Assembly (NCBI RefSeq): GCF_020042345.1
Contig: NZ_CP083387.1
Location: 1,922,001-1,986,000 of the forward strand
Direction: 5' to 3'
DNA: 64,000 bases
Source: Arachidicoccus terrestris
Lineage (GTDB): Bacteria > Bacteroidota > Bacteroidia > Chitinophagales > Chitinophagaceae
The notes beneath the pieces are model-generated. The model saw only the letters and a program-made list of their open reading frames with translations, had not been told where the DNA came from and searched no databases. Position numbers and translations under genes: made by a program. Every line of letters begins with the position of its first letter. Position 1 is the stretch's first letter. Positions 1 to 64,000 of the stretch are shown here, one piece after another.

Positions 1-773
1 ACATGGCCTTTTTGTATCGATCCCGGAATGTACTCGGGACAAATCTCATTGCGGATTCTAAAATCCCGTACAAACTTTTTAAATGCACTTAAGATCTCTA
101 TAGGTGTATCGGACTGCGGCCGATGATAATAATGCATCATTTTAAAACTTGCGATCGTATCCGCCAGTTGCGCAAAAGCTGTATAACTGGACTTTTTAAA
201 TTCCTGCGTTACAAAATTAAAATCTGTCCCAAGTTTTTCATGTCGGTCGATCATTAAAAACTTATCCCTTGGCAGTGTCAACAAAATTCCGGCGGTCTTT
301 TTATGGGGTATCGGAGCAACAACATACATTCCGTATTTACCGCGAATGGTGGCTATTATATTCTCAAAGATTACGATATTGTTATGGTGGAAGAATACGT
401 CAATCTGAACATTGTCGCTCACATTTGCCCGGAATGTTTTATAGAACGTCTCCTGAAACGTGTCAAAAGCAAACAGAACAAGTGCCACCTTCAGCTCTTG
501 CTGTATGTTACTATTCGCCACAAAAAAACCAATCCTGTTTTTGGATTCAACAACACCTCTGCGGATTAATTCTTTATAGCCTTTAGCAATCGTTTCCCGG
601 GCAAAATTCGTCTCTTTCATAAACTCATTGACAGAAGGTAACTTATCCCCCTGTACAAGCGACTTATTATGGATAGCATTTAAAATACCCTGAATAAACT
701 GTTCATGTTTAGAAATATCCAACACGCCACTCAGTTTATGAAACTCTTCAAAAACCTTTTTCATTGATCGCAT
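1..773 (-). CDS. GntR-family regulator with LacI-like sensor domain (partial, C-terminus off window)
   Basis: A transcriptional repressor or activator that probably senses a sugar released by the neighbouring glycan locus. I translated the minus strand by hand; it stays open to the window edge, giving about 257 residues. Residues ~20-75 form a GntR winged helix-turn-helix (QGDKLPSVNEFMKETNFA, then RETIAKGYKELIRRGVV). The rest (KVALVLFAFDTFQETFYKTF, MYVVAPIPHKKT, FLMIDRHE) has the alternating strand/helix pattern of a periplasmic-binding-protein sensor, as in the AraR type of GntR/LacI hybrid. Two in-frame ATGs exist (773 and 764); the first is used and no Shine-Dalgarno is visible. The gene lies downstream of and on the same strand as the SusCD operon but behind a terminator, so it has its own promoter. 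The ligand cannot be read from the sequence. Short plus-strand open frames inside it are shadows. Confidence 0.85.
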   Translation of the reverse strand, partial: MRSMKKVFEEFHKLSGVLDISKHEQFIQGILNAIHNKSLVQGDKLPSVNEFMKETNFARETIAKGYKELIRRGVVESKNRIGFFVANSNIQQELKVALVLFAFDTFQETFYKTFRANVSDNVQIDVFFHHNNIVIFENIIATIRGKYGMYVVAPIPHKKTAGILLTLPRDKFLMIDRHEKLGTDFNFVTQEFKKSSYTAFAQLADTIASFKMMHYYHRPQSDTPIEILSAFKKFVRDFRIRNEICPEYIPGSIQKGH

Positions 774-1086
774 GGTTAAATTAGTTTGCAAAAGAGGCCT
801 TTTTGAAACGTACCCTCTCCTTCATATATGGTGTTTCATTCTGTTGCTCCATCCCCGATAAAAGCATCTGTACTATTCTATACCTGTCAAATGTAAAGAA
901 AACATTTGAAGCACCGAGTTTTTTAATTCATAAAATCCTTATCATGGGAATATCCAAATTGTCAAACTAAAAAATGCAACTCGCAGAAGCGGCCGATCTG
1001 ATTACAACACCTGTATCCAGCCTTTGTGCCATCTAAAACAGTTCGCATCCCGCCACAAAAACCAAAACCCGCCCACAACAATATCG
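774..1086. other. Intergenic region upstream of the GntR/LacI-type gene
   Basis: About 310 bases between the start of the regulator and the end of the GH79 fragment. It should hold the regulator promoter on the minus strand. I see no convincing -7 box, terminator or further gene. Confidence 0.5.
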
Positions 1087-1455
1087 TCATCTGCTAAATG
1101 TCAGAAAACCGGCACTCCGACCAGGCAGCTCTATTGCCCCTTTTTCCATGTGCATTCCTGCAATCATTGGCAATTGCTCTTTTTCGGTCATCTTCAGTAC
1201 GTACCCGTTTAGTTTAATATTGTAGCTGTCTAAGGTCAATATGTACTGTCTGCCGGTGGCCGGAATACCAACAGTAACCGGCTTCGGGGTGGTATTAATA
1301 AGTAAAACAGACCAGCCCTCATCGCTCCCCTTTAAGCTATGTACGAAAAGATAAACACCCGTTCTTTGACTGCCGGCATCAAATACCTCCGTTCCCATCA
1401 GTCTGGCCCAGAGTAAGACAGGTTCATCAAACTGTATTCGCTGGAGGTTAAGGTA
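1087..1455 (-). pseudogene. C-terminal remnant of a GH79-like glycoside hydrolase
   Basis: The minus strand encodes about 120 residues that read as the C-terminal beta-sandwich of a GH79 enzyme (heparanase/beta-glucuronidase type): FDEPVLLWARLMGTEVFDAG, then VYLFVHSLKG, WSVLLINTTPKPV, and YNIKLNGYVLKM near the end. These match the family pattern of a W-R-L-x-G motif, a LINxS-type strand and an LNG strand. The frame is closed upstream by a stop at 1456-1458, with no start codon before the homology begins, and the catalytic TIM barrel with both catalytic glutamates is absent. An ATG exists at 1398 but lies inside the conserved domain. I infer a deletion remnant of a full-length lyase or hydrolase gene once attached to the locus to the right. 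A small free-standing protein from 1398 cannot be excluded but would start mid-domain. Confidence 0.6.
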
Positions 1456-1490
1456 TTATGATTTTACCTCATTGGAGTAACGGGCAGCCT

Positions 1491-1520
1491 AAAAAATTTT
1501 GCCTGCTTTGCAGGCAAAAT
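1491..1520 (-). terminator. Rho-independent terminator of the SusCD lipoprotein operon
   Basis: An 11-bp perfect stem (attttgcctgc / gcaggcaaaat) with a 3-nt loop. On the minus strand it is followed by six Ts (1491-1496). It sits 96 bases after the stop of the last operon gene (1617) and separates that operon from the GH79 fragment. Confidence 0.8.
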
Positions 1521-1616
1521 AAAACCACTATCCTTGATTTTGATTACATATTCACTACTCAGCCAAGAACATAATATTTCGCTGATTACCGGCAAGCGGC
1601 CTGTCACCACCTTCTA

Positions 1617-2828
1617 TCAGCGATTTATATATAGCCTGAGGCTGTTGAAACGCATAGAATTCCCGTTGTCTCCCAGATTAACCAGGCAGCCCAGAGAAAG
1701 TGTCGTCTTCTGACTCAATTCAAAAGAAAACTGTACATCTGATCCGTTATCCACCATTTTATAACCGATCGCCGTTGCCAATTCATTCGTATCAGGCAAT
1801 CCTTCTCCCTTGGCTGCGACCAGATACACCTGATTCTGGCCACCATTATTCCACCAGTCAATCGAGCCGTCAAAGGTATATTTACCTGGAGGCAAAGTAA
1901 CCTTTTGATATAGTTTGCCATCTACAATCGCGGGCGCCCCATAACCTGCTTCAAAAAATATCTTATAATCAGAGCCCCCGGAAATATCGGTACCTCCATA
2001 TCCATTATGGTTCTTAAGCTGGTCATTGGCCGTCCAGTCCAGCAGATTGGCCCATCTGCTTCCATCACTCTCAGCAACTTTTACCGGGTGAACATTATTC
2101 AGCAGGGATACCTCAGAGACCTCGGGCGCCTGGGAGGCCCCGATCGTCAGGGTATCAATACCATAGGCATCGGGAATGAATAAAGTATGGTAAGTAATAG
2201 GCTTCTGAATGCTGGCATCGGGCAATAAAGTCACCTGATCAGATAGCTGTACCGGCACGATCGTATCTCTTTCCATATCCATTACATCAGAATAACTGAT
2301 CTTCATTCCGACAACCCCTACATAGGGCTCGACATCTGCCCAGATAAGCCTTACCGCGCCGTCAACTGATAAGCCGGAACCCAGCACCTCCCGGTTTCCT
2401 CTCAGATTAATGGAAGACTGAAAATTATCGCCGTAGATAGTCCCTGAAACTGTCATAGGAATCGACTTATTTCCATTCGCATCATACGTATGAATCTCAA
2501 ATGTTATAGGTCCTTCCGGTAAATTATTGACAATTTGAGATAAAGTATCTACAGAACCGGATCGTTTAAGCGGCGCCTCAAGTGAATCTAATCCGCCATT
2601 CCAGAATATCCGGTATTTAACCACCTTAGGGTCTGACAACAACACACCGGTCACCAGTGCGCGGTTACGCCCGGGTATTACCTTCAGCGAGTCAAATATG
2701 CCCGGATACTGAATTTCTCCGTCTGCTTCATATTTTTTGTATTCATCCATCTTGGTGCAGGAAAAAATTGTACCGGCCATACCCGCTGCAAGAATCAACA
2801 GTACCGACTTGATGTATTTTATTTTCAT
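1617..2828 (-). CDS. DUF4998/DUF5013-type surface lipoprotein, probable glycan binder
   Basis: A 403-residue lipoprotein, last gene of the SusC-SusD operon. The N-terminus is a type II signal peptide with lipobox IFSC (Cys24). Residues ~25-225 resemble DUF4998 (opening EYKKYEADGEIQYPG, then the ALVTGVLLSDPKVVKYRIFW strand pattern typical of that domain). Residues ~245-400 resemble DUF5013, a beta-sandwich often found at the C-terminus of such lipoproteins (SRWANLLDWTAND, YTFDGSIDWW, SMRFNSLRLYI). Proteins of this layout sit beside SusD in Bacteroidota and are thought to act as SusE/SusF-like surface glycan binders; that role is inferred. It starts 48 bases after the preceding lipoprotein gene and is followed by a strong terminator. 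No catalytic motif is visible. Confidence 0.8.
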   Translation of the reverse strand: MKIKYIKSVLLILAAGMAGTIFSCTKMDEYKKYEADGEIQYPGIFDSLKVIPGRNRALVTGVLLSDPKVVKYRIFWNGGLDSLEAPLKRSGSVDTLSQIVNNLPEGPITFEIHTYDANGNKSIPMTVSGTIYGDNFQSSINLRGNREVLGSGLSVDGAVRLIWADVEPYVGVVGMKISYSDVMDMERDTIVPVQLSDQVTLLPDASIQKPITYHTLFIPDAYGIDTLTIGASQAPEVSEVSLLNNVHPVKVAESDGSRWANLLDWTANDQLKNHNGYGGTDISGGSDYKIFFEAGYGAPAIVDGKLYQKVTLPPGKYTFDGSIDWWNNGGQNQVYLVAAKGEGLPDTNELATAIGYKMVDNGSDVQFSFELSQKTTLSLGCLVNLGDNGNSMRFNSLRLYINR

Positions 2829-2876
2829 AATTATGTTTTTAATATATCGCCTTCGTTATCGTAATAAGGGAAGGCG

Positions 2877-4091
2877 TCAATCTTCTGTCCCCCATATGTT
2901 GATCTGCTCGATAACAATAAAATAGGAGCCCATCCAGTTCTGCAGACATTTTATGCGCAGATATTTATAGGGCGGCGTATCTTCATTAAAATCGAAACTA
3001 AAGCCCGCACGCCCGGCAATAACGTCCGCATTCGTTCCCTGTCCGAGAGGTAATCCTGAAGGCTTAATGACCTGACAGGTAAGAATCTTGGTCCATTCCG
3101 ACCAGTCGCCACTGTGAGAAGGATTATTGGATCCATATACCTCAAATAATTTTGGGCTGCCGTCCGCAAAATAGGTGGGTGATCCGTCCGCATTGTTTTG
3201 CTGGCGTGTCAATAAGTTAAACCGGGTCAGCTTAATGGGCTGCTCACCGACGGCCCAGGTAATAACGGCAGGCACGCCTGAGCTGATATCTGTATTGACG
3301 CAGGGCCATTGATTGGGATCCGGGTTATTATTCCACATAAGATCTAAGTGTGTGCCATAGGAGTATTTGGCATCATTGTCACACTGAAATACCGAAAATT
3401 TACTTTTATCCATCAGGATCTCTTTTTTGGGTGTCAGGCTGGCAAATAAAGTATCGGTACGATTTAACCACCGGTCCCGGATATAGAAGGCGAACTTCCT
3501 CTCCACCGGGGCAAGGCCTCTGATACTGGTCGCAATCAGTGAATCACTGGTGTAAATATTATTGAGCGCTTCCCATTTGCCATTCCCGAGGGAATCGATC
3601 AGGGGAACAATCACCAGATCCGAACGGAACGGATTCAGAGATTTTATCCGAACCCCACCTGCAGTAGCGGCCACATTCAGATTCCTGTAAGCGATCTGAA
3701 TAGGAGATATCAGCGGCTGAACATCTATGGAGACAGGGTCAGAAGCCACCTCGCTGCGATTGACCGAGTAAAGTTTAATTTCATGTTTGAGCGTATCATT
3801 AAATCCGTCTACCAGCAGCTGGTTGCTATAGTAGGAAGATTTCACCGTCCTGACGTCGCCGGACGACAAGGTATAGATCGCTTTTATATAAAGCAGGTCT
3901 TTGTCAGGCGGAGCGGTATAACTGATCACAGCCGCTCCATTTTTATTGATCACATGAATGTTGGTGACCTTACCCGGCGGTGTTGCGTTATGCTCAACCA
4001 GTCCATTGATATCCTGTTTTTTGCAACCTGCCAATAAGAGTAAAAACAGGCAGCAGGCCAAAATAAAATTGCACGTTTTAAAAGTATTCAT
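2877..4091 (-). CDS. DUF4959/DUF5126/DUF5000-type lipoprotein
   Basis: A 404-residue lipoprotein with lipobox LAGC (Cys23). The opening TPPGKVTNIHVINKNGAAVI and the following fibronectin-like stretch are typical of DUF4959. The middle part (~115-230) matches the pattern of DUF5126. The C-terminal ~160 residues (PAVITWAVGEQPIKLTRFNL, LFEVYGSNNPS, YKYLRIKCLQNW) form a DUF5000, discoidin-like F5/8 fold likely to bind glycan. It lies between SusD and the DUF4998 lipoprotein in one operon (95-base and 48-base gaps). I infer a non-catalytic surface glycan-binding protein. Confidence in the domain names rests on motif recall only. Confidence 0.8.
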   Translation of the reverse strand: MNTFKTCNFILACCLFLLLLAGCKKQDINGLVEHNATPPGKVTNIHVINKNGAAVISYTAPPDKDLLYIKAIYTLSSGDVRTVKSSYYSNQLLVDGFNDTLKHEIKLYSVNRSEVASDPVSIDVQPLISPIQIAYRNLNVAATAGGVRIKSLNPFRSDLVIVPLIDSLGNGKWEALNNIYTSDSLIATSIRGLAPVERKFAFYIRDRWLNRTDTLFASLTPKKEILMDKSKFSVFQCDNDAKYSYGTHLDLMWNNNPDPNQWPCVNTDISSGVPAVITWAVGEQPIKLTRFNLLTRQQNNADGSPTYFADGSPKLFEVYGSNNPSHSGDWSEWTKILTCQVIKPSGLPLGQGTNADVIAGRAGFSFDFNEDTPPYKYLRIKCLQNWMGSYFIVIEQINIWGTED

Positions 4092-4186
4092 AACCGTATT
4101 TTAAATGATTCTATGCTTAGTGCTGTCAGATAAAAAATGAATCAGATGATCTCTGTGGCTGGTACAACATCTATAATCATCCCATG

Positions 4187-6103
4187 TTATTTTCCCCATC
4201 CGGGATTCTGTACCAGATTCTCATTCACTTTCAGATCTCCTTCGGAAAGTGGCCACAGATAATCTCTGGGCGCTACAAAGTGCATCGAGAAATAGGTAGT
4301 CAGCTTATAAAACAGTTCGGGGTGTTCTGCTGTCCCGGAAGCGTCCCATCCCATGATATTATTATTGAGTACCTGTGCCGCCATTTTCCACCGCCTTAAA
4401 TCCCAGAAACGGCTGCCCTCAAATGCCATTTCAATATTCCTTTCAGATCTGATGATCGTACGTAACCCCTCTTTGTTTTTATATTCGGTCGGATTGTTGG
4501 AATAAGTATCCCAGCTATCCTCAACGGTAGGCAGGCCCGCTCTATCCCTGATGAGATTGAGGTATTTATAGACTTCGCCGGACGGTCCTTCAGCTTCGTT
4601 TTCAGCCTCGGCATATAACAGATATAAATCTGCCAGTCTCATTTTCGGAAAGGGATAGTCCTCAATATGGCTACTATTATCTCCGTTAAATGTAAACTTC
4701 CAGTTGACGAGCTTTTTGGGATAATAGGTCGTGACGGTGGCCCCTACCCCCGCTCCGAACTGCCCCAGCCTTTCCTGCAGGTTCCAGGTGTTTTCATCCG
4801 TGTGGCTCGGACTGTTTTGCATATACCACACCCCGCCATCAAAGCCCAGATCTGCATAATATCTTGGCTCTCTGTCAAAATTAATCCTGGCCGTCTGATA
4901 TCCTTCAATAATATTAAATCTTTCCTCATGGGTGCCGGTACGCAGCGAAGCGATATTAGAATAGTCCAGGGTTTTATCCTCAGTAATAGGGACACCGTTC
5001 TTGGTATAAAATTGCCGCACCACTGCCATGGTGGGACCGAGTACACCGTAGATGCTTGAGTTACCGGAATTGTTGGGATCAATGTGCGCCATGGAGGAAT
5101 ACTGCAGCTGCCAGGTGGAAGCATTCGCATTCCCCCAGATCCATTCCTGATTCCATTTTTCACAGACCGCATTACGGATACTCATTTGTGTCATCGTCTC
5201 ATCAGACAGAGGGTAGCCGGTTGTGTTGATAAAACGGTACAGGGATATGCCTGCTTCTTCGCATGCTTCTATCGCTTCTTTGCCTGCCCGTGCGGCTTTC
5301 TTCCATTTATCGATGCTGAAAACAGTATTGACCAGCTGTTGACCATCTTTATTTTTAAAGTTAGCGTAATCCGTGTTACCGTTAAATAACGGACTGGCTC
5401 CATACACCAACACCTTCGCCCGCATACTTAATGCGATCGGCCTGGTAATATGACCGTAATCCGTTGCCGGATTGATCACAGAGAAGGGGAGCCGCGTAGC
5501 AGCTGAATCCATCAGATTCGCAATATAATTGACAACAGAATCAACCGGTTGCCTTTTTACTTTCGTTTGTTCCAGCGGCGCATTAATAGGCAGGTTCTTA
5601 TCGACAATAGCGATGGGGCCGTATTGACGGAACAGCATAAAGTGATAATAAGCTTTCAAAAACATCACTTCTCCGATCCATCTTGTCCGCTCATCAATAC
5701 TAAGGTCGCGTACCGTTCCGGGATCCTGTATTTTTTCCAAAAACGTATTGCAAATGCGTATCGCCTGATACTCCGTCCCCCATATACCCACATAAGGATT
5801 AACGACATTCTGATTGCCGCGTGCGATCTGCCAGTTATTGGCGTTGATCGCCCTGGGCGGATACTGTAACCAAAACTCGTCACCGGCCAGGTAGGCAACA
5901 TTTTGTTGCGGGTCCCCGTCCTGCCCTAAAAAGGAATAACAGGTCGCCAGATACTTTTCCGCCTCCGAGCGCATCGTAAAGGCATTATCAAGTGTCGCAA
6001 CATTATCGGGAACCACATCCAGATAACTCTTTTGACAAGCTGACAGGCTCACCACTATGATAGCTACTAAGATTGCCGGATAATTATACTTTATACTCAT
6101 CAC
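4187..6103 (-). CDS. SusD/RagB family outer-membrane lipoprotein
   Basis: A 638-residue SusD homologue, the lid lipoprotein that works with SusC in outer-membrane import. Signal peptide with lipobox LSAC (Cys22), followed by the usual SYLDVVPDN start of the mature protein. The SusD fold is marked by the TPR-like helices around 95-160 (EYQAIRICNTFLEKI, IGEVMFLKAYYHFMLFRQYG) and the C-terminal block (RLADLYLLYAEAENEAEG, YLNLIRDRAGLP, ERNIEMAFEGSRFWDLRRWK), which is the most conserved part of the family. It starts 28 bases after the SusC stop. The ligand cannot be inferred from the sequence. Confidence 0.96.
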   Translation of the reverse strand: MMSIKYNYPAILVAIIVVSLSACQKSYLDVVPDNVATLDNAFTMRSEAEKYLATCYSFLGQDGDPQQNVAYLAGDEFWLQYPPRAINANNWQIARGNQNVVNPYVGIWGTEYQAIRICNTFLEKIQDPGTVRDLSIDERTRWIGEVMFLKAYYHFMLFRQYGPIAIVDKNLPINAPLEQTKVKRQPVDSVVNYIANLMDSAATRLPFSVINPATDYGHITRPIALSMRAKVLVYGASPLFNGNTDYANFKNKDGQQLVNTVFSIDKWKKAARAGKEAIEACEEAGISLYRFINTTGYPLSDETMTQMSIRNAVCEKWNQEWIWGNANASTWQLQYSSMAHIDPNNSGNSSIYGVLGPTMAVVRQFYTKNGVPITEDKTLDYSNIASLRTGTHEERFNIIEGYQTARINFDREPRYYADLGFDGGVWYMQNSPSHTDENTWNLQERLGQFGAGVGATVTTYYPKKLVNWKFTFNGDNSSHIEDYPFPKMRLADLYLLYAEAENEAEGPSGEVYKYLNLIRDRAGLPTVEDSWDTYSNNPTEYKNKEGLRTIIRSERNIEMAFEGSRFWDLRRWKMAAQVLNNNIMGWDASGTAEHPELFYKLTTYFSMHFVAPRDYLWPLSEGDLKVNENLVQNPGWGK

Positions 6104-6131
6104 TTAGATTTTATGAATTCAGGTCAAATAG

Positions 6132-9100
6132 TTAAAATCCGAAATTGATCCCCAGGTTATAGAGCTTTTGTAATGGGTAGCCTAACCCATTTCCGCCCAT
6201 TTCCGGGTCCCATAATTTAAATTTGCTGATCACCCCCAGGTTCTGGGCGTTGAGATAGACCCTGAAACTGGAGAAACGCATTTTCGAAAGAAGTTGCTTA
6301 GGCAGGGTATAGCCGATTTCCAGGGTTTTAAACCTAAGGAAAGTACCGTCCTGCAACCACCAGGTGGATACCTGGTCATTATTTTTATTAAACTGGTCAT
6401 CCAGCCTGGGCCAGAAGGCGTGCAGATCCTGATTGGCTTCTGACCAGTGGTCTCTGGCAATAACATCCAGCAAGCCATTCTGGCTTCCGCCATTGAGAAC
6501 AAACGGAGAGATATTATCCGGACTGATAAAAAATGACACGCGTGCATTCCCCTGGAAAAAAGCACTGATATCAAAAGACTTATAACCAAAAGAGAAGCCA
6601 AATCCATAAGTTATCTCAGGTACCGTGGGATAGCCGATCGGTACCATATCCAGATCAGTGATCTGGCCATCACCATTGACATCCCTGTATTTTATATCGC
6701 CGCCCACAGGAGGGTTGCCGCCAAAACTCTGTACCGGAGAGTTCCGGGCCTCGTTATCATCTACGAACAGACGCTCGGCGATCAGGCCGTACCACTGACT
6801 GATCGGCTGCCCGATTTTGGAGAGATAGGACTCATTGGCGGGATAGTTCGGTTCTTCGTATTTTAAATATTTGGTGGTGGCGTATGTCATATTTGCGCGC
6901 GCCTGCATCCACACGTCCGGGGAAAAGTTCTTATTATAGTTAATCCCGATGTCCACCCCATCGGCGGTTGCTTCACCGACATTTGCGTAAGCCGGGGCTT
7001 CCAATCCGGTAGTGGAGGGGATAGTTGACCTTTGCATTAAAATATTGGAGCGGACGGAATGATAACCGTCTACGGTGAGGTCAATTCCGCCTTTCAGCGA
7101 GAGGTCCATGCCATAGTTAAGCTGTCTGGATTTTTCCCAGGTGATCTCTTCATTCGCATATCGTGAAATCGAATAGCCGGTCACAAAATGGCTCTGATCC
7201 AGTCCCCAATGATAACCACGGTTATCATCATGGGCATTTACATTAGACAGATAGAAGAAGCGGTCCTGATCCCTACCGATCTGGTCATTGCCTACCAGAC
7301 CATAGGTCATCCTGAACTTTAAATTGGTAACAACGTCTTTTAATGATTCAAAAAAGTGCTCATTAGAAACATGCCATCCCAAGCCAATGGAAGGGAAGAA
7401 ACCAAAGCGGTGATTAGCTGCGAAACGTTCAGATCCATTGTAGCCAAAATCAAACTCTGCCAGATAACGGTCATCATACGCATAGGTAAATCTACCGGAA
7501 AGGCCGAGATTGCGGGCAGGCAAGGAACCCTGCAAATCGCCCGCATTGGCCGTTAACCTATTTTGTAAAATACCGATGAGCATTCCCCCGACAGCATGCT
7601 TCTCATTAAAAGTTCGGTTGTAGTTTGCTGCCCATTCTGCATAGGTGACGGACTTTACGATCTTAGCGCCTTCCTTATAATTGAGATACTCTGTTCCGCT
7701 ACCCGGGTTCAGCAGAGAAAGAACACTGAGCTCCCCGTTGGCATCCGGGAATAAAGTATAATAGAATGGGTTATAATTCCTGGTCAGAATAAAATAATTA
7801 TACCGCTGGGTATAAGTCATAAACCTTGTAGACAGACCTTTGGTCAGAAAATCGAGATCCTGGCTCAGTTCCAGCTGCACGTTAACGGTAGAGGCGTTAT
7901 ACTGATCATATCCGGAGACCATATTGGCGAAAGGATTACTGTATAATGAAGTGGTGTTGCCAATAAAGGCATTCCCGAATAAAGGATGATTGGCCAGGGG
8001 ATCATAGCTGGAAGGATAGTAAGCCGGAAACATGACCGGATTTGACCAGATGGCATTGTTAAATACCGCCTGTCCCCCATTTACATAATTTTGATTTTCA
8101 TCTATATACCCTCTCGGTCCGCTGTACTGGTCAAATTGAGCGTATGTCCTGACCGTGGCTTTGGTTGAACGGGTCACATTGATTGTTACGTTGGAACGCA
8201 CATTATAATTACCCAGCCGGATATTATTATCAAAAGAGTTGCTTGACAGGTTTTTCAAGACACCGTTATCCACATTATAGGTCCCGGAGATGTAATATTG
8301 GGCGACCCTGCCACCACCGCTGGCGTTAATATTGTATTTCTGATTGACGGTATAATCTTTAATCAGCTGGTCGATCCAATTATTATTAGGGTACCGAATG
8401 GGGTCATCGCCTGCAGCAGTATGATCAATCTTATCCTGCGTATAGGGAAGAGTTCCCAGCGGATCCCTTGTCAATACTGCTTCATTGGCAAGGTTCATAT
8501 AAGTGATGTTATCGGCGAATTTAAAATTTTGCGTATTTGTAGAAATGGGGGACTCCAGGCGGACATTAAATTTCGTTTTCCCCTGTATACCCTTTCTGGT
8601 GGTCACCAAAATAACACCGTTGGCCCCTCTTGCGCCATAAAGCGAGGAGGCTGCGGCATCTTTCAGGACTGAAAAACCTGAAATATCATCCGGTTGCAAC
8701 CTTGCCAGATCATTATTAGTTGACTCCATCCCATCGATTAAAATAAGCGGATTGACCTTACCGGCGCCAAAAGAGCTTACCCCCCGAATAAAAAACGAAG
8801 CGTTATCCGCGCCCGGAGCACCGCTTTGCTGGTAGGAAATGACACCTGCAATCCGGCCGGCGAGCATCTGAGTGACATTGCTGGTAGCACCCCTCAGTTC
8901 CTTGGGATTCAATGTCGTTATGGACGCCACCATGCTGCTTTTCTTTTGTTGCCCATAAGCAACCACTACCACATCTGCGGATGAATCTCTTAAAGGCGTC
9001 AGTAGAACAGTGACCGGCTTACCTTTTTGCACCATGGCTTCAACGGGCTGAAAGCCAATATAAGAGAACTGTAAAGTCGTACTGTTATCAGGCAGGTCTA

Positions 9101-9323
9101 ATGTAAAATGCCCCTGCCTGTCAGTAGAAGTGCCTTGCCTTGTTCCCTTAATCTGGATGGTCACGCCATTTAAAGGCGTGGATGTAGCGCTGTCTAAAAC
9201 AGTTCCGATAAAACTTTTTCTGCTCTGGGCAGACACCTGATAAGCAGATCCCAATAACAGCAGGCAAAAAGCAACCACACCCAAAATTTGCTTAAGCTTA
9301 TGTAAACCAATGCTCATAGTCAA
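6132..9323 (-). CDS. SusC/RagA family TonB-linked outer-membrane transporter
   Basis: A 1063-residue SusC homologue that forms the outer-membrane channel of the locus. A signal peptide ends near AQS (~33-35). Residues ~37-115 are a carboxypeptidase-regulatory-like beta-sandwich (FIGTVLDSATSTPLNGVTI). The plug domain follows (~125-240), with ADNASFFIRGVSSFGAGKVN, PLILIDGMESTNNDL and SVLKDAAASSLYGARGANG, the SusC signature. The rest is the 22-strand barrel, ending in an aromatic residue (LGINFGF) as expected for BAM-inserted proteins. No STN domain is present, so it should not signal to an ECF sigma/FecR pair; control by the GntR/LacI-type protein at the left edge is plausible. First gene of the operon, with a 716-base upstream region. 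Confidence 0.96.
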   Translation of the reverse strand: MTMSIGLHKLKQILGVVAFCLLLLGSAYQVSAQSRKSFIGTVLDSATSTPLNGVTIQIKGTRQGTSTDRQGHFTLDLPDNSTTLQFSYIGFQPVEAMVQKGKPVTVLLTPLRDSSADVVVVAYGQQKKSSMVASITTLNPKELRGATSNVTQMLAGRIAGVISYQQSGAPGADNASFFIRGVSSFGAGKVNPLILIDGMESTNNDLARLQPDDISGFSVLKDAAASSLYGARGANGVILVTTRKGIQGKTKFNVRLESPISTNTQNFKFADNITYMNLANEAVLTRDPLGTLPYTQDKIDHTAAGDDPIRYPNNNWIDQLIKDYTVNQKYNINASGGGRVAQYYISGTYNVDNGVLKNLSSNSFDNNIRLGNYNVRSNVTINVTRSTKATVRTYAQFDQYSGPRGYIDENQNYVNGGQAVFNNAIWSNPVMFPAYYPSSYDPLANHPLFGNAFIGNTTSLYSNPFANMVSGYDQYNASTVNVQLELSQDLDFLTKGLSTRFMTYTQRYNYFILTRNYNPFYYTLFPDANGELSVLSLLNPGSGTEYLNYKEGAKIVKSVTYAEWAANYNRTFNEKHAVGGMLIGILQNRLTANAGDLQGSLPARNLGLSGRFTYAYDDRYLAEFDFGYNGSERFAANHRFGFFPSIGLGWHVSNEHFFESLKDVVTNLKFRMTYGLVGNDQIGRDQDRFFYLSNVNAHDDNRGYHWGLDQSHFVTGYSISRYANEEITWEKSRQLNYGMDLSLKGGIDLTVDGYHSVRSNILMQRSTIPSTTGLEAPAYANVGEATADGVDIGINYNKNFSPDVWMQARANMTYATTKYLKYEEPNYPANESYLSKIGQPISQWYGLIAERLFVDDNEARNSPVQSFGGNPPVGGDIKYRDVNGDGQITDLDMVPIGYPTVPEITYGFGFSFGYKSFDISAFFQGNARVSFFISPDNISPFVLNGGSQNGLLDVIARDHWSEANQDLHAFWPRLDDQFNKNNDQVSTWWLQDGTFLRFKTLEIGYTLPKQLLSKMRFSSFRVYLNAQNLGVISKFKLWDPEMGGNGLGYPLQKLYNLGINFGF

Positions 9324-9633
9324 TGATTTTAAATATTAAACTTGAATTATAGTCGGTGAAAACGGCCAATAGCCAATGCTTAAAAGTGTCGAATCAGCCA
9401 TCAGAATTTTAACCCCGAAGTCTTTATGTCTATTTTTTGAAACAGTCCGATGCCGCCCTGTAAAAACGGCACCATTTTCTATTTTATCAGTCGATTTTTC
9501 CTTGAAATTATAGTCAGTTTGATAAGCCGTTATTCAATCAAAAACATCATTCGGCCCTCATCGGTTCTAGTAGGCAGATCTCTCAACAAGCACACACATA
9601 AAGCCAAGAAAATGTTATAGTATTATTTGAATA

Positions 9634-9641
9634 CAAAGCTA
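9634..9641 (-). promoter_or_regulatory. Candidate -7 box for the susC operon
   Basis: Minus-strand TAGCTTTG matches TAnnTTTG, the -7 consensus of the Bacteroidota primary sigma factor. The -33 element is not recognisable, so this is a weak call. Confidence 0.3.
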
Positions 9642-9731
9642 TCTTTAACGTTTCTCTATGGGAATAGTAAATTCCCCTATTTTCATGGATAATTCTATGC
9701 AAGCAAAAAATCCGGCGATAATGTACCAGAT

Positions 9732-9777
9732 AGCAATGCCTGCACTTTATGCATAAGCATAAAGTGCAGGCATTGCT
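9732..9777. repeat. 21-bp perfect inverted repeat, possible terminator
   Basis: agcaatgcctgcactttatgc and its exact reverse complement, separated by ataa. It is followed by four Ts on the plus strand only, whereas both flanking genes run on the minus strand, where the stem is followed by ATCTGG. It may still act as a stem that stops or protects the MFS/DUF5107 transcript. Confidence 0.7.
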
Positions 9778-10039
9778 TTTAAACGTTTACATATCAAAGG
9801 AATCTGATTCTTCCATAGGTGATAATGACCCAGACCCCTGTCAACAATAAAAACCTTTGCCACCGCCGCTTGTATTCCCGGTATATGCAACAAACAGAGA
9901 GGGCCCTTTAAATACAACCGGGTGGCGAATACAGTATCTTATGTGTAAAAGGATTACGCCGGCCGCCGGCATTTCTTCAGATCATTAATTTCTTGCAGCT
10001 TTATCAAAAAAGAACTAAGGACTGCCTTAAAACCATACG

Positions 10040-13000
10040 CTACACAAGTAAATCTAAATACTTTAATAAGGTCGTATGAATGAAGGCGCCCATATGGGTA
10101 TTATCATTCTTTAAAACCTCTCTAAAACAACTTTCTGCTTTTCCGAATTCTTTGAGCCCCAGATAACCCAGCCCTTTTAAGTAAAGGCAATTCAGCCGGT
10201 TCCTTAAAGAAAGGTCATCTTCAAAAATTAACAGATTGGGCAAGGAAACCGCAAAATACTCAATGGACACCTGTTCGTGCTCGTGTTCCCTTCCATGGTT
10301 TACCAACTGATTAAATAACTGTTTCGCCTTTGCGTTATTACCCAATTTCCTCCAGGCGAGTCCCTGGTAGAATATCTTGTCCGGCTGCTGATCATTATAA
10401 TACATCGCATTAGCCAGTGTGACATTTCCCTTCGTTGCAGCCTGATAATATTTGTCCGCCATGTCGTGGCTTCCGGCTTTTTCATAGGCCACGCCCAGCC
10501 AGTAAAAAATATCATTTTCCAGAGCTCCATACAGCTTCCCTTCTCCTAAGTTATGTGGGTATACCTGAGCAGCCTCAAGTAACTTAATAGCAGCACCAGC
10601 ATCTCCATTACATATACATTGTTTTGCCTGTTCGACCATAGACAATACATACTGACCGGACACCTTTCCTTCACCCCCTTCCCAGGGATGAAATTTCCGG
10701 GCAAGCAACATGTCACCGGCCTTTTTAAATTCACCCGTAAGATTCAATAAAGTAATATACTCCAGATATGTGTCATCGCGCTGCCGGGTCAGCGAAAGGT
10801 GTTTAATGAGCCACCCAAGTCGCTCTTCAACCGGTGTATTCAGTCTTTTGTAAAGTTGGTCCAGTTCCATAAACACCCTCGCATCTGTCTGGTCCAGCTG
10901 AAAGGCCCTTTCAAAATACACTTTAGCCTTTAGGGAATCCTTGCGTTTATTAAAAAAGGCGATACCCAGATTACGCTGCACAGTAGGAAAATCAGGATCG
11001 ATTCTGGCAGACAATAACCAATAGTCTATGGCCTTTTCATATTGCCGTTTATCATAAAATAAATTACCTAAATAGTAAGCGGCCTTCCCATCCTGCGGGT
11101 TCTGCTTCAGCGCATATTCCAAAATAAGGATGTCCTGTAAGCGATTCGGGAAACAGAGATATGAATTGGCCGCAGCGGCCTTTGCATAGTAAGAACGGGC
11201 CTGCCTGGCTGAATTTTCTTCTGATGCTAACCGCGCATAACTCCAACCCAGATAATAATAGATCATGGGATTCATATCCGGTCCGTTATGCTGTTCAAAT
11301 ATCGCAAAAAGGTCGATTGCTTCTTTGTGTAAGCCGGCGTCCATAAGGTCAAGGCCGTATTCAATAAAGTTCCGATCATCCCCCCTGGATAATTGCCAAA
11401 GCTGCTCTGACTGTGCGGCGGCCTCAGCCATATGCCCCATGTCTTTTAACAAGGCTATATACTCAAACCTCACACCCAGATTAAATAAGTCTTTTTCCAG
11501 TGCGGTTACTACAACTTCTTCTGCTTTCTCAAACAGACCTTGTTTTCTTAATGCTACGGCCAGAAGTGTATAGGCTTTGCTATGACCCGCATTAAAGTCG
11601 ACAGCCAGGCTCAGATGGTCAGCGGCAAGTTCATATTCACCACGTAACATATCTATCTGCGCTACGGAAAAATAACCGGCATCTTTCCATGCCTTATTCC
11701 ATGTAGCCTTAAAAAAAGCATCGTATGCCTCATTGTACCGGTTCAGATAGCGAAGCGCCAGGCCAAGATGATAGTAAGGTTCGCCATCATAGGGATTAGG
11801 GTTACGCGTGGTAATCGTCCGGATCGCCGTCTCAAAATAAGGTAAACTCTGCGCAAAACGGCCGCGCCTCAGATACCAAACGCCTAAAGCTGTGTTGTTT
11901 CTGATGTCGGTGGGCTCCCGGCGTAAAGCCTCCTCATAATACGGGACCGGGCTGTAAGTGGCGTGCCGGTATTGTTCCAGATGCTGACCGGTAAGAAACA
12001 ATTGCTCTGTTGACTGAACTTCCTTAGGAGGAAGCGCAGCTTTCGCGGCCTCCGGCAGCGGCTTTTTATTGTTTTCCGCGGGTAAATACCTGAGCACAAT
12101 GCGGCCTCCGCTGTTTCTGACGTACACTTCCACCTGATCCTCCTCATAAAGGCCATCGATCAAAACCGTCTGTTCGAAAATAGCTGTCGGATCGAGGTCA
12201 ATAGATGTTTCCAACTTTCCTGTGCCATTATAGTTGACCCGCACCTGAAGACCTGACTGCCGCGAAGTGGCAAATAGCTTAATCGTCACTTGACCCTCCT
12301 GTGCTTCTACCGCCAGTAAAATATCTTTAGAGGCATTCTTAATCAGCCCCAGCTCCCTATATGGCAGAAAATACTGGCTGAACGTTTTGGATTCATAAGG
12401 CATGATCCACGTAAAGTCCGGCTGATTGTCTGTATACATACCGGTCATCAGCTCAATATATGGCCCGTCTTCATCGGTTAAATTCCTGTCCCAGGCCTGT
12501 CCAAAATCACTATGCCCCCATGTCCACTGCTTTTTTCCGGGAGAAACGTGATGATCTGCTACATGCAACAGACCGCCACCGGTGTCATGCTCATATCCTC
12601 CCACAAAATCATAAGCAGAGTTCACTGCCATATAGGAGGTCGGCACGGGGATATTTTTATAAAAAGAAATATCTGTACCCGGACTGTAATCTACTTTATA
12701 ATAGGTGCCTGTAGCTATCGGAAAATCCGAAACGTCACGCTTGCCATGATCAAATACGGCATTAACATCAGATGGGAAAACAGACTGATAGAAATCATTC
12801 ACCTTTACGGCAGGATTTGCCCACCAGAGAAACGTCTGGGGAAGCGCAGACCTATTGTATAAGGTAGCATTAACTTCGATATAGGCCTTTCCCGGATAAA
12901 GTGTAAAGGCAATCATGGCCTTCGTATGAAACATTTTCTCTACCTCGTTTATGTATACCACTTTACTGCCTTCCGGTCCATCACCGATTTCAAAGTCGAC

Positions 13001-13396
13001 TGGCTCGAAAGTACTGGGCCGGTGATGTTGCGGCCAGTTAAACTCTATACCTCCCGAGATCCAGGGCCCCGTCAGGCCCACTAATGCAGGCTTAATCACC
13101 TGATTATAATAGATGAAATGCCGCTGTCCGATCTTATCATAAGCCATTTGAATCCTGCCCCCCAACTCCGGCAAGATCATTACTTTGATATATTCATTCT
13201 CCAGGAAAAGACCCATATATTGTTCGTCTTGCCGTATATCCAGAATCTTTTCAATAATCGCATTAGGGTATACGACGCCGCTGCTACCCTGATACACTCT
13301 TTTCTCGAAGAACATAGGGTTCTTTTCGGGCTTGCCCACTCCATAAGTAGGAATGGAAACGACTTCCTTCCATACTTTTACATTTTCGCGCTCCAT
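10040..13396 (-). CDS. DUF5107 domain protein with long TPR C-terminus
   Basis: A 1118-residue protein without a signal peptide, so probably cytoplasmic. Residues ~30-350 are DUF5107, which resembles the galactose-mutarotase/glycosidase super-sandwich (YIKVMILPELGGRIQMAYDK, GGIEFNWPQHHRPSTFEPVD, FLWWANPAVKVND, WTWGHSDFGQAWDRNLTDED). The acidic and histidine residues in these motifs are candidates for an active site. Residues ~470-1118 are a long run of tetratricopeptide repeats (for example PYYHLGLALRYLNRYNEAYD, AAYYLGNLFYDKRQYEKAID). The gene lies 12 bases after the sugar transporter, so the two should be co-transcribed. I infer that it acts on an imported oligosaccharide or glycoside in the cytoplasm. 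The exact reaction is unknown to me. A scaffold role for the TPR part is possible. Confidence 0.85.
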   Translation of the reverse strand: MERENVKVWKEVVSIPTYGVGKPEKNPMFFEKRVYQGSSGVVYPNAIIEKILDIRQDEQYMGLFLENEYIKVMILPELGGRIQMAYDKIGQRHFIYYNQVIKPALVGLTGPWISGGIEFNWPQHHRPSTFEPVDFEIGDGPEGSKVVYINEVEKMFHTKAMIAFTLYPGKAYIEVNATLYNRSALPQTFLWWANPAVKVNDFYQSVFPSDVNAVFDHGKRDVSDFPIATGTYYKVDYSPGTDISFYKNIPVPTSYMAVNSAYDFVGGYEHDTGGGLLHVADHHVSPGKKQWTWGHSDFGQAWDRNLTDEDGPYIELMTGMYTDNQPDFTWIMPYESKTFSQYFLPYRELGLIKNASKDILLAVEAQEGQVTIKLFATSRQSGLQVRVNYNGTGKLETSIDLDPTAIFEQTVLIDGLYEEDQVEVYVRNSGGRIVLRYLPAENNKKPLPEAAKAALPPKEVQSTEQLFLTGQHLEQYRHATYSPVPYYEEALRREPTDIRNNTALGVWYLRRGRFAQSLPYFETAIRTITTRNPNPYDGEPYYHLGLALRYLNRYNEAYDAFFKATWNKAWKDAGYFSVAQIDMLRGEYELAADHLSLAVDFNAGHSKAYTLLAVALRKQGLFEKAEEVVVTALEKDLFNLGVRFEYIALLKDMGHMAEAAAQSEQLWQLSRGDDRNFIEYGLDLMDAGLHKEAIDLFAIFEQHNGPDMNPMIYYYLGWSYARLASEENSARQARSYYAKAAAANSYLCFPNRLQDILILEYALKQNPQDGKAAYYLGNLFYDKRQYEKAIDYWLLSARIDPDFPTVQRNLGIAFFNKRKDSLKAKVYFERAFQLDQTDARVFMELDQLYKRLNTPVEERLGWLIKHLSLTRQRDDTYLEYITLLNLTGEFKKAGDMLLARKFHPWEGGEGKVSGQYVLSMVEQAKQCICNGDAGAAIKLLEAAQVYPHNLGEGKLYGALENDIFYWLGVAYEKAGSHDMADKYYQAATKGNVTLANAMYYNDQQPDKIFYQGLAWRKLGNNAKAKQLFNQLVNHGREHEHEQVSIEYFAVSLPNLLIFEDDLSLRNRLNCLYLKGLGYLGLKEFGKAESCFREVLKNDNTHMGAFIHTTLLKYLDLLV

Positions 13397-13408
13397 AATT
13401 TCTTTCGA

Positions 13409-14734
13409 TTAATGTCTGATTAAATTTTCATCAAGCTCTTCTAACGTCTTGCCTTTGGTTTCTTTTACCTTATATAAAACAAATAGGAACCCCAATGTGC
13501 ATACACAGGCATAGATATAAAACGTATTATCCTTTAGATATTCAAATAGTATAGGGAAGGTGAAAACCAGGATAAAGTAGGCCACCCATAATCCTATCAC
13601 CGCAACGGAAATCCCTGCATCACGAATGCCTGTAGGAAAGATCTCTGAGATCAGGACCCATGTGACAGGCGCCAAAGACATCGCATAAATGCCAATAGCA
13701 GCTAATAATAGCCAGGAAACCTGCGCTGAGCCGGCTCCTAACAATTGGACAATCAAAATATACAGAATGGCTAATCCTCCGGCACCAAGAAGCATCAATG
13801 GTTTACGCCCGACCCGGTCAACAAATACCATGGCGAGTATTGTAAAAGCAAGGTTCACACCACCAATAAAAACAGTCTGTAATAACTGATCATCCTGAGA
13901 GGCACCGATACTTTCAAAAATTTTTGGCGCATAATTAAAAACTGTATTAATGCCACAAAACTGCTGAAAGGCGGCAAGGCCTATTCCAATCAATAGTATT
14001 GGTATGAAAGATTTCTGCAATAATGATTTATAGTTAGTTTTATGAGATGAACCTGCCAGAGCTCCCTTTATTTGTTTAACAGTATCTCCGGCATAAGACC
14101 CAGTCCCAATTTTCGATAATATAATGGAGGCTTTCTCTTCCATCCCTTTTTTTATCAGCCATCTCGGGCTTTCCGGCAAAGTATAAGCGCCCACCCAAAA
14201 CAGCAAAGACGGAACCGCGCCCAGGCCAAACATCCATCGCCACGCATCCGTGCCTTCGTTTCTCAACCAGTAATTGACAAGGTTGGTAATCAAAATGCCC
14301 AGTACCACGGTAAGCTGGTTAATGGCCACCATGCGGCCACGATATTTGGCAGGGGCAATTTCTGCAATATACATCGGAGACAACATCGATGCCATGCCTA
14401 CACCTGCTCCTGCGACAAAACGGGCCACCACAAATAAAAGGCGCCCCGGAGAAAACGCCATTGCCAGAGAAGATATTGCAAAAATACCGGCGGCCAGCAA
14501 CATTCCGGGGCGTCTGCCATATCGTTCAGAGACCCTGCCCGCCGCAAGACAGCCTACAATCGCCCCCAAAGCCAGGCAACCTGTAGCAAACCCCTCCCAT
14601 GTGGGATCCAGATTGAATTGTTGTTGTAAAAAAGGCAGCGCGCCGGATATCACCGCAAAATCAAACCCAAAAAGATAGCCGCCCAGCGCGGAAATAAAGG
14701 AAATCCGCAAAATAAACCTATGGTGAAACTTCAT
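13409..14734 (-). CDS. MFS sugar:proton symporter (sugar porter family)
   Basis: A 441-residue, 12-helix inner-membrane transporter of the sugar porter family (XylE/GalP/AraE type). Visible signatures are GGYLFGFDFAVISGAL in helix 1, GRVSERYGRRPGML in the first loop, PESPRWLIKKG after helix 6, FQQFCGINTVFNYAPKIF in helix 7, DRVGRKPLML in the second half and KETKGKTLEEL near the end. The QQ-G-N cluster in helix 7 is the sugar-binding site in XylE-like proteins. It precedes the DUF5107-TPR gene by 12 bases and should deliver monosaccharide or small oligosaccharide to it. Which sugar cannot be read. Confidence 0.95.
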   Translation of the reverse strand: MKFHHRFILRISFISALGGYLFGFDFAVISGALPFLQQQFNLDPTWEGFATGCLALGAIVGCLAAGRVSERYGRRPGMLLAAGIFAISSLAMAFSPGRLLFVVARFVAGAGVGMASMLSPMYIAEIAPAKYRGRMVAINQLTVVLGILITNLVNYWLRNEGTDAWRWMFGLGAVPSLLFWVGAYTLPESPRWLIKKGMEEKASIILSKIGTGSYAGDTVKQIKGALAGSSHKTNYKSLLQKSFIPILLIGIGLAAFQQFCGINTVFNYAPKIFESIGASQDDQLLQTVFIGGVNLAFTILAMVFVDRVGRKPLMLLGAGGLAILYILIVQLLGAGSAQVSWLLLAAIGIYAMSLAPVTWVLISEIFPTGIRDAGISVAVIGLWVAYFILVFTFPILFEYLKDNTFYIYACVCTLGFLFVLYKVKETKGKTLEELDENLIRH

Positions 14735-15162
14735 AAAATAAATTATTTATCAACCTGTCAGATCTACTTCAAGTTCAACCGGCCAATTCAGTACCGACTG
14801 ATAAATCACAGAACTGATTTAGTTTGTATCAGCGAAAATAGAAGGAATTTCCGGGCGGATAAATGGATTAAATGAATAATTAAATGGATAATATTATGAT
14901 TTAACCCTTTTTCCCGACTACGAAAACAGCCGGCAAGCGCGTTCGAATTTTGAAGGCCGGCCCGAGCGGAACGGGGACACTATACAAACACCCAATGAAA
15001 ATCAATAGGTTAAATATAAACACTCTGCGACGCGTGGGGCTTATTTTAAAGGTCCTTATTTCTACGATTGCTAATTTCCCCTGCAACAGAACGCAGGCAC
15101 GCGCGCGGCTGTGCGGGCAAAGAACATGATCTGGAACAACTATGTCCCGGGCCACATGAAGA
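14735..15162. other. Intergenic region upstream of the MFS gene
   Basis: 428 bases. The part next to 14734 should hold the promoter of the MFS-DUF5107 operon, but no clear TAnnTTTG box is seen. An 84-codon minus-strand frame (14901-15155) has an arginine-rich, non-conserved look and I do not accept it as a gene. Confidence 0.5.
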
Positions 15163-16194
15163 TCAAAAATTCACCCAGATTCGCCCCAGCTTAACATCAT
15201 ACGCTTCACTTTCTTCTTCCGACATGTGAAACACCTGACCATCTATCCAGGACGTGGCCATCTGCACGCCATTGGCAAACTCGTTACCCACGATATAGAC
15301 ATGATCCTTACCAGCGACGATCGCCCTGGCTTCAGAAGGATGATTACTAAGGAGTTTAATTCTATTATTTTTCCAGTACGCCGCTCTTTGAATCTCACTA
15401 TATTGATATCCGCAAACATAGATGTCAGACTCCCGTTTAAATATACTTTCGCCTACAGCAGCTCCAACATTGTTTTCCAAATAAACAAGCTTGTTACCTT
15501 TCCAATAAGCCGCCGTTTCAGAAACGTTCCAATGATATTCCTGACCGGTTATATATACATCTTTTTTGTCAGTGAATATACCCTCAGACGTAGATCCGTC
15601 ATTTTTGCTGTTAGGATTATCATCCGTTTTAAAAGGCATTAGCTGTAATACGCCATTTTTCCAGATACAGGCTCTCAGGTGGCCATCTAACATTGTGTAT
15701 CCGGCAACATAAACCGAACCATTAGAAACAGATATATCCGCGCCCATAGATACCGAGGGTCCCTCATCCAGTATGGTTAACTTATCATCCACCCACATAG
15801 CGGCGTTTGACGTCTGATCATGATTGATCACACCTGCAACATAAATCTTGTTGTTTATTACGTAGATAGACCTGGCCACACCTGATTTTCCATTTGTGGG
15901 GAGCAGATGTATAGTCCCGTTTTTCCAATAGCAGGGATCAGCCCCTAAATATCCCGAAACATAGATATCATTGTCCAGAATAAATATTCCCCGTCCTGCG
16001 GCCTTCTGGCTATCTTCCGTCAGATAAACAGCCTCCTTACCTATCCAATAGACTGCACGATTACCAATATAACCTGTACTAAACGGAACCGTCGCGTAAT
16101 TGCCTACCCGGGGTATGTCATTGTCATTTTGTTTTGAGCAACCCGAAATAAGGAAAAACATACCGGCGACTAAAAAGGCTTTAAGCACACTCAT
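15163..16194 (-). CDS. Lipoprotein with about seven propeller-like repeats
   Basis: A protein of 343 residues when started at the ATG at 16194; an upstream in-frame ATG at 16287 would add 31 residues that would place the signal peptide internally. The chosen start gives MSVLKAFLVAGMFFLISGC, a clean type II signal peptide with lipobox ISGC, and an AT-rich upstream stretch. The mature part contains a repeated unit of about 45 residues with the core I-Y-V-x-G-Y ... A-x-Y-W-K-N-G ... L-L (for example NDIYVSGYLGADPCYWKNG, GSVYVAGYTMLDGHLRACIW, SDIYVCGYQYSEIQRAAYWK). This suggests a seven-bladed beta-propeller. I do not know a function; it may be a surface binding protein. It stands alone between divergent and co-oriented units. 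Confidence 0.8.
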   Translation of the reverse strand: MSVLKAFLVAGMFFLISGCSKQNDNDIPRVGNYATVPFSTGYIGNRAVYWIGKEAVYLTEDSQKAAGRGIFILDNDIYVSGYLGADPCYWKNGTIHLLPTNGKSGVARSIYVINNKIYVAGVINHDQTSNAAMWVDDKLTILDEGPSVSMGADISVSNGSVYVAGYTMLDGHLRACIWKNGVLQLMPFKTDDNPNSKNDGSTSEGIFTDKKDVYITGQEYHWNVSETAAYWKGNKLVYLENNVGAAVGESIFKRESDIYVCGYQYSEIQRAAYWKNNRIKLLSNHPSEARAIVAGKDHVYIVGNEFANGVQMATSWIDGQVFHMSEEESEAYDVKLGRIWVNF

Positions 16195-16306
16195 CTTGGC
16201 TAATTTTTTTAAAAATACAGCTATATAATCGCTATTCCTAATTCTTTGGCAGAACAAACCAGCGGCCTTTGTATAGTGGCTCGTCAAAATCTTATTGAAT
16301 ACGCCT

Positions 16307-16314
16307 TATATTTG
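16307..16314 (+). promoter_or_regulatory. Candidate -7 box for the fucosidase gene
   Basis: TATATTTG fits TAnnTTTG. It lies 79 bases upstream of the ATG at 16393. No -33 TTTG at the expected distance. Confidence 0.35.
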
Positions 16315-16392
16315 TGCTAAATAGCAGGGCAGCATTTCTCATTACCGGCAATTGCTAATAATACAACAAATTAAAAACATATAAATCCGATC

Positions 16393-17730
16393 ATGAAAAA
16401 AGCTTTTTTAATTACAATCCTTATCTGCTGCATCTCCCTGGCCGCAAAAGCACAGTTCAAACCATATACGCCTGCGCAATCCAATCTTGATGCCAGGCAA
16501 TGGTTCCAGGACAACAAATTCGGAATGTTTATTCATTGGGGACTATATAGTATTCTGGGCGACGGAGAATGGGTCATGAACAATCAGGATATCTCCGTTA
16601 AAGATTATACTAAACTGGAAGGTTTTTTCAACCCGACGGCCTTTAATGCACATGACTGGGTAGCTAAAGCCAAGAAAGCCGGCATGAAATACATGACACT
16701 GGTCACCCGCCATCATGACGGATTTAGCATGTGGGATACCAAGTATTCAGATTTTAATATTATGCATACCCCTTATCACAGGGATATCGTAAAGGAAATC
16801 GCAGATGAATGCCATAAACAAGGGCTTAAACTCTTCTTTTATTATTCCCTCCTAGACTGGCGCAGAACAGACTATTCCTATTGGACTGGCAGGACAGGAG
16901 ATGGCACCGGCAGAAAAGAAAGAGGTGACTGGCTGGACTATATCCAGTTCATGAAAAATCAGTTGACCGAACTATTGACCAATTACGGGAAAATCAGCGG
17001 CATATGGTTTGATGGCTACTGGGACCAGATGCCGGAAGAAAGCAAGGAAAGAACAGACAGCACCTTTATCGACTGGCATATTCAGGATCTTTACACATTG
17101 ATCCACAAACTGCAGCCCGACTGTATGGTGGGTAATAACCACCATATGACACCTATTCCAGGTGAAGATTTTCAGATGTTCGAAAGAGATATTCCTGGCC
17201 AAAATGCCCATGGACTGAGCTTTCAGAAAGTTTCTCAACTGCCTCTTGAAACCTGTGCTACACTCAATGACTCCTGGGGGTTCACACTGAAAGACGACAA
17301 TTACAAAACGCTTCAGCAGTTTGTCGGCCTTCTGGCAGGTGCTGCCTGCAGCAATGCCAATCTGTTGATGAATATCGGACCAATGCCTAACGGCCTATTC
17401 GCCGAACCTTTTAATAAGGCCCTGGACAGTATGGGCTCCTGGATGCAGACATACGGAGAAAGCATCTATGGAACGCGTGGCGGCTATACCGGTCTTCAAA
17501 AATGGGGAGGCCTGACCCAAAAAAAAGGAAAAGTATATATCCATGTACTAAAACCACAATCAGAAGCCATTCGACTGAAAGATTTTCCTTACAAGAAAAT
17601 TAAGTCGGCTTATCTGCTGAAAGACAAAACGCCGGTCAAAGTCAGTTTAAAGAGCGGTGTAGTCAGTTTTAACACACCCGCTGTCAGTAAGGCAGACCCG
17701 GACATCGTTATTGTTCTGGAAGTTCAATAA
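16393..17730 (+). CDS. GH29 alpha-L-fucosidase, exported
   Basis: A 445-residue enzyme predicted to release alpha-L-fucose from glycans in the periplasm. A type I signal peptide ends at about residue 20 (SLAAKA-Q). The GH29 barrel is plain: MFIHWGLYSILGDGEWVMNN (45-64), VTRHHDGFSMWDTKYSDFNI (~104-123), FFYYSLLDWR (~148-157) and GIWFDGYWDQ, in which Asp207 is the expected nucleophile. A short beta-sandwich finishes the protein, as in the family. The gene is followed by a strong hairpin at 17741 and then by a polysaccharide deacetylase on the same strand. It is not in a SusCD operon. Confidence 0.95.
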   Translation: MKKAFLITILICCISLAAKAQFKPYTPAQSNLDARQWFQDNKFGMFIHWGLYSILGDGEWVMNNQDISVKDYTKLEGFFNPTAFNAHDWVAKAKKAGMKYMTLVTRHHDGFSMWDTKYSDFNIMHTPYHRDIVKEIADECHKQGLKLFFYYSLLDWRRTDYSYWTGRTGDGTGRKERGDWLDYIQFMKNQLTELLTNYGKISGIWFDGYWDQMPEESKERTDSTFIDWHIQDLYTLIHKLQPDCMVGNNHHMTPIPGEDFQMFERDIPGQNAHGLSFQKVSQLPLETCATLNDSWGFTLKDDNYKTLQQFVGLLAGAACSNANLLMNIGPMPNGLFAEPFNKALDSMGSWMQTYGESIYGTRGGYTGLQKWGGLTQKKGKVYIHVLKPQSEAIRLKDFPYKKIKSAYLLKDKTPVKVSLKSGVVSFNTPAVSKADPDIVIVLEVQ

Positions 17731-17740
17731 TATTAAGGAG

Positions 17741-17770
17741 AAAGCCACGTTGTATATACAACGTGGCTTT
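17741..17770. terminator. Perfect 30-bp palindrome after the fucosidase gene
   Basis: aaagccacgttgtat followed directly by its exact reverse complement. It ends in TTT on either strand and begins 10 bases after the fucosidase stop; a bidirectional hairpin terminator is likely. Confidence 0.75.
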
Positions 17771-17806
17771 CAAGTATGATAAAACCTAACCAAAAAGTCA
17801 AGCATT

Positions 17807-18451
17807 GTGTACCTGATTAAGTCCAATATACTCTTTAAGCTGTTATATCCCGGCAGGACCTGGAAATTTCCTCTTGAGTCAGATGAAAAGAAGGTATTAT
17901 ATCTCAGTTTTGATGACGGGCCGCATCCGGTTGCGACCCCCTTTGCATTAAAAACGCTGAAAGACTTTAAAGCAAAAGCCAGCTTTTTTTGTCTGGGCAA
18001 AAATGTACGCGATCATCCCGATATCTACAGGCAAATCCTGCTTGACGGCCATAGCGTTGGCAACCATAGCTTTAATCACCTGAATGGTTGGAAATCCTCT
18101 GTTCCCGACTATATTCAGGACATAGAGAAGGCACGTGATTTCATTGACTCTCCACTGTTCCGTCCCCCCTATGGGCGAATGAGCAAAAAGCAGCAAAGCG
18201 CTTTATTAAAAGCGATGCCTGGCACACATATTATTATGTGGGATTTGCTGAGCGGAGATTTTGATACCGGCATTTCTCCTCAAAGATGTTGGTCTAATGT
18301 AAAGAAATACAGCGCGCCGGGGTCTATCATTGTATTTCATGACAGCACCAAGGCCTATGAAAGAATGCAGTATGCATTGCCCGCAACGCTCGAGCATTTT
18401 TCGGCCAGGGGCTATGTATTTAAAGCCATTCCTATGCAGCCGGCTATCTGA
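17807..18451 (+). CDS. Polysaccharide deacetylase (NodB homology, CE4)
   Basis: A 214-residue CE4 metal-dependent deacetylase. The start is a GTG at 17807. Motif 1 is SFDDGPHP (~34-41; Asp36 and Asp37 are the catalytic base and metal ligand), motif 2 is HSVGNHSFNH with the two zinc histidines, motif 3 is RPPYG, and motifs 4-5 are WDLLSGDFD and IIVFHDS. The set of residues is complete, so the enzyme should be active on N-acetylated sugar, for example peptidoglycan or a capsule. No signal peptide is clear; the N-terminus (YLIKSNILFKLLYPG) resembles the short amphipathic start common in Bacteroidota homologues. It converges with the TonB receptor gene, 4 bases apart. Confidence 0.93.
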   Translation: MYLIKSNILFKLLYPGRTWKFPLESDEKKVLYLSFDDGPHPVATPFALKTLKDFKAKASFFCLGKNVRDHPDIYRQILLDGHSVGNHSFNHLNGWKSSVPDYIQDIEKARDFIDSPLFRPPYGRMSKKQQSALLKAMPGTHIIMWDLLSGDFDTGISPQRCWSNVKKYSAPGSIIVFHDSTKAYERMQYALPATLEHFSARGYVFKAIPMQPAI

Positions 18452-18455
18452 GTGT

Positions 18456-20978
18456 TTACCAGTCAATAGCTATCTTGAAATTCACCAGCCTGGGCGTTAA
18501 TCTGTTGGGCAAAGCATAAGTCTGGTTGCTGAAATCCTTCAACAGCATAAAACTGATTGTATTATCTCTGTTGATCAGGTTAAAAATCTCAAAACTGGCC
18601 CAGATATCCTTCACGCCTTTAAAGGGTGCATGCTTCTTACGCCGCTTACTGCCATCCAGCAGTAAGGCACTAAAGCCAATATCCATCCTCAGATAAGCCG
18701 GTATCTCCAGGGCGTTGCGATATTTTGTACTGCCAGGTATATTAAAAGGTAAATTGGTACCGTAAACCGTATTAAGGTAGACTTTGAAGTTTTTATTGGT
18801 AGAAAGGTAATCCTGAAAAAACAGGCCAAATGTGATCAATCTGTCTGTCGGTCGTCTCAACCATCCAACGGATGCAGTCGTGGAATCTGTGGCAACCTTA
18901 TCCCTTGACCCGGCCGTAATCAGCTCACCGGCCTGGTTGTAATACTCCTGGTAACTCAGTCCATCAATTTTCTCTTTGGCCTGCATGACGCCCAGGCTTA
19001 GCCAACTGTCTGCATCTTTAACAAACTGTGTAAACAGCCTGGTTTCCCACCCGGCTACATAAGCCTCAGCATTATTGTGCCCATAATACCGGATCCGGAC
19101 ATTGTCGATATCATAAGGGATAACGTCATATAAATGTTTATAATAGATCTCTGAGGTCAGTCTGGCCGGCCGGTTAAATAATCTCATTTGATAATCAAGT
19201 CCCAGCACACCCTGCAGGCTTTTTTGCGCTTTAATCGCTTTATTTAAGGCACCATCCATCGTTACCATTTCCCGATAAAAAGCAGGCTGGGCATACATGC
19301 CGGCAGAGGCTTTAAAAACGATATCTTTTTTCCAATGGCCCGGCTTAAAGGAAAAACCTGCCCGGGGAGATATGAGCAGTTCCTCATTCAGGTCGTTATA
19401 ATTGGCCCTTACGCCCCACTGAAGCGTATAGATATTTGTATTCCCAAAATGTGCATTATCCTGAATATAGCCACTTAGTCGTTGAATATTAAATCTATCC
19501 CGGCTATGCATATAATCATTTAATGTCAACTGATCTCCACCAATCGGAAGAGAATACCCGGCTGAATCACTATAGTTCCACTGATCTATCTTACTATCGA
19601 TCTCCTGACGCTGAAAAGTGGCGCCCCACTGCAGAAAGTGCCTGCCGGTTTTCCAGCTTCCCTGATGTTGCAGGCTCAGAACGTTAATACGTAGATTATT
19701 TCTGGCATAGCTCTGATTGACACCTTGGCCTAAAAGGTTCTCTGGATCATCCAGGATATTTCCATTTTCATCTCGCTGGCCAAACTCATAGGCACCTAAA
19801 ATATCCTGCTCCTGTTTTTCCCGGTCCTGATAATAACTGCCCATAAACTTTAGTTCGGTGTGGTCATTGGGTGTGACGACACCGGTAAGACCTGCAAAAG
19901 CGGTACTGTAATTATCTCTTTCACTACCTTTAAAATCAATATTCACGCCATAGTTGGCAACATAGTAAGGAGAGAACACACTGGCGGTCAACTTAGTCTC
20001 TTCCGGATAAAACTGGAACTTCGTTTTATTATAATCTCCCAGGAGTTCTATCCTGAATGTATTACTGAAGCGGTAAACGAATAGTCCCTGCAGATCGGAT
20101 GCAGAAGGGATATAATTACCGGTAGTCGCCTGGCTTTTAATGACGTTACGATTGGTTTTATTACGCAGTCCGATCAAATATGTAAATTTCTTATCTCCTG
20201 AAATTCCCTTTAAACTGAGTCCCTGTTCCAGCAGGCTCAGATAGGCCGAGCCACCGTTCCGGCCAGGATCCTGGTAACTGACATCCAGTACAGAGCTGAG
20301 TTTATCCCCATATTTAGCCTGGAAGCCTCCTGTATAAAAACGCACATTGTCCGTAAGATCAGCATTGATAAAACTCAAGCCTTCCTGCTGACCGGAGCTG
20401 ACCAGAAAAGGCCGGTAGATCTCGAACCCATTTACATATACCAGGTTCTCATCATAATTGCCACCTCTTACTGAATATTGAGATGTCAATTCATTATTAC
20501 TGCCAACAAAGGTCTTCAGCAGACCTTCTATGCCTCCGACAGCCGAGGGGTTCACTCTGGCCTGGCTCGCATCGACTGCTATCAGCCCCGCCTCTTCCCT
20601 TTTCCTGTCGGCACGGACAGTAACGTCCTCCAAGGTCTCTGCTTTAACACCCATGATAATCGTATCTGCCGCCACCTTGTCTGTGTCCCTGAAAACGACT
20701 TTCTGTACCTGTCTCCTGCCCATCGCCTGAAAAACGACACGCACAGGTATGGATAAAGGCACTTGCAAATGAAACGCCCCGTTCTGGTCCGTATGCGTAC
20801 CGGTGCTTTTGTCTATGATATGCACAAAAACATCTTTCAACGGTTGCCTAGACTCGCTTAAGACAATCCCTTCATAAGTCAAATTTGAAGATTGTGCATA
20901 TGACTTAGTTCCCTCAGCGGAAATAAAAAGTAAGATAATCGCTATTAGAAAGTTATAAGTTAGCCGCGTTTTAATCAC
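18456..20978 (-). CDS. TonB-dependent receptor without SusD partner
   Basis: An 840-residue outer-membrane receptor. A signal peptide is followed by a carboxypeptidase-regulatory-like domain (YEGIVLSESRQPLKDVFVHI, ~34-115) and a plug (~125-230) with GGIEGLLKTFVGSNNELTSQ, YSVRGGNYDENLVYVNGFEI and the FQAKYGDKLSSVLDV segment. The barrel ends in FKIAIDW with an aromatic last residue. It lacks the SusC-type plug signature, is shorter than SusC proteins and has no SusD gene next to it. Receptors of this class carry siderophores, metals or other small ligands. The neighbour upstream on the same strand is an EntS-like exporter, but a terminator lies between them, so a functional link is only a guess. 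Confidence 0.92.
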   Translation of the reverse strand: MIKTRLTYNFLIAIILLFISAEGTKSYAQSSNLTYEGIVLSESRQPLKDVFVHIIDKSTGTHTDQNGAFHLQVPLSIPVRVVFQAMGRRQVQKVVFRDTDKVAADTIIMGVKAETLEDVTVRADRKREEAGLIAVDASQARVNPSAVGGIEGLLKTFVGSNNELTSQYSVRGGNYDENLVYVNGFEIYRPFLVSSGQQEGLSFINADLTDNVRFYTGGFQAKYGDKLSSVLDVSYQDPGRNGGSAYLSLLEQGLSLKGISGDKKFTYLIGLRNKTNRNVIKSQATTGNYIPSASDLQGLFVYRFSNTFRIELLGDYNKTKFQFYPEETKLTASVFSPYYVANYGVNIDFKGSERDNYSTAFAGLTGVVTPNDHTELKFMGSYYQDREKQEQDILGAYEFGQRDENGNILDDPENLLGQGVNQSYARNNLRINVLSLQHQGSWKTGRHFLQWGATFQRQEIDSKIDQWNYSDSAGYSLPIGGDQLTLNDYMHSRDRFNIQRLSGYIQDNAHFGNTNIYTLQWGVRANYNDLNEELLISPRAGFSFKPGHWKKDIVFKASAGMYAQPAFYREMVTMDGALNKAIKAQKSLQGVLGLDYQMRLFNRPARLTSEIYYKHLYDVIPYDIDNVRIRYYGHNNAEAYVAGWETRLFTQFVKDADSWLSLGVMQAKEKIDGLSYQEYYNQAGELITAGSRDKVATDSTTASVGWLRRPTDRLITFGLFFQDYLSTNKNFKVYLNTVYGTNLPFNIPGSTKYRNALEIPAYLRMDIGFSALLLDGSKRRKKHAPFKGVKDIWASFEIFNLINRDNTISFMLLKDFSNQTYALPNRLTPRLVNFKIAIDW

Positions 20979-21031
20979 TGGAGCAGAATAATTTAGCTTA
21001 AATATACAGATTTATAATATAACGCAGAGAA

Positions 21032-21054
21032 AGCCCCGGTATTTTACCGGGGCT
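21032..21054 (-). terminator. Terminator after the MFS exporter gene
   Basis: agccccggta, loop ttt, taccggggct: a perfect 10-bp GC-rich stem lying 94 bases after the stop of the MFS gene on the minus strand, which is followed there by TTCTCTG. Confidence 0.65.
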
Positions 21055-21147
21055 CAGGAATCATGCAAAAAAATTGTATTAGGAGCATTTATCGGGGAAG
21101 AACAGTGCCGGCACTTATCTACCCGTTAACTTCTGTCGCAGTTTGGC

Positions 21148-22473
21148 CTATGCATACTTCTTGTAATCGAACAACCTTAACTCTTTGGCCTTGGTGGCTG
21201 TCAGGCCAACCACACCAAGCGTCAGGCAACCTCCCACAATAATGGCCCGGATCGTACCCAGCCAATGGGCCATTACCCCGCTTTCGAAGTCTCCCAACTC
21301 ATTAGAGGAGCTGATAAACATGGTATTGACAGCCGCAACCCGGCCACGCATCTCATCAGGCGTTACCAGTTGCAGGATCGTACCTCTCACCACAACACTA
21401 ACAGCGTCAAACATACCCGACGCCACGAGTGCAAGCGAAGCGAGATAAATATCTTTAGAGAATCCAAATACAATGATGGACAGGCCGAACCCGGCACAGC
21501 ACCAAAGCAGTTTTTTCCCGGGCTTGGTATTAAGCGGTAAGTAAGCCAGCAAAATCAAAGTCAGAATAGAGCCGATTCCCGGCGCTGCTCTTAAAAATCC
21601 GTATTCAGTTTCCGTCATCCGGTGGATTTCAACAAAGGCGGGCAATAATGCGACCGCACCGCCAAATAACACGGTAAACATATCCAATGCCTGGGCGCCT
21701 AACAGGGCGGGCGTTTTCAGAATGAACTTAACACCTAATGAAAGGCTTTGCAGTACAGGTTCTTTTACTTTTTTAAGAATTGGCTTGGCTTTAATGATAC
21801 AAACCGGAATCAGTAGCAATGCCTCCACCAGAAATATCAGAAACATAGACCCTGTTACGCCCGGAATGGCTGCCACACTGCCGGATGCCCGAACCATATC
21901 CACCGGATTACCGGAAAGAAGGCCCATAACCGCATTAATGGCGCCAAAGGAAAGCGGTCCGACAACAGACCCGATCTTAAAGGCCATGCTGCTCCAGCTG
22001 GTGGCATTGGGATAATGTTCCCTGGGTGTTAACTGTCCCAGTAAAGCAAAGGCAGAAGGGCTGATAAAGGCCCGGAGCACGCCGCCGAAAAAGATCAGGG
22101 CAAATATCAGATTAAGCGTCCAGTCCAGCCCTAACAGGTTTAGTGAAAACCCTGTTGAAAGGAAAAATAAACCGCCACCCAGGAAAATATAGCCGATCAG
22201 GCAGCTAAGCAGCATCTTTCTTTTTTCGTGCAGATCCACAAAATGGCCGGAGAACATCGAAAAAACGATAGCTGGAATCACCTCCGCCAGGCCAATGAGC
22301 CCCATCTTCAGGTTACTGCCGGTCAGGTGATAAACCCAATAATATATAGCGGTGGACTGCAGATTGAGTGCAAAATAGATCCCAAAACGAAACAGCAGAA
22401 AACAGATAAATTCTCTATTTTTAAGTACTGGGTTTTTCTCGTAGAAGCTGCCGGTAGGTGTCTTTTTTGCCAT
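21148..22473 (-). CDS. MFS transporter, EntS/MFS_3-like
   Basis: A 441-residue inner-membrane protein with about 12 helices. FRFGIYFALNLQSTAIYYWV in helix 1, GLAEVIPAIVFSMFSGHFVD in helix 2 with the following DLHEKRKMLL loop, and LVTPDEMRGRVAAVNTMFI late in the sequence are typical of the MFS_3 group that includes the enterobactin exporter EntS and macrolide exporters. The function is probably efflux; the substrate is unknown. It lies 29 bases after the deoxynucleoside kinase gene and may be co-transcribed with it. It ends in a clear terminator. Confidence 0.9.
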   Translation of the reverse strand: MAKKTPTGSFYEKNPVLKNREFICFLLFRFGIYFALNLQSTAIYYWVYHLTGSNLKMGLIGLAEVIPAIVFSMFSGHFVDLHEKRKMLLSCLIGYIFLGGGLFFLSTGFSLNLLGLDWTLNLIFALIFFGGVLRAFISPSAFALLGQLTPREHYPNATSWSSMAFKIGSVVGPLSFGAINAVMGLLSGNPVDMVRASGSVAAIPGVTGSMFLIFLVEALLLIPVCIIKAKPILKKVKEPVLQSLSLGVKFILKTPALLGAQALDMFTVLFGGAVALLPAFVEIHRMTETEYGFLRAAPGIGSILTLILLAYLPLNTKPGKKLLWCCAGFGLSIIVFGFSKDIYLASLALVASGMFDAVSVVVRGTILQLVTPDEMRGRVAAVNTMFISSSNELGDFESGVMAHWLGTIRAIIVGGCLTLGVVGLTATKAKELRLFDYKKYA

Positions 22474-22502
22474 ATATATATTTGCTTGTTACTATTTAAT
22501 GT

Positions 22503-23132
22503 TTAGGGTAAGCTGAGCCGGTGAATGCCGTCTGTGTACTCCTTTTCCAGCGCATCGGTTATGACCTGCAAATGCCTGGCGTCTTCCAGAAAATTGGCAT
22601 TAGACGCATCCACCATCAGTGTCACGCCTTTGCGTTGCTGTATATAACTAAGATACGATTGCTGGATAGATTGCAGATAACTGTCGGGAATCTGCTGCTC
22701 ATAGGACCGGTTCCTTTTGTGGATGTTCTGCTGCAGCTTTTCGACGGGTGCCTGCAGATAAACCAGAATATCCGGATGAATCAATTGCTGGTGAATAATA
22801 TCAAAGAGCCGTTTATATAACTGATACTCTTGTTCTGTGAGTGTTACTTTCGCAAAGAGCAGACATTTGACGAACAGATAATCCGACACAGTCGTCTGCT
22901 GGAATAAATCAGGCTTCAAAAGCTCATTTAATTGCTTAAAACGCTCTGCCATAAAGAATAACTCCAATGGAAAACCATACCGGTCGGGATCCGCATAAAA
23001 CTTAGGCAAAAAGGGATTATCAGAAAACTCTTCCAATACCAGCCTGGCATTTAACTTCCTGGCTAATAAGGTGGATAAGGTCGTCTTCCCGGCTCCGATA
23101 TTGCCTTCTATCGTTATTAATCTATATTTCAT
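22503..23132 (-). CDS. Deoxynucleoside kinase
   Basis: A 209-residue kinase of the dCK/dGK family that phosphorylates deoxynucleosides with ATP for nucleotide salvage. The P-loop is EGNIGAGKT near the N-terminus, followed by LEEFSDNPFLPKFYADPDRY (the EEF substrate-binding motif), the LFFMAERF segment and the lid region RNRSYEQQIPDSYL with its arginine. An earlier ATG at 23147 adds MSIDS, but it lies inside a good -7 box (23145-23152), so the ATG at 23132 is preferred and gives the usual MKYRLITIEG start. The MFS gene follows after 29 bases. Confidence 0.93.
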   Translation of the reverse strand: MKYRLITIEGNIGAGKTTLSTLLARKLNARLVLEEFSDNPFLPKFYADPDRYGFPLELFFMAERFKQLNELLKPDLFQQTTVSDYLFVKCLLFAKVTLTEQEYQLYKRLFDIIHQQLIHPDILVYLQAPVEKLQQNIHKRNRSYEQQIPDSYLQSIQQSYLSYIQQRKGVTLMVDASNANFLEDARHLQVITDALEKEYTDGIHRLSLP

Positions 23133-23144
23133 GGAATCAATGGA

Positions 23145-23152
23145 CAAAAGTA
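23145..23152 (-). promoter_or_regulatory. -7 box for the deoxynucleoside kinase gene
   Basis: Minus-strand TACTTTTG fits TAnnTTTG and ends 12 bases before the ATG at 23132. It overlaps the alternative ATG at 23147, which argues against that start. No -33 element is obvious. Confidence 0.45.
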
Positions 23153-23246
23153 AATGTTATTCAGGAATTTGTCCGTTTTAGTTGCCAAGTGAACGAATAG
23201 TCATTTCTTAAAAAAAGACAAAAATGTCCTTTTTAACGATCCTAAA

Positions 23247-23278
23247 TTGTGATGTAGCCCGATATTTCGGTAATTTTG
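23247..23278 (+). promoter_or_regulatory. Promoter of the DUF983 gene
   Basis: TAATTTTG (23271-23278) fits the TAnnTTTG -7 box. A TTG at 23247-23249 lies 21 bases upstream, the right distance for the -33 element. The ATG follows 22 bases after the -7 box. This is the best promoter match in the window. Confidence 0.55.
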
Positions 23279-23300
23279 CAAAATAAAATCTAAAAGCAGT

Positions 23301-23789
23301 ATGGAAGCAGCGCATCAACATCCGGAAGGAGAAGAAAAAGTGCCCAATTACATCATCAGTGCGGTACAGTGTAAATGTCCCAGGTGCCGCCAGGGCGATC
23401 TTTTTGAAACTAAAAGTTCCTATGCACTGAAAAATAATAAGTTTATGCGTATGAATGAGAAATGTCCGGTTTGCGGCCAGCCAACAGAACTGGAGGTTGG
23501 ATTTTATTATGGCACCAGTTATGTTGCATACGGTCTGACAGTGGCCTTTTCTGTAGCTACTTTTATTGCCTGGAAAGTATTTTTCGGCATTTCCTTCGAT
23601 ATCAATGACAATAATATTTTCTGGTGGTTTGGTGTAAACGCCATTTTGCTCATTATCTTACAGCCCATCTTTATGCGGCTCTCCAGAAGTTTCTGGCTCA
23701 GTTTCTATGTTAAATACAATAAGAACTGGCGTACGGAAAAAGTTGAAGAGTATGAACGCCTGAACAAGGACTTCTCAAATGGATGGTAA
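23301..23789 (+). CDS. DUF983 membrane protein with zinc-ribbon cysteines
   Basis: A 162-residue protein of the DUF983 family. The N-terminus has CKCPRCRQGDLFE (Cys24, 26, 29) and CPVCGQ (Cys55, Cys58), a likely zinc ribbon. Two hydrophobic hairpins follow: VAYGLTVAFSVATFIAWKVF (~75-95) and WFGVNAILLIILQPIFMRL. The family is widespread in Bacteroidota and alphaproteobacteria, has been linked by context to respiratory-complex genes in some species, and has no proven function that I know. The gene stands alone, with its own promoter and a bidirectional terminator. Confidence 0.9.
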   Translation: MEAAHQHPEGEEKVPNYIISAVQCKCPRCRQGDLFETKSSYALKNNKFMRMNEKCPVCGQPTELEVGFYYGTSYVAYGLTVAFSVATFIAWKVFFGISFDINDNNIFWWFGVNAILLIILQPIFMRLSRSFWLSFYVKYNKNWRTEKVEEYERLNKDFSNGW

Positions 23790-23831
23790 CTGAGATACAC
23801 ATCAGCAGGAAAAACAATACATTACTGATAT

Positions 23832-23877
23832 AATACAATAAAAAAGCCCTGTCACGACAGGGCTTTTTTATTGTATT
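23832..23877. terminator. 22-bp bidirectional terminator between convergent genes
   Basis: Left arm aatacaataaaaaagccctg (plus tc), loop ac, exact complementary right arm. T-runs follow the GC core in both directions, so it serves both the DUF983 gene and the GltB-like gene. The outer arm AATACAATAAA is shared with the terminator after tRNA-Ser. Confidence 0.93.
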
Positions 23878-23885
23878 ATCCTGGC

Positions 23886-25472
23886 CTATACCCAACTATC
23901 CATATGGGCGTTTTTGAAATCGGCCACATACTTTTCCGGGATCTCCCCTCTGAGCATGGAACCTCTGGGCACCAACGGATATATCTCGGCAAAAGAGCGC
24001 ATTTCATTGAGAAAAACACGCCTGTAAATATGAGAGCGGGTAAGTAGTTTATAATGATCAATCCCGCAGGCTCCGATGAGCTCTACAAAAGTTTTCAGCA
24101 TGCTTTTATGATAATTAGCCACCCGGTATTTTTTATCGTTGACATCCAGCCCGACGACCAGCGCCGGATCCTGAGTAGCCACACCGGTAGGGCACTTATT
24201 GGTATTACATAAGAGTGCCTGAATACAGCCCAGTGCCATCATCATGGCCCTGGCAGAATTACAGGCATCTGCCCCCAGCGCAATGGCTCTTACAATGTGG
24301 AACCCTGAAAGTATCTTACCGGAAGCGATCAGTTTGATATGGTGCCTGATATCAAGCCCCGTCAGAATATTATCCACAAAAGCCAAGCCATCCAGCAACG
24401 GGACACCGACATAATTGGAGAATTCCTGGGGGGCGGCACCGGTGCCGCCCTCAGCACCATCCACCGTTATAAAATCCGGGTAAATATCCAACTCCAACAT
24501 AGCCTTACAGACGGCGATAAATTCACTTTTACGGCCAATACACAACTTAAATCCTACAGGCTTTCCTCCAGACAGATCTCTGAGTTCTTTCAGGAAAAGG
24601 ACCATTTCACGGGGCGTATTAAACGCCGAATGGAAAGGCGGAGAAGCCACCACAGTTCCAGGTGTAAGGTGACGGATCTTGGCGATCTCCGGCGTGTTTT
24701 TAGAAGCGGGTAAAATACCGCCATGACCGGGCTTCGCCCCCTGAGACACTTTCAGTTCAATCATTTTCACCGATTCATACTTAGATTTTTCGGCAAATAA
24801 TTCTCTGGAGAAAGTGCCGTCATCATTACGACAGCCAAAATATCCGGTTCCAATCTGCCATATCAAGTCTCCGCCGTGTTTTAGGTGATAAGGACTGATA
24901 CCTCCCTCGCCCGTATTATGTGCAAAGCCACCAATCTTGGCTCCGCCGTTCAACGCCTCAATGGCGTTTGAACTCAGAGACCCGTAACTCATGGCAGATA
25001 CATTAAAAATACTGCCATTATAGGGCTGCAGACAATCCTTATTGCCAAAAGTCACCCTTGGACTGGTATCCAGCTTATTAAAATCTTTCGGTGAAATAGA
25101 ATGCATGATCCATTCGTATCCTTCAGCATATACATCGAGCTGGGTCCCAAAAGGCATTGTGTCTGTTTCCAGTTTGGCTCTCTGATAAATGCTGGAACGA
25201 TCAATTCGGTTAATGGGTTTACCATCCGTATCTGATTCAACAAAATACTGATATATCTTAGGCCGGATATCCTCCATCCAATACCGCAATCTACCCACCA
25301 ATGGGAATGTACGCATAATGGAATGGCGTTTTTGAAGCATATCATAATAGCCCTGCAGGGTCAGTAAAACAAAAAGGCCGAACAGTACCCACCACCAGTG
25401 GCTCACAAATATGGAAAGCGCCAATGCGATGATTAATGCAATGGCAGAACCTATCACAAATATTTTCCGCAT
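23886..25472 (-). CDS. Membrane-anchored FMN-binding glutamate-synthase-domain protein
   Basis: A 528-residue protein whose residues ~100-500 match the FMN-binding synthase domain of GltB. Two N-terminal transmembrane helices (VIGSAIALIIALALSIFV and WWWVLFGLFVLLTL) anchor it in the inner membrane. Visible features are AMSYGSLSSNAIEALNGGA, HNTGEGGISPYH, SQGAKPGHGGILP, DGAEGGTGAAP, and the cluster C-x5-C-x4-C (CIQALLCNTNKCPTGVATQ), the same spacing as the [3Fe-4S] cysteines of GltB. The amidotransferase and GXGXG domains of true GltB are missing. It may transfer electrons or oxidise a substrate in a membrane-linked way; the electron partner and nitrogen source are not shown. It stands alone. 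Confidence 0.88.
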   Translation of the reverse strand: MRKIFVIGSAIALIIALALSIFVSHWWWVLFGLFVLLTLQGYYDMLQKRHSIMRTFPLVGRLRYWMEDIRPKIYQYFVESDTDGKPINRIDRSSIYQRAKLETDTMPFGTQLDVYAEGYEWIMHSISPKDFNKLDTSPRVTFGNKDCLQPYNGSIFNVSAMSYGSLSSNAIEALNGGAKIGGFAHNTGEGGISPYHLKHGGDLIWQIGTGYFGCRNDDGTFSRELFAEKSKYESVKMIELKVSQGAKPGHGGILPASKNTPEIAKIRHLTPGTVVASPPFHSAFNTPREMVLFLKELRDLSGGKPVGFKLCIGRKSEFIAVCKAMLELDIYPDFITVDGAEGGTGAAPQEFSNYVGVPLLDGLAFVDNILTGLDIRHHIKLIASGKILSGFHIVRAIALGADACNSARAMMMALGCIQALLCNTNKCPTGVATQDPALVVGLDVNDKKYRVANYHKSMLKTFVELIGACGIDHYKLLTRSHIYRRVFLNEMRSFAEIYPLVPRGSMLRGEIPEKYVADFKNAHMDSWV

Positions 25473-25639
25473 GTTGATTTTGATAATTTTAAAGCGCTAA
25501 AATACACCTTTTTATAGCTCTAGTCATACAAAAACAAAAGATTGTTAGTTTTTAACCAAGCATTAGAACTTAATAAGGATATAAAAAGGTATAGCTGACA
25601 TTAATAAGTACGATCTCCTGATGATGGGTCACCATTCTA

Positions 25640-26251
25640 TCAGTATTCCTCTAATTTACCAGCTCCCTGACGCAGCACTTCATAAGGTTCTTTAGTACAG
25701 TCAACCACCGTTGAAGGAATCATGCTTCCGATGCCGCCATCAATAATAATATCTACAAGATCCTTAAAGTTATCATTCATGGATTCCGGATCAGTATATT
25801 CCTCCACCATATCTCCGGGAAGAGAGGTGGACAGAATAGGATTTCCAAGTTCGGAGAGTAGCGTCTGACAAATAATATTAGCTGGTACACGTAGCCCAAT
25901 GGTATTTTTTTTGGTCTGCAAAATTTTGGGAACCTCCTTGCTGGCAGGCAGGATAAAGGTAAAAGGTCCGGGCAAATGGCTCTTGAGCAGCCTGTAAAGA
26001 GGCGTGGAAATAGATTTAGTAAACTTACTCAGGTCACTCAGATCTTTACAGATAAAACTCATCTGGTTTTTATTGACCTTCGTCTGTTTGATACGGGCAA
26101 TCCTTTCCACGGCCTTATGCTGATAGATATCGCAGCCCAGGCCATAGATCGTATCTGTCGGATAGATCACAACACCTCCGTCAAGCAGGCATTCGGTAAC
26201 GATCCTGACATTCCTTGGGTTGGGGTTTTCTGGATTTAATTCTAAAAACAT
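25640..26251 (-). CDS. Sua5/YciO/YrdC-family protein, YciO-like
   Basis: A protein of about 203 residues with the YrdC fold. The start at 26251 gives MFLELNPENPNPRN, which aligns with the usual YciO start; an upstream in-frame ATG at 26290 would add 13 residues. Motifs are GGVVIYPTDTIYGLGCDI, KNQMSFICKDLSDLS, LPGPFTFILPASKEVP, KKNTIGLRVPAN and NPILSTSLPGD. Family members make threonylcarbamoyl-AMP for tRNA t6A modification (Sua5/TsaC); YciO is closely related, with a less certain role. Its overall resemblance here is to YciO. It reads away from the cupin gene at 26333, about 80 bases apart. Confidence 0.9.
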   Translation of the reverse strand: MFLELNPENPNPRNVRIVTECLLDGGVVIYPTDTIYGLGCDIYQHKAVERIARIKQTKVNKNQMSFICKDLSDLSKFTKSISTPLYRLLKSHLPGPFTFILPASKEVPKILQTKKNTIGLRVPANIICQTLLSELGNPILSTSLPGDMVEEYTDPESMNDNFKDLVDIIIDGGIGSMIPSTVVDCTKEPYEVLRQGAGKLEEY

Positions 26252-26305
26252 ATCTAAAAATACAGCATTTTTTAATTTTAGCACCTGCATATTTAAGAAT
26301 AGCCT

Positions 26306-26313
26306 TATTTTTG
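26306..26313 (+). promoter_or_regulatory. Candidate -7 box for the cupin gene
   Basis: TATTTTTG fits TAnnTTTG and lies 19 bases before the ATG at 26333. No clear -33 element. Confidence 0.4.
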
Positions 26314-26332
26314 GCCATTAAACAGGTACGAA

Positions 26333-27223
26333 ATGCGGTTAAAAAATATAGACACCGTGGCCAGTATCAGCCCGGAAGAATTTAAAAAGAACTATTATAA
26401 TACCAGAACGCCACTCGTCATAAAAGATCTCGCAAAATCCTGGCCAGCTTATCAAAAATGGAACTGGGACTATTTTAAAGAAAAGGTCGGACAGAAAGAA
26501 GTAGGTATCTATAATAATGTTAAAAGTGATGCCTATACGCCCATCAATAAGGCCGATGATTACGTAAAGTTCGGAGCGTATATTGATATGATCCGGAAAG
26601 GACCGGCTGAGTGGCGTATATTTCTGTTTAATATTTTCAGTCATGCCCCGGAACTGGCAAAAGATTTTACCTGGCCCACTCATTTAATGAAAGGCTTTGT
26701 CAAAAGAGCGCCCATGTTGTTTACCGGTGGTGAAGGGGCCGTTACCCATATGCATTTTGATATTGACCTAAGTCATATTGTACACACACAGTTTGTCGGC
26801 AGGAAAAGGGTGCTGCTTTTTCCTTATGAGCAACAGCATTTGCTTTATAGAAAACCTTTTGAGGTACTGAGTCTGGCCGACTATTCTCATTACTATGATC
26901 CGGAAAAAAGCAAAGTGGATCTGCAAAAATTCCCGGCCCTCCAATATGCGGAAGGCTATGACCTCATACTGGAACATGGTGATACACTCTTTATGCCAGC
27001 CGGCTACTGGCATCATATGGAGTATCTGGACAGCGGTTTTGCGATGAGTCTTAGAGCGCTCAATAATGAACTTACCGGAAAACTAAAAGGCGTCTGGAAT
27101 ATCATTGGCATGCGTAACATCGACACGCTCATGAAGAAGATCCGGCCTCACGGATGGTATGACTGGAAGCAAAAGCAGATTTTTGAACGGTCTGGCAAGG
27201 AGATACTGAGAAAGGTCAGCTAA
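26333..27223 (+). CDS. Cupin_8/JmjC-type Fe(II)/2-oxoglutarate oxygenase-like protein
   Basis: A 296-residue protein of the cupin_8 (JmjC-like) family, which includes 2-oxoglutarate-dependent protein hydroxylases. The N-terminus has the usual EEFKKNYYNTRTPLVIKDLA and WPAYQKWNWDYF. The iron-binding H-x-D motif is in THMHFDIDLSHIV (His141, Asp143), and the distal histidine is in MPAGYWHHMEYL. RKRVLLFPYEQQHLLY is typical of the family and carries a lysine/arginine for the co-substrate. All three metal ligands are present, so it should be catalytic. The protein target is unknown. The gene has its own -7 box and converges with the alkyltransferase-like gene. Confidence 0.9.
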   Translation: MRLKNIDTVASISPEEFKKNYYNTRTPLVIKDLAKSWPAYQKWNWDYFKEKVGQKEVGIYNNVKSDAYTPINKADDYVKFGAYIDMIRKGPAEWRIFLFNIFSHAPELAKDFTWPTHLMKGFVKRAPMLFTGGEGAVTHMHFDIDLSHIVHTQFVGRKRVLLFPYEQQHLLYRKPFEVLSLADYSHYYDPEKSKVDLQKFPALQYAEGYDLILEHGDTLFMPAGYWHHMEYLDSGFAMSLRALNNELTGKLKGVWNIIGMRNIDTLMKKIRPHGWYDWKQKQIFERSGKEILRKVS

Positions 27224-27241
27224 CCTAACCTGTACCCGTTT

Positions 27242-27616
27242 CTAAAAACCGAGCTCAATTGCCGGGTCCCAGAAGACTTTCGCAAAATCTACGATCGCAT
27301 TATCGACAACCTTTATGCCTTCCTTTTCCAGGAGCTGCTGCATTTTTTCCGGCGGAGAGAAATGCGCCCGGCCACTGAGCATACCGTTACGGTTAACGAC
27401 TCTGTGGGCAGGGATCTTTTTATTCGCATGGGCACCATTCATGGCCCAGCCAACCATTCTGGCAGAGGACTTTGCGCCCAGATAAGCGGCAATCGCACCG
27501 TAAGAAGTAGCCCGCCCTTTGGGTATCTGCCTGGCTACATCCCAGACATCTTCAAAAAAATTATGGGGCTTACCTTCGCCAGCTACTGGCAAGGCGGTTT
27601 TATTACTTTTCTTCAT
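27242..27616 (-). CDS. Alkyltransferase-like (ATL) DNA-binding protein
   Basis: A 124-residue protein with the DNA-binding domain of O6-alkylguanine-DNA alkyltransferase. WDVARQIPKGRATSYGAIAA carries the helix-turn-helix and the Tyr39 that flips the base; SARMVGWAMNG carries the arginine finger (Arg53). The usual reactive motif PCHRV reads PAHRV (69-73), so the acceptor cysteine is replaced by Ala70. This defines the ATL subgroup, which binds O6-alkylguanine but cannot remove the alkyl group and instead recruits nucleotide excision repair. The gene lies convergent to the cupin gene and 40 bases after the trmB stop on the same strand, so read-through from trmB is possible. Confidence 0.9.
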   Translation of the reverse strand: MKKSNKTALPVAGEGKPHNFFEDVWDVARQIPKGRATSYGAIAAYLGAKSSARMVGWAMNGAHANKKIPAHRVVNRNGMLSGRAHFSPPEKMQQLLEKEGIKVVDNAIVDFAKVFWDPAIELGF

Positions 27617-27655
27617 AGGGATTCATTTAGTCTTTCCCTGCATGGAGGAGTCTTA

Positions 27656-28384
27656 CTATTTAGCTGAAACATCCTTATCAGCCGTATTATCCTCTTCATT
27701 ATACAGGGCTCTTAGTTCCTTGTCTTTTGCTAAAGGTAGGTCTTTATCCAGTTTAAAACAGAGATAGTGCACTTTCTCGGATTTGGCAATATCCAGCTGC
27801 TCATAATGCGTCTTGATGGCGAGTATTTCGGTGGGCTTACCCCGCCCATGAATATCATCGACGTCCTCAATTAATGTGAGATCATATAGCTTAATCACGG
27901 TCTTGGTAAAATCATATAGGTCCGGGCTGTCTGTTTTAAGATGTACATGCCCCTCTTTGGACAGAAACTGTTGATATAGACGTAAAAATCTTGGATGGGT
28001 CAGTCTTTTTTTCATTTTTGAGGGCCGCAATTGCGGATCGGGAAATGTTATCCAGATCTCCCGGACTTCCTCAGGCCCAAAATAAGCCGCCACCTGTTCA
28101 ATCTGGGAACGAACAAAAGCGACATTTCGGAGGTTTTCCTCCAGGGCGGTTTTAGCGCCTTTCCAGATGCGGTTTCCCTTAATATCCATCCCAATAAAAT
28201 TGCCCTGCGGAAAGAGTCTTGCCAAACCCACCGTATACTCTCCTCTTCCACAGCCTAATTCAAGGGTAACAGGAAAAGAATTGCCAAAATGATTCCTCCA
28301 GTTGCCGGGCATATTCGGCGGATACTGCAACACATTGGAAAATGACTTTATTGCCTCAAAACGTTCTAACTTATGTTTTCCCAT
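27656..28384 (-). CDS. trmB: tRNA (guanine-N7-)-methyltransferase TrmB
   Basis: A protein of about 242 residues that makes m7G46 in tRNA using S-adenosylmethionine. The start at 28384 gives MGKHKLERFEAIKSF, the usual start of Bacteroidota TrmB; an earlier in-frame ATG at 28465 adds 27 non-conserved residues and would overlap the tatD promoter and start. The SAM motif is TLELGCGRGEYTVGLARLFP, followed by FIGMDIKGNRIW and the family motif WITFPDPQLRPSKMKKRLTH. HVHLKTDSPDLYDFTK and DIHGRGKPTEILAIKTHYE match the C-terminal signature. It reads divergently from tatD and may be co-transcribed with the ATL gene downstream. Confidence 0.95.
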   Translation of the reverse strand: MGKHKLERFEAIKSFSNVLQYPPNMPGNWRNHFGNSFPVTLELGCGRGEYTVGLARLFPQGNFIGMDIKGNRIWKGAKTALEENLRNVAFVRSQIEQVAAYFGPEEVREIWITFPDPQLRPSKMKKRLTHPRFLRLYQQFLSKEGHVHLKTDSPDLYDFTKTVIKLYDLTLIEDVDDIHGRGKPTEILAIKTHYEQLDIAKSEKVHYLCFKLDKDLPLAKDKELRALYNEEDNTADKDVSAK

Positions 28385-28434
28385 GGCCGCAAAGTTAATT
28401 AAGCGCTCCAAAATCCTATTAAATTGTTTCGTCT

Positions 28435-28442
28435 TAATTTTG
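28435..28442 (+). promoter_or_regulatory. -7 box immediately before the TatD start codon
   Basis: TAATTTTG fits TAnnTTTG and ends only 4 bases before the ATG at 28447. Transcription would begin at or within a few bases of the start codon, giving a leaderless message. Confidence 0.45.
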
Positions 28443-28446
28443 CAGT

Positions 28447-29217
28447 ATGGAATTAATAGATACACATACCCATTTATATTCAGAAGAGTTCAAAGAGGAT
28501 ATTGCAGAAGTGATAAAAAGAGCTGATCATGCCAGTATTAAACAGTTCTATCTACCCGCTATCGACAGCACGACTCATGAGGCTATGATTGCCCTGGAAG
28601 CCGGTTATCCGGGCAGGTGTCATGCTATGATGGGCTTACACCCCTGTAGCGTGAATGAAAATTATAAGAAAGAATTGGAGATTGTCAAAAACTGGCTGGG
28701 CAAGCGGGATTTTGTTGCCATAGGCGAAATCGGGCTGGACTTCTACTGGGATAAGACCCATATTGACCAGCAGTATGAAGCTTTTAAATTGCAGATGCAC
28801 TGGGCGCTGGAAAGAGGCCTCCCTATTGTCATCCATGCCAGGGAATCACTGGATGAATGCATCGCCGCTGTCAAGCCGTTCTCAGAAAAGGGGCTAAAAG
28901 GCATCTTTCATTGTTTTGGCGGCACAACTGAGCAGGCTAAAGCTATTATTGATCTGGGCTTTTACCTGGGCATTGGCGGGGTGTTTACCTTTAAAAAAGC
29001 CAATATGCCGGAAACACTGAAAGATATCTCACTGAAAAACATCGTCTTAGAGACTGACTCACCTTATCTGGCACCTGTTCCGTATCGGGGAAAAAGGAAC
29101 GAATCTTCTTACTTATTGAATATAGCTGAAGCGCTTTCAAATGCAAAGGCAATATCAATTGACGAAGTCGCTGAAATTACCTCCGCTAACGCCCGGGAGA
29201 TATTTAAAGCGAAATAA
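28447..29217 (+). CDS. TatD-family metal-dependent hydrolase/deoxyribonuclease
   Basis: A 256-residue TatD homologue with an amidohydrolase-like TIM barrel and two metal ions. Motifs are IDTHTHLYSEEF (metal HxH), GLHPCSVNENY, FVAIGEIGLDFYWD with the catalytic glutamate, PIVIHARESLDE with a histidine ligand, GIFHCFGGTTEQA, and the C-terminal LETDSPYLAPVPYRGKRNES. All ligands are present, so it should be an active nuclease (3'-5' exonuclease on DNA in E. coli TatD). The start at ATG 28447 is directly after the -7 box, see that entry. It is followed by tRNA-Ser. Confidence 0.95.
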   Translation: MELIDTHTHLYSEEFKEDIAEVIKRADHASIKQFYLPAIDSTTHEAMIALEAGYPGRCHAMMGLHPCSVNENYKKELEIVKNWLGKRDFVAIGEIGLDFYWDKTHIDQQYEAFKLQMHWALERGLPIVIHARESLDECIAAVKPFSEKGLKGIFHCFGGTTEQAKAIIDLGFYLGIGGVFTFKKANMPETLKDISLKNIVLETDSPYLAPVPYRGKRNESSYLLNIAEALSNAKAISIDEVAEITSANAREIFKAK

Positions 29218-29240
29218 TTAGTAATTTATTCAGAAGCCCT

Positions 29241-29248
29241 TATATTTG
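29241..29248 (+). promoter_or_regulatory. -7 box for the tRNA-Ser gene
   Basis: TATATTTG fits TAnnTTTG and lies 18 bases before the tRNA 5' end, but no -33 element is seen. Confidence 0.4.
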
Positions 29249-29266
29249 CACTCCCAAAAGGAAAAA

Positions 29267-29356
29267 GGAGACGTGTCCGAGTGGTTGAAGGAGCACGCCT
29301 GGAAAGTGTGTATACGGGAAACTGTATCGAGAGTTCGAATCTCTCCGTCTCCGCCA
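29267..29356 (+). tRNA. tRNA-Ser (anticodon GGA)
   Basis: 90 bases including an encoded CCA. The 7-bp acceptor stem pairs GGAGACG with CGTCTCC, followed by the G discriminator. The anticodon loop CTGGAAA is closed by the stem CACGC/GTGTG, with GGA reading UCC and UCU. The TTCGAAT T-loop and the long variable arm (gtatacgggaaactgtat) show a class II tRNA-Ser. Its 3' acceptor strand and CCA are also part of the left arm of the palindrome that follows. Confidence 0.97.
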
Positions 29357-29409
29357 AATACAATAAAGCCCGGCAAATTGCCGGGCTTTATTGTATTTGG
29401 CGGAGACGG
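29345..29409 (+). terminator. 65-bp perfect palindrome overlapping the tRNA-Ser 3' end
   Basis: Two 32-base arms (29345-29376 and 29378-29409) are exact reverse complements with one A between them. The inner part (aataaagcccggcaa / ttgccgggctttatt) looks like a terminator with a short T-rich exit. The outer part contains the tRNA acceptor 3' strand and CCA (ccgtctccgcca), so the right arm copies the acceptor 5' strand (GGAGACGG). The element may compete with folding of the tRNA acceptor stem. Confidence 0.85.
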
Positions 29410-29582
29410 CAGGACTGGCCTTTCTGCATACGGAATTGGAAAAGATTTGATTAAGTTATCTATGTAAATAGGTTTGTTTTGAGAACTACACCTATATTGT
29501 TATTTTTACTTCTTCTACCGGCCGCTTCCGACACCAGGCCAAATTGCAGAGAATCAATTAACTTTATGTAAAGTTAATCACA

Positions 29583-31655
29583 ATGATCCGCCTCAAAAAG
29601 CTACCCCATTTCATTAGCCTGTTTCTTTGTCTGTTGACAGTAATACCGGTAACAGCCCAGCAAAAGCGCCCTAATATTATTTTGATTATGGCAGACGATA
29701 TGGGTTATTCAGATATTGGCTGTTACGGTGGCGAAATACATACACCTAATATCGACAGGCTTGCCAGTGAAGGCATCCGGTTCAGGCAGTTCTACAACGG
29801 TGCCCGTTGCTGCCCGACCAGGGCCTCCCTAATGACAGGACTCTATGCCCATCAGGCCGGAATGGGATGGATGGTGGTTGCGGACATGGGCCGGCCGGCC
29901 TATCAGGGCAACTTAAACAACACCAGTGTCACCATCGCAGAGGTACTGAAAGCTGCCGGCTACGATACTTATATGACCGGAAAATGGCACCTGACCAATG
30001 AGCGCAAAATTGAAGGAAATGTCATAGACAACTGGCCGAAACAACGAGGCTTCAACCATTACTTTGGCATCATACCGGGCGGTGCCAACTATTTTACCCC
30101 GACTATCTACAGTGACAATAAACGCTATAAAGCACCGGATAGCTTTTACCTGACCAATGCGATCAGCGATACCAGTGTCGGGTATATCGAGGAGCATTTT
30201 GACAAGCACCCTGACAAGCCCATGTTTATGTATGTCGCCTATACATCCCCCCACTGGCCGCTCCAGGCTTTACAAAAGGACATTGCCAAATACACGGATT
30301 ATTACCAAAAAGGATGGGATAGTATCAGAAGCGAGCGTTTCGCACGTCAGAAAGAACTGAAACTTTTCAAAAAGAATACGATTTTATCCCCGAGAGATTC
30401 CGCCGTGCAGGCATGGAAAGATGTTCCAAAGGACAAACAGACAGAAATGGTCAAACGTATGGCCATTTATGCGGCTCAGGTTGATATCATGGACCAGGGC
30501 ATAGGCCGTATAATCGCCAAATTAAAGGAAGAGCACCAGTTAGATAACACCTTAATTTTCTTTTTGAGCGATAACGGAGCCTGTGCAGAATTTATCAGCA
30601 GCGGGCAAACAAAAGAAGTAAACGGGAAACAAAATAGTTTTGAAAGTTACCGCATTAATTGGGCAAACGTCAGCAGTACCCCTTTTAAAGAATACAAGCA
30701 TTTTACCTATGAAGGAGGCATTGCGACCCCACTTATTGTGCACTGGCCAAACGGCATAGCTAAATCGCTCAATAATACCTTTGCCAAAGGGTATGGTCAT
30801 ATAACCGATATTATGGCTACCTGTATTGATGTGGCACAAGCAAACTATCCCGCCAAATATCATGGGCATACCATCACGCCACTTGAAGGACAATCCCTGG
30901 CTGCTGTATTCACCGGTGATTCAGTTATACACCATACAACCTACTGGGAACACGAGGCTAATATCGCCATGCGCGACGGGAAATGGAAGCTGGTGGCCAG
31001 CACGCCTGAGAATAAAACATTTGATACAAAAACATTACGGCTATACAATCTGGAAGAAGACCCCACTGAAATGAATGATCTGGCTAAAAAGTTCCCCGAA
31101 AGAGTACAATCGATGTACAACCAGTGGCATGACTGGGGAGAAAGGGTGAAGGTATTTCCCATGGATACAAGACCATACGGCGTCCGTAAACAAGCTTACC
31201 AGCGGATAATTAACGGGAATTTCGATGACTTACTAGGGGGTTGGAAGGTCAGAAAAAAAGCGGGAGTGGAAGCGACTGTGATGATTGATACATCCGGCAG
31301 CATGACAGGCAGGAACGCGCTAAAAGTAAAGATGCTGAGACCTGCAAAAAGGCCAAATGGCCTCTCGGTCCAATGGCCATTTAAAGCAAAAAAGGGCGAG
31401 CAGTTTGAAATAAACCTGGATGCAAGAGCAGACAGACATGCCAGGATGTATGTTCGCCTGGAAGCGATGAATGGTAAGTTCAGCAAAGTAATTGATCAGC
31501 CATTCAACATATCGACACAATCCTCTACCGGCGATTTTAAGTCCATCAGCATCCCAGAGAACGGTAATTACCGCATCGCGCTGTATTTTGGTGATATGGC
31601 AAAAGGCACTAATGTATGGGTTGACAACATAAAGTTCAGGAAAACCGGGCAGTAA
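29583..31655 (+). CDS. Exported S1-family sulfatase with C-terminal binding-type domain
   Basis: A 690-residue sulfatase, probably periplasmic (signal peptide ending near TAQQ, residues 24-27). RPNIILIMADDMGYSDIGCY (29-48) supplies the Asp metal ligands. GARCCPTRASLMTG contains the CxPxR motif at Cys76-Arg80, the cysteine turned into formylglycine by a maturase. TGKWHLTNE and the later DNGACAEF strand complete the active site. Residues ~545-690, after VYPMDT-like linker sequence, form an extra beta-sandwich (GNFDDLLGGWKVRKK, GRNALKVKM, NGNYRIALYFGD) that looks like a carbohydrate-binding domain. The substrate is unknown; the overall pattern is arylsulfatase-like. It stands alone, about 170 bases downstream of the tRNA terminator. 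No maturase gene is in this window. Confidence 0.93.
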   Translation: MIRLKKLPHFISLFLCLLTVIPVTAQQKRPNIILIMADDMGYSDIGCYGGEIHTPNIDRLASEGIRFRQFYNGARCCPTRASLMTGLYAHQAGMGWMVVADMGRPAYQGNLNNTSVTIAEVLKAAGYDTYMTGKWHLTNERKIEGNVIDNWPKQRGFNHYFGIIPGGANYFTPTIYSDNKRYKAPDSFYLTNAISDTSVGYIEEHFDKHPDKPMFMYVAYTSPHWPLQALQKDIAKYTDYYQKGWDSIRSERFARQKELKLFKKNTILSPRDSAVQAWKDVPKDKQTEMVKRMAIYAAQVDIMDQGIGRIIAKLKEEHQLDNTLIFFLSDNGACAEFISSGQTKEVNGKQNSFESYRINWANVSSTPFKEYKHFTYEGGIATPLIVHWPNGIAKSLNNTFAKGYGHITDIMATCIDVAQANYPAKYHGHTITPLEGQSLAAVFTGDSVIHHTTYWEHEANIAMRDGKWKLVASTPENKTFDTKTLRLYNLEEDPTEMNDLAKKFPERVQSMYNQWHDWGERVKVFPMDTRPYGVRKQAYQRIINGNFDDLLGGWKVRKKAGVEATVMIDTSGSMTGRNALKVKMLRPAKRPNGLSVQWPFKAKKGEQFEINLDARADRHARMYVRLEAMNGKFSKVIDQPFNISTQSSTGDFKSISIPENGNYRIALYFGDMAKGTNVWVDNIKFRKTGQ

Positions 31656-31878
31656 AGTTTGGAACTATTTAACAGAACACCACTCATAATTGGCCCCGAC
31701 TTTATCCAAAAATCTCATTATGGAACCATTTTTGTTTACCGTTCGTAGTTGCTATTAGTATCTGGTATGGCATTTCTTCTAATAGAGCAGCAGAATATGC
31801 TTATTTGGCAATAGATATTCTGTTACACAGGTTAATACCAGAAAATTATTGTTCATCTCATAATCTAAAAAAACCTTT

Positions 31879-32436
31879 ATGAATTACACTCTAAAATTAA
31901 ATCAAATGATGAAAAAAAGCCTTGTGGCTGCCGGCCTTGCTCTTTTTATGTGTGTTTTTAGCCTCTCGACGAAGGCAACTGCACAAAATACGGTTCCGCA
32001 ACAACAGCAGCAAGCCCTCAAAACGGACTATTCTGATAGCCAGTTAAAACAATTCCTGGATGTAAACAAAAAATTACAACCCCTTCAGCAGGCGGCGCAG
32101 CAACATATCGTAAAATCTATTGAAAATTCCGGTTTAACAGTAGACCGTTTCAGAGAAATAGCCCAATCTCAACAGACTGGCAAAGCCGCATCGTTATCTG
32201 CGCAGGATAGTACAGCATTTAATAAAGCTGCGCAAGAAATCATGAAAGAGAAAGGCAAAACAGATTCCCAGATGGTCACGGTCATACAAAAGGAAGGAAT
32301 GGATCTTGAAACCTTCCAGGGCATCGCGATGGCCTATCAGCAGAGCCCGGAAATTCAGCAGAAAATCAATAAAATGCTTGGCGTGCAAACCGGCGCTGAC
32401 TCCACTGCAGCAAAAACAGACTCTACCGGCAAATAA
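31879..32436 (+). CDS. DUF4168 family exported protein
   Basis: A 185-residue protein with a signal peptide (CVFSLSTKATAQ). Two similar helical stretches (SQLKQFLDVNKKLQPLQQAA and STAFNKAAQEIMKEKG) match DUF4168. The N-terminal region is glutamine-rich (TVPQQQQQALK). Several starts are possible: ATG at 31879, 31906 or 31909; the last two would give MMKKSLVAAGLALF, a more usual signal peptide. DUF4168 proteins are found in many bacteria without known function. A terminator follows at 32474. Confidence 0.75.
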   Translation: MNYTLKLNQMMKKSLVAAGLALFMCVFSLSTKATAQNTVPQQQQQALKTDYSDSQLKQFLDVNKKLQPLQQAAQQHIVKSIENSGLTVDRFREIAQSQQTGKAASLSAQDSTAFNKAAQEIMKEKGKTDSQMVTVIQKEGMDLETFQGIAMAYQQSPEIQQKINKMLGVQTGADSTAAKTDSTGK

Positions 32437-32473
32437 GTACGGGTAGTCCTACTTTTTTAACCACTAAACTCAG

Positions 32474-32517
32474 AAAGCCGGATGTCGACTACATAAAATC
32501 AGACATCCGGCTTTTTT
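32474..32517 (+). terminator. Terminator after the DUF4168 gene
   Basis: aaagccggatgtc and gacatccggcttt form a 13-bp stem with a 15-base loop, then a run of Ts. It serves the plus-strand gene at 31879 and lies beyond its stop by 38 bases. Confidence 0.88.
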
Positions 32518-32538
32518 AATAATAAAAACAACTCAGCT

Positions 32539-33483
32539 TCAGCTCAATGCCTTTTCAGCATAAGCCAGGCATTTTCTGACTTCCTGAACAGCATCAGAGC
32601 CATCCGGGATTTTATATTCCAATTCAATTGTAGCCGGAAACTTATACCTATTCTTCCGGATTAAGTTGAGTATACCCTTAATAGGTGTATCTCCCTCACC
32701 CCAGGGCATATTTTGTCCTCCATCCGCCTTCGTCTTTCGGTCTTTTACATGAAGAGAAGTAATACGATCATGTTTATTTTTGATAAGGGCCAATAGACTT
32801 TCGGCCGTATTGCCATTCCCCGATGCGATATAATGCCCGCAATCCAAATTCATGGTGTTATAAGGTGATTGGCTTAAAGCAATGTCCCAGGCAGTATCAG
32901 TTGCCTGCGTATGGGCATGGTAGCCAACAAATAACTTATGCTTCTCCCCGAATTTACCCAGCCGTTCAGACTGCGCCGGATCACTTGGGAGTTCCACAGT
33001 GACAGCATCGGCACCTAAGGCCTTAGTCGCTTTCATGGCGTAATCAATTTCCGCATCCGTGTTACGTTTCCCCAGTGCATTTGGTTTAAATGCGTAAATT
33101 TTGACGCCCGCTTTACTGAACATCTTTCGCACTTCCTCAAATTTAGCCATTCCCACAGATGCCCGCCATTCTGCGACTTTCTTGCGGTCAGCAGGTTTAC
33201 CGGCATAATCTTCAACTGCATCTCCCATCAACTCAATAGCGCTAATACCACTATCCACAACATATTTCAAGATCTGCTTTATGTCACCGGGCATGTTGCG
33301 ATAGGAATAGGTAATTACTCCGATCTGCACTCCGTGAAATTTAGAGTTTGGGCGAGCAGGGAGAAACAGCGACTGGGCACCTGCATACTTACCGGCTGCA
33401 ATAAGGGCCACCGACGCCAGTACACTTTTTCTCAGGAATTCACGTCGTTGGAGCTTGTTTTCTCCATTATTTTCTGAAGACAT
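32539..33483 (-). CDS. Tat-exported sugar phosphate isomerase/epimerase-like protein
   Basis: A 314-residue xylose-isomerase-like TIM-barrel protein. The N-terminus carries a Tat-type motif, RREFLRKS, before the hydrophobic ASVALIAAGKYAGA, so it should be exported folded. The barrel motifs are IGVITYSYRNMPGDIKQILK, ISAIELMGDAVE, VGYHAHTQATDTAWDIAL, MNLDCGHYIASG, ITSLHVKDRKTK and ATIELEYKIPDGSD. Glu, Asp, His and Glu at the strand ends are the likely metal ligands. Family members in Bacteroidota often act on modified sugars near CAZyme clusters. The substrate is unknown. The gene has an isolated position, convergent to the DUF4168 gene. Confidence 0.9.
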   Translation of the reverse strand: MSSENNGENKLQRREFLRKSVLASVALIAAGKYAGAQSLFLPARPNSKFHGVQIGVITYSYRNMPGDIKQILKYVVDSGISAIELMGDAVEDYAGKPADRKKVAEWRASVGMAKFEEVRKMFSKAGVKIYAFKPNALGKRNTDAEIDYAMKATKALGADAVTVELPSDPAQSERLGKFGEKHKLFVGYHAHTQATDTAWDIALSQSPYNTMNLDCGHYIASGNGNTAESLLALIKNKHDRITSLHVKDRKTKADGGQNMPWGEGDTPIKGILNLIRKNRYKFPATIELEYKIPDGSDAVQEVRKCLAYAEKALS

Positions 33484-33924
33484 TGGCTTAGCGTTTTTAG
33501 AATTGATAGATCAAAATAGAAGAATTCAGAATAAATATACAAAATTATATCAAATATACAGTATCAGAAAAGCGTCCTCATCCCTACAACGATGATTGTT
33601 GCACTCTTAAAGGCATTGATATTTAAAATCACATATGACATTAGAAAGAATGCATATGTCAAAATAACAACAAGCATTTTCATTATTCTATCAGCAATCA
33701 GGAATCAAAAAATACTGGTATCAACGAGTCTCTTAAACCATTCTTGGTACTGAATCCTGTAGCCGACGCAAGTCTCGCAAATAGCCAACTTAAACAATAA
33801 AGTATAGCTTCCTCATCACCGAAATAACCTCCCTATTCAGGGAAATAAATAAAAAATCATATCTTAGTAAAACAAAAGGACACATAATGCTCATTTCATA
33901 TACCAAAATCATATCAGAACACTA
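33484..33924. other. Intergenic region between divergent isomerase and AraC genes
   Basis: 441 AT-rich bases. It should contain both promoters. I see no clean TAnnTTTG box with a partner, no hairpin and no gene. Confidence 0.5.
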
Positions 33925-34980
33925 ATGAAAAATTCCACCCTGACTGACCTATTGAAAATGGAAATCTTTGACGAAAACGGCATCCAATATCCAATTAAGG
34001 AAGGATTTCCGGAAGACAGGATTTCAAAGTCCTACAGAATCAACAATGCACTGGCCTTCCATGTTCCGATCGGCGCCAGGAATACAATGCTCTTTCAACT
34101 GATCATCACTGAAAGAGGTACCATCTGTATCAGCAACTACATCTTTCCCGAAAAAAAGACGATTATCTGTCGGTCACCGGCCGCTATTCTGGAGGTATAC
34201 TCGACACTGGGCGGAAAAATAGATATACATTTAGAAAATGACCAAATAAGAAGCGCCAACGCCGGTACATATAACGTTATGGCTGCGCCATCAGTTTTTA
34301 ACAGGGCTACGTTTGAAGGCAATATCTTAACGGTCGATTTCCATCCAGACCCTGAATACATCGCAGAACTGGCCAAAACATATCCTCAATTAACGAAGAT
34401 CATTAATGCCGACAGAAAAGGCTATATCGAGACACTTCATAAAGAAGAGGGCAACATGCCATTCCTGGCGGCGTTCCTATACGTAGATCTTATCCGAAAA
34501 ATACATGAAGAAAATATAAACATGCAAACCAGAACGGAGTTGATGCATCCCATTATTGCGCTCATGGTAGATCCTCAAGGAAGTACCTTTACTGAAATCC
34601 AACTCAATTATGAAAAATTGATGGCAGTCTCACACATGGTGGCCTATGTCAAAAACAACCTGGAACTCAACTATACTGTAGCAGACCTACAAAAGCTGTC
34701 TACAAAATTCAACGCGCTTCGTTACAATGAAATTCTCATCAGCTTTAAAGCCATTTACAAGAAAACGCCCATAGCCTACATTAAGGAACTCAAGATGTTA
34801 GCGGCCAAAACCTATTTGGATAAGGGCAAACGGGAAAGCACCGTCGCATCCAGATTGGGCTATAGCTATTTATCACATTTAGAGCGGGACTTTAAAGCGT
34901 ACCATGGGATCAGCATTAAAGAATACAAAAAGGCGACAAAGGACAAAGATGCCATCAACCTCCACAAACGTGACCATTAG
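33925..34980 (+). CDS. AraC-type transcriptional regulator
   Basis: A 351-residue regulator. The C-terminal ~100 residues form an AraC/XylS double helix-turn-helix: VAYVKNNLELNYTVADLQKL, NEILISFKAIYKKTPIAYIK, ELKMLAAKTYLDKGKRESTV and SRLGYSYLSHLERDFKAYHG (the typical A-x-x-x-G-Y-x-x-x-S-x-x-x-R-x-F-K pattern). The N-terminal ~250 residues have no domain I recognise; they include strand-rich stretches and may sense a ligand. It lies directly upstream of the small DUF6520 gene on the same strand, so it is a good candidate for its regulator. A link to the SusCD block is inferred from position only. Confidence 0.9.
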   Translation: MKNSTLTDLLKMEIFDENGIQYPIKEGFPEDRISKSYRINNALAFHVPIGARNTMLFQLIITERGTICISNYIFPEKKTIICRSPAAILEVYSTLGGKIDIHLENDQIRSANAGTYNVMAAPSVFNRATFEGNILTVDFHPDPEYIAELAKTYPQLTKIINADRKGYIETLHKEEGNMPFLAAFLYVDLIRKIHEENINMQTRTELMHPIIALMVDPQGSTFTEIQLNYEKLMAVSHMVAYVKNNLELNYTVADLQKLSTKFNALRYNEILISFKAIYKKTPIAYIKELKMLAAKTYLDKGKRESTVASRLGYSYLSHLERDFKAYHGISIKEYKKATKDKDAINLHKRDH

Positions 34981-35486
34981 CGCATAACAAAAAAATTGGC
35001 TACTTTTTCTATCAAAATCTGGTTAGTTTTTAGGTCATAGAATGGCTAGCAACTGTCCAATAGTATCATCAATTTTACAGTAGAAAAAGAATCGGGGAGT
35101 ATGTCCAGAAAAACATGCTCCGATTCAAAAAGGTAAAAATGATTAAAACTATGGCGCAGTTATGTTATCCTATTGTTCCAACATATTACAATGTATCAAC
35201 ACATCTGGCCTAAACACCGGAACAATAACGAATCTATTCCATGAACTACATTATGGCTGGGTGGTTTGTTTTGATATCAGGATTCTGTCGGTCAACTTGC
35301 CTGGCAGAATCCAACTCAAAACTGAGTCCCGGCCTCTTCTTAAGGATTACACAGGCAAATCCGGTTTTATCTGTAGATTGGTCTTTATTCTAGCTAAGAT
35401 AGGATAAAGGCCGTTTACTGAAAAAAGAAAATTCTTCTCTTTGACACATTACAAGAGTCAAAACGATAATCATTAAATTCAAAAAA
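34981..35486. other. Leader/intergenic region between the AraC and DUF6520 genes
   Basis: 506 bases. An 81-codon open frame (35162-35407) has no recognisable features and I do not accept it. The final 130 bases are AT-rich and should hold the promoter of the small gene. No clear hairpin seen. Confidence 0.45.
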
Positions 35487-35816
35487 ATGAAAAATATAAA
35501 AAAGCACCTCCTGTCTTTAGTTGCAGCCTTAATCGCTGTGGCAGGAGTCTGGGCTATGCATGCAACAAAGCATAGTAGCCAGAAATTCGACACCTACTAC
35601 TATCATTACCTAGGCAATGATGATCAACTATCTTCTTATCAAACTCAATCCAACTGGGAGCTTCTCTCAGAACCAGACGCTCCTGGCTGTTCTATTGGTT
35701 CAATTCCCTGTGTGGTCGAGTCTGATCAGAATACAGTTCAGAACTTCGTTTCTTCTATTGTAAGCAAAACCGACGTAGAAGGTCACGAATATTCAAAAAG
35801 GAATCCAACTCCTTAG
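35487..35816 (+). CDS. DUF6520-type small exported protein
   Basis: A 109-residue protein. The N-terminus is hydrophobic (LLSLVAALIAVAGVWAM) and fits a signal peptide or anchor. The mature part ends in a conserved-looking cysteine pair, GCSIGSIPC (Cys68, Cys75; C-x6-C), which could be a disulfide. The pattern matches the DUF6520 family of small Bacteroidota proteins, whose function is unknown to me. It converges with the SusCD-TlpA operon across a bidirectional terminator and follows an AraC-type regulator. A role as a secreted peptide or ligand of the SusCD system is speculation. Confidence 0.75.
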   Translation: MKNIKKHLLSLVAALIAVAGVWAMHATKHSSQKFDTYYYHYLGNDDQLSSYQTQSNWELLSEPDAPGCSIGSIPCVVESDQNTVQNFVSSIVSKTDVEGHEYSKRNPTP

Positions 35817-35832
35817 TTGTTGGAAAAAATGT

Positions 35833-35861
35833 AAAGAAGGTGGTTTTTGACCACCTTCTTT
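35833..35861. terminator. Bidirectional terminator between the DUF6520 gene and the SusD gene
   Basis: aaagaaggtggt / accaccttcttt with a 5-base loop, inside a wider gtaaa...tttac pairing. T-rich on both sides. Confidence 0.88.
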
Positions 35862-35875
35862 TTACAAAACAATCG

Positions 35876-37240
35876 CTACCGAGGATTCTGCTTTATATCG
35901 GAGTTCTCTATTATATCTTTAGGAATCGCTACTGCATAACGCAAATCACCAGGCGGCAGTATATACTCTTTACCACCAATAGTTCTTTTCAATGTAATAT
36001 CAGCCCCCTCTTTATTAAATCGCTTAATATCAATCCATCTCAGTCCCCGGAAAAGCAATTCTTTCACACGTTCATTGAGAATCCACTCTAACACCTCTTT
36101 GGCGTCATTCGATTCTCTTAAAGTGAAAGAGCCTTTGAGATATCTTTTCTGAAGTAAAAAATTAAGATCCTTAAGAGCCAAATCGAGTTTCGCCTGCCTC
36201 GCCAAACATTCAGCCCTCATCAAATAAAGTTCGTCACTGGCAATACCCCCAAATGCGGCAAACGTATTATTATAACTACCACAGAACATTTGTGAACCAT
36301 CCTTATTTCCATAAAAAAACAACGGCTTTCGCAAATCATTATCATCAAACATCTGATAAATAGTTGAATCAACGTTATTATAAGCCGCAAAGGTCATATA
36401 CAACGTCGTTTCATAGATTACTTCAGGGCCAAATCGCTCAAACGGATAACGCATTGAAGTATCAACTGTATTATAGTCTAATAAATAGCTAAAATACTTT
36501 AATGCCTCATTTGAGTAAAAGAAAGCACTATCGTACATTCTCATCGATAAATACACTCTTGCAAGTTCGCCACAAGCGGCAGGTTTAGAGGCACGAAAAA
36601 CATGGGCGGCCTTTTTCGGAAGGAAACCTATAGACGCCTTTAAATCCGATATGATTTGTCTATAGGTATCTTCTAGATTGCTCCTGACGGACGGAACGTT
36701 AAAATCTGTTCCCAATCTTAGAGGAATGCCAAGTTTTGTTTCGGAATTTCCTTTATCATATGCTTCAGCCCAAACCATTGCCACTTCGAAAAATGACCGT
36801 CCTCTTAAGAACAACGCTTCTCCTTTCACATTGTCCCACTCGTCCTTGTTAACCGGATCACGATCAATCTTCGATATCACTTCAAGAGCAGTATTAGCCC
36901 TATAAATATTATCATACGATCTAACCCAACCATTATCCTTACTATCGATTACGTCTTCGTCTTCCCATATATACATTCTTCTATCTTCATCAACATATAA
37001 CCCTTCGAACTGGGATTCAGTTAAATAATACTCGTCGGCACAGGTTAATCCGGCTCCCACCCCATAGTTAATTCTGGAATAGTCATCCATTAATGCCTGC
37101 AAATCAACCAAATTACTCGGAATCGCCAAGCTTTTGTCACTTTTACTACTAAGATACTTCTTGCACCCTGCATTTAATAACAGCGTTAACGCGCCAGTAA
37201 GGATTAGAAAGTAGCTGGCCAATGAAATCTTTTTACTCAT
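35876..37240 (-). CDS. SusD/RagB family lipoprotein (short type)
   Basis: A 454-residue SusD homologue, shorter than the others in the window. Signal peptide with lipobox NAGC (Cys26), then KKYLSSKSDKSLAIPSNLVD, a start typical of SusD proteins paired with TlpA. VKGEALFLRGRSFFEVAMVW supplies the family TPR helix and DELYLMRAECLARQAKLDLA with ERVKELLFRGLRWIDIKRFN the C-terminal signature. It is the last gene of the operon, 10 bases after the SusC stop, and is followed by a bidirectional terminator. Confidence 0.93.
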   Translation of the reverse strand: MSKKISLASYFLILTGALTLLLNAGCKKYLSSKSDKSLAIPSNLVDLQALMDDYSRINYGVGAGLTCADEYYLTESQFEGLYVDEDRRMYIWEDEDVIDSKDNGWVRSYDNIYRANTALEVISKIDRDPVNKDEWDNVKGEALFLRGRSFFEVAMVWAEAYDKGNSETKLGIPLRLGTDFNVPSVRSNLEDTYRQIISDLKASIGFLPKKAAHVFRASKPAACGELARVYLSMRMYDSAFFYSNEALKYFSYLLDYNTVDTSMRYPFERFGPEVIYETTLYMTFAAYNNVDSTIYQMFDDNDLRKPLFFYGNKDGSQMFCGSYNNTFAAFGGIASDELYLMRAECLARQAKLDLALKDLNFLLQKRYLKGSFTLRESNDAKEVLEWILNERVKELLFRGLRWIDIKRFNKEGADITLKRTIGGKEYILPPGDLRYAVAIPKDIIENSDIKQNPR

Positions 37241-37250
37241 CTCGTTATAT

Positions 37251-40200
37251 TTAAAATTGAATGTTTAAACCTATTGAATAATCTCTTGACGGCGGAATCA
37301 AATAATCTCTATAATCAGGGTCAATTCCTCTATTGTTAGCCCGCCAAATAATTCCTACATTATTAATCACAAAATACACTTTGAAATGCAACCTCTTATT
37401 AGCTTTCGAGCTCCAATCATACCCAAAATTTATGTACTGAAGCCGTATATTATCGCCCTTCTCAATCAAAACCTCTGAAGCATTGTAAAACCTGGCCCTT
37501 GAATTACTTGTTGGATTGATAAAAGATGGCACATTCGTCGTCAGCTCATCTCCCGGCCGCTTCCACCGATTTGAATAATCTTTATGGCCACTTAAGGAAA
37601 ATTTTAGGTTATTATAATTAATCGAAGACCTCATAAAATAAAAGCCGAACTCATAGCCGAATCTCGCTGCCAAAGAAAACCCCTTCCATTTGAGCGTATT
37701 GCCCAACGAGCCAAAGACCCGAGGCATGGCTGGGCCGGCATACTTAAGATCACCAATTGAAGTCCCATTACCAGTAATGCTGTTATAATCTTTACTTACC
37801 TTCCCATCCAGAAGGCCTTGCGGATCTCCGGTTTCGGGGTCCAGCCCGGCCCATCGATAGCCAAATACAGCATACACAGGATATCCTACTAACCCATTAA
37901 TACCTGTACCACCGGTTATAAAATAGTCCCCATTCTTCTCGCCAAGATAATAATCAGTGACCTTATCTCTATATAAGTTTAGGTTCAGTTCAGTCAGCCA
38001 TTTGAATTCCCCATCTATATTCTTTGAGTTTATTTTAAAGTCCCATCCATTGCCATGCATAGCTGCTACATTCTTGGTAATACTGGTTATCCTTAACCCG
38101 ACAGTCCTGTCAAGATAATACGGACCATATAAGTTCTGACCATTCTTATGATAATATTCCATAGATCCGGATATCACATTATTCCTAGTAGAGAAGTCTA
38201 GCCCGATATTTAACATCCCTGTCTGTTCCCACTGTAATTCTGGATTATTAAAATTTGTGAAATTTGCGATAAATGACTTTGTATATTTGGATACATCATA
38301 TAAGTTAATTGTAGTCACCGCCGCAAGGCTCATATCTACATTTCCGCTATACCCATAGGTTAAGCGTGCTTTTAAATAAGGAATTAGATCAGAATTATAA
38401 AAATCTTCGGCAGAAACCTTCCATGCAAGTCCGGCCGACCAAAGAGGAGTCCATCTATTGTTCGTAGTTACACCAAAAACATTAGATGCATCTCTTCTCG
38501 CACTGGCTGATAAAGTATATTTTCCTTTATAAGTATAAGCGGCATTCGTGTAAACTAAAATAAAACGACTCAATTTACCATCTACCGAGGGAGCTCCAGG
38601 AATAAAAGAGTTGCTACCAGTTGGAAGTAATGGATAGTAATTGGCATAATCAACATCTATACTAGTGGCCAGATCATCATTATAGCCGTATAGCGAATAT
38701 CTGGAACTTGTTGTTTTGGTCTGGCTAATTTCCCAGCCAGCCAAGACATTTAACTGGTGATCGCCTTTACTTAAATTATAATTCAATTGCATCCTGCCAT
38801 GATGTGATAAAATCTGCTCCTCGCTTGTATTTAATATACCTCCTTGTGGTAAAACATATGTCACCTCATTATTAGCCCAGTCTATCTGAGCAAATTGATT
38901 AATGAGATTCCTCGCGTAATAGCTTTTTTTATCATAAAGGCTTCTATTATCGACATCCTGCCGTTCAAACTGATACTTAGCAGTGAGTGTAAAGCCAAAA
39001 GGCAACTGGTAAGTCAGCCCCAGATTCCCCAGAAAATCGCTGGTACGGGCTGTTATATCGTTATACTTATAATCAATAGCCGGATAATAATGCCAATCGT
39101 CCAATAGGCCTCCTCCAATTGTATCTATATATGTTTGGCGATAATCCAAATACATGGCATTAGGGCTACCATCGGTTTTCAAAAAAGAATAATATTGAGG
39201 CATAACAATATTTGAGTACCTGATAGTTCCGTAAGCAGGCTTACCTGACTTGCTTTTTGAGTATGTATACATTAATCCGGCATTGATGGTAAAGTCTTTC
39301 GCGACTTTGAAAGAGTTGGAAGAGTGAATACTAACCCTGTTATGCTTTGCCGTCAAATCACTTAAATTGTCGTCATATGCAGCCGTTAATGAATAAGCGA
39401 CCTTATCGCCTCCTCCATTAAAGCTCAGATTATATTGTTGATGGATCGCATTTTTATAAAACAACTTTTTGAAATCATCTTTAACGTCATGGTTTTTAAA
39501 ACCATTCAATAATTCATCAGCTGTATTTCCATCAATTTGGCCGTTTCTTCGCTGAAACAATACCTCATAGACTGGAGAAAATGGAGGCCTGTTATATCTC
39601 GAAGTGTCAGAAAACCTGTATTCCTGATCAAATAGCTCCTCTTCAAACTCCACTAAATCTTTCGAGGTCATTGTTGGCAGGTAATCCAGATTCGGTGGCG
39701 AAGTAATTGTAAGATTCGATGTAAAACTTATCCTGCTACTGGAATTGAATCTACCTTTTTTCGTGGTAATTACAATTACGCCATTACCGGCTCTTGCTCC
39801 CCAAATTGATGCTGCAGCAGCATCCTTTAAGACAGTTATACTTTCAACCTCATTCGGATTAATATTACTAATATCGCCATCATAAGGAAAGTTATCAAGT
39901 ATAATCAATGGCTCTTTCGGCCCCTCAATTGTACTCAACCCCCGGACAGACATCTGGCCTTCAGTATTTGTTTTGTAGTTCACGGAAACTCCATTAGCAA
40001 TAAATCGGAGTCCGTCTAACACATTCACTCTCACCTGCTCATTATACAATTTGTCACCAATTAAATCAAAGGAGCCTGTTGACCTTTCTTTCGGAATTGT
40101 CTGATAGCCCGTATTTACTTCGACGACATTCAATTCATTGGATCGGGGGACTAAATAAATCGCAAAGGTCGTATCGCCTTTGCCTAATGGGGTCGCCTTT

Positions 40201-40439
40201 GCCTCAAATCCCACATGGTACAGATATAATGTGTCAGACTTTGGAACATTAAAACTAAAGTTGCCGCCAACCCTCGATGTGATTGCAGTACCTGTAGCAG
40301 ATGACCTTATCGTCACACCGGACACCGGTGCTCCCGTATTCTTGTTATATACTTTACCTTTTACCAGTATACTTTTGTCCTGTGCATTGGCACACAACAT
40401 TGAAGTAACCATTAATACAGCAATAATGATTTTTTTCAT
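37251..40439 (-). CDS. SusC/RagA family TonB-linked outer-membrane transporter
   Basis: A 1062-residue SusC homologue. Signal peptide (VLMVTSMLCANAQ), a carboxypeptidase-regulatory-like domain (LVKGKVYNKNTGAPVSGVTI, ~24-105), and a plug with SVRGLSTIEGPKEPLIILDN and SITVLKDAAAASIWGARAGN, the SusC signature, here with IWGARAGNGVIVI. The barrel ends in SIGLNIQF. No STN domain. It is placed between TlpA (18 bases upstream) and SusD (10 bases downstream) in one operon. Because of the thioredoxin partner I infer a peptide or cysteine-containing ligand rather than a plain glycan, but this is not proven. Confidence 0.95.
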   Translation of the reverse strand: MKKIIIAVLMVTSMLCANAQDKSILVKGKVYNKNTGAPVSGVTIRSSATGTAITSRVGGNFSFNVPKSDTLYLYHVGFEAKATPLGKGDTTFAIYLVPRSNELNVVEVNTGYQTIPKERSTGSFDLIGDKLYNEQVRVNVLDGLRFIANGVSVNYKTNTEGQMSVRGLSTIEGPKEPLIILDNFPYDGDISNINPNEVESITVLKDAAAASIWGARAGNGVIVITTKKGRFNSSSRISFTSNLTITSPPNLDYLPTMTSKDLVEFEEELFDQEYRFSDTSRYNRPPFSPVYEVLFQRRNGQIDGNTADELLNGFKNHDVKDDFKKLFYKNAIHQQYNLSFNGGGDKVAYSLTAAYDDNLSDLTAKHNRVSIHSSNSFKVAKDFTINAGLMYTYSKSKSGKPAYGTIRYSNIVMPQYYSFLKTDGSPNAMYLDYRQTYIDTIGGGLLDDWHYYPAIDYKYNDITARTSDFLGNLGLTYQLPFGFTLTAKYQFERQDVDNRSLYDKKSYYARNLINQFAQIDWANNEVTYVLPQGGILNTSEEQILSHHGRMQLNYNLSKGDHQLNVLAGWEISQTKTTSSRYSLYGYNDDLATSIDVDYANYYPLLPTGSNSFIPGAPSVDGKLSRFILVYTNAAYTYKGKYTLSASARRDASNVFGVTTNNRWTPLWSAGLAWKVSAEDFYNSDLIPYLKARLTYGYSGNVDMSLAAVTTINLYDVSKYTKSFIANFTNFNNPELQWEQTGMLNIGLDFSTRNNVISGSMEYYHKNGQNLYGPYYLDRTVGLRITSITKNVAAMHGNGWDFKINSKNIDGEFKWLTELNLNLYRDKVTDYYLGEKNGDYFITGGTGINGLVGYPVYAVFGYRWAGLDPETGDPQGLLDGKVSKDYNSITGNGTSIGDLKYAGPAMPRVFGSLGNTLKWKGFSLAARFGYEFGFYFMRSSINYNNLKFSLSGHKDYSNRWKRPGDELTTNVPSFINPTSNSRARFYNASEVLIEKGDNIRLQYINFGYDWSSKANKRLHFKVYFVINNVGIIWRANNRGIDPDYRDYLIPPSRDYSIGLNIQF

Positions 40440-40457
40440 ATATGATCTTCTTTAAGA

Positions 40458-41720
40458 TTAGTAAGCAGTTATATTCGGTTTGAGTTTATCTCTGATTATC
40501 AGCATCCTTATTTTTCTCTTGGCAGGTTTCAGTTCATATCCATACTTTCTCAATACGCCCGATAAAACAACCGGATTATGAATATTCTCTCTTTTTAGGT
40601 TAATATGTACGGTTGAAGAGTCCCCAGTTTCGTCTAGCACAATAGGTACAATGAGATTTCCGAATAATTGACTATTCATACTTGCCACCATCCCCTCAAT
40701 TGATCTGTATAAGAGACCTTCGCGTGATCTCACTTCAGCAGTATCGGCTTTATTCGCTTTAGTAAGCACCCAACAATCCACAAGGCGGTTTTCAACGGAA
40801 AGTTCATAATCTGTAAAAACGCTGAACTGCCGTAATAACCACTTACCAATCTTATTATCACTCCAGGCTGTTGGAACAATATACTCCAAACAGTATGTAT
40901 TCGCCGTTCTCCATGCATAAGCTAGGGCATCAGTCGTTACAAATTTGGATGAATCCTTCACCTCCAGCACAATTCTGTTATCAACATTCAGGAATCCGGC
41001 GGCCTTCTCCAGCAATTCAAGTAGGGTTCTGTTGACTTTCGTGTAGCGCGTAAAGGACTTATCTTTACTTTCTCGGACATACCCCATAGCGGGAACGCCA
41101 GTTATTGCTTTGGACAGAAAAAATTGCCCCATGCCAATTTCTGTCGAATTGACCTCCAGATTTTTGACTAAGGATTGATCAAAATCATAATGTACCCTGT
41201 CTTTTTTAACCGGAAGGTCGATTTCGTTTTCCTTAAGCAAAATATCAATCGACGAGTCGTTCAAAAATTCTGGATAAGTTATAGCGGCAACTGTTCCTCC
41301 TTTAATAAATACCTCATGCGGGAGATATTTATTGGGAAACAGCTTACGCAATACAGTATCCTCCACTATAAACGGTAGTTTGAATCCTTTGGCAATCGCC
41401 TTTGTCTTAAGCATCTTTTCTACTTTTTCACGCGGCTCTCTTGTAACAATAAAAATTTCCAACTTTTCTCCATATTTTGCCTTCAGTGAATCCAGATGCG
41501 GAAATAAGGCCAGACAGGAACTGCACCAGGTACTGAAAAAGTCCAGCACGACCACTTTATCCTTTAATTTATTATACGGTACGGAGGAATAAGAGGCATT
41601 AATAACATTCGTAAATATCATTTCCGGGAAACGATCACCTACCTTCAATGGTCGAACAGATTGGGCACAGCATACTTCGGCAAGGCATAAGAATGCCACT
41701 ACCATAATAAACATCTTCAT
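40458..41720 (-). CDS. TlpA-like thioredoxin with C-terminal DUF3738-like region
   Basis: A protein of 420 residues from the ATG at 41720, which starts a signal peptide (MKMFIMVVAFLCLAEVCCAQ); the ATG at 41750 adds ten residues before it. Residues ~25-170 are an AhpC/TSA-TlpA thioredoxin fold with VVVLDFFSTWCSSCLALFPH, so the redox pair is C-S-S-C (Cys66 and Cys69). A conserved cis-proline lies in KYLPHEVFIKGG. Residues ~190-420 form a second domain (LLELLEKAAGFLNVDNRIVL, YSIEGMVASMN-like segments, LSGVLRKYGYELKP) that resembles the DUF3738 part found in many Bacteroidota TlpA proteins. It opens the SusCD operon. It is probably periplasmic and reduces or isomerises disulfides of the imported substrate. 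Confidence 0.88.
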   Translation of the reverse strand: MKMFIMVVAFLCLAEVCCAQSVRPLKVGDRFPEMIFTNVINASYSSVPYNKLKDKVVVLDFFSTWCSSCLALFPHLDSLKAKYGEKLEIFIVTREPREKVEKMLKTKAIAKGFKLPFIVEDTVLRKLFPNKYLPHEVFIKGGTVAAITYPEFLNDSSIDILLKENEIDLPVKKDRVHYDFDQSLVKNLEVNSTEIGMGQFFLSKAITGVPAMGYVRESKDKSFTRYTKVNRTLLELLEKAAGFLNVDNRIVLEVKDSSKFVTTDALAYAWRTANTYCLEYIVPTAWSDNKIGKWLLRQFSVFTDYELSVENRLVDCWVLTKANKADTAEVRSREGLLYRSIEGMVASMNSQLFGNLIVPIVLDETGDSSTVHINLKRENIHNPVVLSGVLRKYGYELKPAKRKIRMLIIRDKLKPNITAY

Positions 41721-42158
41721 GTGGTTATTCGAATTAAAGTTTAATAACAATTAAGCAATTGGCAATTTGGCCGGTACAAACAATCCAGGTTAAGAGATCA
41801 TTTGCATTCATTTCAATAATAGGTAGGTTCAAAATATATTCTAGAAACAGCGGTTAGCTATTCCATCGTTATAGCATTGTTTCATTAATTCATCAACAGA
41901 AAAATCCTACGTTTAGCTTACATAATTGTTTTATTCAAGAGTTGATTTAGCCAGCTCATCGAATGGTTCACTTACGCATAAATAAAATATAACGCATTGA
42001 TTTCTTGTCAGTTAATTCATATATAGGCAAATATCATTCTTAACAGACTCAAAGATACTGATAAAAATCCAATAAAAATAAATATTTATCAGTAAAATAT
42101 ATCGTTTTTTCATCCCTATTAAGATATATGTTAGGCATGAACCTCATTTTTTTGCTAT
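41721..42158. other. Divergent intergenic region between TlpA operon and XRE regulator
   Basis: 438 AT-rich bases. A minus-strand TATCTTTG at 42057-42050 fits the -7 consensus for the TlpA-SusCD operon, giving a leader of about 325 bases. No clear -33 box, no hairpin and no gene. The HTH protein encoded at 42159 may bind here. Confidence 0.5.
42050..42057 (-). promoter_or_regulatory. Candidate -7 box for the TlpA-SusCD operon
   Basis: Minus-strand TATCTTTG fits TAnnTTTG. The partner -33 element is not visible at the usual distance. Confidence 0.3.
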
Positions 42159-42569
42159 ATGGCAGAAAAAATAGGTGATATAATAAGGGCGAGGATTGAC
42201 GAACTTGGCTATACGCAAAAGCAGGTAGGTGAGAAAATCCACCGTTCACAGAAGACGATACAGAGCCTACTAAACTCAACGACAATTTCCAGTCAGCGCT
42301 TGATTGAGCTTAGTGAGGTACTTAATTGCAACTTATTTCTTTTTTTTACCAGGCCCGGCGGCCCGCTGGAAAGATTTGCCCCTGAATCCTGCGATGAAAT
42401 CCGAAATGAAAACGTGGCGTTGAAAGAAAAAGTCTCCAAACTGGAAGATCTGGTGGACAGAATGCAATCAGATCTGGATCATCAGAGGGAGGTTGTCGCA
42501 TATATGAAACAGACACTGGAGATTCAACAGGCCTATATACAGAACATGAGCCCAAACAAGGACAAATAG
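42159..42569 (+). CDS. XRE-family helix-turn-helix regulator with C-terminal coiled coil
   Basis: A 136-residue DNA-binding protein. Residues ~3-62 form an XRE (Cro/CI) helix-turn-helix: IGDIIRARIDELGYTQKQVG, RSQKTIQSLLNSTTISSQRL, IELSEVLNCNLFLFF. The C-terminal ~55 residues (RNENVALKEKVSKLEDLVDR and following) form a coiled coil, probably for dimerisation. It lies divergent from the TlpA-SusCD operon, so it may regulate that operon; the link is from position only. A weak hairpin follows. Confidence 0.88.
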   Translation: MAEKIGDIIRARIDELGYTQKQVGEKIHRSQKTIQSLLNSTTISSQRLIELSEVLNCNLFLFFTRPGGPLERFAPESCDEIRNENVALKEKVSKLEDLVDRMQSDLDHQREVVAYMKQTLEIQQAYIQNMSPNKDK

Positions 42570-42635
42570 GGCAACAACCCATAAAATCTGTCAACTTGCA
42601 ATGCTAAGGCTTCTTGAATACTGCCTACACAAATA

Positions 42636-42668
42636 AGCCCCCGGGATCGCTGGGATACCTCAGGGGCT
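42636..42668. terminator. Weak hairpin between the XRE and SusD genes
   Basis: agcccc ... ggggct with a long, partly paired loop. Few Ts follow, so a terminator function is uncertain. Confidence 0.3.
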
Positions 42669-42717
42669 ACAATGAGAGGCCAGATCTGTTGCCTCTTTTA
42701 TTTAGCGCAGGGTGTTG

Positions 42718-44325
42718 TTAAAAATTGCTGCCTTTTACATCCCACCAGAGCCTTGTTCCTCCGTTGTCTTCACCTCCCAGTAGGTTCTGGACAGCCTCTT
42801 TCACAGCAGAGCCGTTATCTGTAGAATATTCAACTGCCGGGTAAGGAAGACGCCTGATCTGCTCCTCGGTACTGATGGAACCACCACTGTTATTATGTAC
42901 GACGGGAAATAATTTAGGATAACCCGTTCTGCGATAATCAGCCCATGCCTCCTGACCTTCCGGGAAAACAGCGAGCCATTTCTGCGTAATGATCCGCTCC
43001 AATTGCCGCTCTTTGCTGGCAGTACCATCCCATTTAATCGTAATCGTACTAAGTGCCGCACTATTGTTCGCAGCGTTTTTAGGATCCACATACGCGGCTT
43101 GCTTTGAGGTATTGTCACTTAAGTAATTACCTATTTTTACTCCCCACTGGTCCATGGAAGTCTTAACGCCCGTTTCATAATCTTCTTTTATATCACCGGC
43201 ACCGGCCCAGCCTCTAAGCGCCGCCTCCGCTTTCAGAAACCAACACTCGGCTGCAGTCATTACATACTGAGGAGAAGTCTGCTTAAAATTTTCAGCGGTA
43301 TTCAATGACGCATAACCTACATAATCTGCCTTGGCATTAATTGCAATTCCGATACGGATCCCGATATATTTACCGGCCAGTTTAGGATCCTTTGCCGGAG
43401 TCGCATAGGCTGATATTCTGGGATCATGATACCCGGTCAGGTAGGTTCCGAGTGAGGCCCCTAACCTGTTATCTCCCCAGGATTCTGTAATCTGCCATAA
43501 ATCATTGTTTCTGCCACCTGACTGCTGGACCTTAGCATCGTCAGCAGGCACTGTAAGCAGTCCTGCCTGCTGAGCCAGCGCTTTTTCTCCCTGCGTTTTA
43601 GCCAGTTCCGGATCAACCTTTGAAACACGCATAGCCAGTCTCAACCTAAGAGAATTGGCAAACTTGATCCATTGGGTATAATCTCCCTGATAGATCAAGT
43701 CGCCATCTCCCAGTGTTGATTTGCCGGGATTAGCAGCCACATAGGTGGTGAGGTTAGCAACAGCAGTGTCTAATTGTTTAAAGAAAGCTTCGTATACAGT
43801 TTTCTGATCATCGTAGGGGACAGACTTCACAGAGGTCCCTGCTTGGGTATAGGGAATGGGCCCAAAACGGTCCGTTACCCTATCCATCGCTTCAACCTGC
43901 AGAATTAAAGCGACTGCCCATAAATCAGGTAAATTCTCTCTTGCCCCTACTTCCGCAATTTTCTTAACAGGTGCCATCACCAGATTATAAGGATCTTTAA
44001 ATCCATTCTGATTCCAACTATCCGTCAGCGCGTAATTGAGATTATAGTTAGCAGAAAAAGGCGTCGGCGACATCATATAGCCACTGTAAGCATCTGCGCT
44101 TAGGTTCTGCGCCGTCTGGTAATTGCTGAAAATGGCCTGTTCGATAGGCCCGTATGCAGTGCTGAGTTTAGCTATCGTCTGCGCGTCATTTAAGGCGTTA
44201 GGGTTTGTATTATACTCTTCAAAGTTCTTGGTACAGGACCCTAACGTTAATAATAGACCGGAAAGCACCATTAAGGCCGTACCGGAGCGTTTAGAAATAT
44301 ATTTATTAGATGTATGTGTATGCAT
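42718..44325 (-). CDS. SusD/RagB family lipoprotein (SusD-like_2 type)
   Basis: A 535-residue SusD homologue of the type paired with ECF/FecR-controlled SusC proteins. Lipobox LGSC (~Cys31), then TKNFEEYNTNPNALND, the N-terminal pattern of the SusD-like_2 group. Also visible are VKKIAEVGARENLPDLWAVA, LQVEAMDRVTDRFGPIPYTQ, WIKFANSLRLRLAMRVS and TAAECWFLKAEAALRGW. The C-terminus has ERIITQKWLAVFPEGQEAWA DYRRTGYP. It is the last gene of the ECF sigma-FecR-SusC cascade, 32 bases after SusC. Confidence 0.95.
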   Translation of the reverse strand: MHTHTSNKYISKRSGTALMVLSGLLLTLGSCTKNFEEYNTNPNALNDAQTIAKLSTAYGPIEQAIFSNYQTAQNLSADAYSGYMMSPTPFSANYNLNYALTDSWNQNGFKDPYNLVMAPVKKIAEVGARENLPDLWAVALILQVEAMDRVTDRFGPIPYTQAGTSVKSVPYDDQKTVYEAFFKQLDTAVANLTTYVAANPGKSTLGDGDLIYQGDYTQWIKFANSLRLRLAMRVSKVDPELAKTQGEKALAQQAGLLTVPADDAKVQQSGGRNNDLWQITESWGDNRLGASLGTYLTGYHDPRISAYATPAKDPKLAGKYIGIRIGIAINAKADYVGYASLNTAENFKQTSPQYVMTAAECWFLKAEAALRGWAGAGDIKEDYETGVKTSMDQWGVKIGNYLSDNTSKQAAYVDPKNAANNSAALSTITIKWDGTASKERQLERIITQKWLAVFPEGQEAWADYRRTGYPKLFPVVHNNSGGSISTEEQIRRLPYPAVEYSTDNGSAVKEAVQNLLGGEDNGGTRLWWDVKGSNF

Positions 44326-44357
44326 GATCTTGTATTTTTTCGTTTGTCGCGTTTACA

Positions 44358-47300
44358 TTAAAAGGTTAAGTGAAGGCTGAGTCCCATGTAACGGGTAGCC
44401 GGCTGATTAAAGACATCCACCCCGGAGAGGCCATTACCAGTGGACATAGTCAGCTCGGGATCAAAAGGAGCTTTCTTGTAGAAGTATATCAGATTACGGC
44501 CGATCAACGATGCTTTTATGCTATGGAAAAAACTGTTTTTAACCGGAAACGTATAACCCAAAGAAGCCTCACGCAATCTGACGACCGTTGCACTGTATAT
44601 ATAAGGTTCAGAGATGCCGGAACGGCTTCCGATAGCGCCGTACCATACTTTAGGATCGACTTTGGTGACAGCATTCCCGGCCTCATCAACGCCGTTTACA
44701 GCTACATACCCTCTGTCTCTGGCATCGCCGGTCTCTTTAGAGACACCGTATTGATCCAGCACCATTTGTGTCATGGAAAGAACGTGCCCGCCGAACCGGC
44801 CATCGACCAGAAAACTCAGGCTAAAGTCCTTATACTGCAGACTGTTGCTCCAGCCCAGCTGAAAGGTCGGATTAGGATTTCCCAAGTAACCGAACCCATT
44901 ACTTTCCGGGCGGTAAGGGTCGTCATCTGTACCGGAACCTGAGAAAATAACCCTGCCCTGTTCGTCTCTTTTAAAAACGACACCAGAAATATCCCCATAA
45001 GAACCGCCTTTCGCAATAATAGATTGATAAGAGTTATTCCCGTTATCGGTCAGGATAAACTGATCAATACCGTTCTTAGCATCCAGGTCAATGATTTCAT
45101 TTTTATTGCTGGCACCGTTAAATCCTGAGTTCCAGGTGAAATCTTCACTTTTGATCACATCTCCGTTGACGGTAAACTCGATACCCGTATTTTGTATATT
45201 ACCGGCATTGACATAACCCTTGGAGATCAACGAAGCGATTGCAGGCTGGATCGGAATATATTGATTTCTTGTGTTTGTTTTATAATAAGTAACACTTAGA
45301 TTTAACCGGTCATGAAAGAAACGCCAATCTGTACCAAATTCAAAAGAGTTTGTCTTTTCTGGTTTTAACTCAGTGAACGGCGCCGCTGTGTTAAACTGCA
45401 GCTGACCGGCACTGTTTTGTGTATTCTGCACCCGGGTCAGATAAGGCGGCACCGTGTTACCGACCTGAGCATAAGTACCTCTGATCTTTCCATAATCTAC
45501 AAATGCCGGCATCTTAAGCACCTGAGAAATGATCAGAGACAACCCGGCAGAGGGATAGAAATAAGAAAAATTCGGCGTAAAAGACAGGTTGGAAGACCAG
45601 TCATTTCTGCCGGTTAAAGTCAAAAAAGCCCAGTTATCATAAGACAGATTGGCATTGGCAAATATGGATTGCAGCTGACTATGATTAGGTATAACCGGTT
45701 TAGCATTACTTAATGTGACAACAGTGGAACCTGCCAGACCGGCTATCGTATTATCGGAGGAGAAGAAATCCCGTGTAGATAACTCCCCTGCGACCGTCAG
45801 GCCATCCAGTTTAGAATCGGTGATGCTGGCACCCACAATACCGCCTACCTTAAACTTAGCAGCCGGATTAGGATCATTGACGGTCAAAATCACGTCACCA
45901 TATTTCTGGGTAAAGGTCTGGTTGCTGAGATTCATATAGCCATTCCCGTTGGCATCAAAAACCTTGCTGGTTCCGGAATATCGATCATTTTCAAAACGGT
46001 CTGTTGTACGGTCCATATTACCCCTTAATTGGATATTCAGCCATTTGGTAAATTCATATTTGACATTACCACTGAGAATGATTCTGTTTCTGTTCGCAAC
46101 GCTGATGTCTTTATTCAGGATCCACCAGGGATTTTGCTCGATATCCGCTATCTCCGGCCAGTTCTGCCTGGCTTCTCCGATCGAATCCGGATTCAGGTAG
46201 TTTGTTTTATAGGGCATAATATCCACACCTCTTGGAAAAAGGTAAAGACCTGTAAGCGGGTTTAGATATAAACCCAAGGCAGGGCTATTATTGATCTTTT
46301 GATTAACGAACATGACATTCCCGTCTACAGTTAATTTGTTGTTGAGAAAGTGTCCTGTCTCTCTAAAATTAAAATTATTACGAGAGAGTTTGTTGCCCGG
46401 CTCGGTCCCTCTGGCAGAAACATTGGCATATGACAGATAGGTCTGTGCCTTTTCTGAACCGGCAGAGAAACTTACTGAATTGGTCCAGTTGGTCCCATTT
46501 TGAAAAAACTCATCCAGGTTATTTCGGGAAGAGCCGTTGATCTTGTCTCCCCAACTCTGAAACCCTGTCCCGTCTGTTGGGCCATAACTATTTTGAAGCT
46601 CAGGCTCATAAGCAATATGATCCAGGGAAAAGCTTGAGTTCACCTGAATCGTCGCGTTGCCGGCTTTCCCTTTTTTAGTGGTGATCAGGATAACCCCGTT
46701 TTGTGCCTGGCTGCCATAGAGCGCAGCAGCAGAGGCTCCTTCCAATACGGAAATGCTTTCAATGTCTTCCGGATTCAGATTAGAAATACCATCCCCACCG
46801 TCAGGACCGCCTCCAAAAGTGCCGTTTTGCTGTCCATTTGCATTGGCAGAGTTCGTAATAGGCACGCCATCGATCACATAAAGAGGTTGGTTATTTCCAT
46901 TGGCAGAGCGGCTTCCCCTTAAGATGACCTTCGCAGACCCGCCTACGCCGGACGCGCTGGGCGAAATCGTCAATCCTGCTACTTTACCATTCAGGGAGTT
47001 CATCATATTATCAGTCTTGACGGTGTTGAGCTGGTCACCGCTAACACTCTGAACATTATAAGACAGCGATTTCTGCGTTTGTTTCACACCAAGGGCCGTC
47101 ACCACAAGATCCTGTAACCCAGATCCCGGCAATGGCTTCATAGTAATAGCCAGCGTATTTTGACCGGCAACTGAGACCTCCTCAGTCTGATACCCCACAT
47201 AACTTACAACAAGTGTGGCGCCATCCGGCACCTCAAGCGTAAAAGCGCCATTATCTGCTGTAATGGTGCCTTTATTGGTGCCTTTAATCTGAATGCTGAC

Positions 47301-47729
47301 CCCTGCCATAGGCTGACCTGCTTCATCTTTCACCGTTCCGGATACCTTTTTGAGTTGCGCTTCCGCCATAGACCGGGATATTATGATCACCCTGTTATCC
47401 AGCATCTTATAATTAAGGCGCGTTCCGGAAAATAAGTTTTTCAACAGATCATTCAGTGGGATATCTTTCTCTTTTAAGTTGATCAGCGTGTTTTCAGGTA
47501 ACTGGTTGTCGCTATAAAAAAAGCGGCAATTGGCCTTCTGCTCAATAGAGGACAACGCTTCCTTTATGGTCGCATTTTTAAATTTCACCGTCAGTTTTTG
47601 GGAATAGGTTCTGGCCGATACCTGCAAACAGGTGGCCAGTAATAAAACAACACTGAGCTTCATGTAGAGAATTGCTTTTAAGCGGAGCTTCCCAATAGGA
47701 TACCCCCTATGAAACGAACATTTTTTCAT
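44358..47729 (-). CDS. SusC/RagA family transporter with N-terminal STN signalling domain
   Basis: An 1123-residue SusC homologue that should both import and signal. After the leader (ILYMKLSVVLLLATCLQVSA) a secretin/TonB short N-terminal (STN) domain is seen at ~40-120: LTVKFKNATIKEALSSIEQK, CRFFYSDNQLPENTLINLKE, LFSGTRLNYKMLDNRVIII. It is followed by a carboxypeptidase-regulatory-like domain (VSGTVKDEAGQPMAGVSIQI), the plug with VILRGSRSANGNNQPLYVID and SVLEGASAAALYGSQAQNGV, and the barrel ending in YMGLSLHLTF. The STN domain contacts the anti-sigma FecR (next gene upstream), so ligand binding would release the ECF sigma factor. No CAZyme lies beside it. Confidence 0.95.
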   Translation of the reverse strand: MKKCSFHRGYPIGKLRLKAILYMKLSVVLLLATCLQVSARTYSQKLTVKFKNATIKEALSSIEQKANCRFFYSDNQLPENTLINLKEKDIPLNDLLKNLFSGTRLNYKMLDNRVIIISRSMAEAQLKKVSGTVKDEAGQPMAGVSIQIKGTNKGTITADNGAFTLEVPDGATLVVSYVGYQTEEVSVAGQNTLAITMKPLPGSGLQDLVVTALGVKQTQKSLSYNVQSVSGDQLNTVKTDNMMNSLNGKVAGLTISPSASGVGGSAKVILRGSRSANGNNQPLYVIDGVPITNSANANGQQNGTFGGGPDGGDGISNLNPEDIESISVLEGASAAALYGSQAQNGVILITTKKGKAGNATIQVNSSFSLDHIAYEPELQNSYGPTDGTGFQSWGDKINGSSRNNLDEFFQNGTNWTNSVSFSAGSEKAQTYLSYANVSARGTEPGNKLSRNNFNFRETGHFLNNKLTVDGNVMFVNQKINNSPALGLYLNPLTGLYLFPRGVDIMPYKTNYLNPDSIGEARQNWPEIADIEQNPWWILNKDISVANRNRIILSGNVKYEFTKWLNIQLRGNMDRTTDRFENDRYSGTSKVFDANGNGYMNLSNQTFTQKYGDVILTVNDPNPAAKFKVGGIVGASITDSKLDGLTVAGELSTRDFFSSDNTIAGLAGSTVVTLSNAKPVIPNHSQLQSIFANANLSYDNWAFLTLTGRNDWSSNLSFTPNFSYFYPSAGLSLIISQVLKMPAFVDYGKIRGTYAQVGNTVPPYLTRVQNTQNSAGQLQFNTAAPFTELKPEKTNSFEFGTDWRFFHDRLNLSVTYYKTNTRNQYIPIQPAIASLISKGYVNAGNIQNTGIEFTVNGDVIKSEDFTWNSGFNGASNKNEIIDLDAKNGIDQFILTDNGNNSYQSIIAKGGSYGDISGVVFKRDEQGRVIFSGSGTDDDPYRPESNGFGYLGNPNPTFQLGWSNSLQYKDFSLSFLVDGRFGGHVLSMTQMVLDQYGVSKETGDARDRGYVAVNGVDEAGNAVTKVDPKVWYGAIGSRSGISEPYIYSATVVRLREASLGYTFPVKNSFFHSIKASLIGRNLIYFYKKAPFDPELTMSTGNGLSGVDVFNQPATRYMGLSLHLTF

Positions 47730-47973
47730 ACCTTTCGATTAAGTTTTTAATGTTGATTAAAAATGGGTGCATGTCTTTTCAGAGACATACACAAGCAGGC
47801 AGTTCCAGCTACCTGTGGTACGGGGAATGGGTCCAATCATTCCTCGTATTTTTTTGTCAGAAGTTTTGGTTCCCTTACGGTATGGGGTCATGTAACCGTA
47901 ACAATTTTTTCATTTTTTCAATCAGATTTACAAGTTAAATAATGATCAGGTGATTCTCTTGGCTTCGTTTAAA

Positions 47974-49131
47974 CTAATAAATACGGACTTTACGACCCTG
48001 GATCTCATACTGAAAGGGCTGAATCATTTGTAATTCGCTTAGCGCCTCCTGAAAAGCTTCCTCTTTAAAGACACCCGTAAATATATAGTTTGCGACATTT
48101 GCATTCGTAATGTCGATGTCTACATCGTACCACCTTTCCATGTTCCTGGAGAGGTCCTCGAAAGTTATCGCATTAAAGGCCAGCTGATGCTGCATCCAGG
48201 CTGTTTCCAGCATAATAGAATCTCCGCCTGATTTAATTTTGGGTTTTAATTTCGCCACATAATAACCCGTAGCTGCAATGGAACCGGTACCTGAAATACG
48301 GTTCTCAATTGAATCCAGATGGAGCCCGTCTTGCTGCTCCGCATTTTTTATACGGAGGAACTTGCCCGAACGTAGAACTTTGGTATCAAAAACGATTTTT
48401 TCGTTGGGCTTCAGTCGTATCATCTGTTCTGGATGATTTTTGGGATAGACCTCTACTGAGCCATTAATAAGGGTCGTTTCCATTCTATCTTCATATGTGT
48501 AGGCCTTTACATTGAACCGGGTTCCCAGGTCTTTAATATCCAGATATTCTGTATGAATAATGAATGTGCGTTTGGGATCGTGACGGATATCGAAAAACGC
48601 TTCTCCTTTTAAATAAACCTCCTTAATGGGAGCAGACGCGAAATACTTGGTATAAGAGAGTTCACTTCCGCTGTTGAGCCAGACTTTAGTGCCGTCCGGA
48701 AGCGTTACCTGTTTTTGATTGCCGTTATGGACTATAATAACCGTGTCCCCTCCTGTGTTAACCTTGCCCGCCTTTTTAAATAGCATACTAAGCCCCAATG
48801 CGAACAATATTATCGCAGCGGCGGCTACCCAGATCCTGGTTTTTTGATACCAGGGCCGGTTCGGGGCAGCTGCCGCCGGGGAAAATGCCAGATCCGCATC
48901 TAAAGGTTCTTTCTCCAGCCTGGCCCGGTGCTTTTCCCAGAACTCCAGACTATCTGCCCCTTTTGCAACAGCCAGTTGACGCCAGTAGGCGTCCAGCTGA
49001 GCATAAGTTGCCAGAGAGACATTATTAGCTGGATCGTTTTGTAAACGTTCCAGCTCTGCTGCCTCTTCTCCCGAAAGCGCCCCATCTTGCTGTTTACTGA
49101 GTAAAACCCAGAGCCTGACCGTATTGTCCAT
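47974..49131 (-). CDS. FecR-type anti-sigma factor
   Basis: A protein of about 385 residues from the ATG at 49131 (start MDNTVRLWVLLSKQQDGALS, the usual anti-sigma region); an in-frame ATG at 49188 adds 19 unlike residues. One transmembrane helix, IWVAAAAIILFALGLSMLF, lies at ~115-133. The FecR domain follows: QVTLPDGTKVWLNSGSELSY, EVYLKGEAFFDIRHDPKRTF, LGTRFNVKAYTYEDRMETTL and INGSVEVY. The C-terminal part (FEDLSRNMERWYDVDIDITN ...) is the DUF4974 domain of FecR homologues. It should hold the ECF sigma factor until the SusC STN domain signals. The sigma gene is upstream. Confidence 0.93.
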   Translation of the reverse strand: MDNTVRLWVLLSKQQDGALSGEEAAELERLQNDPANNVSLATYAQLDAYWRQLAVAKGADSLEFWEKHRARLEKEPLDADLAFSPAAAAPNRPWYQKTRIWVAAAAIILFALGLSMLFKKAGKVNTGGDTVIIVHNGNQKQVTLPDGTKVWLNSGSELSYTKYFASAPIKEVYLKGEAFFDIRHDPKRTFIIHTEYLDIKDLGTRFNVKAYTYEDRMETTLINGSVEVYPKNHPEQMIRLKPNEKIVFDTKVLRSGKFLRIKNAEQQDGLHLDSIENRISGTGSIAATGYYVAKLKPKIKSGGDSIMLETAWMQHQLAFNAITFEDLSRNMERWYDVDIDITNANVANYIFTGVFKEEAFQEALSELQMIQPFQYEIQGRKVRIY

Positions 49132-49239
49132 AGAATATGATTGAAGTGAAAGAACTCCAATATCTATAAAGACAACATTTTTTAACAATACCCCTAAAAG
49201 AGGAGAATTTATTTTTTTAGTGGTGGCACCGGCAGCCCA

Positions 49240-49806
49240 TCAATCCAACGCCTGGTGAAGTTTTTTAAACGCAATGGCCATTTGGGCCTCTATTGTTTTT
49301 ATGGATACCTTTAATAAAGTAGCGGCTTCTTTGTACTTGAGCCCGTTTTCTTTAACCAGCTGGTAAATAAGCCTGCACTTAGGAGGCAGTTGTTCGATCG
49401 CCGCCCGTACCCGGCCATTCAATTCTGCAAATTCGATCAAAGCCTCGGGATCCGGGTCACTGCATTTTAGCCGGGGAGTGGAACTGTCCCAATCGACAAA
49501 ACCGTCGCCAGTGGTTTCTAGTAATCCGAGATGTTTGTTTTTCAGATAGTTAATGGCCCGGTTACGGGTGCTTATATATAAGTAGAGGCGCAGATCCTTC
49601 ACCGAAACCAGATCCCTTCTTTTCTGCCAGATCTGGATCAGCACATCAGAAACGACTTCTTCTGCCAGTGGTAAATAGCGCACAATCGATATCGCGAACC
49701 GCAAAAGATCCGCAAACACCATGTGAAAAATGGCTTCGTAGGCTTTCAGGCCACACGGGCCGCTCAACGCTGTCTGCTCTGACTCTAACCTCTTTTTGTC
49801 AATCAT
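49240..49806 (-). CDS. ECF RNA polymerase sigma factor (sigma-70 family)
   Basis: A protein of about 188 residues from the ATG at 49806 (MIDKKRLESEQ); an ATG at 49836 adds ten residues. Region 2 is AYEAIFHMVFADLLRFAISI, VRYLPLAEEVVSDVLIQIWQ and RLYLYISTRNRAINYLKNKH. Region 4 is VRAAIEQLPPKCRLIYQLVK, GLKYKEAATLLKVSIKTIEA, then QMAIAFKKLHQ. The gene is followed by fecR, 108 bases apart, and then SusC and SusD. It should transcribe the SusCD genes in response to the ligand. A tandem operator-like repeat lies upstream (49910-50002). Confidence 0.93.
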   Translation of the reverse strand: MIDKKRLESEQTALSGPCGLKAYEAIFHMVFADLLRFAISIVRYLPLAEEVVSDVLIQIWQKRRDLVSVKDLRLYLYISTRNRAINYLKNKHLGLLETTGDGFVDWDSSTPRLKCSDPDPEALIEFAELNGRVRAAIEQLPPKCRLIYQLVKENGLKYKEAATLLKVSIKTIEAQMAIAFKKLHQALD

Positions 49807-49909
49807 TATAAGAAGATTGCCTAAAATCGGGGGCAAAGTACAAACAATTGTTCTTTAGGAAAAATGCAATTCCTGGTAAAACGGAGAAATCAGTCTATGG
49901 GAAATAAAG

Positions 49910-50002
49910 TTATGGACAATTATAAATTTCTATAATCGTTCATAACTATCAAAAATAACCACTTATGGACAAGTATAGCTTTCGATATCTGTCCACAACT
50001 AT
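49910..50002 (-). promoter_or_regulatory. Duplicated 40-bp operator-like repeat upstream of the ECF sigma gene
   Basis: Two 40-base copies, 49910-49949 and 49963-50002, agree at 31 of 40 positions and are 53 bases apart. Each copy has two inverted half-sites, of the type TTATGGACA / TGTCCACAA (copy 2) and TTATGGAC / GTTCATAA (copy 1). The outer copy lies about 104 bases upstream of the sigma start. It is likely a binding site for a dimeric regulator; which one is not known. Confidence 0.6.
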
Positions 50003-50069
50003 TAAATTAAAATATCCATAATACATAAAACGCTATGAAATAAGATGAAAAATTAAATAGCGCCTATCA

Positions 50070-50900
50070 TTACTTCAAGCTTTCTTGCAACGCCCGAATT
50101 TTATCCGTGTTAATATAATCAACACCCAGCGTTTCCATCAGGCGCCAGGCAGCCGGATTATCCGGGGCATTCCAGAAGCGGATTTTCTTGCCGGCTTTAT
50201 GGGCCGCTGTTACCGCAGACACCAACTTTTTATAATCGGTATCTGCGATCCTGCCATCTCCATTCCATGTCGAATAATTCGCAAAATTATCACTGAGCAT
50301 ATACACTTTCTTCATAGCGGCTTTGCTATATGAACGCCCCGGCACTCCGTCAAAAAAAATACCTGCTGTGGCCTTTGCCATCACGCTGTCACTGGGGATA
50401 TTTCCTGTGAATGTAAATCGCAGCTGCCGGCTATTTCTTAATGCCTTATAAGAGCGGATCAGGGCGACTCCCTTTTGATAGGCCGGGCTATCCTTCGGAT
50501 CTTTCAGATCAATCAATAATTCTAACTGAGCATTATGGCTGACATAGGGATAACCGCCATTCTCTTCCACATGGCGGGCCAGCGGCTCCAGATACATAGC
50601 AGCAAGTGTCTTTGTGGGATTAACGTCTTTTTTATTATGGGCCACCAACAGCTTTCCGTCCACTAAATAAATATCTGCTTCAATAGAACCGAATCGGGCA
50701 TTATAGGCCTCCGTAAAATAATTCGCCTGCTCATAGTCATTATGCGAATGGGCATTCTGTACGCTATACCGGCCTGTTGGTGATTCTCTCGTGTGGCTGG
50801 CAGTACAGCCCGCAAGCAGGCATAAACATACAATAACAATCAAGGGACGGACAGTTGTCCAATCATGGCGCTTACGCCGTATTTTCTGATTCATCTTCAT
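50070..50900 (-). CDS. Glycerophosphodiester phosphodiesterase-family lipoprotein
   Basis: A 276-residue lipoprotein with the lipobox LAGC (~Cys32) after a basic start. The mature part resembles the GDPD/PLC-type TIM barrel: NAHSHNDYEQANYFTEAYNA gives the catalytic HxH...N-D part, FGSIEADIYLVDGKLLVAHN the E-x-D and H motif, LELLIDLKDPKDS a further Asp/Lys, and DYINTDKI the end. In the family these residues bind Ca and catalyse phosphodiester cleavage; most are present. Substrate may be a glycerophosphodiester or other phosphodiester on the cell surface. The gene overlaps the end of the primase-like gene by 29 bases, which suggests translational coupling. No terminator is apparent; the operator-like repeat of sigma follows. 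Confidence 0.85.
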   Translation of the reverse strand: MKMNQKIRRKRHDWTTVRPLIVIVCLCLLAGCTASHTRESPTGRYSVQNAHSHNDYEQANYFTEAYNARFGSIEADIYLVDGKLLVAHNKKDVNPTKTLAAMYLEPLARHVEENGGYPYVSHNAQLELLIDLKDPKDSPAYQKGVALIRSYKALRNSRQLRFTFTGNIPSDSVMAKATAGIFFDGVPGRSYSKAAMKKVYMLSDNFANYSTWNGDGRIADTDYKKLVSAVTAAHKAGKKIRFWNAPDNPAAWRLMETLGVDYINTDKIRALQESLK

Positions 50901-51897
50901 TTAATTTGAGGGGACTTTGTCCGTCTTGCCGGAATCCCAGTTTGCCGGCATAAAATAATAAAGAATTCAATTTTATACGCCCGTCTGCGTTTTTGTAACA
51001 ATAATAAAACATCGCACGACAGGCCGGTTCATCAAACCGGGTACCGTCCATTGCACACAGGCGCAGATAGTAAGCCAGACCAACCTTAAAGGTAAAAGCC
51101 TCTGAAAGTGCATAGGCGATCCGATACCACTGTTCATATGAAGCTGTAATACTTTTTGCGCTTTCTTGCAGAAAGCGAATAACGGCTTCTACCAGTGCCT
51201 TCTCTTCAGCTTTATTTTTAAATTGAAGCCGCCTTTTGTCCTCACTGATTACAAAAGGTTGCTGCGCATTACCGGCTTTTGGCCATTCTCTTAGATCCAG
51301 TTGATCGACCATAAAAGGCTGTGTATGTTGTTTGATCACCAGATCAGGATCACTGGAAAGAAAACAAAGTCTGGTAATATCGCATCCGCTTTCATCGAGT
51401 TCCAGTTCATAATTATCAAAAAAATACCGGGCCAGTTTCTGGAAGGCCTTCTTATGAGAAGCTGCTATGGCCTCTTTTTTAACCTGAAATTCATATTCCA
51501 GGGCCACCAGCCCTTTATAGCCTTTTCCAGAGGGAGATAACCAATAAGAAAATACATAGAGGTCCTGCTCCAATACACCTGCCGTTTCCTCCAGTTCTTT
51601 CTCATTCAGCTTATCAATATCCAGAACCAAAATATAATTGTAGGCCTTGAGCGTTTCCGTCTTACGTTGATGATCGAACCTGCCACAAAAGGTTACAGCC
51701 GGCAATCCCCGCTTATACATGGTAAAAGACTCCAGGTCGCCGGCAGACTGGAAATGCCTGATCTGATCAATTTCAGCCTCCAGTTCTCCCGACTGTATTT
51801 TGTTCAGGACCGCATATATAGTGATCTCTTTTTCTATGGGTAGCCATATCTGTGATTGCCAGCTAACGGGCAGTGATAATAATTGTTGAGTGTCCAT
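50872..51897 (-). CDS. BT4734/VirE_N-type primase-like protein
   Basis: A 341-residue protein. Residues ~30-215 match the BT4734-like VirE N-terminal domain, related to archaeo-eukaryotic primases. Signs of this are YILVLDIDKLNEKELEETAG (the D-x-D acidic pair), WLSPSGKGYKGLVAL, and the ESGCDITRLCFLSSDPDLVI pattern. The C-terminal part (ALSEAFTFKVGLAYYLRLCA, RAMFYYCYKNADGRIKL) resembles the PriCT-type helical region. A helicase half, usual in longer VirE proteins, is missing. Similar standalone genes occur in mobile elements and phage-like regions of Bacteroidota, but no such element is visible around it. It overlaps the GDPD gene downstream. Confidence 0.8.
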   Translation of the reverse strand: MDTQQLLSLPVSWQSQIWLPIEKEITIYAVLNKIQSGELEAEIDQIRHFQSAGDLESFTMYKRGLPAVTFCGRFDHQRKTETLKAYNYILVLDIDKLNEKELEETAGVLEQDLYVFSYWLSPSGKGYKGLVALEYEFQVKKEAIAASHKKAFQKLARYFFDNYELELDESGCDITRLCFLSSDPDLVIKQHTQPFMVDQLDLREWPKAGNAQQPFVISEDKRRLQFKNKAEEKALVEAVIRFLQESAKSITASYEQWYRIAYALSEAFTFKVGLAYYLRLCAMDGTRFDEPACRAMFYYCYKNADGRIKLNSLLFYAGKLGFRQDGQSPLKLNEDESENTA

Positions 51898-52201
51898 GCT
51901 TTAGGTATTTAGATTGCCGGTCCGGTTATTTACAGGAGGCGATACAGGATCGCTCCTTCAGGTGCCTGATTGAAAATAAATAATCATCGTCAACACATAC
52001 CTGTTCAATTTTACGGGGGAAGATATCGCAATTTTACGGCCCGGCCAAAAGGGCTGTCCGGCAACAGTATGATTTGCCGCCATTTGCTGTTAAAATTGGC
52101 TATTTACTCAGGTATCTAATAGCAAATCGGTAATTTTACCTTTTGAGATGCGGCTTCCTGAGTTGCTCGCAATCTGAATATGATCCGTAAAATAATGTAG
52201 C
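51898..52201. other. Divergent intergenic region with a short direct repeat
   Basis: 304 bases between the VirE_N-type gene (minus) and the rhodanese gene (plus). It contains the string CAATTTTACGG twice, at 52006-52016 and 52029-52039, spaced by 23 bases, about two helical turns. No clear -7 box for either gene. Confidence 0.5.
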
Positions 52202-52675
52202 ATGATAGCATTCAAACGAACGCAACTGATATCCATTCTATTTAGTCTGGTTTTTATGGTTACGCTGCAGACGACGCTCTTTGCGCAATCTGCTCCGCTG
52301 ACCCAGCAGGAACCCTGGACAGTGACACAGCTGGTAGCACCTGCTGACCTGGCCAGAACAATAGAAACAGGCGCCAGGGAACAACAACCGCTTCTATTAA
52401 GTGTCGGACCTGCTGCTATGATCAAGGGTTCCATTGATATTGGGCCGGCTTCAGATAAGGAAGGCCTGAATAAATTAAAAGCAGCGTTAGAAAAACAACC
52501 TAAAGACAGGGAAATCATCATCTACTGCGGCTGTTGCCCCTTTGCCCACTGCCCCAATATCCGGCCGGCTTTCCGCTTATTAAAAGAGATGCACTTTACC
52601 CATGCCAGGCTATTGAATCTGGAACATAATATCCGAACTGACTGGATAGATAAAGGCTATCCTTCTGAAAATTAA
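52202..52675 (+). CDS. Exported rhodanese-like protein
   Basis: A 157-residue protein with a signal peptide (LISILFSLVFMVTLQTTLFA). The rhodanese fold is marked by PADLARTIETGAREQQPLLL, the loop SVGPAAMIKGSIDIGPASDK, and the active-site segment IIIYCGCCPFAHCPNIRPAF (~106-125). The Cys-rich loop (CGCCPFAHC) carries several candidates for the sulfur-carrying cysteine. It should act in the periplasm in sulfur or redox chemistry. The substrate is unknown. It reads the same way as the transporter-thioesterase gene that follows, 195 bases away. Confidence 0.85.
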   Translation: MIAFKRTQLISILFSLVFMVTLQTTLFAQSAPLTQQEPWTVTQLVAPADLARTIETGAREQQPLLLSVGPAAMIKGSIDIGPASDKEGLNKLKAALEKQPKDREIIIYCGCCPFAHCPNIRPAFRLLKEMHFTHARLLNLEHNIRTDWIDKGYPSEN

Positions 52676-52715
52676 GCGCATACATCAATATCCGGCAGCT
52701 CCAGTGAAAAATGTT

Positions 52716-52723
52716 TACTTTTG
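52716..52723 (+). promoter_or_regulatory. Candidate -7 box for the transporter-thioesterase gene
   Basis: TACTTTTG fits TAnnTTTG, 147 bases upstream of the start codon. No -33 partner found. Confidence 0.3.
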
Positions 52724-52870
52724 CACCGGCCGCCGGAATCAGGTTATCATACGCCCGGAAAAACAAGTGGCCCACTGATTTAAATGAAAAACAATCACCT
52801 TTCCGTTCAGGTCATCCATATTATCCATTAAAATTATTATCTATAAGGGCTTTGACTGTCCTACATCACT

Positions 52871-54700
52871 ATGAAATCATCTGCTTCTAAATCCCTTTTT
52901 TGGGGAACCTCTGTAGCATTATCCTGGACCTGGGGACTTGGGCTCTTTTTCGCGGTGCAATTTACCTTTCAGTTTGGCTTAAAAGGACTCCTTTCCTTTG
53001 CCATTCCCAATGCCATTGGTTTATTCCTGTTTGGTGCCGGTACAGCCGCAATATCCAGAAAGGCAAAACCTGGCCAGTCCCTGGAATCGGTATTCCAGAA
53101 ATGGTCTTCCAAATTTTCCACTGTTTTTCTCTTCTATCAGTTTATCGCATTATCACTGACCATATTTGCGCTGACCCGGTACCTGTTTCAGCCGTTAGAT
53201 CTGGCCAACCCGGCATTATTATTAATACTGGTGGTTATCGCATTGTTGGCTATTGCCTTTTTATTAGGCGAACAGTTCGGTATTTCCAAAATAAAATACA
53301 GCCATGCATTTTTCTACCTCGTGCTGGTGATATTAAGTATTTACATCTGGCTCCAGAAAGACACGGTTACCTCGATTCCGATAACAGGTTCAATACCCGG
53401 AAATGAGCTTAATTTCTGGGGCTATCTAATTCCAGTCTGTGTGGGCTTTTTCACAGGCCCCTGGCTGGATCTGCAGCAATGGCAGCGGGCCATTGAAATG
53501 CAGAAAGAAAAGACCTCTATTACCGGTGCCTATCTGGTAGGCTCCTTACTGTTCTTTGCGATCCTGCTGTTCCACGGGAACCTCACGTTGTGGGTCATGG
53601 AACAGGGAGCAGCCGTTTATGCAAGAAAAGGAATTGATGGCATCTTTTATGCACAGGATATGATCACCCGGTTCTTTACGGGGAACGGCGCGCATGCCGC
53701 AGACTGGTTACCCCTTGCATACTTTGGATTTCTGGTCATTTGTATCATTACGACGCTGGATAGTGGTTATATAGCCGTTAAATGGCATTTACACCACCAT
53801 GTAAAGGAGGGCAAAAATATGCTCTACTCTATATTGCCCAAGAACCTGCTAACCTCTCCTATTCCTTTATTTGTGGCTTGTGGCGTCACCGCCCTCGTCG
53901 CCATTGAAGCGAATCTTGAACTGGAGTATTTTATGGTGTTGTATGCGACATATTTTGTCACCTACGCCATGATACTTATCATCCGGTCTTTGAATAACCC
54001 ATCACCCGACACGAGATTACCGAAAACAAAAATTTTCGCCATTAGTTGCCTCTCACTGGTCCTGGCAGGTTTGGGGTATATCCATATGGAGCCGGCATTA
54101 CTGATTACCGGCACCCTTATACCCGTGTTGATCGGTGGGTGGCTGGCGACCAGGAAACAGTCAGATATAGCGCCAACAGTCACAAATAATACCGATCTCC
54201 CGGCTGACAAGGTCTTTGATACTGCGCCTGCAAAAATATCAGAGGCCGGTACCGGAGAACCCGGCACCGATAATATCGCCAGTGAGTACGTGCAGGATAA
54301 ATGGTATGTACATGCCTTTAGAGCCACATACGGGGATACGAACTCTGTAGGGAATGTTTATTTTGGCATGTATGCCATGTGGGTAGGCAAGACCAGAGAG
54401 TTGTTCTTTAATTACTGCCTGCCTGATTTTGACCTGAAAAAAACAGCTTTCCTGATCCTGACCAGGTCTTTTGAACACAAATTTGCGCTGGAAGCCAGAG
54501 AGTTTGATATCATTAAAGTAAAGATCCGTGTTAAGAGTTTCAACCGCAAATTTGCCACTCTGGAACACCGGATTGTCGATCAAAAGGAAAGGCTCTTGGG
54601 AAAAGGCACGCAATCACTTTTATTTGTCGCTGCCGACACCTATGAACAGATGGATATACCGGCAGAAGTGCTGGCCGCCTTTACGCCTTTTACGACATAG
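52871..54700 (+). CDS. Membrane transporter-like protein fused to a hot-dog thioesterase
   Basis: A 609-residue two-part protein. Residues ~1-430 are hydrophobic, with about 12 helices. GPWLDLQQWQRAIEMQKEKT, TTLDSGYIAVKWHLHHHVKE and FMVLYATYFVTYAMILII give the feel of an APC/SSS-type (solute:sodium symporter-like) transporter. A linker of ~45 polar residues follows (VTNNTDLPADKVFDTAPAKI). Residues ~478-609 form a hot-dog thioesterase of the 4HBT type: YGDTNSVGNVYFGMYAMWVG, KTRELFFNYCLPDFDLKKTA and FEHKFALEAREFDIIKVKIR; the G-N-V-Y-F core resembles that of enediyne-type thioesterases. The order membrane part then hot-dog is unusual. There is no frameshift sign and no internal stop. The substrate of either part is unknown. 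Confidence 0.8.
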   Translation: MKSSASKSLFWGTSVALSWTWGLGLFFAVQFTFQFGLKGLLSFAIPNAIGLFLFGAGTAAISRKAKPGQSLESVFQKWSSKFSTVFLFYQFIALSLTIFALTRYLFQPLDLANPALLLILVVIALLAIAFLLGEQFGISKIKYSHAFFYLVLVILSIYIWLQKDTVTSIPITGSIPGNELNFWGYLIPVCVGFFTGPWLDLQQWQRAIEMQKEKTSITGAYLVGSLLFFAILLFHGNLTLWVMEQGAAVYARKGIDGIFYAQDMITRFFTGNGAHAADWLPLAYFGFLVICIITTLDSGYIAVKWHLHHHVKEGKNMLYSILPKNLLTSPIPLFVACGVTALVAIEANLELEYFMVLYATYFVTYAMILIIRSLNNPSPDTRLPKTKIFAISCLSLVLAGLGYIHMEPALLITGTLIPVLIGGWLATRKQSDIAPTVTNNTDLPADKVFDTAPAKISEAGTGEPGTDNIASEYVQDKWYVHAFRATYGDTNSVGNVYFGMYAMWVGKTRELFFNYCLPDFDLKKTAFLILTRSFEHKFALEAREFDIIKVKIRVKSFNRKFATLEHRIVDQKERLLGKGTQSLLFVAADTYEQMDIPAEVLAAFTPFTT

Positions 54701-54714
54701 TGTCCCGCAATCGT

Positions 54715-55827
54715 CTAAAATAGTTTTAACTGGATGGGGCCGCCGGCCCCATTTTCACGATCCTCATCAGCATTGGGCATATTAAAATTAGAAACACCGA
54801 TGCCCAATAAACGTACTTTTTTTTCTGTGAGGTCTGTCTTGTCCAAAATCTGCCGGGTCAGCATCTGAATCATCGGCTCATCCTCAATGAATCCATCTAC
54901 AGACCTGCTTCTTGTAATGATCGTAAAATCATGAAATTTAAACTTTAAGGTAAGCGTCCTGCCCTTAAGGCCATTTCTTTTCAGACGCGCCTGCAGCTTA
55001 GCTGTTAAGAGGAGAAATTCTTCCAGCATGGCTTCCTTGGTGGTAAGGTCCTCCTGATAGGTGTCCTCCACGCTGACCGATTTAGTTTCCCGATACGGTG
55101 TCACAGGGCGGTTGTCGATGCCTCGAACTATATTGTAATAGAACCTGCCGACTTTACCAAATAATCGAACGAGGTCGGCCTCCTGATATGTTTTAAGATC
55201 TGCTCCCTTGTATATGCCCATGGCTTTCATCCGGGCAGCTGTTACTTTTCCGACCCCATGAAACTTCTCTACCGCCAGCCCTTCCATAAAAGCTTCTATC
55301 CTGGAAGGTCCGATAAAAGTTAATCCGTCGGGCTTATCCAGATCAGAAGCAATCTTGGCTACAAATTTACTGATGGAAACACCTGCCGAAGCCGTCAGGT
55401 TCAATTCTTCCCGTACCGCTTTTTTAATTTCCCTGGCGATGTCCATTGCATAACCAATACCCAGCTTGTCTTCTGTGACATCTAAATAAGCTTCATCCAG
55501 GGACAAGGGTTCAATAATATCAGTATACCGGTGAAAGATTTCATGCAACGACCTGGAAACAGCTTTATATACATCAAAACGCGGATGGACAAAGATCACC
55601 TCCGGGCAAAGCCTTTGTGCGGTTTTGGATGGCATCGCGGAATGAATGCCAAACTTCCTGGCTTCATAGGAAGCTGTAGCGACCACGCCGCCACGTCCTT
55701 CAGGAGAACCACCCACTACCAGCGGCTTCCCTCTTAATTCAGGAAAATCGCGCTGTTCCACAGATGCGTAAAAGGCGTCCATATCGATATGGATGATTTT
55801 GCGTTGTATGGGAGCTGCATGGGACAT
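54715..55827 (-). CDS. dinB: DNA polymerase IV (Y-family)
   Basis: A 370-residue translesion polymerase. Catalytic residues are Asp15 and Asp17 region in IIHIDMDAFYASVEQRDFPE and Asp111-Glu112 in PLSLDEAYLDVTED. VVATASYEARKFGIHSAMPS is the finger motif. LTASAGVSISKFVAKIASDL and DKPDGLTFI follow. The C-terminus ends in PIQLKLF, whose QLKLF matches the beta-clamp-binding pentapeptide. The full set suggests an active Pol IV. It converges with the transporter-thioesterase gene, 14 bases apart. A LexA-type operator was not recognised. Confidence 0.97.
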   Translation of the reverse strand: MSHAAPIQRKIIHIDMDAFYASVEQRDFPELRGKPLVVGGSPEGRGGVVATASYEARKFGIHSAMPSKTAQRLCPEVIFVHPRFDVYKAVSRSLHEIFHRYTDIIEPLSLDEAYLDVTEDKLGIGYAMDIAREIKKAVREELNLTASAGVSISKFVAKIASDLDKPDGLTFIGPSRIEAFMEGLAVEKFHGVGKVTAARMKAMGIYKGADLKTYQEADLVRLFGKVGRFYYNIVRGIDNRPVTPYRETKSVSVEDTYQEDLTTKEAMLEEFLLLTAKLQARLKRNGLKGRTLTLKFKFHDFTIITRSRSVDGFIEDEPMIQMLTRQILDKTDLTEKKVRLLGIGVSNFNMPNADEDRENGAGGPIQLKLF

Positions 55828-55953
55828 TGTCAGATAATATCTGACTACAAAGTAAGGTAATAAACGATCAAAATAGCGGCAATTTTACTAAATTTACCTG
55901 TATTTGTACATGCAGGGAATTGATCCGCTTCTATGTCTCATTAAAATTGAACC

Positions 55954-56322
55954 ATGCAAATCAACGCCAAATCCACCAGGCCCTTTATCGGTGCAAAAGA
56001 CATTACGCTGTCCACCGCTTTCTATACAGCCATCGGTTTTGAGGTAAGATTAGTGGCCCCTAAGCTCTACCTCTGTTCAAATCAAAAAGTGCAGTTCTAT
56101 TTGCAGGATTACTATATAAAGGACTGGATCGATAACACAATGTTATTTATTGAAGTAGAGGATGTAGATCAGTGCTATCGAGAGCTGGCCGCCCTTGACT
56201 TACCCGGCGGATTCAAGGGAGCCAGGCTAACACCCATCAGAGATAACACCTGGGGCAGGGAATGCTTTCTGCACGACCCCTCCGGCATATTGTGGCATTT
56301 TGGCTCATTTCATCAGCGCTAA
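55954..56322 (+). CDS. VOC-family (glyoxalase/bleomycin resistance) protein
   Basis: A 122-residue vicinal-oxygen-chelate fold protein. FIGAKDITLSTAFYTAIGFE is the typical first beta-alpha unit, then VRLVAPKLYLCSNQKVQFYL, DNTMLFIEVEDVDQCYRELA and a C-terminal GRECFLHDPSGILWHFGSF, with the H-D-P-x-G motif common in the family. Metal-ligand residues are only partly visible, so the function may be binding rather than catalysis. It stands alone between dinB (divergent) and the metallophosphoesterase (convergent). Confidence 0.9.
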   Translation: MQINAKSTRPFIGAKDITLSTAFYTAIGFEVRLVAPKLYLCSNQKVQFYLQDYYIKDWIDNTMLFIEVEDVDQCYRELAALDLPGGFKGARLTPIRDNTWGRECFLHDPSGILWHFGSFHQR

Positions 56323-56355
56323 AATAAAACCGGCCAACTTATCAGCCTGTTGACA

Positions 56356-57531
56356 TCAACGGGCCGACTTTGCCGTATATTCTTTATCAAAGGAAACCTT
56401 GCCGTCCAACCCATAGATCTTCACATTCAATTGATCACCGCTGGTATGGGCAGCAATACATGAGTTATTAGAATTTACCAGTATAGGGAAATTGAACGCT
56501 GTACCTGGTTGTTCATACAGGTACCTGTGGAGATGGCCGCAAAGCATGATATCGATGTCGGCTTTATTCAGAATGGGCACAAACTTATCTAATACTTCTT
56601 TTTGACCATGCCATACATTTTTAATGGGGATCGGTGGCATATGCGCAATAACGACTTTAAATTTTGCTTTTTTAAAAGCATCTGTGGCGACCACTTCTTT
56701 TAGCCATTCAGCCTGCTCGGTACGGTACTGATCATAGCTGGTAATACCTGAATATTCTATATCGCTGTCAGGTTTGTCCTCTCCTGTATCAAGAAAGATA
56801 AAATAAACCGGTCCCTGTTGAACGGTAAAATACAGATGCGGCACACGCGGGCAGAAATAGTCCTGAAAGTGCGTAGCGAATTCTCCACGCGTCTCATGAT
56901 TACCCCTGGCATAATATAATGGCTTCGTTTTGGCGAACAGATCAATGGCTTCATCCATAAACCCTTCGAAAATATGTTCGCTGCTCTTAAACTGGGACAC
57001 CATATCGCCATTGAAAATGACCATATCTTTGTCTTTATAGTTTGCATAATTAAGCAAGGGGGTGATGACATTTTTGCGGGCATGTACATCATTTAAGATA
57101 ACGAAGGATGTTTCTGATTTGGTGAGGTCGTTTGTCTTGAACGACAAGGACTCCCGCACGCTATTTGCTACAATATCACCATAATGGACGCGGGTCCCGA
57201 CATGAGACAGGATCTCCTGGGCATAGATCCTGTAGCGGTAAACTGTGTTGGGCTTCAAATTTGTCAACCTTACTGCATGCAGTTTAGACGCGTTTTTTAC
57301 CCCGTTGATGGCATCAAAAAACTGGGGACGTTCTACCGAATAGTAGTTGGATCCATCATCCGGTGCAATCTCCACCCATCCAACAGATTCGTTGGTGACT
57401 TCCCACACAATGGTTACTTCCGTATTGCTGAGGTTCTGCAAATAGGGGCCGTGTAGAATTTTAATACCGTCAGCGAACGTCAATAATGGAATGCACAACA
57501 AAAATAGGAGGAACAGGTTTGTCTTTTTCAT
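56356..57531 (-). CDS. Purple-acid-phosphatase-like metallophosphoesterase, exported
   Basis: A 391-residue exported enzyme. A signal peptide (LFLLFLLCIPLLTFADG) is followed by a fibronectin-III-type N-terminal domain (LHGPYLQNLSNTEVTIVWEV, LTNLKPNTVYRYRIY) and a metallophosphoesterase domain with FVILNDVHA (D-x-H), MVIFNGDMVSQFKSS (GD), YARGNHETRG (GNHE), VVIAHMPPI and IMLCGHLHRY. All metal ligands are present, so it should hydrolyse phosphate esters outside the cytoplasm. It reads in the same direction as the SusCD-EEP operon, 137 bases downstream of its last gene, so it may be part of the same response. Confidence 0.93.
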   Translation of the reverse strand: MKKTNLFLLFLLCIPLLTFADGIKILHGPYLQNLSNTEVTIVWEVTNESVGWVEIAPDDGSNYYSVERPQFFDAINGVKNASKLHAVRLTNLKPNTVYRYRIYAQEILSHVGTRVHYGDIVANSVRESLSFKTNDLTKSETSFVILNDVHARKNVITPLLNYANYKDKDMVIFNGDMVSQFKSSEHIFEGFMDEAIDLFAKTKPLYYARGNHETRGEFATHFQDYFCPRVPHLYFTVQQGPVYFIFLDTGEDKPDSDIEYSGITSYDQYRTEQAEWLKEVVATDAFKKAKFKVVIAHMPPIPIKNVWHGQKEVLDKFVPILNKADIDIMLCGHLHRYLYEQPGTAFNFPILVNSNNSCIAAHTSGDQLNVKIYGLDGKVSFDKEYTAKSAR

Positions 57532-57668
57532 GCTTATAATTTGTATTCCCTTGAAATTACAATAAATTTTTGGTTCAGGACCAGTTGACCTATTCTCTAT
57601 CCGCTATCGCAGATAGGGATAGAATGGTATTAAGGCATTTTGCCCACTGTCTAAAATCAGAGAAACAT

Positions 57669-58556
57669 CTATTTCAGTTTTATCTCTGCCATAACAGGTA
57701 AATGATCGGAAGCCGTTGCCCCGGCCACCGCCTTATAGCTTTTAAACTCAAAATCACTGCTGGAACTAATCATGATATAATCTATGGTTCTGTCCGGTCC
57801 GTCATAGGGAAAACTGAGCGGGCAGGCCTTACCATTGCATCCTGCTGTAAACTCTTGTGACAGAATACGAATCGTTTCACTTTGGGGAGTGGCATTCAGA
57901 TCACCACCCAAAATTAACGGTAGCTTTAACTGAGGCAGAATATCGTTCACAATCGTATTTGCCTGTAATATTCTGTTCTCTTCTGTTGCCAGATGGTCCA
58001 GATGTGTAGACGCAAATAAGATCGCCTTTCCTTCGGCTCTCACTTTAATCATGGCGATATCTCTGGGCTCTGATCCCGCCACCTTAAAGGGCAGGCTATA
58101 TCTGAAACTTTCTTCAATAGGATATTTTGATAAAACCGCATCTCCATATTGTCCGCCATCGTAGTCCATCGCCTTGGCAAAATAAGCGTGCATGCCCGTC
58201 AATTCTCCCAATTTTTTTGCTTCATCCAGGCTGACACCGGATCTTTTGGTATGGACATCCACTTCATTTAAACTGACCAGGTCCGGCTTCTGACTTTTTA
58301 TGACCGCGGCTGTTGCCTCCAAATCGATCACATTTTCTGCCTGACCGGGAGGGTTTCCTCTATGAATATTATAGGTCATGACCCGAATGATCTTTTCAGT
58401 CGCAGGCGGGTCAGGATCGGGAGGAACCGTCTTACCTCCCTTTGGGGCTGAACTCTTTGCGCAGCCTGACAGGCCCATCAGCAACAGGAGAATGGCCCAA
58501 TTACCCAACCGGTTCAACTGAACCTTACAAGACATCAACTCCGGATTAATCAACAT
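57669..58556 (-). CDS. EEP-fold (endonuclease/exonuclease/phosphatase) lipoprotein, active-site intact
   Basis: A 295-residue lipoprotein with lipobox LSGC (~Cys32). The EEP domain shows all key motifs: VMTYNIHRGN (the Mg-binding Asn), LVSLNEVDVHTKRSG (catalytic Glu), MDYDGGQYGDAVLSKYPIEE, STHLDH, ILGGDLNATPQS (Asp and Asn) and ASDHLPVMAEI (Asp-His pair). It should be an active phosphoesterase (nuclease, phosphatase or sphingomyelinase-like). The gene overlaps the preceding DUF1735-EEP gene by 11 bases, so the two are translated together. A start at 58535 is also possible. Confidence 0.9.
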   Translation of the reverse strand: MLINPELMSCKVQLNRLGNWAILLLLMGLSGCAKSSAPKGGKTVPPDPDPPATEKIIRVMTYNIHRGNPPGQAENVIDLEATAAVIKSQKPDLVSLNEVDVHTKRSGVSLDEAKKLGELTGMHAYFAKAMDYDGGQYGDAVLSKYPIEESFRYSLPFKVAGSEPRDIAMIKVRAEGKAILFASTHLDHLATEENRILQANTIVNDILPQLKLPLILGGDLNATPQSETIRILSQEFTAGCNGKACPLSFPYDGPDRTIDYIMISSSSDFEFKSYKAVAGATASDHLPVMAEIKLK

Positions 58557-60201
58557 AGAATTTCACTTTTAAAACAACCGGTAAATGGGTCCCGACAGCT
58601 GTCTGCCCAACATGATAGTCCAATACTGAGAAATCATTAGCGGATTTATATAAAATATAATCAGAATAAGACTTAGGATCTGAAGCCGGAAAGTTCGGCG
58701 GGCAGTCCTGACAAGGTCTCGTGAACTCCGTGGTCAACACACCATAGCTATCTGAGGTGTTGGAAGGATTTGCATTAAAATCGCCCGCCAGAATAACCGG
58801 GCCATCATAGCCTTTCATGATATCCATCAGTTCGGGCACCTGCATCTCATTTCTGATCGTGCCATTGGCATTAAGGTGTGTACCTGCAAATATCAGGGGG
58901 TATTTACCGTCAACCAGCACCTTGGTAATGGCCAGGGGGCCCTTTTCTGATTTTGAAGAGGAAAGCATAAAGGTTTTGGTCACCGAGGCATCAATGGGGT
59001 ATCTGGAGAATATCGCGCTGCCATATTGTCCCCCCTGATAATCCAAGGCATTGGCAAAAACATAATAAGGCATTCCAAGCAGCGCAGCCAGTTCTTTGGG
59101 CTGATCTTTTGGACCGCTTCTGGTCGTATTTACATCCAGTTCACGCACCAGCAACAAATCGGGCTGATAAGACTTTATACTGGCAGCCAGGGCCTCCATA
59201 TCATTGTAGCCACTTCCCTTTCCGTAAGAAACCACCGTTAACTCAACACCATTTTTGGTCGCCTGTATCAAATAATAAAGTGTGGATTTTGAATCACTTA
59301 TTTTGATTTTGCTACTTGCGGGCAGCGCTGCAGAGGCTTCCTTTATCTGAACCGGCAGCAGGTACTCTACGAAAGGTGTCAACATGCCTTTAGTCTTCAC
59401 TTTTATATCGACAGGGTCACTGCTACCTGTTTGCGAGTGGATCTTGCCACTGGTTTGAACAAGCTCAAAGCTGCCGGCAGGCATTTTTTTATAATCGGTC
59501 CCGTTTCGCAGATTGAAGCTATCTACCAACTTTTCAGGGGAGGCAAAACCGACAGTAATGTCTGTTGGAAGACTATCGTCTGCAGTTGCTTTCGCGGTGA
59601 AAGAAATCGTCTGGGCCGTGTCCGCCATATTCATCAATTTGCTTACCGGGTTTTTATCGGTGCCTTCCATTTCAACATTAATAATGTTATACTTGGCATC
59701 TACGAGAAAATAAGTAACACCAAGCCCTTCGCTATTTTTGATACCTTTTGTCGTACTGACCTCAATAGGCAGCAAATATTGAACCCCGTGCTCCAGCTTT
59801 CCAATGGTACTTACTTTCAAAGCAAGCGGTTTTGTACTCAATTTCCCTTTGGCAATGACCGCATCGGTGGCCTCCATTACATAACTTTCAGCCGGCAGCA
59901 GCTGATAAGCTGTGTTATTCTTTACATTAAAACTATCGACCAAGGCAGGTGCCACACTAAAATGCACACTGATATCAGCCACAGGATAATCCACGCCACC
60001 ATAGTCTGCTCCATAGATTAAAGTCTGTGCCGTATCAGACATAATAAAGTGATAGGTCACCGGATTACCGCCTGCCTGAGGCATATATATCCTTTCATAG
60101 GCTTCAGGTGTCGCAATATCCGTATCGTATTTACAACTACCTAAATAAAGGGCAGACATCAGTAACCACCCTATTAACGCTAAATATCTTTTATTCATCA
60201 T
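58546..60201 (-). CDS. DUF1735 x2 plus EEP-like lipoprotein, EEP site degenerate
   Basis: A 551-residue lipoprotein (lipobox LGSC near residue 23). Two DUF1735-type (BT_3987-like) repeats occupy ~30-170 and ~175-300 (ADISVHFSVAPALVDSFNVK and the parallel TDITVGFASPEKLVDSFNLR). Residues ~310-551 are an EEP domain related to the next gene (LLLVRELDVNTTRSG, LDYQGGQYGSAIFSRYPIDA, ILAGDFNANPSNT). Compared with that gene the opening motif T-Y-N-I-H is S-Y-G-K-G, so the Mg-binding Asn is lost, and the final S-D-H reads G-T-H, so the Asp of the His-Asp pair is lost. I infer a binding rather than catalytic role, though residual activity is possible. It lies between SusD and the intact EEP gene. Confidence 0.85.
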   Translation of the reverse strand: MMNKRYLALIGWLLMSALYLGSCKYDTDIATPEAYERIYMPQAGGNPVTYHFIMSDTAQTLIYGADYGGVDYPVADISVHFSVAPALVDSFNVKNNTAYQLLPAESYVMEATDAVIAKGKLSTKPLALKVSTIGKLEHGVQYLLPIEVSTTKGIKNSEGLGVTYFLVDAKYNIINVEMEGTDKNPVSKLMNMADTAQTISFTAKATADDSLPTDITVGFASPEKLVDSFNLRNGTDYKKMPAGSFELVQTSGKIHSQTGSSDPVDIKVKTKGMLTPFVEYLLPVQIKEASAALPASSKIKISDSKSTLYYLIQATKNGVELTVVSYGKGSGYNDMEALAASIKSYQPDLLLVRELDVNTTRSGPKDQPKELAALLGMPYYVFANALDYQGGQYGSAIFSRYPIDASVTKTFMLSSSKSEKGPLAITKVLVDGKYPLIFAGTHLNANGTIRNEMQVPELMDIMKGYDGPVILAGDFNANPSNTSDSYGVLTTEFTRPCQDCPPNFPASDPKSYSDYILYKSANDFSVLDYHVGQTAVGTHLPVVLKVKFYVD

Positions 60202-60224
60202 GACTATTTACAGATTTAAATAAA

Positions 60225-62102
60225 TTACCAGCCGGTATTCTGAACCATATTTTCATCCCGGTCCATAACCGACTGTGGAATGGGGAATAAATAATACTTG
60301 GGCAGAAAGACCCTGGTCTCGAAAACAAACCGGTTATAGAATGCGGGCGGATTTGCATTAGCATTCATCGAATAAAACTTTCCTCCGTCGGTCTGAGCGG
60401 CGATCTTCCATCTTCTGGTGTCAAAATAGCGCCTGTTTTCGAAACATAATTCCACCCATCTCTCATGATGAATCGCCTTGCGCATTTCTGTCTGATTACC
60501 GGGAACAGGTAAAGGACTTTCGCCGGTGCCATACTGGGGAACGCCGGCACGCTCCCTGATCTGATTCAGGTATTTTAAAATATCCGGATTACCGGGGTCA
60601 TATTCATTCAGCGCTTCAACATAGTTCAGCAGTATCTCAGCGTAACGGAACACTAACAACGGGCGGCTTACGTATTTCCCGGTTTTCGGGTCAGAATTGG
60701 GGCTGACATTCTTACGCCACAGATAGCCTGTTCTGGAATAGTCCCAGGAACCGTTGCCACCGGATTCTCCATCCCACCAGGGCTCATAAATAACAGTGCC
60801 AAGGCTGCTTGTTGTATTAATCCAGGGCCTTCCTCCATAAGATATATTTACGTAAAAACGCGGCTCCCGGCCTACCCACATATTAAAGGTGGACCGGGCT
60901 TTAGGATCATCAAATGCCTGAAAATCAGAAAAACCGGTTTCTGAATAGCCCGACGCCGGATTAATAACCGGCGAGCCATCTGCCTTGTATCCGAGAATCG
61001 GGCGCTGGCCGTTACTCATTTCGAATTCATCCACGATCTTCTGGGTCGGCCCGATGCTGGCATATCCACTGGCTTTCCTGGGGGTAAGGCCCCGTTCATT
61101 GATCACATTGGCATTCTGATAACTGAATATCCATTCCTTATTAAATGTTGTCAGGAATATGTTTTGCAAAGACAGATATGGGTTGATCTTACCACCCGAT
61201 CCCGTTTCTTTGTATAGCTCAAAGCGATTCATATCAATAATCTCTTTGGCAGCATCTGCAGCTTTCTTCCATTTATTATTATCCAGCTTCGTATCAATAA
61301 GCTGGGTACCGTCGTTATTTTTCAGACCGGCATAATCCTTATTACCATTAAATAAAGGGCTCGCGGCATATAGCAATAATGCACTTTTCATCGCTTTACA
61401 GGCGGCCGCCGTTGCTCTCCCATAATCCAGCTTTGACTGGTCAGTGTAACTGACCGGCAAATCTTTGGCTGCCTGATCCAGTTGCCTTGCTACATAGTCT
61501 ACGCAGGAGTCCATCGGGCTTCTGGACAAGGCCAACAAGGGATCATCTGATTGTAAATCGGGAGGGATTACAGTTTCGGGCAAGATAACAACAGGACCAT
61601 ACTGCATGATCAGGCGGGCATAAAAGAAAGCTCTTAAGAACCTGGCCTCTGCACTATATTGGGTAATTAACTGTTGCCCGTTGCTTAATGCCAATATCTG
61701 TGCATTGCCGCCGATATGCTCGATAAAATAAGAGGCAGACCGGATACCTTTGTAATAATTGGACCAGGTATCATAATATCCCGAAGCTGCCGTCCAGTTA
61801 CCGAGATTCATCTGGTAGGAAGCATAGTAGGCCGTTTCCCTGTTGTAGGTAATATCTGTTTCATCCGACAACCCTTCCCAGGGGTTACCGGTACTGTTAG
61901 GATAAGTATATGCCAGATAGTAATAAATATTAGCCAGGTACTCTTCAGACAGATCTTTTCTCTGGAATACCTGCTCAATGGTGAGTTTATCATCAGGTAC
62001 CTGATTTAAAAAGTCTTTATTACAACTCAATGTAAGAAGTAGGAGCACCCCTGCTAACCATGTATATTTGATTGATCGTTTCATCTTTATATTTTTTGTC
62101 AT
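60225..62102 (-). CDS. SusD/RagB family lipoprotein
   Basis: A 625-residue SusD homologue. The first ATG (62102) and a second in-frame one (62084, giving MKRSIKYTWLAGVLLLLTLS) are both possible; the lipobox is TLSC. The mature start is NKDFLNQVPDDKLTIEQVFQ. The helix motif YSAEARFLRAFFYARLIMQY, the RPLLVFRYAEILLNYVEALN and NQIRERAGVPQ motifs and the AIHHERWVELCFENRRYFDT C-terminal signature confirm the family. It follows SusC by 11 bases from the first start. It is the second gene of the EEP operon. Confidence 0.95.
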   Translation of the reverse strand: MTKNIKMKRSIKYTWLAGVLLLLTLSCNKDFLNQVPDDKLTIEQVFQRKDLSEEYLANIYYYLAYTYPNSTGNPWEGLSDETDITYNRETAYYASYQMNLGNWTAASGYYDTWSNYYKGIRSASYFIEHIGGNAQILALSNGQQLITQYSAEARFLRAFFYARLIMQYGPVVILPETVIPPDLQSDDPLLALSRSPMDSCVDYVARQLDQAAKDLPVSYTDQSKLDYGRATAAACKAMKSALLLYAASPLFNGNKDYAGLKNNDGTQLIDTKLDNNKWKKAADAAKEIIDMNRFELYKETGSGGKINPYLSLQNIFLTTFNKEWIFSYQNANVINERGLTPRKASGYASIGPTQKIVDEFEMSNGQRPILGYKADGSPVINPASGYSETGFSDFQAFDDPKARSTFNMWVGREPRFYVNISYGGRPWINTTSSLGTVIYEPWWDGESGGNGSWDYSRTGYLWRKNVSPNSDPKTGKYVSRPLLVFRYAEILLNYVEALNEYDPGNPDILKYLNQIRERAGVPQYGTGESPLPVPGNQTEMRKAIHHERWVELCFENRRYFDTRRWKIAAQTDGGKFYSMNANANPPAFYNRFVFETRVFLPKYYLFPIPQSVMDRDENMVQNTGW

Positions 62103-62113
62103 AGGATGTATAA

Positions 62114-64000
62114 TTAAAAGCTGAATCCAAAACCAACTGCATAGGTCTTGGTATTTGGATAAGTATCCCCTCTTCCATTGCCCAATTCAACATCATAGAT
62201 CTTAAAGGGGCTAAAAGTCAACAGATTAATCCCTTCCAAAAAGAAATAGGCATTCTTAAGGCCCATTCGCTTCACAGCAGCTTTGGGAAGATTGTAATTG
62301 AGCGTCAAACTCTTTAAACGTAAATACTTCCCATTTTTTAACCACCAGGTACTATTTTCATAATTGTCATTGATGGTACCGGGGGTGAGTCTGGGATAAA
62401 ATGCGTGAGGGTCAGGGTTTTGTTCACTCCATCTGTCATTGATATTGCTAAGCACATTGCCGCGGCTTAACCCCTGCTGAAAAGGCTGCAATCCTTCCCC
62501 GCTGAGCATTAAGTCAACATTGCCTACGCCCTGGAAAAGGCCGGACAGGGAAAAATTTTTGTAACTAAAAGAAAACCCAAGGCCATACACCATTTCAGGA
62601 ATAGAGCCGTAGCCAATGGGAACCATATCGTAGCTATCGATCTTTCCGTCGCCATTCATATCCTTGAATTTTATATCTCCCGGACGCACATCGCCGTTTT
62701 GGGCAGGGCTGTTTTCGATCTCTGCTTCACTTTCAAACAGGCCTAAGGCCACATAACCGAAAGTCTGATTGACCTTTCTACCTTTACGTTCCATCCACGG
62801 ATACTTATAATTTGGCAGATCATCTTCAATAACCTTGTTTCTGGACCAGGTGAAATTGCCCATAAACTCATAACTGAAATCTCCCATTTTGCCTCTCCAT
62901 GTTAAAGTCCCGTCTATACCATGGTTGTCGATGATCCCGACATTACCATACGGATTGGCCTGCAAGCCTAAATAGTAAGGCAACGATGCTCTTCTGAGGA
63001 AGATCCCCGTTCTGTGCTCCTTAAATATATCTGCCTGTAAACTGATCTTTCCATCCAGGGCATCCAGATCAATCCCAAGGTTAGTCTTTTTAGCCACTTC
63101 CCAGGTAACATCAGAAGCATAATCACCGATATCCTTTCCACCATACTTGTTATCCATTTTCTCCCCAAACGTATAGCCACTGGTATTGTCTACGGTAGCA
63201 ATATAGGCAAACCTTCTCCCATAAACCTGACTGCTGTTGACATCAATCTGACTGCTGCCTACCTCGCCATGTGAAAATCGGAATTTCAGCAAGGAAATCG
63301 CATCTCTGAGTGGCTCAAAGAACTTTTCTTTAGAAACCACCCAACCCAGGCCGATAGAAGGAAAAAAGCCATAACGATTTTCCGGAGAGAAGTTTTCTGA
63401 ACCATTATAGCCAAAATCAAACTCTGCAAAATAACGGTCATCAAAACCATAAGAAGCTCTTCCGGCAAGGCCCCTGAATCTGAACGGGAGTGAAGTAATC
63501 ACGTCATCCGCCTGGGTATTAAGCTTATCACTTTGATTATAGAGTAACATGCCGCTGACGTCATGTTTACCGAAATTTCTTCGATAGTTCAGAGAAAACT
63601 CATTATAGATCGTTCTGTCACCTTTTTTAACCAGGCTATAATTCAAATACTCAGTTCCTTTACCCGGATTGGTTAACTGTTCAATTAATTGGCCATTTTC
63701 ATCCCTTCCTATTGCCAAATAGGTATCCGGTACTTTTTCCCGGTGCATGCTGGTATAGTTATAGGTATCGAAAGCAAACTTGCCGTTAATGCTCAGCCCC
63801 TTCGTTATAATATCAAGATCCTGGGTCACCTGAAGATTGGATGCTAACTGGCTGCGCCACTGGTTAATATAACCGGTTTGAGTAAGCTGTGCATAGGGAT
63901 TGGTTAAACCGGAACTGGCCACATCGGGTGTCTTTCCGTCAGAATACATAATGGGATGGATGACGGGCGTTTTCATAAAAGCGTTGCCAAAAATGGTACC
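62114..64000 (-). CDS. SusC family transporter, C-terminal part (N-terminus off window)
   Basis: The minus-strand frame is open from 62116 to the window edge, giving about 628 residues of the barrel of a SusC protein. An internal Met (63976) is not the start; the frame reads through it to TIFGNAF at the edge. The protein shows AEFDFGYNGSENFSPENRYG, FPSIGLGWVVSKEKFFEPLR, DMNGDGKIDSYDMVPIGYGS and the C-terminal NTKTYAVGFGFSF. It resembles the SusC at 6132-9323 in the barrel (shared NGDGQIT/NGDGKID-type motif). It heads the SusCD-EEP operon. Confidence 0.93.
   Translation of the reverse strand, partial: GTIFGNAFMKTPVIHPIMYSDGKTPDVASSGLTNPYAQLTQTGYINQWRSQLASNLQVTQDLDIITKGLSINGKFAFDTYNYTSMHREKVPDTYLAIGRDENGQLIEQLTNPGKGTEYLNYSLVKKGDRTIYNEFSLNYRRNFGKHDVSGMLLYNQSDKLNTQADDVITSLPFRFRGLAGRASYGFDDRYFAEFDFGYNGSENFSPENRYGFFPSIGLGWVVSKEKFFEPLRDAISLLKFRFSHGEVGSSQIDVNSSQVYGRRFAYIATVDNTSGYTFGEKMDNKYGGKDIGDYASDVTWEVAKKTNLGIDLDALDGKISLQADIFKEHRTGIFLRRASLPYYLGLQANPYGNVGIIDNHGIDGTLTWRGKMGDFSYEFMGNFTWSRNKVIEDDLPNYKYPWMERKGRKVNQTFGYVALGLFESEAEIENSPAQNGDVRPGDIKFKDMNGDGKIDSYDMVPIGYGSIPEMVYGLGFSFSYKNFSLSGLFQGVGNVDLMLSGEGLQPFQQGLSRGNVLSNINDRWSEQNPDPHAFYPRLTPGTINDNYENSTWWLKNGKYLRLKSLTLNYNLPKAAVKRMGLKNAYFFLEGINLLTFSPFKIYDVELGNGRGDTYPNTKTYAVGFGFSF

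Follow-up and report, generated by a model that had tools for sequence, protein, structure and literature searches.

Among the outer-membrane importers of Bacteroidota, SusC-SusD (SusCD) pairs hold a main place and are generally interpreted as systems for nutrients, mostly glycans. How does this reading apply to a SusCD pair that is led by a thioredoxin and faces a small exported protein with two cysteines? Such a pair is found in the window, a stretch of 64,000 nucleotides of Arachidicoccus terrestris that sits in a single 4.9-Mb contig. The 83 matches to SusD_RagB (PF07980) in this genome give a measure of how many transporters need explaining. The original prediction, made from the letters of the sequence, had grouped an AraC-type regulator, a small cysteine-pair protein, TlpA, SusC, SusD and an XRE-type regulator into one region and had named no known published role for the set. 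Literature searches indeed found no description of the set, no paper joining MauE and SusD in the gene sense and none mentioning DUF6520.

Layout of the block

All six genes were found in the block 33925-42569 by ORF translation and Pfam/TIGRFAM searches, the gene calls being longest-ORF calls. The features are as follows.

33925..34980, plus strand: AraC-type regulator, at the head of the small-protein arm (Pfam HTH_18, 42.5 bits)
35345..35407, plus strand: conserved end (D[YF]xGKSGFI) of a possible micro-ORF, in the spacer between AraC and the small gene (sequence comparison)
35487..35816, plus strand: small predicted exported DUF6520-like protein, 109 aa, C68-x6-C75 (Pfam DUF6520 21.1 bits, alignment, AlphaFold)
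35833..35861, no strand: hairpin with a perfect stem of 12 bp, in the gap separating the small gene from susD (sequence)
35876..37240, minus strand: SusD-like surface lipoprotein, 454 aa (Pfam SusD-like_3 112.6 bits, SusD alignment)
37251..40439, minus strand: SusC-like TonB-dependent transporter, 1062 aa, no STN match (TIGR04056 480 bits, Pfam)
40458..41705, minus strand: TlpA-like thioredoxin with W-C-S-S-C, first operon gene (Pfam Thioredoxin/AhpC-TSA)
42159..42569, plus strand: XRE-type regulator, divergent from the TlpA-SusC-SusD operon (Pfam HTH_3 35.1 bits)

The minus-strand operon runs in the order TlpA-SusC-SusD, so that a thioredoxin with a C-S-S-C motif leads the SusCD genes as had been predicted. 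This protein combines a thioredoxin-family match with CxxC, as TlpA/ResA-like proteins do, and carries a C-terminal extension without a Pfam match. A SusC TonB-dependent barrel followed by a SusD lipoprotein in one operon is the SusCD/RagAB-type architecture. The six genes 33925-42569 gave no Pfam match to a carbohydrate-active enzyme and a polysaccharide utilisation locus was ruled out as a class, the SusCD operon containing no such enzyme. The small gene lies outside the operon, convergent (tail-to-tail) with susD. The hairpin between them is likely a terminator serving both genes, and an inverted repeat of at least 9 bp is present in 47/54 gaps between the small gene and SusD versus 0/54 base-shuffled gaps (median gap 46.5 bp in the 54 loci where it does not exceed 200 bp). 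The coiled-coil tail of the XRE-type protein was judged by eye.

A recurrent two-armed cassette

Independent searches of one set of 59 genomes with the small protein and with TlpA gave matches about 5 kb apart and convergent in the window's genome and in genomes G002 and G012; in G021 the distance was about 7 kb and the arrangement mirrored. A second, weaker small-protein match in the window's genome adjoins a second TlpA, and this genome has two cassette copies with the same layout.

A SusD alignment of 21 rows was used to fetch 80 loci, the best 80 of 568, which span Pedobacter, Sphingobacterium, Chitinophaga, Pontibacter, Mucilaginibacter, Niabella and others. A convergent ORF with a predicted export signal and a C-x5-8-C pair lies within about 2.5 kb of SusD in 59 of these best 80 of 568, and a convergent Cys-pair ORF lies at most 200 bp from SusD in 54 of them. 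By a profile search that omitted the cysteine rule, the small protein is convergent to SusD in 66 of the same best 80 of 568, some of them with other genes, up to 2.8 kb, in between. Three of the 14 loci lacking the small protein stop at a contig edge, and it is absent in 11 of the 77 loci (from the best 80 of 568) having sequence beyond SusD. The control consisted of the 30 best of the 83 PF07980 matches in the window's genome, none of them in the clade of the window's SusD: such an ORF was found within 200 bp in 0/30, and three of these SusDs have chance ORFs 391-1067 bp away.

The reverse search was carried out with a small-protein profile of 60 rows on 395 genomes of the phylum. Matches were obtained in at least 9/395 genomes, a lower bound since the search scored few candidates per genome and missed the second copy in the window's genome. 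All 11 neighbourhoods recovered outside the window face a SusCD operon. Pfam DUF6520 scored above its cut-off in 24/395 genomes, at 31 places. In each of the 20 places read as wide stretches (16 genomes, 18 of the 20 stretches coming from one family, f24), DUF6520 and MauE face SusC-SusD in convergent orientation, including L298, whose DUF6520 match is on the convergent strand while an antisense ORF bore the label in the wide reading. Five more are shared with other locus sets (L193, L196, L237-L239) and six lie outside the wide set (G138, G329, G346, G305, and one each in G366 and G374). Two of these six, L267 and L275, look unrelated. An additional gene separates the arms at L306.

As far as gene order goes, the block of the window represents a single instance of a recurring two-armed cassette, and these counts support the view that its genes belong together. 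The co-occurrence of five genes, proposed initially as a check, was observed for the small protein with SusCD-TlpA in both search directions, and relatives of AraC and XRE occupy fixed places in fewer than half of the loci. By their place in these gene orders, DUF6520 proteins gain a clear genomic context through pairing with an importer. DUF6520, and the MauE genes beside it, thereby gain a concrete, testable partner, and the existence, in several families, of SusCDs linked to a small exported Cys-pair protein, and often to MauE, points to a function beyond the nutrient reading.

The regulators were counted with iterated profiles of the window proteins, which probably give lower bounds. AraC relatives were found on the small-protein side and on the same strand in at least 19 of the best 80 of 568 SusD loci (21/31 matches there), and XRE relatives divergent from TlpA in at least 21 of the 59 TlpA-first loci (26/37 matches there). 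A protein of about 200 aa that looks Crp-like by eye occupies the AraC position in several Pedobacter loci; the candidate of L136 gave no Pfam match. The small gene is present in 4/10 loci with a FecR-like gene and a long SusC versus 58/63 others (Fisher p 4e-4, post hoc), where FecR-like genes were called by length and place and 7 incomplete loci of the best 80 of 568 were excluded.

The small cysteine-pair protein

The original prediction had assigned the small protein to DUF6520. The C-x6-C pair is indeed present, together with an N-terminus that is signal-like by hydrophobicity, as in DUF6520; the score of 21.1 bits falls short of the curated threshold (25.4 bits), which is passed by five homologues at the equivalent position (L193, L196, L237, L238 and L239).

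The 59 aligned small proteins all have exactly two cysteines after residue 22, and these are the sole invariant columns of the alignment; as the sequences were selected with the C-x5-8-C rule, this is partly so by construction. The Cys pair is also present in all 43 further profile matches selected without that rule, which represent about 37 distinct loci because at least six duplicate seed loci (L046=L119, L047=L132, L052=L146, L054=L090, L055=L111, L062=L139). A few of the 43 have E >0.01 and may be chance, and the profile used to find them itself contains the cysteines. The mature part is acidic in 54/59 proteins.

The small gene is under purifying selection, with omega 0.08-0.40 in the 11/14 pairs where it was computable. 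Its conservation is about that of SusD and SusC in the closest pairs and somewhat lower in more distant ones. Across 47 loci, the distance matrix of the small protein correlates with that of SusD (r 0.80), SusC (0.77) and TlpA (0.65). The partial correlation with SusD is 0.22 and was reached in 0/300 permutations; those with SusC (0.12) and TlpA (0.13) were each reached in 20/300. Shared ancestry of a linked locus could also be the source of the covariation with SusD.

The AlphaFold model of the window protein has a mean pLDDT of 80.5 and a pTM of 0.63, with block means of 50-58 for residues 1-30, 86-97 for residues 31-100 and 83 at the end. Strands span residues 37-41, 57-60, 73-79 and 101-105, and helices 48-51, 84-90 and 94-98. 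A folded domain of about 70 residues (about residues 36-107) is predicted, which argues against a short free peptide. No solved relative was found by sequence search and no structural match among the 19 solved chains compared with the model. The DUF805b RNA pattern, detected upstream of 32/107 small genes (some loci counted twice), was rejected as a cassette element: it is a general element and is absent at the locus of the window.

Redox partners

A protein of about 148 aa is encoded upstream of the small gene in many of the 40 TlpA/small-protein neighbourhoods and matches Pfam MauE (PF07291) with 95-103 bits in the three cases tested. MauE lies within 4 kb in 37 of the best 80 of 568 SusD-selected loci and was not found in the other 43, and a TlpA-like gene lies within 7 kb in 68 of the same 80. 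MauE is also present in 9/11 small-protein-profile neighbourhoods and in 27/30 short DUF6520 stretches, a 28th case (L273) being seen on the wider stretch L303. It is absent from the locus of the window, where no remnant scored, and from the nearest-relative locus in A. ginsenosidivorans; the second cassette copy of the window's genome has it. At DUF6520 loci, MauE is often about 500 aa long and its C-terminal part has no Pfam match, or it adjoins such a protein; a beta-propeller is inferred for this part or neighbour by eye.

CxxC is conserved in 98/101 aligned TlpA sequences (some loci counted twice). The membrane thiol enzyme MauE may oxidise the small protein. Judging from their families, MauE would act as the oxidant and TlpA as the reductant of the small protein or of a cargo, and the directions of both reactions are read in the same way. 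A redox protein coupled to SusCD had initially been taken to suggest a disulfide-containing substrate. The MauE neighbours and the conserved Cys pair strengthen the disulfide-handling part of this proposal. That SusCD would import a disulfide peptide, and that the DUF6520-like protein could be this peptide, goes beyond these data.

The wider SusD clade

The SusD profile matched in 36/395 genomes and 20 further neighbourhoods were examined. The f27 loci L237-L240 and the f23 locus L242 have a Cys-pair protein and MauE, L241 has MauE and no clear Cys-pair protein, and 13/20 (L243-L255) have neither. The sequence of L256 ends about 300 bp past SusD and is uninformative. S9, M16 or Met-zincin peptidases are encoded in 9/12 f24/f30 loci (L243-L254), and the third operon gene of the 20 wide DUF6520 loci codes for an S9 peptidase relative in 18 cases, a Met-zincin in one and TlpA in one. 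None of these three peptidase types was found near the 80 close SusD loci (best 80 of 568). The presence of such genes beside related SusCDs makes a polypeptide cargo plausible for this wider clade, and the distribution suggests that the clade is tied to polypeptide handling and one branch of it to the small protein.

Base composition and age of the block

The region had been described as visibly AT-rich. The GC content of the block is 0.391 versus 0.444 for the rest of the window, and the lowest value among 153 sliding windows of the same length (8.6 kb) not overlapping the block is 0.4325. The low GC is carried by SusD, SusC and TlpA (0.39-0.40; third positions 0.37-0.40) and by the spacers, whereas AraC and XRE have a third-position GC of 0.50, similar to the surroundings. 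The description thus holds for the SusCD-TlpA arm and not for the regulators. Neither a lack of co-occurrence nor an unchanged GC, the outcomes named beforehand as refuting the prediction, was observed. The gene order of the window, including XRE and the neighbouring SusC, is found again in A. ginsenosidivorans and the block is therefore not a very recent insertion. In the sequence of that species, AraC and SusC are each broken into several ORFs. The window's small protein is without a match in three of five genomes of the genus, some of which carry other cassette copies.

Comparison with known systems

A close parallel is offered by peptide importers of the RagAB type (RagA-RagB of Porphyromonas gingivalis). 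The SusC and SusD families are common to both, RagA and RagB are among the solved relatives, and the wider clade of the window's SusCD has peptidase neighbours, an indirect pointer to a possible import of oligopeptides. The best solved match of the window SusD is 8ypt, and 8ypu is among the solved relatives of SusC. To our knowledge, RagAB has neither a small Cys-pair partner nor MauE. Members of Pfam DUF6520 (PF20130) share with the cassette homologues the convergent place, the signal-like N-terminus and the cysteines, although several f24 members have four cysteines (by eye) versus two in the cassette proteins.

The MauE/MauD pair is part of methylamine dehydrogenase loci. These loci likewise combine the MauE family with a thioredoxin-like protein, which in the cassette stand beside an exported Cys-pair protein. 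The cassette differs by its SusCD partner, and no methylamine dehydrogenase gene was noticed in the gene orders. In sublancin-type loci, dedicated thiol oxidases are encoded beside small secreted disulfide peptides. The small secreted disulfide product, its own oxidase and a thioredoxin-like protein resemble the cassette, whose small protein instead has a signal-peptide-like N-terminus rather than a double-glycine leader (by eye) and is accompanied by SusCD. Bacteriocins of the double-glycine-leader class have a GG leader and a peptidase-containing ABC transporter in the locus. This class was rejected, with no GG leader seen by eye and no such transporter among the block genes. NVEALA peptides (PF14055) are also small exported cysteine-containing proteins; they were detected in 2/395 genomes among lipoprotein genes, with no SusC/SusD called in the four stretches. 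Their leader motif is absent from the window small protein on reading of its sequence and PF14055 matched nothing in the genome of the window at E <= 1e-4.

A proposed mechanism and its alternatives

Gene order singles out no role of the small protein as cargo, delivery partner, accessory or signal. Our preferred reading, held tentatively and at somewhat less than even chances, casts it as a secreted and oxidised partner which either enters through its own SusCD or delivers to it. In the gene order, SusC and SusD, mostly joined by a further enzyme (TlpA in the window, an S9 peptidase or a Met-zincin in other loci), form an importing arm that faces a secreted arm made of the small Cys-pair protein, often MauE, and a regulator in part of the loci. 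The small protein would leave the cytoplasm via Sec, its two cysteines would be oxidised to a disulfide by MauE (here perhaps the MauE of the second cassette copy), and it would fold into an acidic domain of about 70 residues. It would then serve its own SusCD as a dedicated partner, most likely an imported ligand or cargo-delivering protein, and in the periplasm TlpA would reduce, or the peptidase cleave, the imported material. Control would lie with AraC (or the Crp-like protein) for the secreted arm and with XRE for the importing one. This partner reading is preferred because the pairing holds in both search directions with a control of 0/30, because the genome has two copies of the same layout, with MauE nearby and the Cys pair and CxxC conserved, and because of purifying selection, covariation with SusD, the peptidases beside related SusCDs and the folded model. 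Counted against it, SusCD would be ill suited to a cargo in the form of a folded domain, the small protein is absent in 11/77 close loci (from the best 80 of 568) and 13/20 further relatives, no peptidase is found at the 80 close loci, and MauE was not found in 43/80 (best 80 of 568) and is missing in the window and its nearest relative. The generalisation that a phylum-wide SusCD class works with a self-made, secreted, MauE-oxidised protein, a carrier or signal returned via its own importer and undone by TlpA or a peptidase, is rather doubtful.

The folded, mostly acidic domain of the model would also suit an accessory in the periplasm or on the cell surface that serves a SusCD for peptides (for instance as a subunit, chaperone or inhibitor tuning the peptidase or TlpA step) and is never imported itself. 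Peptidases in 9/12 distant SusD loci and 19/20 wide DUF6520 loci, and the covariation with SusD, are consistent with this accessory, which we regard as possible though on the unlikely side: the small gene lies outside the operon, often with its own regulator gene, and an inhibitor would have no target in close loci without a peptidase. Some loci have a regulator gene on each arm, and there are several paralogous cassettes per genome; both could alternatively reflect a self-signal, re-imported or sensed via SusCD, that switches genes controlled by AraC/XRE or FecI-FecR. The small gene is rarer beside a FecR-like gene (the post hoc 4/10 versus 58/63), as if sensing routes interchange. Such a signal is improbable, as close pairs show purifying selection and not fast divergence, a folded 70-residue domain is large for a pheromone, and AraC was found in just 19/80 loci (best 80 of 568).

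An antibacterial protein matured by MauE/TlpA, with SusCD as its receptor or incidental, has a precedent in the dedicated thiol oxidases of sublancin and is nevertheless very unlikely: a producer bearing the receptor would endanger itself, omega is low, and no recurrent immunity-like or exporter gene was conspicuous in the gene orders examined. Finally, the genes might be mere neighbours in a co-inherited block with no common function. The AT-richness of the block, the three of five same-genus genomes without a match, and the order shared with A. ginsenosidivorans, which may be just old linkage, agree with this. The pairing, however, recurs with differing third genes, in several families and in both search directions, and is seen at 0/30 other SusDs; these counts make a chance neighbourhood most improbable.

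A possible micro-ORF

Two Arachidicoccus ginsenosidivorans loci, L043 and L054, have the tail of the possible micro-ORF as well, likewise upstream of the small gene. The GKSGFI pattern turns up by chance too, in L101 and L107. Differences between loci in the GKSGFI codons fall at third, synonymous positions.

The spacer between the AraC gene and the small-protein gene

Between the AraC gene and the small gene of the window, one short coding stretch is kept in two A. ginsenosidivorans loci (L043 and L054), in a spacer that has otherwise diverged from theirs.

35345-35407 of the window, stretch coding for D[YF]xGKSGFI

The differences within the GKSGFI codons are synonymous, a pattern like that of a translated micro-ORF. 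At the orthologous locus L043, the sequence as read breaks both AraC and SusC into several ORFs; this locus may therefore be decaying, or its assembly may contain errors.

Neighbouring and related gene sets

A second SusCD pair is located directly beyond the XRE gene.

42718-47729 of the window, second SusD and SusC

Its SusD matches Pfam SusD-like (559 bits), its SusC has an STN match and the GC content of the region is ordinary. The whole 4.9-Mb genome contains 83 SusD_RagB matches. NVEALA peptides were found in two genomes (stretches L318-L321) amid rows of genes of about 350 aa that look, by eye, like lipoproteins; neither SusC nor SusD was called in these stretches. In the DUF6520 loci of family f24, a domain of about 350 residues is often fused to the thiol oxidoreductase MauE or adjoins it. 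This domain, which has no Pfam match, looks by eye like a beta-propeller.

L262:2-1396 and L257:1878-2924, f24 examples of MauE with the domain, fused or adjacent

The DUF805b RNA motif pattern precedes 32 of the 107 small genes, some loci being counted twice, and adjoins their 5' side even when a MauE gene of the same direction is located upstream.

L114:11818-11852, DUF805b RNA (RF02914), directly 5' of the small-protein gene
L133:6959-6993, DUF805b RNA (RF02914), directly 5' of the small-protein gene

An additional copy at locus L106 is located ahead of a Cys-rich protein with a leader-like KKISGG start.
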